38,709 nucleotides of DNA. Origin: Oscillospiraceae bacterium. GTDB taxonomy: Bacteria > Bacillota > Clostridia > Oscillospirales > Acutalibacteraceae. Below the pieces are notes generated by a model, which saw only the letters and a list, made by a program, of their open reading frames with translations, was not told the origin of the DNA and searched no databases. The stretch covers positions 1 through 38,709 of the forward strand of contig SVOA01000014.1 of the NCBI GenBank assembly GCA_015066635.1, in the 5' to 3' direction. Position numbers and translations under genes: made by a program. Positions 1 through 38,709 of the stretch are shown one piece after another; positions within the stretch are counted from its first letter, which is position 1, and every line of letters begins with the position of its first letter.

Positions 1-176
1 GCCCCTGCGCCTGCAAACTCGGCAAGCGGTTCGTACACGCCGACCGCACCGAGAAAAACTCCGAGCACGACAAACAGCACAAGTATTCTTGCAGGCGTCA
101 TACCCGTCAGGTCAATGAGCAGCTGACCTGCAACGCAGATAAGTCCGCCGATAATAAACGCCTTTAAAAAAATCAT
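1..176 (-). CDS. spoVAE: Stage V sporulation protein AE (N-terminal part; runs off the window)
   Basis: The 58 codons present read MIFLKAFIIGG..., then GQLLIDLTGMTPARILVL and GVYEPLAEFAGAG. This is the typical start of SpoVAE (SpoVAEb), an integral membrane component of the SpoVA channel that moves Ca-dipicolinate into and out of the spore core through the inner membrane. Two hydrophobic helices are visible (about residues 3-20 and 30-48). The ATG at 174-176 is preceded by AAGAGGTG (182-189) at good spacing. The gene is divergent from the aldo/keto reductase, so here spoVAE begins a transcript instead of following spoVAD; spoVAD lies near 18.7 kb on the other strand. No convincing forespore promoter could be read in the AT-rich gap. 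The 3' end is beyond base 1. The family call is confident. Confidence 0.9.
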   Translation of the reverse strand, partial: MIFLKAFIIGGLICVAGQLLIDLTGMTPARILVLFVVLGVFLGAVGVYEPLAEFAGAG

Positions 177-219
177 TTTTTACACCTCTTTTTTATTATT
201 CGGTTTTTTCATTAAATTA

Positions 220-248
220 TTTACTTATTTATGTTTTAATGTTAAAAT
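220..248 (+). promoter_or_regulatory. SigA-type promoter of the aldo/keto reductase gene
   Basis: TTTACT (220-225), a 17 bp spacer and TAAAAT (243-248) with a TGn extended -10 (240-242). It would start transcription near 255, just upstream of the AAGGAG ribosome site at 258-263. The sequence fits the consensus but no transcript data are available. Confidence 0.55.
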
Positions 249-272
249 TTGCTTTGTAAGGAGTTGATAATT

Positions 273-1139
273 ATGAATTGTCTTACAGACTGCTATACGC
301 TTAAAAACGGAGTAAAGGTTCCCTGCATCGGCTTCGGTACATGGAAGATGCCCGAAGAAACCGCAGAAAACGCCGTTATTTCCGCAATATCGGCAGGCTA
401 CCGTCATATAGACACCGCGGCGGCTTATCAGAACGAAGCGTACGTCGGCAAAGGCGTTAAAAAAAGCGGCGTTTCAAGAGATGAAATATTTCTTGTTTCC
501 AAGCTTCCCAACGACGACCACGGATACGAAAACGCCATTGCCTCCTGCGAAAAATCTCTTATGCGGCTCGGCACGGACTATCTTGACTCTTATCTTATTC
601 ACTGGCCCGTACTCGTACAGAATCAGGACAGAGTCGAGGAAGATTTGTGCGAAACCTGGAGAGCGTTTTTAAGACTGTATGAGGACGGCAAGCTCAGAAG
701 CGTCGGCACCTCCAATTTTATGGAGGAGCATATCGAAATGCTCAAAAAGAATTTTTCGGTCTATCCGATGATAAATCAGGTTCAGATGCACCCGCAGAAT
801 CCTCAGGACGAGATGGTTGCCTACTGCAAGGAAAATAATATTCTTCCCGAGGCGTGGAGTCCGCTTATTCAGGGACAGGCCTTTAAACGCGAGCTGCTGA
901 TAAATATGGCGGCGAAATACGGCGTTTCGGTATCTCAGCTTTGCATAAGATTTATCGTACAGAAGGGCGCAGTCCCCGTTCCCAAGTCGTCGTCCCCCGA
1001 AAGAATCAGAGAGAACGCGGATGTTTTCGGCTTTAACATAAGCGATGAGGATATGCTTGAAATCGCAACCTTAAAAAAATACGGAATGATAGGAAATCCC
1101 CCGTCAGTACCGAGAACGCATCAGGTTGTCGGCTTTTAA
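273..1139 (+). CDS. Aldo/keto reductase, single domain
   Basis: A 288-residue NAD(P)H-dependent aldo/keto reductase of the 2,5-diketo-D-gluconate reductase / glyoxal reductase type, a cytosolic (beta/alpha)8 barrel. The family signature GYRHIDTAAAYQNE is present and carries the catalytic Asp and Tyr; the catalytic Lys is in FLVSKL and the catalytic His in LIHWP. The C-terminal cofactor region VPVPKSSSPERIREN is also intact. Length is normal for the family. The ATG at 273 is chosen over an in-frame TTG at 249 because AAGGAG (258-263) lies 9 nt before it. The gene is monocistronic, with its own promoter and a terminator at 1156-1182. The true substrate (methylglyoxal, keto-acids or another aldehyde) cannot be told from sequence. 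Confidence 0.92.
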   Translation: MNCLTDCYTLKNGVKVPCIGFGTWKMPEETAENAVISAISAGYRHIDTAAAYQNEAYVGKGVKKSGVSRDEIFLVSKLPNDDHGYENAIASCEKSLMRLGTDYLDSYLIHWPVLVQNQDRVEEDLCETWRAFLRLYEDGKLRSVGTSNFMEEHIEMLKKNFSVYPMINQVQMHPQNPQDEMVAYCKENNILPEAWSPLIQGQAFKRELLINMAAKYGVSVSQLCIRFIVQKGAVPVPKSSSPERIRENADVFGFNISDEDMLEIATLKKYGMIGNPPSVPRTHQVVGF

Positions 1140-1155
1140 CCGAATATAATAAAAG

Positions 1156-1182
1156 GAGAGAGCGCAGCTCTCTCTTTTTTTT
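1156..1182 (+). terminator. Intrinsic terminator after the aldo/keto reductase
   Basis: GAGAGAGC - GCA - GCTCTCTC, a perfect 8 bp stem with a 3 nt loop, followed by eight T residues (1175-1182). It lies 16 nt after the stop codon and before the next promoter. Confidence 0.9.
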
Positions 1183-1201
1183 AAAAATTTTTTAAAAAAT
1201 G

Positions 1202-1230
1202 TTGACAAACAAAAAATACCGTGCTATTGT
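1202..1230 (+). promoter_or_regulatory. SigA promoter of the gntR-ABC transporter operon
   Basis: TTGACA (1202-1207), a 17 bp spacer and TATTGT (1225-1230), with an extended -10 TGC immediately upstream. The predicted start near 1237 falls inside the inverted repeat at 1233-1259, as expected for autorepression by the GntR protein encoded next. Confidence 0.8.
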
Positions 1231-1232
1231 AT

Positions 1233-1259
1233 AACTGTGCTAATTGTGATAGCACAGTT
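1233..1259 (+). promoter_or_regulatory. Predicted GntR operator (10 bp inverted repeat)
   Basis: AACTGTGCTA (1233-1242), 7 nt (1243-1249), TAGCACAGTT (1250-1259): a perfect inverted repeat over the predicted transcription start. A further direct copy of the GTGCTA core lies at 1221-1226 and overlaps the -10 box, 16 bp from the first arm. The location argues for repression by the downstream YtrA-type GntR protein. That link is inferred from position and family behaviour. Confidence 0.75.
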
Positions 1260-1295
1260 GATACAGTGCTGAATCTGATTACGGAGGTGACGCCT

Positions 1296-1670
1296 TTGAA
1301 TATTTTGATTGACTATCACTCAAGAACTCCGATTTATGAGCAGATAAAAGAGGAAATCATACTTGCGGTATCGCGCGGAGAGCTCAAAAAAGACGAGCAG
1401 CTCCCCTCTCTGAGAGTTCTGTCAACACAGCTGTCAGTCAACATCAACACGATTAAACGGGCACTGTCTGAGCTTGAGGACCAGGGTATAATCTACACGG
1501 TTGCCGGCAAAGGCATCTTTATAAACGGCAACGCACAGACAAAAGCATATCTTGACAGTGCGCTTGAGGAGTTGCGCGCAGGGCTGGTAAACGCAAAGGC
1601 TCTCGGCGCAAAGAAAGAGGATATTGCCTCTATTATTAACGAAATATTTACGGAAAGGAAGGACGACTAA
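1296..1670 (+). CDS. GntR family regulator, YtrA subfamily
   Basis: A 124-residue DNA-binding repressor with an N-terminal GntR winged helix (about residues 8-75: RTPIYEQIKEEI, LPSLRVLSTQLSVNINTIKRA, then a GKGIF wing) and only a short helical C-terminal tail of about 45 residues. That tail is the mark of the YtrA subfamily, which has no large ligand-binding domain. The start chosen is TTG at 1296, 5 nt after an excellent GGAGGTGA (1283-1290); reading further upstream gives poor, operator-overlapping sequence. Its stop codon abuts the ATG of the ATPase gene with no gap. YtrA-type repressors usually control the ABC transporter they precede, often in response to cell-envelope antibiotics. The inducer here is unknown. 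Confidence 0.9.
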   Translation: MNILIDYHSRTPIYEQIKEEIILAVSRGELKKDEQLPSLRVLSTQLSVNINTIKRALSELEDQGIIYTVAGKGIFINGNAQTKAYLDSALEELRAGLVNAKALGAKKEDIASIINEIFTERKDD

Positions 1671-2570
1671 ATGATTGAATTTAAAAATGTTACAAAGAAA
1701 TTCGACGACTTTACCGCGGTCGAGGACATTTCATTTACCGTTGAACCGTCATCCATTTACGGTCTTATCGGTTACAACGGAGCCGGCAAGACTACCCTGC
1801 TTAAAACAGCGGCGGGCATCTATGAGCCCGAGGGCGGCGACGTGCTTATGGGAGGTCAGTACGTCTTTGATAACGACGACATCAGAAAAGATTTATTCTT
1901 TATTCCCGATGATTTATACTTCCCGATGACCTCAAGTCTGAAATCAATGGCAGACTTCTATGAGGACTATTATCCCAACTTCAGCCGCAAGACCTTTGAC
2001 AACCTTGTCGAGGTTTACGGACTTAATAAAAAGGATAAAATCAGAGGTTTCTCAAAGGGTATGCAGAGACAGTCGGAAATCATACTCGGACTCGCCTGCA
2101 AACCGAAATACCTGCTTCTGGACGAAACCTTTGACGGACTCGACCCGCAGAAAAAGGAAACGACAAAGAAGCTCTTTATGGAATACATAATTGAGAACGA
2201 CGCTTCTCTGATTATTTCTTCGCATAACCTCTCGGAGCTTTCCAACCTCTGCGACCACGTCGGACTTATCAACGGCAAGCATATGACAATGAATTGCTCC
2301 GTTGACGATATTTCGCAAAATTATATGAAGCTTCGTCTGATTTTTGACCGTGATGTAAAGAAGAGCGAATTTGACTTTATAAACTACAAGTCGCTCGACA
2401 TTGACGGCAAGATAGCAATGATTGTCTTTGAGGGCAACTTCAGAGAGGAAAGAGATAAACTCAATTCCCTGCTTCCCATAGCCATTGACGAATACAAGCT
2501 GACTATGGAAGAGGTATTCTTAAACGAAATGGAGGATAAGTCTTATGACATCACTAAGATATTCGAATGA
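1671..2570 (+). CDS. ABC transporter ATP-binding protein, YtrB/YxlF-like
   Basis: A 299-residue cytoplasmic ATPase subunit. Walker A is GYNGAGKTT (residues 34-42), the signature loop is FSKGMQRQ (about 124-131; a degenerate form of LSGGQ common in this subfamily), and Walker B is YLLLDETFDGLD (about 145-156), followed by the H-loop in IISSHNLSE. The usual Q-loop glutamine seems to be replaced by Asp in FFIPDD. The remaining ~80 residues form the variable C-terminal domain typical of exporters with ABC-2-like permeases. It starts directly after the gntR stop codon, and its last 26 bases overlap the permease gene, so the three genes are translationally coupled. It should energise the large permease that follows. 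Confidence 0.92.
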   Translation: MIEFKNVTKKFDDFTAVEDISFTVEPSSIYGLIGYNGAGKTTLLKTAAGIYEPEGGDVLMGGQYVFDNDDIRKDLFFIPDDLYFPMTSSLKSMADFYEDYYPNFSRKTFDNLVEVYGLNKKDKIRGFSKGMQRQSEIILGLACKPKYLLLDETFDGLDPQKKETTKKLFMEYIIENDASLIISSHNLSELSNLCDHVGLINGKHMTMNCSVDDISQNYMKLRLIFDRDVKKSEFDFINYKSLDIDGKIAMIVFEGNFREERDKLNSLLPIAIDEYKLTMEEVFLNEMEDKSYDITKIFE

Positions 2571-5070
2571 CAGAGTTGATTCAAATGACTTAAAAAGATG
2601 TATAAAGCAGGCTCTGCCGTTTCCCGCTATTGCGGCATTAGTGCTGTTTATTATGCACAGCGTTCCCCTTATCTCATATGTACTCAGCAAGGAATTCCGT
2701 TCTCAGCGCACAAAGCTTGAAATAATCTCCTTCTTCGGAGAGCCGTTCCTCAACAGCAGTTTAATACAGTTCGGTATGGTTTGCTGCGGAATGGTTACTG
2801 CAGCTGTGCTGTTTATGTTCTTATTCAAAAAGAATTCCGTAAACGTTTATCTGAGTATGGGCATCACGAGAACAAGGCTTTATTTTAACCGAATTGCTTC
2901 GGGTGTAAGTCTGATATTCCTTGCTTCGTTTATCCCCATGACAGTAAACCTTATCGTAAACCTTTTCTGCTTCGGAGCAAACGCACATCTCTTCCAGGTT
3001 TACTTTTATATGCTGCTCGCATATTTTATCCTTGGACTTGCGGGCTTTGCAGTTGCATCGTTTACGGCAACCGTTTCCGGCAGCTTTATAGAGCTGGTTA
3101 TAACCTCTATACTGTTTTCCATTATCCCCATTATGATTAAGAATGAGTTAAAGACTCTCAAATACGGACTGCTTAACGGGTTTGCGGACAACGGAGCGGA
3201 AATTGCACGGAACATCACTGATGTTCTTTCCCCGTTTACAATTATCAAGGACCTTGACAAAAGTATAAAAATAGATGAAGTTCTTTACAATCCAATCAAC
3301 CAGCTTGGCGTGCAGCTTACAAAAAAGGTTCCCGAATCTCTGATGCTCGACAGCGGACTTATGATTCCGATATTCACATGGATAATTATTGCGGCGGTTC
3401 TGCTCGCACTCGGATACTTCCTCATAAACAGAAGAAAGATGGAACATTCCAACTCCTTCGGTAAGTTCTATATTTCGTCTGCAATAAACGGCACGGCAGT
3501 TTTCTGTGCGGCTATGCTTCTGCTCAATACGATAAACACTGATTTATATACGAGCGGAGACGGTCCGATGCGTGTTTTCAGACAAAATATCACTGTTTTC
3601 CTGATTATTACAATTGTCGGCACGCTCATAGTCTATTTCATAGGACAGCTCATCATAAAGCGCAAATTAAAAGCAGCCGTAAAGATGCTTCCCGTTTACG
3701 CCGTGCTTGCGGCATTATCCGTTGCAATGATACTCTGCTTCAGGACGGGATATTTCGGCTCATATAACAAGCTGCCTGCACAGACGCAGATTAAGTCTGT
3801 CGCCATGGACATAAACGATGAAAGAAATCTGTTTGACTACGGATGTTATTCGATTGCTGCCCAACGTTCACCCGAAAAAGCATATACCAGCAGCAATGCA
3901 GATGACATAAAGCTGGCTGAAAAATACTTTGAGCTTATACGCGACCAGAAATACAGCGATAACTTCGATCAGAGGATAACCTTCTGCTTTGAGCTTAAGG
4001 ACGGAAGCTATTTGACGAGGTCATTCCACGTTTATACACGTGAGCTTTTTGACAGCTATGTCAGGGATGTTTATGCGTCAAACTTCTTTAAGGGCTATAT
4101 GAAGTATCTTATGCTTGAAGACCCGTATCCGATGTCAGAAGAGAATGATTCGGAAGGAAGCTATTATTATAACACCTTCGGCGCAAGGGTTTACTACGGC
4201 ACAGAAGACGAAAACTCAAAGGGCAGATATAAGGCTCTTGACTGGTACTGTCTCGGCAGCAGTCTTGTCATAGACGGCTACAACAGAGATAGCAACACGG
4301 TCGGACTTGAGCCCATTGAATTCAAGGAAGAGCTTTTGAAGGCGCTCTACGAGGACCTTACAAAACTGAGTTATGACGAGGTATATAAGAATAACGCCCG
4401 TCCCGTTGCGGTGCTTACCTCCGATTTCTGCGCTCTGCCCTATGCAACCGACAAGCTTTTCTCAACGGATTACGGCGATATGGTAACCGAGGCAGAGGCA
4501 AAGGAAAGGGAAAACGGCGACCGCAGTCTTTACAAAAAGAATTCGGCGGCTTACGCCTCCCCTGCGATTTATATTTACCCGCAGATGACAAACACCCTGA
4601 ACGTGCTGAGCGCTCACGGTTACGAATTACCCGAATACTCTGCCAAAATCAAATACGCTTATGTAACGCAGTCAAGCGAAGGTCTGCTCAAGGCCATCGA
4701 CGCTCTCCGTACCAAGCTCAGCGAGACGAATAAGGACTATTACTACTATTCAGACGACGTCAACAGTCCTTATCTCAACACCTTCCGTTTCTGCAACGAT
4801 TTTGACAGTATTTTATATAACGACTTCTATTCCTTTGAAAATCCGAATTACTCGGACACATACGAGAGCACGCTCAATAAGGTGTTTGCCGACATCGGCA
4901 AGCCCCTTACCAAAATTGAGGATACTGCAAAGTCTCAGGCAATTAACGAAAAGGCAGTCCCCTTCTATGACACCTACGGAGACGACGGACGCTATGTCTT
5001 CTTTATCTGGGACGACAACGCCATGACAAGCAGCTACGTCCCATCGGCAAATGCAGACGTGCTGAAATAA
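2545..5070 (+). CDS. Large ABC transporter permease with C-terminal extracytoplasmic domain
   Basis: An 841-residue protein. The first ~400 residues hold about nine hydrophobic helices (near residues 29-50, 73-95, 115-145, 152-178, 182-200, 273-295, 312-330, 350-371 and 378-398). They are followed by roughly 440 hydrophilic residues rich in Tyr, Asp, Ser and Asn with no further membrane helix, so this part should lie outside the cell. It starts with ATG at 2545, 9 nt after GGAGG (2531-2535), inside the ATPase gene. Operon context makes it the membrane partner of that ATPase. I cannot name the C-terminal domain with certainty; YtrA-linked exporters with such domains are common in Clostridia and poorly studied. 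Export of a lipid, peptide or antibiotic-like substrate is a guess. A strong terminator follows. Confidence 0.8.
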   Translation: MTSLRYSNDRVDSNDLKRCIKQALPFPAIAALVLFIMHSVPLISYVLSKEFRSQRTKLEIISFFGEPFLNSSLIQFGMVCCGMVTAAVLFMFLFKKNSVNVYLSMGITRTRLYFNRIASGVSLIFLASFIPMTVNLIVNLFCFGANAHLFQVYFYMLLAYFILGLAGFAVASFTATVSGSFIELVITSILFSIIPIMIKNELKTLKYGLLNGFADNGAEIARNITDVLSPFTIIKDLDKSIKIDEVLYNPINQLGVQLTKKVPESLMLDSGLMIPIFTWIIIAAVLLALGYFLINRRKMEHSNSFGKFYISSAINGTAVFCAAMLLLNTINTDLYTSGDGPMRVFRQNITVFLIITIVGTLIVYFIGQLIIKRKLKAAVKMLPVYAVLAALSVAMILCFRTGYFGSYNKLPAQTQIKSVAMDINDERNLFDYGCYSIAAQRSPEKAYTSSNADDIKLAEKYFELIRDQKYSDNFDQRITFCFELKDGSYLTRSFHVYTRELFDSYVRDVYASNFFKGYMKYLMLEDPYPMSEENDSEGSYYYNTFGARVYYGTEDENSKGRYKALDWYCLGSSLVIDGYNRDSNTVGLEPIEFKEELLKALYEDLTKLSYDEVYKNNARPVAVLTSDFCALPYATDKLFSTDYGDMVTEAEAKERENGDRSLYKKNSAAYASPAIYIYPQMTNTLNVLSAHGYELPEYSAKIKYAYVTQSSEGLLKAIDALRTKLSETNKDYYYYSDDVNSPYLNTFRFCNDFDSILYNDFYSFENPNYSDTYESTLNKVFADIGKPLTKIEDTAKSQAINEKAVPFYDTYGDDGRYVFFIWDDNAMTSSYVPSANADVLK

Positions 5071-5086
5071 CAAATCATAATAAATA

Positions 5087-5117
5087 AAAAGACCGAAGTT
5101 TAAAACTTCGGTCTTTT
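5087..5117. terminator. Bidirectional intrinsic terminator between convergent genes
   Basis: AAAAGACCGAAGTTT / AAACTTCGGTCTTTT with an almost loopless centre. T tracts appear on both strands (5114-5117 on plus; 5086-5090 read as T on minus). It can serve both the permease operon and the G5/3D gene, which ends at 5129. Confidence 0.9.
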
Positions 5118-5128
5118 ATTCTACTAAA

Positions 5129-6397
5129 TTAAAGAACGTAAATCGTTACGTTTTTTGAGCCCCACTGATAGCACTGCGAGGAGCTGTTCATAAACAGGTC
5201 AACCGTAAACTTGCCCTTGTTTATAAATCCGCCCGTATCGGCAGCTATTGCATAGCCGTAAACCGTACCGTCATTTGCCACTATCCAGAGCTCCGTTCCG
5301 TAGGGGAACTGATTGGGATCAACAGCGATATAACCCGGCTTAACGGTTCTGCCGCTTGCAGTTCTGGAGCCGCTCGGTGCGGTATAAGCCGCCGCCTTGC
5401 CCGTAACAACGCTCTTGTATGAGGTGGGAACGCCGTTTACTATTTCAAGTCCCGCAGGAGGCGTAAGCTCCGAAATGGCGCCGCCGCTTGCCTTAACGCT
5501 TGAAACCGCTGCAGCCGCAACTGCCTTTTGCTTGGTGCCGACAGTTGTAATCTGCGCAACCGCTTCCTTTATAACGGTTTCCTTCTCAACCTTACTTGAA
5601 GCAACCTTGCCGTCAACAACCTTATCTCTGTAGGTAACTTCCTTGGAACCGTTCTCGCCCTGCTGAGTAACCTTGCTGTCGCCCTTGAACATATCGGACG
5701 ACTTGACGGTTTTTTTGTCAAAGGCAACTGTCTTTGTAACCGTTCTCGTTGCGTACTCTACACGGTGAACCTTGATTTCAAGTCCGTCGCTGAGCGCCGT
5801 ATCAACAGCAGGCTCGGTTTCGTCATTTTCTCCGAGAGAAATGCCCAGAATATTCAGAGCATCCCTTACCGTACCGTCGCCTATGGTAAGTGCATTGCTT
5901 ACGCCGTCAGCTGTAACGGTAATATGGTATGCGTTCTGAAGTCTGATAAGCATTCCGTCGCTTACGATTTCATCTTCGGAAACGTTGAGAAGTAAATCTT
6001 CGTTAAGAGTGATTCCGTTTTCGCTCAGGAAATCTGCAACAGTTCCCGCAAAGACAAGCTCTCTCTTTTCTCCGTTTATATCCTCAAACGTAATCGCCGA
6101 AGCACGGTAAATGACAACCGTACCGTCAGCAACCTCGGAATATGCGTCCAGATTCAGTTTATCGTTTTCGGCGAGCTCGATACCTGCCTGCCTGCAGACA
6201 GCTTCGGCGTCGCTCTTATAGGTTGTAACCCTTGTAATCTCCGAGCCGTCGTAAATATCGACATTGTGAAGGATGCTCGGAGAGGCGGCAAAAGCAGTAC
6301 CCGTGCACAGAATCGCTATCACAAGAATCAGTGCGGCTGTTTTAAAAACAGTCGAACGTGTAACCGATATGCTGCCTTTCACTTGCGTAATCATCAT
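5129..6397 (-). CDS. Secreted YabE-like protein: DUF348 repeats, G5 and 3D domains
   Basis: A 422-residue cell-wall protein. A signal-type segment (ALILVIAILCTGTAFA, about residues 22-38) suits export. Three ubiquitin-like DUF348 repeats follow (about 40-100, 101-157, 158-212), then a G5 domain (about 213-295, with TVAFDKKTV and KVVDGKV) and a C-terminal 3D domain (about 340-422). The three conserved aspartates appear in AVDPNQFPYGTEL, AADTGG and FTVDLF. Proteins of this kind (YabE, YuiC/YocH relatives) act in peptidoglycan remodelling; the 3D double-psi barrel is related to MltA-type lytic transglycosylases. There is no Rpf lysozyme-like domain. Two adjacent ATG codons (6395-6397 and 6392-6394) compete; AAAGGAG is 4 nt from the first and 7 nt from the second, so the second may be used. 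It is monocistronic with a near-consensus promoter. Confidence 0.88.
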   Translation of the reverse strand: MMITQVKGSISVTRSTVFKTAALILVIAILCTGTAFAASPSILHNVDIYDGSEITRVTTYKSDAEAVCRQAGIELAENDKLNLDAYSEVADGTVVIYRASAITFEDINGEKRELVFAGTVADFLSENGITLNEDLLLNVSEDEIVSDGMLIRLQNAYHITVTADGVSNALTIGDGTVRDALNILGISLGENDETEPAVDTALSDGLEIKVHRVEYATRTVTKTVAFDKKTVKSSDMFKGDSKVTQQGENGSKEVTYRDKVVDGKVASSKVEKETVIKEAVAQITTVGTKQKAVAAAAVSSVKASGGAISELTPPAGLEIVNGVPTSYKSVVTGKAAAYTAPSGSRTASGRTVKPGYIAVDPNQFPYGTELWIVANDGTVYGYAIAADTGGFINKGKFTVDLFMNSSSQCYQWGSKNVTIYVL

Positions 6398-6490
6398 TTT
6401 GCTCCTTTAACCCGATTCCGACGTTTTTTATGTCAGAACCGTCCGGACATACAAGACGCCCGAAAGTTATTTTCGCTTTTTGACTTTGGA

Positions 6491-6519
6491 ATTATAATTC
6501 GGTTTTTGGTAAATGTCAA
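6491..6519 (-). promoter_or_regulatory. Consensus SigA promoter of the G5/3D gene
   Basis: On the minus strand TTGACA (6514-6519), 17 bp, TATAAT (6491-6496): both hexamers are perfect. The predicted start near 6484 gives an 85-90 nt leader containing a GTCCGGAC palindrome. The leader is too short and does not match the c-di-AMP (ydaO) riboswitch that often controls such genes. Confidence 0.88.
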
Positions 6520-6904
6520 TTTTTTTGGGGTTATGTTTTTGTGGAAATTGCACAAAAGTAAATGTCAAAAATTGTCAAAAGAGGTTTTATGCACCCCCGA
6601 TATTTTAACCCGATAAAGCAAATCGGGTGAATTTTTGTTCATTTTTCAAAAAAATCGGTTTGTGGGTAATTATATGCGTTTTTTTGCCTCTTTTTTTATA
6701 AAAAACAGCCGTTTTTTACCTCTTTTCCCATTAAAAGTATATGCAGAGCCCGTTTTTTTATTCCGATTTAAGTAAAAAATATACTAAAATGTTTAAAAAA
6801 TGCTCTGCATTCCCCTCCGACGCCCAATTTTTAGATAAAATTCTGCTATTTTTATGGGAAAACAGCATTTTTTTGATTTTTTAATAGATTTGAGAGTTCA
6901 AATA
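6520..6904. other. Gene-free AT-rich interval with stem-loops
   Basis: The gap between the divergent G5/3D and rluA genes is far longer than two promoters need. It is extremely AT-rich with many T and A runs and holds no credible coding frame. It contains a short stem at 6608-6628 (ACCCGAT, 7 nt loop, ATCGGGT) and the nested inverted repeats described separately at 6723-6867. No known riboswitch, tRNA or CRISPR repeat was recognised. Confidence 0.6.
6723..6867 (+). repeat. Nested inverted repeats ending in a terminator-like hairpin
   Basis: Outer arms 6723-6736 and 6849-6862 match at 13 of 14 positions (core TTTTCCCAT / ATGGGAAAA). Inner arms 6741-6749 and 6802-6810 match perfectly (ATGCAGAGC / GCTCTGCAT). 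The 3' outer arm can instead pair locally as TGCTATTTT - TATGGG - AAAACAGCA (6844-6867) with one mismatch, followed by seven T. The plus strand could therefore form two mutually exclusive structures, as in an attenuator or small RNA, but no function is known. Confidence 0.5.
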
Positions 6905-6913
6905 TGATAGAAT
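6905..6913 (+). promoter_or_regulatory. Possible extended -10 promoter of rluA
   Basis: TGA followed by TAGAAT (6908-6913). The corresponding -35 position (6885-6890, TAGATT) is weak. The start would be near 6920, downstream of the terminator-like hairpin. Low certainty. Confidence 0.35.
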
Positions 6914-6952
6914 AATTCTGGGACATATATTATAAATAGTATAGAGGAAACA

Positions 6953-7921
6953 ATGAAAAGCTTTGTTATAACCAAAAATGACGCCGGTCAGAGGCTTGAT
7001 AAATTCGTCTGCAAGACAGTTCCGCGTCTGCCCTCGGCTCTGATGTACAAGTACATAAGGACAAAAAGAATCAAAGTCAACTCAAAAAGAGCGGAGATTT
7101 CGACAAGACTGTGCGAAAACGATACCGTCGATATGTATATCGGCGACGAATTCTTTGAAAAAAACGAGCAGGAATACGATTTTATGAAAGCTCCCCGTGC
7201 GCTTAATATCATTTATGAGGATGGGAATATTTTATTGCTCGATAAAAAAGCAGGCGTTCTGTGTCATCCCGACGGCAAGGAGTATGTTGATACGCTTATC
7301 GGCAGAATTAAGCGCTACCTTTACGAAAAAGGCGAGTATAATCCTGACAAGGAGAATTCCTTTACACCTGCATTGGCAAACAGAATCGACCGCAATACGA
7401 GCGGAATAGTCATAGCCGCCAAAAACGCCGAAAGTCTGCGGATTCTCAACGAAAAAATCAAGTCGAGAGAACTGCATAAATTCTATCTCTGCGTTACTGT
7501 CGGCACCCCGCCGAAAAAGAGCGATATTCTGACCGGTTATCTGTATAAGGATGAAAAGAGCAATACCGTCAGGGTTTCGGCAAAGCCGTTCCCCGACTCA
7601 AAAACGATTAAGACAAAGTACACCGTTCTTGACAGTATCGACGGTCTGAGTCTTGTGGATATTGAACTGCTGACGGGCAGAACGCATCAGATAAGGGCGC
7701 ATATGGCTTCGCTCGGCTGTCCCCTGCTCGGCGACGGAAAATACGGCAGCAATAAGCAGAATAAAAAATTCGGCGGTTATAAAAAACAGCTGCTCTGTTC
7801 CTACCGTCTGCAATTTGATTTTACAAGCGACGCGGGAATTCTCGGCTATCTTGACGGCAGGAGCTTCGAGACCGGGGATATATGGTTCCGCGAGGAATTC
7901 TACAAAGGCAATCTTGTCTGA
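6953..7921 (+). CDS. RluA-family 23S rRNA pseudouridine synthase
   Basis: A 322-residue enzyme that isomerises uridines in structured RNA, most likely 23S rRNA (RluC/RluD-like). An N-terminal S4 RNA-binding domain covers about residues 10-75 (AGQRLDKFVCKTVPRL onward). The catalytic motif is NRIDRNTSGIVIAAK (about 142-156), with the nucleophilic Asp in RIDRNTSG; most relatives have HRLD, so the leading His is Asn here. The downstream LTGRTHQIRAHMASLGCPLLGD motif (about 241-263) is intact. The ATG at 6953 follows AGAGGAAA (6943-6950). Desulfoferrodoxin starts 37 nt downstream without an intervening strong terminator, so the two are probably co-transcribed. The exact target uridine cannot be assigned. 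Confidence 0.9.
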   Translation: MKSFVITKNDAGQRLDKFVCKTVPRLPSALMYKYIRTKRIKVNSKRAEISTRLCENDTVDMYIGDEFFEKNEQEYDFMKAPRALNIIYEDGNILLLDKKAGVLCHPDGKEYVDTLIGRIKRYLYEKGEYNPDKENSFTPALANRIDRNTSGIVIAAKNAESLRILNEKIKSRELHKFYLCVTVGTPPKKSDILTGYLYKDEKSNTVRVSAKPFPDSKTIKTKYTVLDSIDGLSLVDIELLTGRTHQIRAHMASLGCPLLGDGKYGSNKQNKKFGGYKKQLLCSYRLQFDFTSDAGILGYLDGRSFETGDIWFREEFYKGNLV

Positions 7922-7958
7922 AATTCAGACATAAAATAATAAAAAAGAGGTGCGAAAT

Positions 7959-8333
7959 ATGAAAATGAAATTTTACAGATGCGCTCACTGCGGCAAGATT
8001 ATCGCGGTAGTTAAGGAAACGGGTGTACCGGTAATGTGCTGCGGAGAGAAAATGCAGGAAATCGTCCCCGGCACAACAGACGCTTCGGTTGAGAAGCATG
8101 TCCCCGTCTATGAAGTTAAGGACAGCAAGATTTATGTAAAGGTCGGCTCGGCAGAGCATCCCATGATTGACGAGCACTACATAGAGTGGATAGCCGTCGC
8201 AACAAAAGAGGGAAATCAGAGAAAGGCGTTAAAGCCGGGTATGAAGCCCGAAGCAGTATTTGCAATTAACGAGGGCGACGAGGTTGAGGCAGTTTATGCC
8301 TTCTGTAATCTTCACTCACTCTGGAAGGCGTAA
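7959..8333 (+). CDS. dfx: Desulfoferrodoxin (superoxide reductase), class I
   Basis: A 124-residue cytoplasmic non-haem iron protein that reduces superoxide to hydrogen peroxide without making oxygen, typical of strict anaerobes. The N-terminal desulforedoxin-like Fe(Cys)4 centre uses C8, C11, C27 and C28 (CAHC and CC). The C-terminal active site Fe(His)4Cys uses H47, H67, H73, C116 and H119, and the conserved Glu-Lys pair (EKHVP) sits at 45-46. All ligands are present, so the enzyme should be active. Start: ATG at 7959, 6 nt after AGAGGTG; a GTG nine bases upstream lies in the ribosome site and is rejected. It needs electrons from rubredoxin or a similar donor, which is not encoded nearby. 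A terminator follows. Confidence 0.95.
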   Translation: MKMKFYRCAHCGKIIAVVKETGVPVMCCGEKMQEIVPGTTDASVEKHVPVYEVKDSKIYVKVGSAEHPMIDEHYIEWIAVATKEGNQRKALKPGMKPEAVFAINEGDEVEAVYAFCNLHSLWKA

Positions 8334-8352
8334 CTATTTAACAGTATAATGA

Positions 8353-8390
8353 AACAAGGCGGACAAATTTGTCCGCCTTGTTCTGTTTTT
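8353..8390. terminator. Terminator between convergent dfx and dnaJ
   Basis: A perfect 30 bp palindrome (8353-8382: AACAAGGCGGACAAA / TTTGTCCGCCTTGTT) followed on the plus strand by CTGTTTTT. On the minus strand, after dnaJ, the T tract is weak, but the strong stem can still stop transcription. Confidence 0.88.
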
Positions 8391-8395
8391 ATTAT

Positions 8396-9547
8396 TTATT
8401 TCTTTTTCTTGCCGAAGAAGGGCTTTTTCTCATCCTCGCCGAGCCTCGTACCCGTTGTACCGAGTTCTGCGCTGAGCTGTTTTATAAGCTCCTTCTGTTT
8501 ATCGGTAACCTTCTTGGGAATATCAACGATAACCCTGACAAGTTCATCGCCCTTGCCTCGGTTGTTGAGCGTCTGAATTCCCTTGTTGCGAAGCTTGAAA
8601 ACATCTCCCGACTGTGTACCTGCGGGAACGTTATATTTAACCTTGCCATCAAGCGTCGGAACTTCAAGCTCGCAGCCGAGTACAGCCTCGGGATATGTTA
8701 TGTGCATCTCCACCCAGACATTGTACCCGTCCCTCTCAAAGATGGGATGAGGACGGACGTTGACAACTACCTTGAGGTCGCCTGCGGGACCTCCGTTGAT
8801 ACCCTTGTTGCCCTGACCTCTGGCATTGATAACCTGTCTGTCGTCAATACCTGCGGGGATGCTGATTTCAATGCTCGAAGGCTTCCTTATCCTGCCTGCG
8901 CCGTGGCACTTTTTACAGGGATTGTTTATAATCTTTCCCCTGCCGTTACAGCGTGTGCACTGCTTCTGAGTCTGTATAACGCCGAAGGGTGTTCTCTGCT
9001 GAGAGGTAACCTGACCCGTACCGTGACAGTCGGGACAGGTGCTCGGACTCGTGCCGTTTGCACAACCGCTTCCCTGACACTCGTCGCAGATGTCGATTTT
9101 CATGGTATCGACCTTGCGCTTACAGCCCTTTGCTGCCTCCTCAAAGGAAATGGTTACGCTCGCCTGAGTATCGCTGCCCCTCTGAGGCGCATTGGGATTC
9201 TGACGTCCTCCGAAACCTCCGAAGCCGCCGCCGAACATACTGCCCAGAATATCTCCGAGGTCAAAGTCAAAGCCGCCGAAACCGCCGCCGTAGCCTCCCT
9301 GACCTGCACCGTAATTCGGGTCAACGCCCGCGTGTCCGAACTGGTCATACCTCGCCTTTTTGTCAGGGTCCGAGAGTACCTCGTAAGCTTCGTTTGCCTC
9401 TTTGAATTTTTCTTCGGCTGCCTTATCCCCCGGATGCAAATCGGGATGATATTTCTTTGCAGTCTGTCTGTATGCTTTTTTTATATCGTCCTCACTTGCG
9501 TTTCTGTCAACTCCGAGAACTTCATAGTAATCTCTTTTATCAGCCAT
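8396..9547 (-). CDS. dnaJ: Chaperone protein DnaJ (Hsp40)
   Basis: A 383-residue full-length type I J-protein. It has a J domain (residues about 5-70) with the HPD motif in [11 protein letters not shown], a long Gly/Phe-rich linker (about 72-120), and a zinc-binding region with four CxxCxGxG repeats ([32 protein letters not shown]; about 145-215), then the substrate-binding C-terminal domains. It stimulates the ATPase of DnaK and delivers unfolded clients. It is the last gene of hrcA-grpE-dnaK-dnaJ, 59 nt after dnaK with an intervening hairpin. GGAG (9555-9558) lies 7 nt before the ATG. Confidence 0.98.
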
Positions 9548-9572
9548 AAATAAACTCCGGATTTACTTTGCA

Positions 9573-9593
9573 GGGCAGAGGAAATCTCTGCCC
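9573..9593 (-). other. Intercistronic stem-loop between dnaK and dnaJ
   Basis: GGGCAGAG - 5 nt - CTCTGCCC, a perfect 8 bp stem with no following T tract on the minus strand. It may act as an RNA processing or stabilising element that lowers dnaJ relative to dnaK. That role is inferred from similar spacers in other dnaK operons. Confidence 0.5.
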
Positions 9594-9606
9594 TTTAAGT
9601 TTTTAA

Positions 9607-11460
<1,854 letters not shown>

Positions 11461-11491
11461 TTATTTCTCCTTTTCGTAATATATTTTAAAT

Positions 11492-12019
11492 TTAATTTGC
11501 TACCTTAACTATTGCCGGACGAAGTATTCTGTCTCCCATTTTATATCCCTTTGAGAAAACCTCAATCACGGTGTTTTCGCCCTCGTTTTCATCGTCAACA
11601 TGCATTACCGCGTTGTGAATATTCGGGTCGAATTCGTCTCCCTTCTCGCCGAAGGACTCTGCTCCGAGCTTTGCAAGCACGTCGGTAAACTGAGTGAAAA
11701 TCATATCAATTCCCTTTTGATAATCTTCAGCCGAAGCGTCCTTATTGCCTGCCGCTCTCTCAAAGTTATCAAGAATCGGCAGAAGCTCTGTTATAACGCC
11801 CGCCTTTGAGTCGCCGTAAGCTGCCTCCTTCTCACGAACCGAGCGTTTACGGAAGTTGTCATACTCGGCAAGAGTCCTGAGAAGTCTGTCATTGAGCGAG
11901 GCAAGTTCTTCCTTTGCCTTATCGAGCGGGGAAGCTTCTTCGGGAGTTTCGGTTATTTCCTCTGCCGCGGCTTCCTTTTCAAGTTCGGTATCGGGCTTTT
12001 CGTCATGTTTCTTTGCCAT
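11492..12019 (-). CDS. grpE: Nucleotide exchange factor GrpE
   Basis: A 175-residue protein with a highly acidic, Glu/Ala-rich disordered N terminus (residues 1-35), a long coiled-coil helix (about 36-95, containing RTLAEYDNFRKRSVREKEAA) and a C-terminal beta domain with GDEFDPNIHNAVMHV and GYKMGDRILRPAIVKVA. It is a dimer that releases ADP from DnaK. Its GGAGGAA ribosome site is formed by the last codons of hrcA (ATGGAGGAATAA), and the ATG lies only 2 nt after the hrcA stop codon, so it is translationally coupled to hrcA. Confidence 0.97.
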   Translation of the reverse strand: MAKKHDEKPDTELEKEAAAEEITETPEEASPLDKAKEELASLNDRLLRTLAEYDNFRKRSVREKEAAYGDSKAGVITELLPILDNFERAAGNKDASAEDYQKGIDMIFTQFTDVLAKLGAESFGEKGDEFDPNIHNAVMHVDDENEGENTVIEVFSKGYKMGDRILRPAIVKVAN

Positions 12020-12021
12020 AC

Positions 12022-13059
12022 TTATTCCTCCATATTATCCGAAAGAATTATACCGACAACATCCGTAAGATATTTAATACTCGGTATAAGCCTTGCATAA
12101 TCAATTCTGGTCGGTCCTATAATGCCGAGCGTTCCGCTCTCATGCCCCGCTATCGAATAGCGCGAGAAAATCAAAGTGGAATTCTGCAACTCCTTAAAGA
12201 GATTTTCGCGTCCTATCAGAATACTGGGCTGACCGTCCTTATGCTCCGTTTTGTGAGCGAAGATTCTGTTGAGAGGTTCGCTGCGCCTTAAAAAATCCAT
12301 AAGCTCAAAGGCGTTGGACTCAAACTCCTTATAGTTAAGCAGGTTTGTCTGTCCCTCGAGCAGAAGCTCCGTGCGCTCAGTCATCTTTGAGAGGTCTGCG
12401 AGCGCCACAAGAAGCGGAGTCATACCGAGCGCCTTCTCACCGAGTGAAAGCGCAAGCGTCTGAATCTTTGCTATATTTATGTCCTGCGCAGGCTTGCCTA
12501 TGAAATTTGCCTTGACTATGTTATAGAAGGTCTGCGCCGTATCAATGGTAATCTCGGTATCGCTCCTGCAAACCTTTGTCTTGAGAATACCGAAAGAGGT
12601 CATCATCAGCACCATAGCCGTATGCGTGCCTATGGGGACAAGTTCAATTCTCTTGACTATCGCCTCACTGTCGGCGGGCGTGGTCGAAACCGCCGCACAG
12701 TTTGTCATATCGGCAAGTATGCTGCCCGCTTTTTCAAGCAGGGAATGGGGCTCTGCAACGGAATCTTTGAGTCTCATTGAGATATAATTCTTTTCATAAG
12801 GCGACATCTCGTAGGAGTTCATAAGATGCTCGACGTAATAACGGTAACCGTCTGTCGAGGGTATGCGTCCCGCCGAGGTGTGAGGCTGCTCAAGGTAGCC
12901 CATATCGCCGAGGTCTGCCATTTCATTACGGACGGTTGCGGAAGAAACGGAAAAGTCAAGTGAATCAACGAGAGTTTTTGAACCTACGGGCTCGCCCGTA
13001 CGGATATAGCGCTCTACTATGGCTGCAAGAATTTTATTTTTCCTGTCAGTCATTTCCAT
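12022..13059 (-). CDS. hrcA: Heat-inducible transcription repressor HrcA
   Basis: A 345-residue repressor that binds the CIRCE element and needs GroE for activity. The N-terminal winged helix (about residues 5-70) contains SSATVRNEMADLGDMGYLEQPHTSAGRIP, given here as adjoining motifs SSATVRNEMADLG and PHTSAGRIPS; these are diagnostic. A GAF-like domain follows, then a C-terminal segment ending DVVGIILSDN. Start: the ATG at 13059 has GGCGGTG 6 nt upstream; a second ATG two codons later is also possible. It is the first gene of the dnaK operon and its own promoter overlaps a CIRCE, so it is autoregulated. Confidence 0.97.
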   Translation of the reverse strand: MEMTDRKNKILAAIVERYIRTGEPVGSKTLVDSLDFSVSSATVRNEMADLGDMGYLEQPHTSAGRIPSTDGYRYYVEHLMNSYEMSPYEKNYISMRLKDSVAEPHSLLEKAGSILADMTNCAAVSTTPADSEAIVKRIELVPIGTHTAMVLMMTSFGILKTKVCRSDTEITIDTAQTFYNIVKANFIGKPAQDINIAKIQTLALSLGEKALGMTPLLVALADLSKMTERTELLLEGQTNLLNYKEFESNAFELMDFLRRSEPLNRIFAHKTEHKDGQPSILIGRENLFKELQNSTLIFSRYSIAGHESGTLGIIGPTRIDYARLIPSIKYLTDVVGIILSDNMEE

Positions 13060-13092
13060 TCTTCACACCGCCTTTCATAATCTTAGCACCGT

Positions 13093-13119
13093 TTAGCACT
13101 CTCAACCTTTGAGTGCTAA
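13093..13119. promoter_or_regulatory. CIRCE operator (HrcA binding site)
   Basis: TTAGCACTC - 9 nt - GAGTGCTAA, a perfect match to the CIRCE consensus, starting directly at the predicted transcription start of hrcA. An extra half-site TTAGCAC lies at 13083-13089, exactly 10 bp from the first arm. Confidence 0.98.
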
Positions 13120-13127
13120 CACATATG

Positions 13128-13156
13128 ATTTTAACCTTATCTTTCCTTTTTGTCAA
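13128..13156 (-). promoter_or_regulatory. SigA promoter of the hrcA-grpE-dnaK-dnaJ operon
   Basis: On the minus strand TTGACA (13151-13156), 17 bp, TAAAAT (13128-13133). The start near 13121 is adjacent to the CIRCE, so HrcA binding would block initiation. Confidence 0.9.
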
Positions 13157-13159
13157 TAT

Positions 13160-13364
13160 TTTATGCGCATATTTTTTATGAACAATTTGTTAAAAATTTC
13201 CAAGCCGTCCGTCAGAGCTTTCCGTCCCCGTCCCCGCCGTGTATAGTATATAATGTAATATCGGCGCGGTTATATCAAAATGCATAGTTTGTTAAACTTT
13301 TTAACAATTTTATAGTGCTATTCGCTGATTTTGTTTAAAACTTTGTTAAATGTTTGTCAATTCG
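13160..13364. other. Intergenic spacer with AT-rich inverted repeat
   Basis: There is no coding frame between the hrcA and serC promoters. The spacer holds TTGTTAA - 5 nt - TTAACAA (13289-13307) and two further single TTGTTAA copies (near 13187 and 13353). The palindrome resembles the Rex (NADH/NAD+ sensor) operator, but the known site has a 4 nt centre, so the match is off by one base. A GC-rich patch with CGTCCCCGTCCCCGCCG sits near 13220. Confidence 0.4.
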
Positions 13365-13394
13365 TTGACTTAAACGCTCTGTTTTTGGTATAAT
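13365..13394 (+). promoter_or_regulatory. SigA promoter of serC-serA
   Basis: TTGACT (13365-13370), 18 bp, TATAAT (13389-13394). The ~62 nt leader contains two small stems, CGGCG/CGCCG (13410-13428) and ACCGA-TTT-TCGGT (13436-13448). The latter ends 2 nt before the GGAGG ribosome site. No T-box or known riboswitch was recognised. Confidence 0.85.
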
Positions 13395-13463
13395 TACTGC
13401 GAATTTTAACGGCGTAATTATTTCGCCGCAATAACACCGATTTTCGGTACGGAGGTATTTTTT

Positions 13464-14546
13464 ATGGCAAGAGTTTACAATTTTTCGGCAGGTCCTTCCA
13501 TGCTCCCCGAAGAAGTACTTAAAAAGGCGGCATCCGAGATGCTCGACTACAAAGGAAGCGGACAGTCCGTTATGGAGATGAGCCACCGTTCAAAGTGGTT
13601 TGACGATATTATCAAGGAAGCCGAGGCACTTATGCGAGAGCTTTACAGCATTCCCGACAATTACAAGGTGCTTTTCCTTCAGGGCGGCGCTTCGGCACAG
13701 TTCTCGGCTATTCCGCTTAACTTTATGAACGGAAGCGGCAAGGCCGACTACATCATCACAGGTCAGTGGGCAAAGAAGGCGTTTCAGGAGGCCCAGAAGT
13801 ACGGCGATGCAAAGGCCGTTGCTTCCTCGGCAGATAAAACCTTCTCTTATATCCCCAAGACAAAGCCCGAAGATTTCAGAGATGACGCAGATTATGTTTA
13901 TATCTGTATGAACAATACAATTTACGGCACGGTATATAAGGAGCTTCCTCCCGTAGGCGATAAGGTTCTCATAGCCGACATCAGTTCCTGTGCGCTCTCC
14001 GAGCCGCTTGATATTTCAAAATTCGGTATGGTTTACTTCGGCGCTCAGAAAAACGTTGCGCCCGCAGGTCTTGTCGTTGCGATTATCCGTGAAGATTTAC
14101 TCGGCAACGCACGCGACATCACTCCCGTAATGATGAATTACAAAATTCAGGCAGACGCGGAGTCGCTTTACAACACTCCCCCCTGTTATACAATTTATAT
14201 CTGCAAGCTCGTTCTCGAGTGGCTCAAGGAAAACGGCGGACTTGAGGCCATGAAGGAAAAGAACATAAAGAAGGCAAAGCTTCTTTATGACTTCCTTGAC
14301 AGCTCGGAAATGTTCAGCGGCACCGTTGTTCCCGAGGACCGTTCGCTTATGAACGTTCCGTTTATCACGGGCGACGACGAGCTTAATGCAAAATTCGTCA
14401 AGGAGGCAACCGAGGCAGGCCTCGTAAACCTCAAAGGTCACAGAACGGTCGGCGGTATGAGAGCCTCCATTTACAACGCTATGCCTTATGAGGGCGTTGA
14501 AAAGCTTGTTGAGTTTATGCGCAACTTTGAAAAGGCAAATTCATAA
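13464..14546 (+). CDS. serC: Phosphoserine aminotransferase
   Basis: A 360-residue class V PLP-dependent aminotransferase that converts 3-phosphohydroxypyruvate and glutamate to phosphoserine, the second step of serine biosynthesis. The family opening VYNFSAGPSMLPEEVL, the LQGGASAQF phosphate-binding segment and the PLP-binding Lys196 in FGAQKNVAPAG are all present. Other conserved parts (MSHRSKWF, GHRTVGGMRASIYNA) are intact. Start: ATG 13464 with GGAGG 8 nt upstream. It lies 14 nt before serA and is clearly in one operon with it; together they make phosphoserine from 3-phosphoglycerate. A serB phosphatase is not in the window. Confidence 0.97.
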   Translation: MARVYNFSAGPSMLPEEVLKKAASEMLDYKGSGQSVMEMSHRSKWFDDIIKEAEALMRELYSIPDNYKVLFLQGGASAQFSAIPLNFMNGSGKADYIITGQWAKKAFQEAQKYGDAKAVASSADKTFSYIPKTKPEDFRDDADYVYICMNNTIYGTVYKELPPVGDKVLIADISSCALSEPLDISKFGMVYFGAQKNVAPAGLVVAIIREDLLGNARDITPVMMNYKIQADAESLYNTPPCYTIYICKLVLEWLKENGGLEAMKEKNIKKAKLLYDFLDSSEMFSGTVVPEDRSLMNVPFITGDDELNAKFVKEATEAGLVNLKGHRTVGGMRASIYNAMPYEGVEKLVEFMRNFEKANS

Positions 14547-14560
14547 AGGAGCAATATACA

Positions 14561-15724
14561 ATGTTCAATATTTTAACTTTAAATAAAATTTCCTCTACGG
14601 GAATAAAGAATTTTTCATCAGACTACAAATGCGCTGACACCTTTGACAACCCCGACGCGATTCTTGTACGCTCGGCTTCAATGCACGATATGAAATTCGG
14701 CAGCAAAACTCTTGCCGTTGCAAGAGCAGGAGCAGGCGTCAACAACATTCCGCTCGACAGATGCGCCGCAGAGGGCATAGTTGTTTTTAACACTCCCGGC
14801 GCAAACGCAAACGCGGTTAAGGAGCTCGTGCTCTGCGGACTTTTTCTCGCGTCAAGAAAGGTTATCCCCTCTATCGAGTGGGTTAAGGCAACTCTCAGAG
14901 GCGATGAAGACTTCTCAAAATCCGTTGAAAAGGGCAAGTCTGCATTTGCAGGTCCCGAGATCAAGGGCAAAAAGCTCGGCGTTATAGGTCTGGGCGCTAT
15001 CGGCGTACTTGTTGCTAATGCCGCACACTCGCTCGGCATGGAGGTTTACGGCTACGACCCCTTCCTCTCTGTTGAGGCGGCGTGGAATCTTTCGCGCTCC
15101 GTGAAGCACGTTGTCCGTCTTGATGACATTTTCAGCGAGTGCGATTACATTACCCTTCACGTTCCGCTTACCCCCGACACAAAGGGCTTTATCAATACGG
15201 TAAGCATCGCAAAAATGAAAGACAATGTAAGAATTCTCAACTTTGCAAGAGGCGATTTGGTTGATACCAATGACATCATCACGGCTCTCGGCGAGGGCAA
15301 GGTTGCATCCTATGTAACCGACTTCGGCTGCGAAGCTCTGCTTGACGCTGACGGAGCTATCGTTATCCCCCACCTCGGCGCGTCAACTCCCGAGTCAGAG
15401 GACAACTGCGCAGTTATGGCGGTAAGTGAAATAAGCGATTTCCTTGAAAACGGCAACATCACGAATTCTGTAAACTTCCCGAGCGTTTCGGTTCCGAGAA
15501 GCGCAAAGACGAGAGTTACGATAATTCACAGGAACGTCCCCAATGTGATAAGCAAAATCACAACGGCAGTCGCGTCCGAAAACATCAATATCGACAATAT
15601 GGTTAACAAGTCAAAAGGTGAATACGCCTATACTATGCTCGACACCGATACTGATGTCAACGATGACGCCATCAACACGATTTCCGTTCTCGAAGAGGTA
15701 ATCAGAGTCAGGGTTATAAAATAA
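14561..15724 (+). CDS. serA: D-3-phosphoglycerate dehydrogenase, short form with ACT domain
   Basis: A 387-residue NAD-dependent D-2-hydroxyacid dehydrogenase that catalyses the first step of serine biosynthesis. The substrate domain carries RAGAGVNNIPLD; the Rossmann motif is GVIGLGAIG (about residues 140-148) followed by Asp in YGYDPF. The catalytic Arg is in NFARGDLVD, and the catalytic His is in IPHLGASTPESEDNC (about 267-281). A C-terminal ACT domain (about 315-387, TIIHRNVPNVISKITTA) suggests serine feedback. The length marks the shorter class without the intervening ASB domain (~525 residues in the long class). AAAGGAG precedes the ATG. A strong terminator ends the serC-serA operon. 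Confidence 0.95.
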   Translation: MFNILTLNKISSTGIKNFSSDYKCADTFDNPDAILVRSASMHDMKFGSKTLAVARAGAGVNNIPLDRCAAEGIVVFNTPGANANAVKELVLCGLFLASRKVIPSIEWVKATLRGDEDFSKSVEKGKSAFAGPEIKGKKLGVIGLGAIGVLVANAAHSLGMEVYGYDPFLSVEAAWNLSRSVKHVVRLDDIFSECDYITLHVPLTPDTKGFINTVSIAKMKDNVRILNFARGDLVDTNDIITALGEGKVASYVTDFGCEALLDADGAIVIPHLGASTPESEDNCAVMAVSEISDFLENGNITNSVNFPSVSVPRSAKTRVTIIHRNVPNVISKITTAVASENINIDNMVNKSKGEYAYTMLDTDTDVNDDAINTISVLEEVIRVRVIK

Positions 15725-15735
15725 ACGTTCATATT

Positions 15736-15767
15736 AAAGACTGCCGTTTATTATCGGCAGTCTTTTG
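15736..15767 (+). terminator. Intrinsic terminator of serC-serA
   Basis: AAAGACTGCCG / CGGCAGTCTTT (15736-15746 with 15755-15765), 8 nt loop, then TTTTG. Confidence 0.9.
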
Positions 15768-15774
15768 TCTTTAC

Positions 15775-15803
15775 TTGAAAAATTCCGGTTTTTATGGTAA
15801 AAT
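15775..15803 (+). promoter_or_regulatory. SigA promoter of the O-acetylhomoserine sulfhydrylase gene
   Basis: TTGAAA (15775-15780), 17 bp, TAAAAT (15798-15803). The leader is only about 30 nt, so there is no SAM riboswitch or T-box before this gene. Confidence 0.75.
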
Positions 15804-15838
15804 AATTTTTAATCACTTTATCAGAGAGGAATGATACT

Positions 15839-17122
15839 ATGGCTTTTGATCCCAACAGCAAAATTGATACAAAGTGCGTTCAGGCAGGCTGGCAGCCCAA
15901 GAGCGGCGAGCCGAGAGTTCTGCCCATTTACGAGAGCACTACCTTTAAATACGATACAAGCGCCGATATGGCTAAGCTTTTTGATTTGGAGCCGGGTTAT
16001 ATGTACACCCGTCTTGCCAACCCGACAAGCGATATAGTAGCGTCCAAAATTGCCGCTCTTGAGGGCGGCGTTGCAGCAGTTCTTACATCCTCGGGTCAGG
16101 CAGCAAACTTCTTTTCGCTTATAAATATTCTTCAGGCAGGCGACCACTTCATCAGCGCGGCAACGATTTACGGCGGTACATTTAATCTCTTTAACGTTAC
16201 AATGAGAAAGCTCGGAATCGACGTTACCTTCATTGACCCGAGAGCTACCGAGGAAGAAATAAACGCCGCTTTTAAAGATAACACCAAAGCGGTTTTCGGC
16301 GAGACCGTTGCGAACCCTTCGCTTGACGTTCTTGATATTGAGAAGTTTGCAAAGGCGGCTCACGCTCACGGCGTTCCTCTGATTATCGACAACACCTTCC
16401 CGACGCCGATAAACTGCCGTCCGTTTGAGTGGGGCGCAGATATTGTAACTCACTCTACCACAAAGTATATGGAAGGCCACGCCTCCACAATAGGCGGCTG
16501 TGTTGTTGACAGCGGTAATTTTGACTGGTATCAGAACGATAAATTCCCCTGTATGACTCAGCCCGACGAGAGTTATCACGGCTCGGTTTACGCCAAGGAT
16601 TTCGGCAAAGCGGGATATATCACAAAGATAGTTGCCCAGCAGCTTCGCGACTTCGGTTCAACGCCGTCTCCGTTTAACGCTTTCCTGCTCAACCTCGGAC
16701 TTGAAACGCTCGCCGTAAGGATGGAAAAGCACTGCAAAAACGCACAGAAGGTTGCAGAGTATCTTGAAAAGAACGATAAAATCTCATGGGTTAACTACCC
16801 CGGACTCAAGTCCTGCAAAGATTACGAAATCGCCCGTAAGTATATGCCCAACGGCACCTGCGGAGTTATCTCCTTCGGCGTAAAGGGTGGCAGAGCAAAG
16901 GCAGAGGAATTTATGAATAATCTGCGTCTTGCCGCTATCGTTACCCATGTTGCGGACGCAAGAACCTGCGTACTTCATCCCGCCTCGTCAACTCACCGTC
17001 AGCTTTCCGACAGCGAGCTTATTGAGTGCGGAGTTACCGCCGATCTGGTAAGATTTTCCGTAGGAATTGAGAACGCCGACGATATTATTGCCGATATTCA
17101 GCAGGCGCTTGACAAAATCTGA
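15839..17122 (+). CDS. metY: O-acetylhomoserine sulfhydrylase (aminocarboxypropyltransferase)
   Basis: A 427-residue PLP enzyme of the Cys/Met metabolism family. It makes homocysteine (or methionine/cysteine analogues) from O-acetylhomoserine and sulfide. Seen motifs are [34 protein letters not shown] (substrate and PLP-phosphate region; read as [10 protein letters not shown] then ALEGG), [18 protein letters not shown], and the PLP-binding Lys209 in [10 protein letters not shown]. The length (~425-430) and the [18 protein letters not shown] segment fit MetY rather than the shorter cystathionine gamma-synthase. GAGAGGA precedes ATG 15839; another ATG at 15831 is out of frame. It is monocistronic, with its own promoter and terminator. 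The position beside serC-serA groups serine and sulfur amino acid supply. Confidence 0.93.
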
Positions 17123-17140
17123 TTTTAAAGCACAACCTTT

Positions 17141-17170
17141 AAAAGGCAGGATTTTGTATCCTGCCTTTTA
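17141..17170 (+). terminator. Intrinsic terminator after metY
   Basis: AAAAGGCAGGAT - TTTGT - ATCCTGCCTTTT, a 12 bp perfect stem whose 3' arm ends in the T tract. Confidence 0.9.
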
Positions 17171-17213
17171 TGTTTTTCCCGACATATTATTCATAGTTTA
17201 TTTAAGACTTTTA

Positions 17214-17222
17214 TGCTATAAT
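17214..17222 (+). promoter_or_regulatory. Extended -10 promoter of citrate synthase
   Basis: TGC followed by TATAAT (17217-17222), with a poor -35 (ATAGTT at 17194-17199). The start would be near 17229, 36 nt before the GTG start codon. Confidence 0.65.
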
Positions 17223-17264
17223 ATGGTACAATACATATAATTCCCCAAAGAAAGGAGAATTAAA

Positions 17265-18623
17265 GTGAAATATACAAAGGAAAAAATCTCACAGTTTGAA
17301 AAAAAATATGCCGACATCTGTCTTGATAACGGTAAAATTGATATTGAGCTTTACGACAAGTACGGCGTAAAACGCGGACTGCGCGACAAAAACGGAAACG
17401 GCGTGCTTGCAGGACTGACAAAGATTTCGGAAATTACCGCATTTAAGGAAACCGAAAACGGCAGAATTCCCTGCGAAGGCTTACTTGCATACAGAGGCAT
17501 TAACGTTATAGACCTCATCAACGGCAGAGAAAAAAGGCGTTTCGGCTTTGAGGAAGCGGCGTACCTTCTTCTTTTCGGCTCGCTGCCGGATAAAACTCAG
17601 CTTGAGGAATTTACAGGTGTGCTTGCTTCTCTGCGCACGCTGCCTACGAACTTCACAAGGGACGTCATAATGAAGGCGTCAAACAAGGATTTGATGAACT
17701 CCATTACAAGAAGCGTCCTTACATTGTTCGCCTATGACGACAGGGCATCAGATCTGGAACTTAGCAATGTTATGCATCAGTGTTTAAGACTTATCAGCTG
17801 TTTCCCCATGCTTTCGGTTTACGCCTATCAGGCATACAACTACTATGAAAACGGCGGTTCGCTTTACATACACCGTCCCGACCCGAAGCTGTCAACGGCT
17901 GAAAATATACTCAGAATGCTCAGACCCGATATGAAATATACGGCTCTGGAGGCTCAGGTGCTTGATACGGCGCTTATACTTCATATGGAGCACGGCGGCG
18001 GTAACAATTCTTCCTTTACAACTCATGTCGTAACCTCTTCAGGTTCGGACACATATTCGGTTATGGCGGCGGCTCTTTCTTCGCTCAAGGGTCCCAAGCA
18101 CGGCGGTGCCAACACAAAGGTCGTTGAGATGATAGACGACCTCAAGGCAAACGTCAAAGACACCAAAGACCCAGACGAAGTCAGAAAATACCTTGAAAAA
18201 CTTGTCGATAAGGAAGCGTTTGACAAAAAGGGACTCATCTACGGAATGGGACACGCGATTTATTCCGTATCGGACCCGAGAGCGCAGGTTTTCAAAAGCT
18301 TTGTCAAGGAACTCGCCATTGAAAAAGGCAGAGAGGACGACTACGAGCTTTATTCAATGATAGAGAAAATGGGCAAAGAGGTAATTACCCGGAAGAGAAA
18401 GATATATAAGGGCGTCAGCGTCAATGTTGACTTTTACAGCGGACTTGTTTACAGTATGCTGTCAATCCCCTACGAGCTGTTCACGCCGATTTTCGCAATA
18501 GCGAGGGTTGTCGGCTGGTCGGCGCACAGAATTGAGGAGCTTATCAACACCGATAAAATTATCAGACCTGCATACAGAAGCGTACTTGATTCTCAGCCCT
18601 ATATTCCTTTTGAGGAAAGATAA
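17265..18623 (+). CDS. gltA: Citrate (Si)-synthase
   Basis: A 452-residue citrate/2-methylcitrate synthase. It condenses oxaloacetate and acetyl-CoA; in a fermentative clostridium this most likely feeds the oxidative branch to 2-oxoglutarate and glutamate. The catalytic residues can be placed in LHMEHGGGNNSSF (His, about 243), GPKHGGANTKV (His, about 278) and NVDFYSGLVY (Asp, about 388). The first ~70 residues form an extension before the standard domain, as in related Firmicutes proteins. Start: GTG at 17265, 7 nt after AAAGGAG (17251-17257). It is monocistronic. Methylcitrate synthase activity is possible, but no prp genes are nearby. Confidence 0.93.
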   Translation: MKYTKEKISQFEKKYADICLDNGKIDIELYDKYGVKRGLRDKNGNGVLAGLTKISEITAFKETENGRIPCEGLLAYRGINVIDLINGREKRRFGFEEAAYLLLFGSLPDKTQLEEFTGVLASLRTLPTNFTRDVIMKASNKDLMNSITRSVLTLFAYDDRASDLELSNVMHQCLRLISCFPMLSVYAYQAYNYYENGGSLYIHRPDPKLSTAENILRMLRPDMKYTALEAQVLDTALILHMEHGGGNNSSFTTHVVTSSGSDTYSVMAAALSSLKGPKHGGANTKVVEMIDDLKANVKDTKDPDEVRKYLEKLVDKEAFDKKGLIYGMGHAIYSVSDPRAQVFKSFVKELAIEKGREDDYELYSMIEKMGKEVITRKRKIYKGVSVNVDFYSGLVYSMLSIPYELFTPIFAIARVVGWSAHRIEELINTDKIIRPAYRSVLDSQPYIPFEER

Positions 18624-18633
18624 AGATTATTTT

Positions 18634-18670
18634 AAAAAGATCGTATTTCAAAGAAATGCGGTCTTTTTTT
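18634..18670 (+). terminator. Intrinsic terminator after citrate synthase
   Basis: AAAAAGATCGTATTTC - AAA - GAAATGCGGTCTTTTTTT, a long stem with G-T pairs ending in seven T. Confidence 0.8.
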
Positions 18671-18716
18671 GTATATTTTTTCAGCGATTTACTAAAAATA
18701 TATAAAGGTGATAAAA

Positions 18717-19763
18717 ATGCACAGACAGGGAAAACGCACAATTATATTTGACTCTGCGCCGTCAATCACGGGCAACGCCTCTGTTGTAGGAAGCGTTGAG
18801 GGCGAAGGTCCGATGTGCGCTGAATTTGACAGGGTATTTGACGATGACACGCTCGGCGAGGAAAGCTACGAAAAATCGGAAAGCGCGCTTCAGAAAGAAG
18901 CTCTGACGAGAGCGCTTAAAAAGGCGGGCAAAACAGAGGAAAGCCTTGACTTTATCTTTGCGGGAGATTTACTCAACCAATGCTCCGCCTCAACCTTCGG
19001 TATGAGAGATACGGAATGTTCCTTTCTCGGAATGTTCGGCGCCTGCTCAACTATGGCGCTGACTCTTGCCTCGGCGGCAGTTTTTACGGAGTCGGGCGCA
19101 GGAATAATGTCAGCCGCCGTAACCTCATCTCACTTCTGCACCGCCGAAAGACAGTTCCGTATGCCGCTTGAATACGGAGGGCAAAGACCTCAGAGTGCTC
19201 AGAGAACGGTTACGGGAGCAGGTGCGAGTATAGTTTCTCTGCACCGTTCCGACTGTCCGAGTATAGAAAAAGCCGTTTTCGGCAGGATAGTCGATATGGG
19301 CATAGCGGACGCAAACAATATGGGTGCCGCCATGGCTCCTGCGGCGGCGGGGACTATTGCAGATTTTTTTGAGGACACGGGTTGTGATTTGCGCGACTTT
19401 GATTATATTGTTACGGGAGATTTGGGCTTTATCGGAAGCGAGCTTCTGCGCGAGCTTTTACTGAAAGATTACTCCCTTGACATAGGAAGCCGTCATCTCG
19501 ACTGCGGCAAAATGATTTTTCACAGAGAACGGCAGGATGTTCATGCAGGAGGTTCGGGCTGCGGATGCAGTGCCTCGGTGCTCAACTCCTATTTTCTGAA
19601 CCGTCTGAAAAAAGGAGAAATGGAAAAAATACTCTTTGTCGCAACGGGTGCGCTTATGTCCCCCACCACCTCGCTTCAGGGGGAAACGATTCCGTCAATA
19701 GCGCATCTTGTTGAGTTAAGAAGGCCCGACAGCGTACGGACAGGAGGGAATAATAATGCCTGA
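18717..19763 (+). CDS. spoVAD: Stage V sporulation protein AD
   Basis: A 348-residue thiolase-fold protein that binds dipicolinic acid and works with the SpoVA channel on the spore inner membrane. Diagnostic segments are IIFDSAPSITGNASVVG, GPMCAEFDRVFDDD, FAGDLLNQCSASTFGMRD, LGMFGACSTMALTL, VTSSHFCTAERQFR and HAGGSGCGCSASVLNSYFL. Start: ATG at 18717, 6 nt after AAAGGTG (18704-18710); an upstream GTG is part of the ribosome site. In most spore formers spoVAC-spoVAD-spoVAEb are contiguous. Here spoVAD stands without spoVAC/AE, which must lie elsewhere (spoVAE is at the left edge). Its last 8 bases overlap a 56-codon gene. Confidence 0.95.
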   Translation: MHRQGKRTIIFDSAPSITGNASVVGSVEGEGPMCAEFDRVFDDDTLGEESYEKSESALQKEALTRALKKAGKTEESLDFIFAGDLLNQCSASTFGMRDTECSFLGMFGACSTMALTLASAAVFTESGAGIMSAAVTSSHFCTAERQFRMPLEYGGQRPQSAQRTVTGAGASIVSLHRSDCPSIEKAVFGRIVDMGIADANNMGAAMAPAAAGTIADFFEDTGCDLRDFDYIVTGDLGFIGSELLRELLLKDYSLDIGSRHLDCGKMIFHRERQDVHAGGSGCGCSASVLNSYFLNRLKKGEMEKILFVATGALMSPTTSLQGETIPSIAHLVELRRPDSVRTGGNNNA

Positions 19764-19926
19764 AATATTAAAAGACTTAAAGGTCATATCTTCATTTTCT
19801 TCGTTTATAAAAATCATTACAGTTATCAGAACGGCACTGACTGTTGGGATAATAGCCTTTTCCGTTCTGAGCGGAATAAAGATATTCAAAGAATATAAGA
19901 AGCCCGTAAGGAAGCTTCTCAACTGA
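19756..19926 (+). CDS. Small membrane protein coupled to spoVAD (56 residues, unknown)
   Basis: A 56-codon frame MPEILKDLKVISSFSSFIK..., with one hydrophobic helix (about residues 17-41, including TALTVGIIAFSVLSGIKIF) and a basic tail (KEYKKPVRKLLN). The start codon lies inside the 3' end of spoVAD (8 nt overlap), 7 nt after GGAGGG (19743-19748), and the terminator follows at once. The overlap, the strong ribosome site and the shared terminator argue that it is a real gene translated with spoVAD. I do not recognise the family. A link to the spore inner membrane or the SpoVA channel is an inference from position only. Confidence 0.7.
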   Translation: MPEILKDLKVISSFSSFIKIITVIRTALTVGIIAFSVLSGIKIFKEYKKPVRKLLN

Positions 19927-19930
19927 TATA

Positions 19931-19967
19931 AAAACAGCTCAAAGCATTTGCTTTGAGCTGTTTTTTT
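19931..19967. terminator. Bidirectional terminator between spoVAD unit and the phosphoesterase gene
   Basis: AAAACAGCTCAAAGCA / TGCTTTGAGCTGTTTT with a minimal loop (16 bp perfect stem) and T7 on the plus strand; the A4 on the left serves the minus-strand gene that ends at 19974. Confidence 0.92.
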
Positions 19968-19973
19968 AAGAGT

Positions 19974-21587
19974 TTAATCTTTCATCTTTTTGCCGTAACG
20001 AATCTGATTTACAATAAATCCGACTCCGAGAATAAGAATCAGGGGAATTAAGAATATAATTGCCAGAAGTACGGTAATTATTACTATCGGCACGCCCTTT
20101 TTGCTCTTTTTAATCTCGGGTTTGGGTTCCTCTGCAGGCGCAGGTCCCTGCTCGCCCTGATTATAAAAAGGCATAATCGGAAGCTCTGCGTCATAGGACG
20201 GAATTCCCGTACTGTGAATAAGCGGTTCAACCAAATCGTGAAGGCTGTCGCATACCTTGAGAAGTTTTCTGACCTTAATATGAAGCGCATCGAATACAGA
20301 ATCAATTATACTGATAAGTCCCATACAGATTTTGTATTCGGGGTCCTCGGGATTATAGAGGTTTGCGCCGCCGTAAAGGTTAAGCACCATATCCACAATA
20401 AAGTCAACAACGCTCTTATCCTTTATATCCGCATAGTCCTCGGGCTTAAGTCCCGTCTCTTTTTTTGTCCACTTTGCAACCTTGCCTATGGTCAGCCTGT
20501 TCAGATATTTGGCGACGGGCTTTATCAGCCAGCCGATTTTATAGACAAGCTTTTTCTTGATACTCATAGCGGTTGCCATACTTGCGAAGGTGTCCGTGTC
20601 GCTGCCTGCCGCTTTTATCATATCCTTTATCATACCTGCAAGCTGATACGCGAGATATTCCTGCAGCGTTTTGCCCTCAAGGTCAAATTTAACGGGCTCG
20701 GTTATGAAATCGGTAGTAACCTTAACAATATTATTGTCGGGGTCAAGAACTATATTTCTCATTGTACCGGGATAACCTATGAGCGCGGCAGTAGCTATGT
20801 CGTAAAAGGTATTGCCCCTTGCGGAGGTATATTTGTCAATGTCGTGGATATGCGTATGTCCCGTCAGCATAAACTGAATTCCGATATCGGCAAACTGCTC
20901 GCGGCGTATATCGTAGTCGCCGAACATATCGCCCTTACCGATTATTTCATAAATCGGAGAAGGCGGTATCAACGGATGATGAGTCATCGCAATAATGAAC
21001 TGTCCGTTTGCTCTCGCATCGTCCGCCTGAACCTTTATCCACTCGTAAAGCTCATCCGAAACTCCGCTTTTTCCCGAAAGGTTGCTGTCGTCATTTATCG
21101 CGAAAAGGCGGTAGCCCTCCTCAAGCTGAACTATAAACGACATACTGTCTCTGTGAACTGCGATGGCTTCGTCGGGTCCGAATTCACGGTACATATCAAA
21201 GAGTTCTTCACGTTTGACGGCGGGAACCTGTATTCTTTTATCCCCGTCATATCCCCACGCAAAGCCCTCCGACTTGTAGTCGTGGGTTGCGGTAAGCACA
21301 TAAACTCTTTTGCCCGCCTTTTTAAGACCGCGAAGCTGCTCAATGGCCTCTTCGTGCGCCCAGAGCTCTCCCTCGTTGGTAGTGTCGCCGGACAGAAGGA
21401 CTATGTCCGTTCTGCTGTCTTTTTTTATCTGCTCGTATGCGGCGTCAAGCAATTCTGCGCTGTATTTTAAAAGCTTCTGACTCTTTGCATTGGCTTTATC
21501 GTACTCGCTTCCGCTTGTGCCGACGCGCTTGGAAAAATAGTGCGTATCGGTAATAACCGTAACGCTCAACGGCTTTCTCGGTAACAT
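19974..21587 (-). CDS. Membrane-anchored calcineurin-like metallophosphoesterase
   Basis: A 537-residue protein. The N-terminal metallophosphoesterase domain (about residues 5-300) shows VITDTHYF (Asp, His), VLLSGDTTNEG (Asp), MTHHPL (His) and LTGHTHIHDID (His-x-His). The expected GNHD/E motif reads TATHDY, so the metal-binding Asn is replaced by Thr. A helical region without recognised motif follows, then a Pro/Glu/Lys linker (about 470-493) and one C-terminal hydrophobic helix (IVIITVLLAIIFLIPLILIL) with a basic end. There is no signal peptide, so a tail anchor with a cytoplasmic catalytic domain is likely. Only 34 nt separate it from the thrS remnant, with no terminator. Its own promoter may exist (TTGTAA, 18 bp, CATAAT near 21625-21655). 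Substrate unknown. Confidence 0.85.
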   Translation of the reverse strand: MLPRKPLSVTVITDTHYFSKRVGTSGSEYDKANAKSQKLLKYSAELLDAAYEQIKKDSRTDIVLLSGDTTNEGELWAHEEAIEQLRGLKKAGKRVYVLTATHDYKSEGFAWGYDGDKRIQVPAVKREELFDMYREFGPDEAIAVHRDSMSFIVQLEEGYRLFAINDDSNLSGKSGVSDELYEWIKVQADDARANGQFIIAMTHHPLIPPSPIYEIIGKGDMFGDYDIRREQFADIGIQFMLTGHTHIHDIDKYTSARGNTFYDIATAALIGYPGTMRNIVLDPDNNIVKVTTDFITEPVKFDLEGKTLQEYLAYQLAGMIKDMIKAAGSDTDTFASMATAMSIKKKLVYKIGWLIKPVAKYLNRLTIGKVAKWTKKETGLKPEDYADIKDKSVVDFIVDMVLNLYGGANLYNPEDPEYKICMGLISIIDSVFDALHIKVRKLLKVCDSLHDLVEPLIHSTGIPSYDAELPIMPFYNQGEQGPAPAEEPKPEIKKSKKGVPIVIITVLLAIIFLIPLILILGVGFIVNQIRYGKKMKD

Positions 21588-21621
21588 ATACCCTCTCCCG
21601 CCTTTCGTTAATATTTATATA

Positions 21622-21997
21622 TTATGCCTTGGTTTCAATTTCCTTTACAAGCATTTCCTTAAACGCATCAATTCTCATCGAACCTATATCTCCGTCTCCT
21701 CTGCGTCTTACGGAAACCTCATTTGATTCGGCTTCCTTGTCGCCGATGACGAGCATATAGTTAATCTTCTGAAGCTGTGTGCCAGAAGGTCTTGTTGCCC
21801 TCAAGGTCGTCGCCGAAGGTAACTATTTCGAGGTTGCAGTCCTTTTCGACAGGCGTGCGCAAATCAACGTATTCGCCGTCAATCCTGCCGCCTACTGCCG
21901 CCTTGTAGAGCCCCATACCGATACTTTTTGCAATATCGGCAACGGTAGTGCCGTTTTCAAATTCTCTGACATCATCTCTTAGCGTAACTTTAATCAT
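21622..21997 (-). pseudogene. thrS: Remnant of threonyl-tRNA synthetase (large internal deletion plus frameshift)
   Basis: The 5' part (ATG at 21997, GGAGG 8 nt upstream) encodes MIKVTLRDDVREFENG... to KTFWHTAS, i.e. the TGS domain and the start of the editing domain of ThrRS, then runs into ED-stop at 21761. In another frame the sequence continues QLQKINYMLVIGDKEAE...SVRRRGDGDIGSM...KEIETKA to a stop at 21622, the last ~51 residues of the anticodon-binding domain. A normal ThrRS has ~640 residues, so about 500 codons, including all catalytic motifs, are missing. The junction is near 21770-21781, around a short CAGCTTCA. The T-box leader upstream is complete. A working ThrRS must be elsewhere, unless this is an assembly error. 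Confidence 0.85.
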
Positions 21998-22012
21998 TTC
22001 GTTTTCCTCCTT

Positions 22013-22265
22013 AAAAAAGAAAAAGCACCTCATCCTTAAAAAGGGATGAAATGCTGTTAATTACATTCCACGGTTCCACCCGTATTGCAGAAAAAATCTG
22101 CCGCTCAAAAGACCTTAACGCAGTCGGACGGAATACCTTAATCTCGGCTTTCGGTATTCACTCGGGAGCGGTCGCGTAATACTGCGTTGTAATTCTGTCG
22201 CACCTGTCAGAATCTCTCTTTGACAAAGCGTTGTATCAGCGTTCTCCGTCATCGTTTTAAATATC
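22013..22265 (-). promoter_or_regulatory. T-box leader, threonine type
   Basis: A tRNA-sensing attenuator. The T-box core GGGTGGAACCGTGG lies at 22069-22081 (minus strand), with the antiterminator before a terminator AGCATTTCATCC / GGATGAGGTGCT and T-rich tail (22013-22056). Stem I contains AAAGAGAGATTC, and its 3' side of the specifier loop holds consecutive Thr codons ACA ACG. TGGA in the T-box pairs with a tRNA ending U-CCA, consistent with tRNA-Thr of Firmicutes. It leads directly into the thrS remnant, and uncharged tRNA-Thr should allow read-through into it and onward. The specifier assignment is read by eye. Confidence 0.9.
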
Positions 22266-22271
22266 ATATAT

Positions 22272-22299
22272 ATTATACATTTTTAAATAGAGAAGTCAA
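22272..22299 (-). promoter_or_regulatory. SigA promoter of the Thr T-box transcript
   Basis: On the minus strand TTGACT (22294-22299), 16 bp, TATAAT (22272-22277), starting 9 bp after the stop codon of the penicillin-binding protein gene. Confidence 0.85.
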
Positions 22300-22307
22300 G
22301 CAGAATT

Positions 22308-23909
22308 TTAAAGTATTCCCTGCCCGTAAATCCCGTCGGCTATATATTTAAAGACGGGAGCGCAGTCAAGAGAGCCTCCGTCTCCGTCCTCTTTCAAAAT
22401 TGCAACTGAGTATTTCGGTGCGTCATACGGGAAAAATCCGCAGAACCACGACTGAGTTATTTCGACAGAACCGTTTTTGAACTGTCCCGACTGAGCCGTT
22501 GCCGTTTTGCCCGCGACGGAACAGTAATCGCACTGAGCTCTGTTTCCGCTGCCCGAATTAACCGTACCGAGCAGAAGCGACGAAACAGTCTGAGCCGTAC
22601 TCTGTTTCATTACCCTTCTCGGCGCAGGGGGTTCTGCGGTCATAACGGCGTTTCTGCCCGAATCAATTACCGCCTTCATTAAAACGGGAGCGCGATAAAC
22701 TCCGCCGTCCGCAAACGCCGCATATACAGCAGCCATCTGAAGCGGCGACGCGAGCAAAGTCCCCTGACCGAAAGCGAGGTTGGCAAGGTCCTGAGGCGAA
22801 ACGAGTTCCTCCGACGAGGGCATATTCCCGTTGCCCGCATACCAACCGTCGCAAAGCTCCGTGCGTCTGCCGAGTCCGAGTCTCTCCCCCATTTCGCAGA
22901 TTCTGTCCGCACCCGTCATCAGAGCCAGATTTATAAAATACGGGTTGCAGGACTGAGACATTCCGCCGTACATATCGAGCGTGCCGTGTCCCTCGTGCTT
23001 ATGACAGCCGAAGCAGTTTTCCCCGATTTTATAACTGCCTTCGCAGGTATAGGAAAGCGAGGTCGGAATTCCGCTTTCAAGGGCGGCAGCGGCAACCACG
23101 GGCTTGAATACCGAGCCCACGCTGTAAGGCATAATCGCTCTGAAAACGAACGGAGAATTATCGTCGTCAAGACTTTTTGAAACGTCGTTCTGATTAAATT
23201 CGGGTACGCTGACAAGTGCTTTGATTTCCCCCGTGCCGACCTCAACAACGGCAACAGCTCCCCTTACAAAGCCGAATTCTTCAAGCGCGTCCTCGCAGAT
23301 TTTTTGAATTCTTGTATCTATCGTAAGCTGTACTCCTGCAGGAGAAAGATAGCCGTTATTCTCAATTTTTAAGGCCTCGCCCTTTAACGGACGTCTCAGA
23401 GCGTCAATGCTGCAAACCGCTTTTATATTGCCTGAAGCAGACGAAAGAATACCGTCATAGTATTTCTCTATACCGCAGACTCCTCCCGAGGAATCGGTAT
23501 AACCGACCAGATGAACACACAGCCCGTTGTCGCAGTAACGTTTTTTCAGAGTGAAACTGACCGCGTCCCTGCCGTCTGTTTCTCCGAGCGACGGGCAAAG
23601 CGCGATTTTGCCCGAGGATACTGCTTCAAATACTTCCTCTCTGTAACTGTCGGGAATGTATCCGCTGTATTCTCCGTATGCGGAAAGCTCCGGCTTTAAC
23701 GCTATATATGTCTGCGCCTCGGTCTGAACAAGCGGCTCCATATTGCAGTCGTAAATCATACCTCTCGAGGTGTCCGCAATTACGGATATTGAATTGCGCG
23801 AAGAGGCCGCCGAGCTGTCCGAGGTCAGTATTATTTTTGCCATACGCGAACACATAACGCCAAGCGTAAAGCAAACGGCAAAGAATATTGCCACCGTTCT
23901 CTTAAACAT
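22308..23909 (-). CDS. Class B penicillin-binding protein (SpoVD / PbpI-like transpeptidase)
   Basis: A 533-residue monofunctional DD-transpeptidase. It has one N-terminal membrane anchor (about residues 4-20), a short dimerisation/pedestal region with GVCGIEKYYDGIL, and a transpeptidase domain. Active-site motifs are the SxxK in YSVGSVFKPV (about 262-271), SxN as SQSCN (about 308-312), and KTA in AGKTATAQSG (about 463) where most relatives have KTG. It cross-links peptidoglycan at the outer membrane face. The neighbouring U32 protein and mltG resemble the yrrL-yrrO-yrrR(pbpI) neighbourhood of B. subtilis, where PbpI is forespore-expressed, so a sporulation septum role is plausible. The AGAGGTG ribosome site is buried in the hairpin at 23917-23940. 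Confidence 0.88.
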   Translation of the reverse strand: MFKRTVAIFFAVCFTLGVMCSRMAKIILTSDSSAASSRNSISVIADTSRGMIYDCNMEPLVQTEAQTYIALKPELSAYGEYSGYIPDSYREEVFEAVSSGKIALCPSLGETDGRDAVSFTLKKRYCDNGLCVHLVGYTDSSGGVCGIEKYYDGILSSASGNIKAVCSIDALRRPLKGEALKIENNGYLSPAGVQLTIDTRIQKICEDALEEFGFVRGAVAVVEVGTGEIKALVSVPEFNQNDVSKSLDDDNSPFVFRAIMPYSVGSVFKPVVAAAALESGIPTSLSYTCEGSYKIGENCFGCHKHEGHGTLDMYGGMSQSCNPYFINLALMTGADRICEMGERLGLGRRTELCDGWYAGNGNMPSSEELVSPQDLANLAFGQGTLLASPLQMAAVYAAFADGGVYRAPVLMKAVIDSGRNAVMTAEPPAPRRVMKQSTAQTVSSLLLGTVNSGSGNRAQCDYCSVAGKTATAQSGQFKNGSVEITQSWFCGFFPYDAPKYSVAILKEDGDGGSLDCAPVFKYIADGIYGQGIL

Positions 23910-23913
23910 AAAA

Positions 23914-23940
23914 ACACCTCTGTCATATTATTGACAGAGG
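23914..23940 (-). terminator. Terminator-like hairpin containing the PBP ribosome site
   Basis: On the minus strand CCTCTGTCA - 6 nt - TGACAGAGG, a perfect 9 bp stem, then TGTTTTT and the PBP start codon. The 3' arm AGAGG is the Shine-Dalgarno sequence of the PBP gene. The structure could terminate the U32 transcript and, in read-through RNA, mask the ribosome site. Confidence 0.75.
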
Positions 23941-23956
23941 CATTATGTTTTATTAT

Positions 23957-25183
23957 TTATTTTGACTGTCTGCGAAGCAACGCTCCGCTCTTTAAATTAA
24001 GGTCCGACCTGATTTTAAGTTTCATCATCGGGTGCGGCGTACTCTCTATACTGTTTCCGTCGGAATCGAAGATTTCTTTTACCGTAAAGGTTTGGGGCTT
24101 TACACCGAATTCAAGTGCTTCAAGCTCCTCTACGACCGAGAATTTATTTCTCTGCTCGCAGTAAATATATCCACCCTCGCATTTCTCGACAACTGCCATT
24201 ACATCCCACTCTCTGCGATAGCCGCCCTCATAGGAAACGTTGGCGTTGACTATCGGCGCTTCATAGTAAAAGCCCGTGCCGTATTCGCGGTAACTGACCT
24301 TTCTCGTCTCATCTATTATCCACTGCTCGGGAATATAGTCCTCACTCGGATTTTTTAAATATCCGTCTATGGCGCAGCGGTACGCATTGGTTATAACGGC
24401 GGTATAGTAAGCGGACTTTGCTCTGCCCTCAATTTTAAAGGAATCGACTCCCGCTTTTACGAGGTCGGGTATATGCTCTATCATACACATATCCTTGGAA
24501 TTGAGTATATAAGTACCGTTCTGATTCTGCTCAACAGGGAAAAAGCTGCCCTGTCTGTCCTTCTGCATAAGGTAATATTCCCAGCGGCAGGGCTGGGCGC
24601 ACTCGCCTCTGTTGGCATCTCTGCCGACAAGATAATTTGATATGAGGCATCTGCCCGAAAAGGATACGCACATAGCGCCGTGAACAAAGCACTCTATTTC
24701 AAGTTCTTTGGGCGTTTTTGCCCTTAATTCCGCTATCTCGTCAAGCGAAAGCTCTCTCGCCGTAACAATTCTTTTTGCGCCGAGGTTATAGAATTCGTTT
24801 GCAGACAGATAATTCACAACGCCTGCCTGCGTGGAAATATGTAAATCAACCTCGGGAGCGTGTTTTTTGCAAAGGCTCATAACGCCTATGTCCGCCGCGA
24901 TAAACGCATCAACGCCCGCCTCGGCGGTTGCCTTGATATAGTCGGGCAGTCTGGGAATCTCTCCGTTTTTCGGCAGGGTATTGAGAGTAAGGTAAATCTT
25001 TACTCCCTTTGCGTGCGCAAGTGAGCAGATTTCGGCAAGCTCTGTAAAGTCAAAGTTTTTCGGAGCCGCTCTCATTGAAAACATTGTCGAGCCGACATAA
25101 ATTGCGTCTGCGCCTGCCGCAAGCGCGCTGTCAAAGCGTTCTCTGTCCCCTGCGGGAGCGAGAAGCTCGGGTCTTTTTATCAT
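23957..25183 (-). CDS. U32 family protein, tRNA 5-hydroxyuridine modification (TrhP/YrrO-like)
   Basis: A 408-residue member of the peptidase U32 family. The family signature is complete: ECFVHGAMCVSFSGRCLISN and YLVGRDANRGECAQPCRW (about residues 161-200), which include the cysteines likely to hold an Fe-S cluster. The N-terminal TIM-barrel part starts RPELLAPAGDRERFDSALAAGADAIYVG. Characterised relatives (E. coli TrhP/YegQ, B. subtilis YrrN/YrrO) act in prephenate-dependent hydroxylation of U34 in tRNA; true protease activity is doubtful. The GGAG ribosome site is 7-8 nt before the ATG. A terminator separates it from mltG upstream, and a hairpin from the PBP downstream. Confidence 0.88.
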   Translation of the reverse strand: MIKRPELLAPAGDRERFDSALAAGADAIYVGSTMFSMRAAPKNFDFTELAEICSLAHAKGVKIYLTLNTLPKNGEIPRLPDYIKATAEAGVDAFIAADIGVMSLCKKHAPEVDLHISTQAGVVNYLSANEFYNLGAKRIVTARELSLDEIAELRAKTPKELEIECFVHGAMCVSFSGRCLISNYLVGRDANRGECAQPCRWEYYLMQKDRQGSFFPVEQNQNGTYILNSKDMCMIEHIPDLVKAGVDSFKIEGRAKSAYYTAVITNAYRCAIDGYLKNPSEDYIPEQWIIDETRKVSYREYGTGFYYEAPIVNANVSYEGGYRREWDVMAVVEKCEGGYIYCEQRNKFSVVEELEALEFGVKPQTFTVKEIFDSDGNSIESTPHPMMKLKIRSDLNLKSGALLRRQSK

Positions 25184-25202
25184 GATTATTTCTCCGTTTA
25201 CT

Positions 25203-25238
25203 TAAAACAAAGCGAAGCAATTTCTCACTTCGCTTTGT
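25203..25238 (-). terminator. Intrinsic terminator after mltG
   Basis: ACAAAGCGAAG - 10 nt - CTTCGCTTTGT (25207-25217 with 25228-25238), followed on the minus strand by TTTTAAG. Confidence 0.8.
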
Positions 25239-25243
25239 ATTTA

Positions 25244-26896
25244 TTACTGTTCCTCTGCCGTCTGCGTCTTTATAGCCGCATTTATTTTTCTGATTTCCCT
25301 GAGATTTGCGGACTGCTCTGAGTCTGTTGTTGCAAGGTAAATCTTTTTCTCGTCATCATGCGCAAAGAAGTAGTATCCCGTTTCGCTCGGGAACAGAGCC
25401 GCATGAATTGAGTCGTTACCCGGGTTACAGATAGCGCCGACGGGCAGTCCCTCGACTCTTGAGGTGTCATAACGCTGCTTGTATGCGCCGAGGTCAACGG
25501 CATTTGTAACGTTCTTTGAAATATACTCGTCGATATAAACCGTTGTTGCGTGGCACTGAAGCGTGGGATAGAGTCCCGAATGGTTAAGACGGTTATGAAG
25601 TACCGAGGATACGAGCGGCATCTGGTCGGCGCCGTATGCTTCCTTCTCTATAATCGAGGCAAGCGTGATAACGTCGTCAACGCTCATACCGAGTTTCTGC
25701 GCCTGAGCGGCATATTCCTCCGTCCACTTCTCCTTGAAGTTGTTTAAGAACTTCCTTATAACCTCGGCGGGATTCTCGCCCAGGAAGAATTCGTAGGTAT
25801 CGGGATACAGATAACCCTCAAGCACCTGATAGCGCTTTTCCTTGTCGGGCTCGGACGCAATAAACGAATACTCCGAGCTGAAGTCTATCTGCTTGACTGT
25901 CGTGTAGAAATTCTCTGCGGGACAAACCTCGTATTTCTCGAGTTTCTCAGCTATCTGGTTTACGTTATAGCCCTCGGGGAAGGTCAGCGTAACTGTTTCT
26001 CCCTTATTGGTGGGCTTTTTAAAGGTCGAAAGCATATTCTCAAGTCCCATAGACTCGGTCAGATAATAAAGACCCGTGAGGTAGTTATCATCTCTGTACT
26101 TCATAAACTTTGCAAAGACCTTGCAGAAAGCCTTGTGCTTTATGAGCTTGTTATCTCTCAAAATGTCGATAGCGCCGTTTGTGTCAACCTCTGCGGGCAG
26201 ATTAACGATAACGACATTTTCCGAATCTCTGTTCATGGCGAGAACGTCATTTATACAGCTTATCGTATAACTTGAAATGATTATCGCCGCCGTTACGCAG
26301 ATAAGGAATACCGCGATTCCCTTCTTGTGCTGTGAAAGGAATTTCTGTAAACTGAACTTTGCCTTTTGAGTATTGACTCTCGATATAATCGGCGCTTTGC
26401 CGCCCCTTCTTACGGGTGCCTTAGCGCCGGCAGGCGCGGTTTTGCCGGTATTTGCAGGTGCTTTCGGCTTTGAGAAAAGACCTTTTTTCTTCTTTTTCCT
26501 CTGCGCAGGAGCAGACTTTTTAGGCTCAATGCCTGCCTGACTCTCAAACGTGGGATAAAGCTTGATATCGTCATCCTCGTCCCTGCTTACGGGAGTGTAG
26601 CGCTTTATTGTTTTATTTGCAGGTTCTCTCTGACGGATAGGCTCATAATACTTTGCCTTCTTTGAAACTGCGTTTCTGTCTATGGTCGGAACGGACGAAT
26701 TGAATTCGCTGTCGAGGTCCTTGATGTCGACCTTAAACTTCTTTTGCGAGGCAGGAGTCTTTGATGCCGAAGGCACGCGCTGTGTCTTATCAAGGTCGGT
26801 CTTGCCTGTACCCGTTCCGAAGTATGAGTTCATAAGCTCATCATACGCATCGTCTGATGAGGTATGCCTGCGTCTTATATCGTCACTGTTGCTCAA
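25244..26896 (-). CDS. mltG: Endolytic murein transglycosylase MltG (YceG/YrrL)
   Basis: A 550-residue protein that cleaves nascent glycan strands near the membrane. The first ~190 residues are cytoplasmic, low-complexity and basic (Lys/Pro/Ala-rich with runs such as RKKKKKGLFSKPK), much longer than in E. coli MltG. One membrane helix follows (about 191-214, IAVFLICVTAAIIISS). The extracytoplasmic YceG domain contains VLEGYLYPDTYEF, the catalytic Glu in LASIIEKEAYG (about 413), VLHNRLNHSGLYPTLQ and LPVGAICNPG. Start: TTG at 26896, 6 nt after a very strong GGGAGGG; a GTG at 26914 lacks a ribosome site. It overlaps the 3' end of the cyclo-ligase gene by 14 nt and closes the tmk operon. Confidence 0.92.
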   Translation of the reverse strand: MSNSDDIRRRHTSSDDAYDELMNSYFGTGTGKTDLDKTQRVPSASKTPASQKKFKVDIKDLDSEFNSSVPTIDRNAVSKKAKYYEPIRQREPANKTIKRYTPVSRDEDDDIKLYPTFESQAGIEPKKSAPAQRKKKKKGLFSKPKAPANTGKTAPAGAKAPVRRGGKAPIISRVNTQKAKFSLQKFLSQHKKGIAVFLICVTAAIIISSYTISCINDVLAMNRDSENVVIVNLPAEVDTNGAIDILRDNKLIKHKAFCKVFAKFMKYRDDNYLTGLYYLTESMGLENMLSTFKKPTNKGETVTLTFPEGYNVNQIAEKLEKYEVCPAENFYTTVKQIDFSSEYSFIASEPDKEKRYQVLEGYLYPDTYEFFLGENPAEVIRKFLNNFKEKWTEEYAAQAQKLGMSVDDVITLASIIEKEAYGADQMPLVSSVLHNRLNHSGLYPTLQCHATTVYIDEYISKNVTNAVDLGAYKQRYDTSRVEGLPVGAICNPGNDSIHAALFPSETGYYFFAHDDEKKIYLATTDSEQSANLREIRKINAAIKTQTAEEQ

Positions 26897-27488
26897 AGCA
26901 CTCCCTCCCTTCACAAGTATTTACGGTTTCGCTTTGCGTCAGTACGGTCCGGACCTTTATATCACGGTCGTTATAGGGAACTGTATCCATAAGGTTTTCG
27001 TCATAGCATAAGCCGACGGTCAGTCCCCCGAAAGACGAAAGAAAACTATCATAGTATCCCTTTCCGTAGCCTATTCTATACCCTCTGCGGTCAAAAAGCA
27101 AGGCGGGGACAACACAAAGTCCCTCATTAAAATCGCGGAGCTTCTTTCCCTCGTCATAAATCGGTTCAAGAAGGTTGAACGCCCTTTTCTCAAGCGAGGA
27201 AAAATCTTTTATCTCAAAGAACTCAAGCTGATTGTCGGCGTCCGTGCATCTCGGCAGAAAAACTCTCTTGCCGTCCGCAAGCGCACGCTCGATTACCGTC
27301 CTTGTCGAGACCTCAATATCCGAGGACATATATATTAGTATAACATTACTTTCCCGATATTGCCACAAATTTTGCAATTTATTTGAAATTTTTTTATCAA
27401 ATTCGGCTTTTTTGTCTTTATCAAGCGAAATTCTGTATGCTTTCGCCTGCCTGCGGAGCATATTTTTACGGGTAGTTATATCTGTCAT
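26883..27488 (-). CDS. 5-formyltetrahydrofolate cyclo-ligase
   Basis: A 201-residue ATP-dependent enzyme that recycles 5-formyl-THF to 5,10-methenyl-THF in the cytosol. Motifs are RRQAKAYR near the N terminus (first substrate/ATP-binding Arg/Lys), VLIYMSSDIEVST, and the signature RIGYGKGYYDSFL (about residues 137-149). Length is normal. It sits 2 nt after the DJ-1 gene and overlaps mltG by 14 nt, so it is fully embedded in the operon. The same gene is near yrr/yqg genes in other Firmicutes. There is no obvious strong ribosome site; translation probably depends on the upstream gene. Confidence 0.93.
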   Translation of the reverse strand: MTDITTRKNMLRRQAKAYRISLDKDKKAEFDKKISNKLQNLWQYRESNVILIYMSSDIEVSTRTVIERALADGKRVFLPRCTDADNQLEFFEIKDFSSLEKRAFNLLEPIYDEGKKLRDFNEGLCVVPALLFDRRGYRIGYGKGYYDSFLSSFGGLTVGLCYDENLMDTVPYNDRDIKVRTVLTQSETVNTCEGRECFEQQ

Positions 27489-27490
27489 CT

Positions 27491-28033
27491 TTATACCATC
27501 TGAATTTTTGACTTTACCGAATCGGCCTTTTCCTGTCCGAGAAAAGCTGCGACTATCTCAAGTCCGAACTCCGTGGCGACTCCCATTCCCTTTGCCGTAA
27601 TGAATTTGCCGTCTCTGACAACGCCCTTGTCGGAAATAACGGCGCCCTCAAGCTCCTCCTCATAACCGGGGAAGCAGACTGCGTTTTTGCCGCTGAGATA
27701 GCCCTTATGCCCGAGAATCGACGGCGCCGCGCAGATAGCGCAGAGATACTCGTGTCTCTCGTAAGCCGCGTCTATAAACGCCTGAACGGTTCTGTTCTTT
27801 TCAAGGTTTACCGTACCCGGCATACCGCCCGGCAGAATAACGCCGTCAAAGAATTCCGGCACCTCAAGTCCCGTTGTCGATAAATCGCATACAACCGTAA
27901 CTCCGTGAGAGCCTCTTATGAAGTTGTCGCCGACTCCGACGGTTGCAACATCAAGTCCCGCACGGCGCATAACGTCAAGCGGAGCGAGAGCCTCAACCTC
28001 CTCAAAGCCTTCTGCCAGAAACATATAAATCAT
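27491..28033 (-). CDS. DJ-1/PfpI family protein
   Basis: A 180-residue protein of the DJ-1/YajL group. AEGFEEVEALAPLDVMRRAG at the start matches the DJ-1 signature; the conserved Glu is E14 and the nucleophile-elbow Cys is C101 in CAICAAPSILG, with GGMPG upstream (69-73). Proteins of this group have been assigned redox-sensing, glyoxalase-like or deglycase activities; which one applies is unresolved. AGGGG lies before the ATG. It is the fourth gene of the tmk operon, with gaps of 11 nt and 2 nt to its neighbours. Confidence 0.9.
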   Translation of the reverse strand: MIYMFLAEGFEEVEALAPLDVMRRAGLDVATVGVGDNFIRGSHGVTVVCDLSTTGLEVPEFFDGVILPGGMPGTVNLEKNRTVQAFIDAAYERHEYLCAICAAPSILGHKGYLSGKNAVCFPGYEEELEGAVISDKGVVRDGKFITAKGMGVATEFGLEIVAAFLGQEKADSVKSKIQMV

Positions 28034-28044
28034 AAATATTACCC

Positions 28045-28782
28045 CTATTCAAGTGATATTCCCAAATAAATATTATCCATATCGGGCACTGAGTCCGACA
28101 GTTTTTTTATCATACCGCGCGGAGTTTTTGCCTGTTCGGCGTCCGTTACGGGAAAGCGCGCATATACTTCTTTGCCGTCAAAAGCTTTCAGCATTTTCCC
28201 TGCGGTGTCAAAAACATTCGGAGTGAGGAAATAATCAATATATATTTCCCCGCCGTTTTCGTTATATACCGCGCCTGACAAAAAGACGTTTTCCTCGGAC
28301 GCCGCGGCAAAGCGCACCGTCTTGTCATCCCAGCTGACAAACGGAAAACCGCCCGTTTCCCTGCCGTTAACTCTTTCGTATTCTCTCTGATAAAATGCGG
28401 CCTTAAAGCCAAGCTTACCGTAATAGTCAAAAAGTCCCTTATCCGAAGGACACAGAAAAGCGCAGGCATAGCCCTGCTCCCCTGCCTTTTTGCAGGCGAA
28501 GTCAATGAGCTTGCTCATATATCCCCTGCCTCTGTATTCCTTCAGGGTTGCCGCCGCATAGATATAGGCGGCGGGATAGGTTTTGCCGCCATAGACAATT
28601 TCGGCTTTTATGAAATACAGAGCAGACACCGCTCTGCCGTCTTTAAAAACGGTAAAGCCGTTATTGATAAAATCAAAGGCGTCAAAGAATTCCTTTACCG
28701 TATTTTCGCTGTCGCCGAAGGCTTCCTCCCACAGTGCGAAAAGCGAGGCTCTGTCTTTTTCTCTTGTCTGTCTGATTTCCAT
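28045..28782 (-). CDS. GNAT family N-acetyltransferase
   Basis: A 245-residue acetyltransferase with the GNAT fold. Motif A (acetyl-CoA binding) is visible as AATLKEYRGRGYMSKLI (about residues 82-98: R/Q-x-x-G-x-G/A as RGRGYM), and the preceding strand is typical (YPAAYIYA). The extra C-terminal ~110 residues (DDKTVRFAAAS..., VYARFPVTD) suggest a tandem or Eis-like arrangement. Start: ATG at 28782, 2 nt after the stop codon of the DUF2156 gene and 6 nt after AAGGG. Substrate unknown. The pairing with DUF2156, another GNAT-fold protein, may point to aminoacyl or lipid chemistry, but this is speculative. Confidence 0.85.
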   Translation of the reverse strand: MEIRQTREKDRASLFALWEEAFGDSENTVKEFFDAFDFINNGFTVFKDGRAVSALYFIKAEIVYGGKTYPAAYIYAAATLKEYRGRGYMSKLIDFACKKAGEQGYACAFLCPSDKGLFDYYGKLGFKAAFYQREYERVNGRETGGFPFVSWDDKTVRFAAASEENVFLSGAVYNENGGEIYIDYFLTPNVFDTAGKMLKAFDGKEVYARFPVTDAEQAKTPRGMIKKLSDSVPDMDNIYLGISLE

Positions 28783-28784
28783 AA

Positions 28785-29675
28785 TCAACCCTTGTACCTT
28801 GCGATGAACTTCGGCAGAAGAATTGCAGGGCAGTAGCTCATTTTTGCCTGCCTTAAACCCTCGTCCCCCGTATCATCCTCACGGTTAATATATTTATAGC
28901 CCATAAGCTCGTTAATACAGAATTGCTGATTTATCATGGGATACGCTCCCCTGATGTCGGCAAACGCTTTTTCAAAATGGGTACAGAAAACATCATTGTT
29001 TATCTGCTCTCCGAAGGTGTAGGCAATAACCTCGCCGTCCTTACGCAGAAGTCCTCCGACAAAGCCGAGCTCCTCATAGTGTGAAAAGGCGCGGTCAATG
29101 GCGGTAAGCTCTGCTCCGAGACCTTCCTCATCATATTTGGAGTTTAGCTTTTCCCATTTTTTGTTCATTTCATAACACTCTGCGAGATTATCGGGAGTAA
29201 TCTTCTCGTATTGCCAGTTGAAGTTGTTTTTGAAGTATGAAATGTGATTCCTTTTTGCATGGTATTTTCTGCCCGCAAGAGAAGCGAGGTCAGAGGTAAG
29301 ATAAATATAGTCAAAGTAATCACGGTGCTCGCGGAACTCAAATCTGTCTTTGAACATTGAGTCAAGCTCACGGACCTTGTCGGGCGTCAGACAGTACATA
29401 ACAAGTTCTTTGCCGTCCTGCTCATGAAGCTTTATCAGCTCGTTTACCGCACCCTTTTTGTCCCCGTCTCCGCAGGGATAAAGATAGATGTCCGCATCCC
29501 TGCTTCTGTCCTTTGATATAAACAGCCCGTCGTACTCGGCTATCGTGTTGCCGTAGTATTCCGACCATATAAAAAGGTTGCCGAAGCAATAGTCGCACGC
29601 CATCTCTCCCGAACGGGTCATCGTGCTTTTGACCCATTTCATATCCTTCAATTCGGGTTTTCTGAATTCAATCAC
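28785..29675 (-). CDS. DUF2156 protein (LPG synthase C-terminal-like)
   Basis: A 296-residue soluble protein with a double GNAT-like fold of the DUF2156 family, related to the catalytic C-terminal domain of MprF-type aminoacyl-phosphatidylglycerol synthases. Motifs include MACDYCFGNLFIWSEYY, GRKYHAKRNHISYFKNN and INREDDTGDEGLRQAK, the last typical of the family's C terminus. There are no membrane segments, so it is not a full MprF. The start is uncertain: GTG at 29675 (overlapping tmk by 8 nt, with GGAA upstream) gives a normal N terminus; TTG at 29687 is the alternative. Function is unproven; tRNA-dependent aminoacyl transfer is a family-based guess. Confidence 0.85.
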   Translation of the reverse strand: MIEFRKPELKDMKWVKSTMTRSGEMACDYCFGNLFIWSEYYGNTIAEYDGLFISKDRSRDADIYLYPCGDGDKKGAVNELIKLHEQDGKELVMYCLTPDKVRELDSMFKDRFEFREHRDYFDYIYLTSDLASLAGRKYHAKRNHISYFKNNFNWQYEKITPDNLAECYEMNKKWEKLNSKYDEEGLGAELTAIDRAFSHYEELGFVGGLLRKDGEVIAYTFGEQINNDVFCTHFEKAFADIRGAYPMINQQFCINELMGYKYINREDDTGDEGLRQAKMSYCPAILLPKFIARYKG

Positions 29676-30348
29676 GTTTATTTCCAATCTTTTTTAAAAT
29701 CTCGGAGTATATTTCGTTTCCTATATCCTCCCGCGCTCTGGGTCTGTCCCCGTCTGCACAGTTTATAACGGTCCATCCGAATTTCTCCGCCGCAAACGCG
29801 GCCGCCTTACGGCACTCGAGGAGGTAATTTACATTGGCCTCGTGTATATCCTTTTTTGCTTCCTCGCCGTTGTACCGCGAGGTCATAAGCCGCTGAGAAA
29901 TCTCAACGGGCATATCAAGATATATTACACAGTCGGGTCTCGGAATACCCATTTTGCAGTATTCGTAATCGGTCAGCCAGTCAAGGTATTCGTCCCATTT
30001 TTCTCTCGGGAGCTTTACCGTCTGATGCACCGCGTTTGAGGTAACATATCGGTCGGCAAGAATTACCGTACCCGACAGATAGTCCTCTGACCAATGACGC
30101 TTATAGCTCGCATATCTGTCAACGGCATAGAACGACGAAGCCGCATAGATATTGACGTCATCCGGTTTTTTGCCGAATTCCCCCGACAGATACATACGCA
30201 CAAGCGTACTCGAATCGTCCTCATAATCGGGAAGCTTAATTTGCTTGATTTTAATATTGTTTTTTTCAAAATTCTGTTTTAAAAGAGCAACCTGAGTGGA
30301 CTTTCCGCTTCCGTCAAGACCCTCAATTACAATAAGTTTACCGGACAT
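29668..30348 (-). CDS. tmk: Thymidylate kinase
   Basis: A 226-residue kinase that phosphorylates dTMP to dTDP. The P-loop is EGLDGSGKST (residues 9-18), the DRY/DRx motif is LADRYVTSNAVHQ (about 97-109), and YLDMPVEIS precedes the lid region. It is slightly longer than the usual 205-215. The ATG at 30348 is chosen because GGGGAG (30356-30361) is 7 nt away; an ATG at 30354 is too close to it. It is the first gene of a six-gene operon ending with mltG, with its own promoter. Archetypal folate partners (5-formyl-THF cyclo-ligase) in the same operon link it to thymidylate/one-carbon metabolism. Confidence 0.92.
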   Translation of the reverse strand: MSGKLIVIEGLDGSGKSTQVALLKQNFEKNNIKIKQIKLPDYEDDSSTLVRMYLSGEFGKKPDDVNIYAASSFYAVDRYASYKRHWSEDYLSGTVILADRYVTSNAVHQTVKLPREKWDEYLDWLTDYEYCKMGIPRPDCVIYLDMPVEISQRLMTSRYNGEEAKKDIHEANVNYLLECRKAAAFAAEKFGWTVINCADGDRPRAREDIGNEIYSEILKKIGNKRD

Positions 30349-30386
30349 TTGCATACTCCCCTGTTGTAAAAACTGCATACTGAATT

Positions 30387-30415
30387 ATTATAACAGAAAA
30401 ACGATAATATTACAA
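30387..30415 (-). promoter_or_regulatory. SigA promoter of the tmk-mltG operon
   Basis: On the minus strand TTGTAA (30410-30415), 17 bp, TATAAT (30387-30392); the start near 30380 leaves a ~30 nt leader. Confidence 0.8.
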
Positions 30416-30423
30416 CGATTATT

Positions 30424-30453
30424 TAAAAAGAAAACGGGAACAGACGTTCCCGT
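30424..30453 (-). terminator. Intrinsic terminator after the GtrA-like gene
   Basis: On the minus strand ACGGGAAC - 4 nt - GTTCCCGT followed by TTTCTTTTT. Confidence 0.88.
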
Positions 30454-30471
30454 AAACTTATAAGCAATATT

Positions 30472-31044
30472 TTATTCTGCCTTTTCCTCTGCTGCTTCCG
30501 CCGCTTCTTCGGCTGCTTCCTTCTTTTTGGGGAAGAGAAGCTTGTCAACCGGGAAGTAAAGGAAGAACTGCAACGCGGAGCAAATCATTGTAGCCGCATT
30601 TGAGCTGACTCCGTCGCCCCAGCTCCACTTCTCAACAAAAATATCCTTGAGAGTGGGATTAAGCCATGCAGAGAAGCAAATAAGAGCAATAGTGAAAATG
30701 ATATAGATGGGAAGCACTACCGCAATATTTGCGTCGGAATTAAAGGTCTTGTCTCTGTTAACAAAGAAAGCAACTATCTGTGCGATAATGTTTGCAGTAT
30801 TGTTAACTATGAAATAACCCAGACCGCCTGCCGCCGCAGTAACGGTAAATACCCACCAGTTAAAGTCCTGTCCGTTGTAGAGATTTTTGATAGCCGGAAT
30901 AAGCGGAAGAACGTTCAGAAGCGTGAACTGTACTATCATCGCAAGAAGACTTACAAAAATGAACTTTACAAACTGCCATATTGTTTCTATACCCTTGCCT
31001 TTTTCGGCTGCGGCATTGTCAATGCCTTTAAGACCTTTTGCCAT
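30472..31044 (-). CDS. GtrA-like multispanning membrane protein
   Basis: A 190-residue protein with four hydrophobic helices (about residues 25-50, 66-95, 108-127 and 145-165). The second helix is followed by AQIVAFFVNRDKTF, which resembles the conserved FxxNRxxTF motif of the GtrA/DPMS family, whose members are thought to move or support polyprenyl-linked sugars in the membrane. The C terminus is a charged Lys/Glu/Ala tail (KKKEAAEEAAEAAEEKAE). AAGGAGA precedes ATG. It lies 79 nt after valS with its own promoter and a terminator, so it is probably expressed alone. No glycosyltransferase is nearby to fix a substrate. Confidence 0.75.
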   Translation of the reverse strand: MAKGLKGIDNAAAEKGKGIETIWQFVKFIFVSLLAMIVQFTLLNVLPLIPAIKNLYNGQDFNWWVFTVTAAAGGLGYFIVNNTANIIAQIVAFFVNRDKTFNSDANIAVVLPIYIIFTIALICFSAWLNPTLKDIFVEKWSWGDGVSSNAATMICSALQFFLYFPVDKLLFPKKKEAAEEAAEAAEEKAE

Positions 31045-31080
31045 TGGAATTATCTCCTTTTCAAAAAAAATTACGGATTT

Positions 31081-31109
31081 ATTTTATCATATCGCAATTA
31101 TTTATGCAA
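31081..31109 (-). promoter_or_regulatory. SigA promoter of the GtrA-like gene
   Basis: On the minus strand TTGCAT (31104-31109), 17 bp, TAAAAT (31081-31086) with an extended -10 TGA. Confidence 0.7.
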
Positions 31110-31123
31110 TACGCAAAATGAAT

Positions 31124-33829
31124 TTATCTGTTTTCTATCTTGGCGATAGATTCGTTAATCATAGCGAGCTTGTCGGTATGCTTTTTGAGCGCGTCTCTCT
31201 GAGCCGCAACAACCTGCTCGGGAGCCTTGTTGACAAAATTCGGGTTGTTGAGTTTTCCCGAAACAAAGGCTATATCCTTCTCGACCGCCGCTTTTTCCTT
31301 ATTGAGTCTTTCAAGCTCTGCGGAGAAGTCAACGAGCTCGTCCATCGGGATATAAATCTTGGCGTCGGCGGTAATTATGGTAACGGCTCCGTCGTCGTGA
31401 TAATTGCTTACTATCTCAACCTCGCTTGCGCTCGCAAGTCTTATAAAGAAGTCGGAAGCGCTTGCAAAAATATCCTTATACTCGGTGTCGATAAAGAGCT
31501 TTGCCTTCTTTGAAGGAGCAACGTTCATCTCGCTTCTGCGGTTACGGACTGCCTTGACGGCGTTCATAACCATATCCATCGCCTTCTCCTCCTCCGAGAA
31601 AACGAGACTTTCGGAGAATTCAGGCCACGGAGAAATCATAACCGACTCGCCCTCGTGAGGAAGCGTCTGCCAGATTTCCTCGGTAATGAAAGGCATAAAC
31701 GGATGGAGAAGCTTGAGCGTATTGCTCATAACATAAACGAGAACTGCTCTTGCGGTGTTCTTTGCCTCGGTGTTCTCGGAATTCAGACGGATTTTTGCAA
31801 TTTCTATATACCAGTCGCAGAAAACGTCCCAGATAAAGTCATAAAGCTTCTGAACCGCCATACCGAGTTCAAACTTTTCAAGCGACTGAGTTACGGCGCT
31901 TACAAGCTCGTTGTAGCGGCTGAGTATCCACTTGTCCTCAATGCTGAGATTTTCGGGAATATGAGGCGCTTTCTCGTCCTCGCCGAGATTCATAAGTATA
32001 AATCTCGCGGCGTTCCAAATTTTATTTGCAAAATTACGGCTTGCCTCAACCTTCTCATCCGAGAAGCGCATATCGTTTCCGGGGCTGTTGCCCGTTGCAA
32101 GAGTAAATCTCAGGGCATCTGCACCGTACTGCTCGATTATTTCAAGCGGGTCGATTCCGTTGCCGAGCGACTTTGACATTTTTCTGCCCAGAGCGTCGCG
32201 TACAAGTCCGTGAATAAGAACTGTATCAAACGGAGCTTTACCCGTGTATTCAAGAGCCGAGAAAATCATACGGCTTACCCAGAAACCTATAATATCGTAA
32301 CCCGTAACAAGAGTATTTGTCGGATAATAATGCTTTAAGTCCTCTGTTTCCTGCGGCCAGCCGAGAGTTGAAAACGGCCAGAGAGCCGACGAGAACCATG
32401 TGTCAAGCGTGTCGGGGTCCTGAGTGAGATGCGTGCCGCCGCAAGCAGGACAAACGCTAACGGCATCCTTGGAAACTACGGTTTCTCCGCAGTCGTCGCA
32501 GTACCATGCGGGAATTCTGTGTCCCCACCAGAGCTGACGGGAAATACACCAGTCTCTTGTTCCGCGCATCCAGTTCATATAGTTCTTTGTAAAGCGCTCG
32601 GGAACAAATTTGATTTCTCCCTTTTCAACCGACTCAATAGCGGGAATTGCAAGGGGTTCCATTTTAACAAACCACTGCTTTGATACCATGGGTTCAATGC
32701 TTGTATGACAGCGGTAGCAGGTTCCGACCTCGTGCTTGAGAGGCTCGATTTCCTTGATATAACCGCCTTTTTCAAGGTCCTCAAGTATGGCCTTTCTTGC
32801 CTCGGCAGTAGTCATACCCGCATATTTGCCGCAGTCAAGCACCTCGGGCTCGTTTTCGGCGCCCGCCTTACCCGAAGCGCGGACAGCGTCAGCCTCCGCC
32901 TTTTCCTTAGCGCCGGTCAGATGACCGTCATAGGTAAAGGTGCGTACTATCGGAAGGTTATGACGAAGTCCTACCTCAAAGTCGTTGGGGTCGTGGGCGG
33001 GAGTGATTTTAACAACGCCCGTACCCTTGGTCATATCAGCGTGCTCGTCGCATACTATCGGGATTTCCTTATTTATAAGCGGCAGAATTACATGACAGCC
33101 GTGAAGGTGGCTGTATCTTTCGTCATCCGCATTTATTGCAACAGCCGTATCTCCGAGCATTGTTTCGGGACGGGTTGTGGCAAGTTCAAGCTTTTCGCCC
33201 GTTTCCTTAACGGTGTAAAGAAGATGCCAGAAATGTGAGTCCTGCTCTTCATACTCAACCTCGGCATCCGAAATTGAAGTGTTGCAGTGAGGACACCAGT
33301 TAACCATACGGTTGCCTCTGTAAATGAGTCCCTTGTCGTAAAGGCGTACAAAGACCTCTTTAACCGCGTCGCTGCAGCCCTCGTCAAGAGTAAATCTCTC
33401 TCTGTCCCAGTCGCAGGAAGAGCCCATCTTCTTTAGCTGCTCGATAATGCGTCCGCCGTACTGCTTTTTCCAGTCCCATGCTCTCTCAAGGAATTTTTCT
33501 CTGCCTATGTCCTCCTTGGTTATGCCTTCCTTACGCATTGCCTCAACGATTTTTGCCTCGGTCGCTATTGAAGCGTGGTCTGTGCCCGGAAGCCACAGAG
33601 TATCGTAACCCGCCATCCTGTGATAACGGATAAGAATATCCTGAAGCGTATTGTCAAGCGCGTGTCCCATATGAAGCTGTCCCGTAATATTGGGAGGCGG
33701 TATAACTATGGTATAGGTCTTTTTACCCTCCTCGCGCCTTGCGTGAAAGTATTTCTTTTCAAGCCAGGTGCCGTATATCCTCTCCTCAACGGATTTGGGA
33801 TTATACTGTTTTTCAAGTTCCTTTGACAT
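31124..33829 (-). CDS. valS: Valyl-tRNA synthetase
   Basis: A 901-residue class I aminoacyl-tRNA synthetase. The HIGH motif appears in PPPNITGQLHMGHAL (about residues 42-56) and KMSKS in GRKMSKSLGNGIDP (about 549-562). The CP1 editing domain carries ATTRPETMLGDTAVAIN (about 225-241). Cys pairs WCPHC and CYRC, CPACG suggest bound zinc. The C-terminal coiled coil (about 830-900, KEKAAVEKDIAFVSGKL) is typical of ValRS and absent from IleRS. It charges tRNA-Val with valine and removes threonine. AAAAGGAGA precedes the ATG. It is preceded by a T-box leader with a Val specifier and its own promoter. Confidence 0.98.
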   Translation of the reverse strand: MSKELEKQYNPKSVEERIYGTWLEKKYFHARREEGKKTYTIVIPPPNITGQLHMGHALDNTLQDILIRYHRMAGYDTLWLPGTDHASIATEAKIVEAMRKEGITKEDIGREKFLERAWDWKKQYGGRIIEQLKKMGSSCDWDRERFTLDEGCSDAVKEVFVRLYDKGLIYRGNRMVNWCPHCNTSISDAEVEYEEQDSHFWHLLYTVKETGEKLELATTRPETMLGDTAVAINADDERYSHLHGCHVILPLINKEIPIVCDEHADMTKGTGVVKITPAHDPNDFEVGLRHNLPIVRTFTYDGHLTGAKEKAEADAVRASGKAGAENEPEVLDCGKYAGMTTAEARKAILEDLEKGGYIKEIEPLKHEVGTCYRCHTSIEPMVSKQWFVKMEPLAIPAIESVEKGEIKFVPERFTKNYMNWMRGTRDWCISRQLWWGHRIPAWYCDDCGETVVSKDAVSVCPACGGTHLTQDPDTLDTWFSSALWPFSTLGWPQETEDLKHYYPTNTLVTGYDIIGFWVSRMIFSALEYTGKAPFDTVLIHGLVRDALGRKMSKSLGNGIDPLEIIEQYGADALRFTLATGNSPGNDMRFSDEKVEASRNFANKIWNAARFILMNLGEDEKAPHIPENLSIEDKWILSRYNELVSAVTQSLEKFELGMAVQKLYDFIWDVFCDWYIEIAKIRLNSENTEAKNTARAVLVYVMSNTLKLLHPFMPFITEEIWQTLPHEGESVMISPWPEFSESLVFSEEEKAMDMVMNAVKAVRNRRSEMNVAPSKKAKLFIDTEYKDIFASASDFFIRLASASEVEIVSNYHDDGAVTIITADAKIYIPMDELVDFSAELERLNKEKAAVEKDIAFVSGKLNNPNFVNKAPEQVVAAQRDALKKHTDKLAMINESIAKIENR

Positions 33830-33859
33830 TTATATTTCTCCTTTTCAGTATTCGGCAAT

Positions 33860-34090
33860 AAAAAAACGCCTCATAAAATATGAGACGAAAAAATCCGCGG
33901 TACCACTCAAATTGCCCTAAAGGGCCGCTTAAAACCGATAACGGCGGCAACCGTCTCTGCTTAATCGGAAATCCGTTTGGGCAGAGCCACTCCGAAGCGA
34001 CGGCGAAACAAATGCTGTACTGCCTCGCACCTTACGGCAGCTCTCTTGAATCAGCAGATTTATTTCTTAACTTCCTCAATGTGTTTTGTT
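33860..34090 (-). promoter_or_regulatory. T-box leader of valS
   Basis: On the minus strand the core GAGTGGTACCGCGG lies at 33895-33908; the terminator CGTCTCATA - TTT - TATGAGGCG with T7 spans 33860-33887. Stem I shows CAAGAGAGCTGCC, and a GTA (Val) codon lies in the 3' side of the specifier loop (GGCAGTACAGCA). TGGT in the T-box pairs with a tRNA ending A-CCA, as expected for tRNA-Val. Rising uncharged tRNA-Val should open transcription of valS. Confidence 0.92.
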
Positions 34091-34097
34091 TTTTGAT

Positions 34098-34126
34098 ATT
34101 CTATCACTTATTGTCCCTTGTGTCAA
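34098..34126 (-). promoter_or_regulatory. SigA promoter of the valS T-box transcript
   Basis: On the minus strand TTGACA (34121-34126), 17 bp, TAGAAT (34098-34103), only 5 bp downstream of the preceding gene's stop codon. Confidence 0.88.
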
Positions 34127-34130
34127 TAAA

Positions 34131-34610
34131 CTATTCCATTACCAGACTGTCGAGATGCTCGCTCATAAACAGTCTTATATCGGTACCCTCTTTTGAACTG
34201 CCGCTGATATAAATGCGGCTGCCCTTAAAGGTATAATTCTTGATGTCGTCAAGGTTGTCCGTATCAAAGGATACGGTAAAGCCGTTACTTCCGTGACGGT
34301 CGGCAGTAATCTTTTCGCTGCCGTTAAAGTTCTTGGGAATATAAACTCCCGAGGAGCCGTCAACGAGTACAAACTGATACTCGTTAAAATCGTAAAACCA
34401 CGTCTTTGCGCTTCCCGTAACGACAACATGATATTTGGCAGAGTCAGCATATTCCGTATTCTCGGTAACTGAAATTCTGTCAACGGTAAAGTCCAGCTTA
34501 TGCCAGCGGTTTTTAAGCAGATTAAAGCCGAGAATAATCATAGCTATTAAAACTGCAACGGTCAGAGCGTAAAAGACGCCGACAGCCGCAACCTTATATT
34601 TTCTATCCAT
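34131..34610 (-). CDS. Unknown single-pass membrane protein
   Basis: A 159-residue protein with one N-terminal helix (about residues 7-32, VAAVGVFYALTVAVLIAMIILG) and a ~125-residue soluble part rich in alternating polar and hydrophobic residues, suggesting a beta-sandwich outside the cell. No catalytic motif or known family was recognised. ATG 34610 is chosen because AGAGGTG (34616-34622) is 5 nt upstream; a GTG two codons earlier lies inside the ribosome site. It follows comF by 30 nt and is probably the last gene of the recD2-comF operon. No terminator is visible between its stop and the valS promoter. Confidence 0.65.
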   Translation of the reverse strand: MDRKYKVAAVGVFYALTVAVLIAMIILGFNLLKNRWHKLDFTVDRISVTENTEYADSAKYHVVVTGSAKTWFYDFNEYQFVLVDGSSGVYIPKNFNGSEKITADRHGSNGFTVSFDTDNLDDIKNYTFKGSRIYISGSSKEGTDIRLFMSEHLDSLVME

Positions 34611-34640
34611 AGCCACACCTCTCAGGGTATTTTACCAACA

Positions 34641-35363
34641 TTAGTCCTCTGTGTCAATATTTTGTTTCCATTTTGCAACGGCAAAGCAGATGCAGTCAAC
34701 CTGCCCTGCGCCGTATATTTTAAGCAGCTTTGCACATTCGTTGAGCGTTGAGCCCGTTGTCTTGATATCGTCAACCAGCAGGATGTTTTTGCCTGCAAGC
34801 TCGTCCTTGTCCTTCAGATCAAATGCGGCAAAGACATTTCCCGTTCTGTCAAAGCGCGGCATACTGTGCTGAATACCTGTTTCGTAAATTTTGACAAGCG
34901 AATGGGAAACAGGTATTCCCGTAATTTCCGAAATACCGTCCGCAAGCAGTTCGCTCTGATTATATTCCCTTTTCCTTATTGTACTTCCCGATGCGGGAAC
35001 ATACATTATCAAATCGTAATGCGTATCGTCAAGGAAGCGCTCCCCAAGAGTGTCCGCCATATCGGCGGCGTATTCCTTTGCGAGAAACGGCAGGTTATTG
35101 AATTTGAGTCTGCTTACTGCGGTTTCGACGGCGCCCTCATAATAAAACGGTGCGGCAATTCTGTCGTAATAATGCTTTTTATTCTTACAGCTGCACTCGG
35201 ACTTGCTGTATCCGCAGTCAAAGCAAACTTCTCCGCTGATAACGGGAAGCTCTCTGCAGTTTTCGCAAATCTCATTTTCAGGCGCTATAACCTCTCCGCA
35301 GTATTTACAGCGTCTCGGAAAGAAAAGGCACAGCGCTCTGTCAAAAAACGAATTTCTTTTCAT
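34641..35363 (-). CDS. ComF family phosphoribosyltransferase-like protein
   Basis: A 240-residue protein. The N-terminal zinc-ribbon-like region has CKYCG, CENC, CFDCG and CSC (residues about 19-58); the C-terminal type I phosphoribosyltransferase fold contains the PRPP loop ILLVDDIKTTGSTLNECA (about 194-211) and KREYNQSELLA (about 132-142), both diagnostic of ComF/GntX. In competent Bacillus and Haemophilus, ComF aids uptake or processing of transforming DNA; in other bacteria its job is unclear. Its ATG overlaps the recD2 stop codon by 4 nt (ATGA), so the two are coupled. The recD2-comF link suggests a role with single-stranded DNA. Confidence 0.9.
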   Translation of the reverse strand: MKRNSFFDRALCLFFPRRCKYCGEVIAPENEICENCRELPVISGEVCFDCGYSKSECSCKNKKHYYDRIAAPFYYEGAVETAVSRLKFNNLPFLAKEYAADMADTLGERFLDDTHYDLIMYVPASGSTIRKREYNQSELLADGISEITGIPVSHSLVKIYETGIQHSMPRFDRTGNVFAAFDLKDKDELAGKNILLVDDIKTTGSTLNECAKLLKIYGAGQVDCICFAVAKWKQNIDTED

Positions 35364-37573
35364 TCCCCGTCCTCTAAAAGCATGGCTTTAAGCATTGAAT
35401 ACCGCCTTGTCTGTCTGTCGTTTTCCGCCATTTCGCAGATTTCATCCATTGACCCCACAAGGATAAGATTTTCCTTTGCCCTTGTAACTGCGGTATAGAG
35501 CAGATTTCTGTATTTAAGCTGCGGTATGACGTTTACCACGGGCATTATTACACAACGGAATTCGCTGCCCTGACTTTTATGCACGGTTACGGCGTAGGCA
35601 AGTTCAAGCTCTGCAGTCTGCTCCCTCAGATAGGTTGCCTCTCTGTCGTCATCAAAATGTATTACGGCTGTTTCGCCCTTTTTATCTATCTGCTTTATAA
35701 CTCCTATATCGCCGTTGAAAATTCCCGTGCCCGTCTCCGAGCCCTTCTCCCACTCTATGTCGTAATTATTCTTTATCTGCATAACCTTGTCGCCTTCGCG
35801 GAAGGTCTTGAAGCCGAAGCTGATTTCGTTCTTTTTGTCGGAATGCGGATTGACAAGCTGCTGAAGCACGGAATTAAGTCTGACAGTCCCCGCCTCGCCT
35901 TTCTTTGACGGGCAGACAACCTGAATATCGGTAAACGGGGAATATCCGTAAGCCTTTGGCAGTCTGTCCGAATAAAGCGACGCTACTGTTTCGGAGGCTG
36001 ACAGAGCCGAGCTTCTCTCCATAAAGAAAAAGTCGCTGTCCTTTTTGTCTGTTACTATAGCCTCGCCGTTTACAATTCTGTGCGCATTTGTAACAATAAG
36101 ACTGTTCATCGCCTGACGGAAAACCTCTCTGAGCTGAACAACAGGAAGAAGTCCTGAGCCGATCATATCGGACAGCACGTTACCTGCGCCGACAGCAGGC
36201 AGCTGGTCCGAGTCCCCGACCATAACAAGACGGCAGCCGAAAGGTACTGCGCAAAGAAGCGACGAGAAAAGACTTATGTCCACCATTGACAGTTCGTCCA
36301 CAATAAGCGCGTCGCATTCAAGCGGATTACGCAGATTTCTCTTGAAGGACGGTCTGTCATTCTCGTCCCACTCGACCTCAAGCAGACGGTGTATAGTCTT
36401 TGCCTCTCTGCCCGTAAGCTCGCTCATACGCTTTGCGGCTCTGCCCGTCGGAGCACAGAGCGAAACCTCAAGCCCTTCGTTTTCAAACAGTTTTATAATT
36501 CCGTTAAGCGTCGTCGTTTTGCCCGTACCGGGTCCGCCCGTTAATATGAGCATACCTCTGTTGACGGCGGTCTGAATTGCCTCCTTCTGCATCTCGGCGA
36601 ATTCTATGGACAACTGTTTCTCAACTGCCTCTATCTCTTTGTAAAGCGTCTTTCTGCCCGGAGGCGGAAAGCGTAGAAACTGCTTAATTCTGTCGCTGAT
36701 ATTCTTCTCCTCGTTATACGCGCCCGTAAGGAAAATGAATTCCTTTTTGCCGTCCGTCTTTGCAACAAGACGGTTTTGCGCCGTCATTTCGTCTATGAGA
36801 ATATCAACCGTATCCTCATCCGTGTCAAGATAAGCCGCGGCGGTTTTTATAAGCTTATTTCTCGGCAGGCAGGTATGTCCGTCGGAATAAAGATTATGCG
36901 TAACTATGTACTCTATGCCTGCTTTGATTCTGAAGCGGCTATCGGGAGGAGAAGGCAGTCGTGAACTGATTACCTCAGCCCTTTCAAAGCCTATGCCCGA
37001 CCCTGCGGCGCATAAATCAAACGGGTTTTCCTTAACCCTCTCCGCCGCAGACGAGCCGAAAAGCTTATATGCCTTGATACACTCATTGGGCGTCATACCG
37101 TACTCCTCAAGGCTCATCATTATACTTCTGACCGAGAACTGCGCGCGGAACTGAGCCGACATCTTTTTTGCCCTGTCGGCTGAAATTCCCTTTATTGACG
37201 CGAGCTTTTCGGGATGATTTTCAAGCACGTCAAACGCGTTCTCGCCGAAGCGTTCTATAATTCTCTCTGCCGTGGCCGGACCTATTCCCTTGACCGCACC
37301 CGAGGCAAGATAATTAAGCAGCTGCTCCGAGGTATGAGGCATTGAACGCTCGTATTCATCTGCCCTGAACTGTCTGCCGAAGGTCGCGTGATAAGTCCAC
37401 TCGCCTGATAATTTCAGTTCCTCGCCGACGGAAATATCGGCAAAAATACCGACAGCCGTAATGAGCGTGTCATCACAGCCTAATTCAAGCACGGTATATC
37501 CGTTCTGTTCGTTACGGAATTTTATGTCCTCAACGGTACCGCCGATTATTACTTTGTTTTCGGTTTCGTTCAT
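35360..37573 (-). CDS. recD2: ATP-dependent DNA helicase RecD2
   Basis: A 737-residue 5'-3' SF1B helicase. The N-terminal region has an OB-like part and tandem helix-hairpin-helix motifs (GAVKGIGPATAERIIERFGE and IKGISADRAKK, about residues 92-145). Walker A is LTGGPGTGKTTT (about 343-354), Walker B is LIVDELSMVD (about 428-437), VGDSDQLPAVGAG follows, and motifs near the C terminus (VTVHKSQGSEF, LLYTAVTRAKENL) are complete. It is the free-standing RecD found in organisms with AddAB rather than RecBCD, active in replication fork and mismatch repair. Its ATG overlaps the upstream small gene's stop by 4 nt. Confidence 0.95.
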   Translation of the reverse strand: MNETENKVIIGGTVEDIKFRNEQNGYTVLELGCDDTLITAVGIFADISVGEELKLSGEWTYHATFGRQFRADEYERSMPHTSEQLLNYLASGAVKGIGPATAERIIERFGENAFDVLENHPEKLASIKGISADRAKKMSAQFRAQFSVRSIMMSLEEYGMTPNECIKAYKLFGSSAAERVKENPFDLCAAGSGIGFERAEVISSRLPSPPDSRFRIKAGIEYIVTHNLYSDGHTCLPRNKLIKTAAAYLDTDEDTVDILIDEMTAQNRLVAKTDGKKEFIFLTGAYNEEKNISDRIKQFLRFPPPGRKTLYKEIEAVEKQLSIEFAEMQKEAIQTAVNRGMLILTGGPGTGKTTTLNGIIKLFENEGLEVSLCAPTGRAAKRMSELTGREAKTIHRLLEVEWDENDRPSFKRNLRNPLECDALIVDELSMVDISLFSSLLCAVPFGCRLVMVGDSDQLPAVGAGNVLSDMIGSGLLPVVQLREVFRQAMNSLIVTNAHRIVNGEAIVTDKKDSDFFFMERSSALSASETVASLYSDRLPKAYGYSPFTDIQVVCPSKKGEAGTVRLNSVLQQLVNPHSDKKNEISFGFKTFREGDKVMQIKNNYDIEWEKGSETGTGIFNGDIGVIKQIDKKGETAVIHFDDDREATYLREQTAELELAYAVTVHKSQGSEFRCVIMPVVNVIPQLKYRNLLYTAVTRAKENLILVGSMDEICEMAENDRQTRRYSMLKAMLLEDGE

Positions 37574-37905
37574 CTGAATATTTCCTTTAACTGTTCCTTG
37601 CCTACAAGGTATATTCCGTTGGTTTTTCTGCAGATATTAAGGCAGGTAAGTCTCTGCGCGTCCGTCATCCCCGTGTCGAGCACTATCACTTCCGCATAAC
37701 CCGAGTCTCCGAGCAAATCAATTTTCAGCTTTGCCTCATAAACCGCCTTTGTCAGTTCGCTTGTGCAAGACCCCGAGGGAATTATTATGTAATATTCGTA
37801 CTTTCTTTTCGGCGTAAGAGATTTGAGCATTATCCAGTAGGAAAGCATAAGCGTTCCGAACAGAATAAGGCACAGAAACACTATGCCGAAAAACACTCTC
37901 AACAT
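37570..37905 (-). CDS. Small single-pass membrane protein upstream of recD2 (unknown)
   Basis: A 111-residue protein: one N-terminal helix (about residues 3-28, VFFGIVFLCLILFGTLMLSYWIM), then a basic stretch (KSLTPKRKYEYY) and an alpha/beta-looking soluble part (YIIIPSGSC, EVIVLDTGMTD, GIYLVGKEQL). I recognise no family. The ATG is preceded by GAGGTGA, which is inside the 3' arm of the hairpin at 37913-37932. It lies 41 nt from the 3' end of RNase P RNA, with no room for a separate promoter, and overlaps recD2 by 4 nt. It may be expressed by read-through from rnpB or from a promoter within rnpB. Confidence 0.7.
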   Translation of the reverse strand: MLRVFFGIVFLCLILFGTLMLSYWIMLKSLTPKRKYEYYIIIPSGSCTSELTKAVYEAKLKIDLLGDSGYAEVIVLDTGMTDAQRLTCLNICRKTNGIYLVGKEQLKEIFR

Positions 37906-37932
37906 AAAATCACCTCATAGCATTGTATGAGG
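37906..37932 (-). terminator. Terminator-like hairpin after rnpB that contains a ribosome site
   Basis: On the minus strand CCTCATA - 6 nt - TATGAGG, then TGATTTT and the start codon of the next gene. The GAGG of the 3' arm is the Shine-Dalgarno sequence. The layout is the same as at 23914-23940. Confidence 0.65.
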
Positions 37933-37945
37933 CGATATATAAAAT

Positions 37946-38274
37946 GTGAGTACGCCTGTAAGCCGAGTTCTGTCGTTTAAAGCAGTTATCTATCTAGGCA
38001 TACCGTTACCGATATGCTCAAGCCATCCTTTGAAGTATCTGCCCAGCTGACAACTTCGCTCGATGTTGCATCGGGTAGGGTTTACCTGGCAATACCGTTA
38101 CCGATATTCCGGTGAGCTCTTACCTCGCCTTTCCACCCTTACCGTAAAAACGGCGGTATATCTCTATGCACTTTCCCGAAGGTCGCCCTTGGCGGCCGTT
38201 AGCCGTTACCCTGCTGTATGATGCTCGGACTTTCCTCATGGGCCGAAACCCATGCAACTGCTCAGCCTGCTCAC
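37946..38274 (-). ncRNA. rnpB: RNase P RNA, class A
   Basis: The minus strand shows the universal landmarks in order: GAGGAAAGTCCGAGC (near 38223-38240), GGCGACC..GGGAAAGTGC, GTAAGGGTGGAAAGGCGAGG, GTAAGAGCTCACC, GGTAAACCC, AGATAGATAACTGC and ACAGAACTCGGCTTACAGGC near the 3' end. P1 can be closed by GTGAG at the 5' end (38270-38274) and CTCAC at the 3' end (37946-37950). This ribozyme matures the 5' ends of tRNAs. Two hairpins with GTAA tetraloops, taken as P14 and P18, share an identical 16 nt sequence (38092-38107 and 38000-38015). The promoter at 38281-38309 places the start at about 38275. Confidence 0.95.
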
Positions 38275-38280
38275 AAATAT

Positions 38281-38309
38281 ATTTTAGTATAATTTGACTG
38301 CGATGTCAA
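38281..38309 (-). promoter_or_regulatory. SigA promoter of rnpB
   Basis: On the minus strand TTGACA (38304-38309), 17 bp, TAAAAT (38281-38286). The -35 box overlaps the stop codon of the deacetylase gene. The predicted start agrees with the rnpB 5' end. Confidence 0.88.
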
Positions 38310-38709
38310 TTATTGTAATCTCTCAGCGATTTAAAGGTATAGCCCTGCTGTCTTGCATAGTCTATTATTCTGCCGAGCGCCGCAGAGTTGTCCGGCGAAA
38401 CTGCGTGCAGCAGTATTACCGCGCCCGGATGAAGTCTCGCAGTTACCGTTTCAAAGGCATAGTCCGCGCCCTTCTGTCTTTTTAAATCCCAGTCGGAATA
38501 CGCGAGCGACCAGAATACGCATGTGTATCCGAAGGAATTGACAAGCTCTATCGCACAGTCCGAATACTCTCCCATAGGGAAACGGAAATACGGCTCGCTG
38601 TATCCGAAATTGGTGCGCAGATAGTCATCCATACCCTTTATTTCCTCAGACATCTCGGTTCTTGTAAGCTCGGGAAATGAAGGATGCGTAACAGAGTGGT
38701 TTCCTACTA
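38306..38709 (-). CDS. pdaA: PdaA-type polysaccharide deacetylase (C-terminal part; runs off the window)
   Basis: The coding frame is open to the edge of the window; 133 C-terminal codons are present. GNHSVTHPSFPEL holds the metal-binding His-x-x-x-His of the NodB domain, followed by FRFPMGEYS, VFWSLAYSDWDL and LHPGAVILLHAVSPDN. This combination fits PdaA, the N-acetylmuramic acid deacetylase needed to make muramic delta-lactam in the spore cortex, rather than a general chitooligosaccharide deacetylase. The usual RPP in FRPPxG is changed to RFP. The true start is beyond base 38709; the internal ATG at 38653 is not the start because the His motif lies upstream of it. The next feature downstream is rnpB. 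Confidence 0.85.
   Translation of the reverse strand, partial: VGNHSVTHPSFPELTRTEMSEEIKGMDDYLRTNFGYSEPYFRFPMGEYSDCAIELVNSFGYTCVFWSLAYSDWDLKRQKGADYAFETVTARLHPGAVILLHAVSPDNSAALGRIIDYARQQGYTFKSLRDYNN

Follow-up and report, generated by a model that had tools for sequence, protein, structure and literature searches.

How does a bacterium come to keep a threonine T-box leader in front of a threonyl-tRNA synthetase (ThrRS) gene, thrS, that has lost its interior, which enzyme serves the cell instead, and what is left for the leader to control? The locus that raises these questions lies in a 38,709-nucleotide stretch of contig SVOA01000014.1, referred to below as the window, from a single draft genome of an Oscillospiraceae bacterium (GCA_015066635.1; 1,727,815 bases in 38 contigs, 97.38% complete and 0.28% contaminated). 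The collapsed thrS occupies the minus strand, where promoter, T-box, terminator, ribosome site, ThrRS N-terminal part and ThrRS C-terminal part follow one another in order, with a phosphoesterase gene (mpe) behind them:

22272..22299, minus strand: sigma-70-type promoter TTGACT-16-TATAAT (consensus scan, 11 of 12 matches)
22039..22261, minus strand: Thr T-box leader (RF00230), specifier ACC, antiterminator GGGTGGAACCG, 88.8 bits
22024..22055, minus strand: intrinsic terminator of the T-box (consensus scan; 12 pairs, then TTTTCTTTTT)
21761..21997, minus strand: 78-aa open reading frame MIKVTLR...FWHTASED*, 76 ThrRS codons followed by E, D and a stop
21770..21779, minus strand: deletion junction CACAGCTTCA, which contains the CAGCTTCA of the first-pass annotation
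21622..21777, minus strand: last 51 ThrRS codons, out of frame (TIGR00418 positions 519-564, 3.5e-9)
19974..21587, minus strand: mpe, encoding a 537-aa calcineurin-like phosphoesterase (PF00149)

Five promoter-like sites were found between 21400 and 22500, compared with 1.7 (sd 1.5) in shuffled sequence, and the four besides the listed promoter each match at 9 of 12 positions. Terminator-like sites in the scanned region numbered two, compared with 1.3 in shuffles. The ATG of the remnant at 21997 is preceded by a ribosome site judged good by eye. The 78-aa open reading frame holds the TGS domain (PF02824, 3.7e-13) and the beginning of the editing motif, and this N-terminal ThrRS frame closes two codons past the junction, while the C-terminal piece (codons 21777-21625, stop 21624-21622) is read in a different frame. 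The native gene retains only the TGS domain and the last 51 codons; a functional ThrRS combines an editing domain, a class II core and an anticodon-binding domain, and this set is not complete here. The first-pass annotation had described a preserved promoter, T-box, terminator, ribosome site and ThrRS start, followed by a jump in a different frame to the last 51 ThrRS codons. Covariance-model, profile and consensus scans confirmed the first part, with 76 codons preserved, and profile matching and alignment confirmed the second.

The missing segment was measured against thrS loci retrieved from 30 of 38 congeners. Each of the 30 loci contains a full thrS, as the first-pass annotation had proposed to check in close relatives, and each can be matched to the window on either side of the junction, so the break is not a chance resemblance. 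The upstream match stops at query positions 544-551 in 27 loci and at 514, 514 and 559 in the others; the downstream match begins at 542-544 (13 loci), 522 (five) or 550-571 (nine), and later still in three diverged loci. In the 28 loci where motifs were found on both sides, the missing length is 1,532-1,565 bp (1,556 bp as judged by G022 and 1,553 bp by G009), and the lost part begins at the editing motif and ends within the anticodon-binding domain. In all 28 comparisons the length lost leaves a remainder of 2 on division by 3, which accounts for the change of frame.

Nine identical bases, CACAGCTTC, are present at both breakpoints in two of the 28 intact congener genes (G009 and G017), which makes a microhomology deletion plausible. 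The other 26 share 0-6 bases between the breakpoints; G022, the congener with the nearest leader and N-terminal part, nevertheless has a repeat of only four bases. Judging from these alignments, the ancestor plausibly carried a 9-10 bp repeat at both breakpoints, and such a short repeat may have caused the deletion. Of the microhomology deletion suggested at first pass, the loss of a large internal segment stood, as did the brief stretch of identity where the two parts meet, and the microhomology itself is no more than plausible on the basis of the two genes out of 28. A search with the junction sequence in viral contigs gave 0 matches.

A second ThrRS was found by profile search of the genome, as the first-pass annotation had expected of a cell with a broken thrS; it had named the lack of any other thrS as an observation against a real loss. 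The sole complete ThrRS of the genome is encoded on another contig, C37, at 132885-134657 (590 aa, 629 bits; curated ThrRS cut-off, 383.65 bits). Its domains are PF00587 (core), PF03129 (anticodon) and PF07973 (second additional domain), the set of a predicted functional ThrRS, and it aligns to E. coli ThrRS over 2-584; the domain profile search gave no TGS match in it. Exactly one ThrRS over the cut-off was found in 37 of the 38 congeners and none in G011 (75% complete). The C37 ThrRS is only 38-47% identical to those of the 37 congeners, compared with 80% to that of a Fusicatenibacter MAG (L085), 78% to that of Lachnoclostridium phytofermentans KNHs2131 (L086), 79% to that of a Lachnospiraceae MAG (L087), 76% to that of a Clostridia MAG (L088) and 74% to that of an Oscillospiraceae MAG (L089). 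In a quick tree of 61 rows it falls in a five-row set with L085-L088 (SH-aLRT 99), and the 30 congener ThrRS sequences lie on the opposite side. By these affinities the C37 ThrRS is of foreign origin. In 19 of 20 sampled genomes with a C37-type relative, including four of the five nearest, no second ThrRS over the cut-off was detected; the C37-type enzyme can therefore serve alone.

The surroundings of the C37 gene agree with this affinity in showing a local break from the congeners. The gene sits in a low-GC stretch of ~6.5 kb between tRNA-Arg(CCT) and asnA, with GC of 0.32-0.40 across the insert and 0.41-0.54 at its sides. With seven candidates per genome scored, the matches listed for the 38 congeners within C37:131.8-138.1 kb comprise only stretches inside the ThrRS gene and one of 60-70 bp; among the same listed matches, both sides of this region match congeners at length. 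The spacing between tRNA-Arg(CCT) and asnA is 0.9, 1.9 and 2.5 kb in G034, G009 and G035, and the C37 insert is absent from all three. A Thr T-box of its own precedes the C37 gene, separate from the native one (89.7 bits; specifier ACC followed by A, read by eye). Among its relatives, T-boxes are present at L085 and L089, and none was found at L086-L088. To see whether the C37 T-box shares its origin with those of the relatives, the DNA upstream of the C37 gene was compared with 43 related loci (L085-L127); the sole match is a stretch of 37 bp located at the L085 start codon.

Transfer as a fixed gene cassette was considered and rejected: in the same 43 loci, among 80 searched, the five C37 neighbours and asnS are not near the ThrRS gene, the exceptions being a deaminase at 35% in L123 and an AsnS segment at 25% in L127. 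Inhibitor resistance as the motive for acquisition was likewise rejected on the basis of two positions, the C37 ThrRS having unchanged Gly and Leu residues opposite Gly463 and Leu489.

The interval between tRNA-Arg(CCT) and asnA varies in length and content among G000, the genome that holds C37, G009 and the pair G034 and G035 (L165:2558-9120; L169, L170 and L171), G034 and G035 having open reading frames in common there, and it is likely an integration hotspot. Separately, two sequences that are ~460 bp apart in the C37 asnA region recur side by side, at 95-98% identity, in G000:C12:20428-20646, which is a partial duplicate of that region with an internal deletion.

The native leader aligns to all RF00230 positions (1-219 of 219). 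Its score of 88.8 bits falls under the gathering score of 93, and for this reason it was missed by the gathering-score scan; leaders at the same place in congeners were found in 13 of 13 loci searched with 54.9-106.8 bits, a range that includes the native score. The specifier was read by eye from the covariance-model alignment, and both ACC (A99 C100 C101) and GGGTGGAACCG are invariant in the 13 aligned leaders. Specifier and T-box bulge were assigned by the general pairing rules of T-boxes. At the 70 columns that are invariant in 12 congener leaders, the native leader is unchanged at all 70; the same test on other leader rows gave 0-4 changes, with G013 an outlier at 27. Promoter, T-box and terminator survive in the collapsed locus and are predicted still to read uncharged tRNA-Thr.

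The gene behind the remnant is intact. In the window, mpe begins 34 bp behind the thrS stop, and a co-oriented homologue, 60-80% identical, follows thrS in all 30 congener loci; the intergenic distance there is -2 to 63 bp when alignment is used to place the mpe starts. A scan for terminators covering the window found no terminator-like site on the minus strand between the thrS remnant and mpe, and no stable fold was detected in the gap there (z 0.66). Compared with G022, mpe gave a dN of 0.14 and a dS of 1.5. At E 1e-30 mpe was found in 0 of 22 genomes from other families of the order (22 of 23 order relatives, G042 being left out), 20 of which have a ThrRS over the cut-off; within the genus, G011 has only mpe paralogues (32-39%). 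Since thrS and mpe stand as a pair behind the T-box in all 30 congener loci, the T-box probably still has a gene to control. The T-box is probably the remaining control element of its operon and mpe its output, the layout indicating that the T-box would drive mpe transcription. The description of the locus at first pass as a working sensor without its enzyme was not borne out as worded, mpe being still downstream as in the 30 congener loci and the replacement enzyme having a Thr T-box of its own.

The age of the collapse was estimated from dN, for which 19 of the 30 congener loci were used; the samples are small and dS is saturated. The N-terminal part gave 0.08-0.23 against 17 congeners, compared with 0.005-0.29 among 12 of them, and shows no sign of faster change, its dN standing at the congener level. 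The C-terminal part gave 0.19-0.46 against 19 congeners and 0.00-0.58 among 12 of them. With the two reference congeners, the N-terminal part has dN of 0.08 to G022 and 0.11 to G009 (0.07 between G022 and G009), and the C-terminal part has 0.30 and 0.27, respectively (0.16 between the two). There is a hint here that the C-terminal part changes faster than its peers, i.e. that decay may have begun there. The loss of thrS looks young when set against the divergence of species, and the slight damage implied when the remnants were first called almost undamaged is supported by the dN comparison.

Taken together, the locus is probably a relic of an essential gene that was displaced, the native thrS having been deleted after the gain of the divergent C37 thrS. 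The genus unit would have been promoter, Thr T-box, thrS and mpe. The lineage would then have gained a divergent, TGS-less thrS with its own Thr T-box, now on C37 between tRNA-Arg(CCT) and asnA; this gain would have preceded the loss and made the native thrS redundant. About 1.55 kb would have been lost from its interior, probably via slippage or recombination between two short repeats, which removed the catalytic core entirely, almost the whole editing domain and a portion of the anticodon-binding domain. Antitermination would now yield the 78-aa TGS peptide and then, through the untranslated C-terminal remnant, mpe, and the T-box would be undamaged because it drives mpe. That selection has kept the Thr T-box, after the displacement of the ThrRS, as a threonine-starvation switch for mpe (and the 78-aa TGS peptide) is possible and is put forward tentatively. 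In that case two Thr T-boxes would operate in the cell, one controlling the imported synthetase and the other mpe.

The deletion could also be real and its leftovers junk, with T-box and TGS peptide having no role, mpe expressed otherwise and the upstream part decaying. A loss that looks young means that an intact T-box need not imply selection, the C-terminal remnant may be decaying already, and two of the 9/12 promoter-like sites lie near the mpe start. However, promoter matches of this grade also arise in shuffles, the T-box is unchanged at every one of the 70 invariant columns, and an undamaged mpe follows immediately, as it does in all 30 congener loci; we regard this alternative as rather doubtful.

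An assembler joining across an intact thrS, by error or through strain mixture, would leave the same appearance. The evidence comes from one draft assembly, all 30 retrieved congener thrS loci are unbroken, and ThrRS can drop out of good drafts: G058, an order relative that is 98% complete, shows none, and the ThrRS of G048 is split in two pieces on two contigs. Against this, the shared bases at the junction number at most 10, and a repeat of 9-10 bp is far below the usual assembly k-mer length. The missing ThrRS core was absent from every other contig in the profile search of the genome, which independently holds a complete foreign ThrRS, unlike those of all 37 congeners with a match, and the presence of this enzyme makes the loss of the native gene tolerable. 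An assembly artefact, which the first-pass annotation had kept as an option, is therefore less likely than it then seemed and is an unlikely cause of the collapse. Finally, it is very improbable that the 78-aa TGS peptide is itself what is being kept, e.g. by lending the C37 ThrRS its missing domain in trans: the peptide has a complete reading frame, a good ribosome site (by eye), a clean TGS match and an N-terminal dN at the congener level, and the replacement enzyme lacks a TGS match, but four of the five nearest relatives of that enzyme (open frames of 594-611 aa) are the sole ThrRS over the cut-off in their genomes, and the frame arose as an accident of the deletion.

The preferred reading, displacement of the native thrS by the C37 gene, was compared with known systems. 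Bacillus subtilis reportedly has two T-box-controlled ThrRS genes, thrS and thrZ, as Putzer et al. are said to have described in 1992. Both of these enzymes are intact. The present genome resembles that arrangement in holding two ThrRS genes behind Thr T-boxes, but here one ThrRS is destroyed and the other is foreign. In homeoallele replacement as set out by Andam and Gogarten (2011; PMC3191353), a gene that has diverged in sequence but performs the same function enters at another place, exists alongside the resident, and one of the two copies then disappears; genomes with a single ThrRS type are the rule according to its ThrRS section. The likeness lies in a foreign enzyme present and a resident lost in the same genome, here a single draft, and the pattern fits such a replacement caught after the loss step. 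The ThrRS case given in that paper is archaeal (ThrRS-C/ThrRS-R) and inferred from distributions, whereas in the present genome both the lost resident and its riboswitch can still be read; 'remnant' and 'pseudogen' have 0 occurrences in its main text. For T-boxes, a 2008 study (PMC2494555) treats the element as an independent module, and the four routes it gives are co-evolution or duplication. In the present locus, by contrast, removal of the gene would pass the T-box on to its downstream neighbour; the main text of that study has 0 occurrences of 'pseudogene'. An ObaO-type second ThrRS, as described in PMC11252418, gives self-resistance to an inhibitor and is likewise a second, divergent ThrRS in one cell, but ObaO is changed at the positions Gly463 and Leu489 that are conserved in the C37 enzyme. 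Literature searches, which covered few subscription papers, found no case combining a T-box riboswitch, a pseudogene and a synthetase, no case of a ThrRS, a pseudogene and horizontal acquisition, and, judged by title, nothing relevant on T-box and metallophosphoesterase.

A second collapsed thrS was observed in KNHs2131 (G063; L166, C2:382000-387500), in which profile positions 1-217 and 408-564 adjoin in differing frames behind a T-box of 104.1 bits. That genome also holds a ThrRS with a 668-aa frame and a T-box, in addition to the 78%-identical copy of the C37-type ThrRS, so that L166 is possibly a parallel case. No T-box match was obtained at the C37-type copy, downstream of which lie two transposase-like pieces of open reading frames (by eye; L168:3915-4250, plus strand, and 4427-4783, minus strand). 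The thrS locus of the genus itself (L022-L051) has several well-separated ThrRS core types behind T-box and TGS parts that resemble one another, a pattern suggestive of alleles being exchanged in place. Elsewhere in the window, on the minus strand, a T-box (33878-34088, 108.5 bits) lies just upstream of a 901-aa open reading frame, perhaps alaS, and a bacterial class A RNase P RNA was identified at 37943-38273 (252.5 bits).

Synthetase replacement by transfer is usually inferred from trees, with the loser already gone. The novelty of the present locus is that it shows a late stage of such a replacement that can still be read, in which the lost gene, the junction and the riboswitch occur together; the order of events, the mechanism and what became of the regulatory element are therefore open to testing. 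The conserved next gene, mpe, may have inherited the riboswitch. The locus points to a genus-wide link between the charging of tRNA-Thr and an uncharacterised phosphoesterase, in what would otherwise be taken for a plain synthetase operon.
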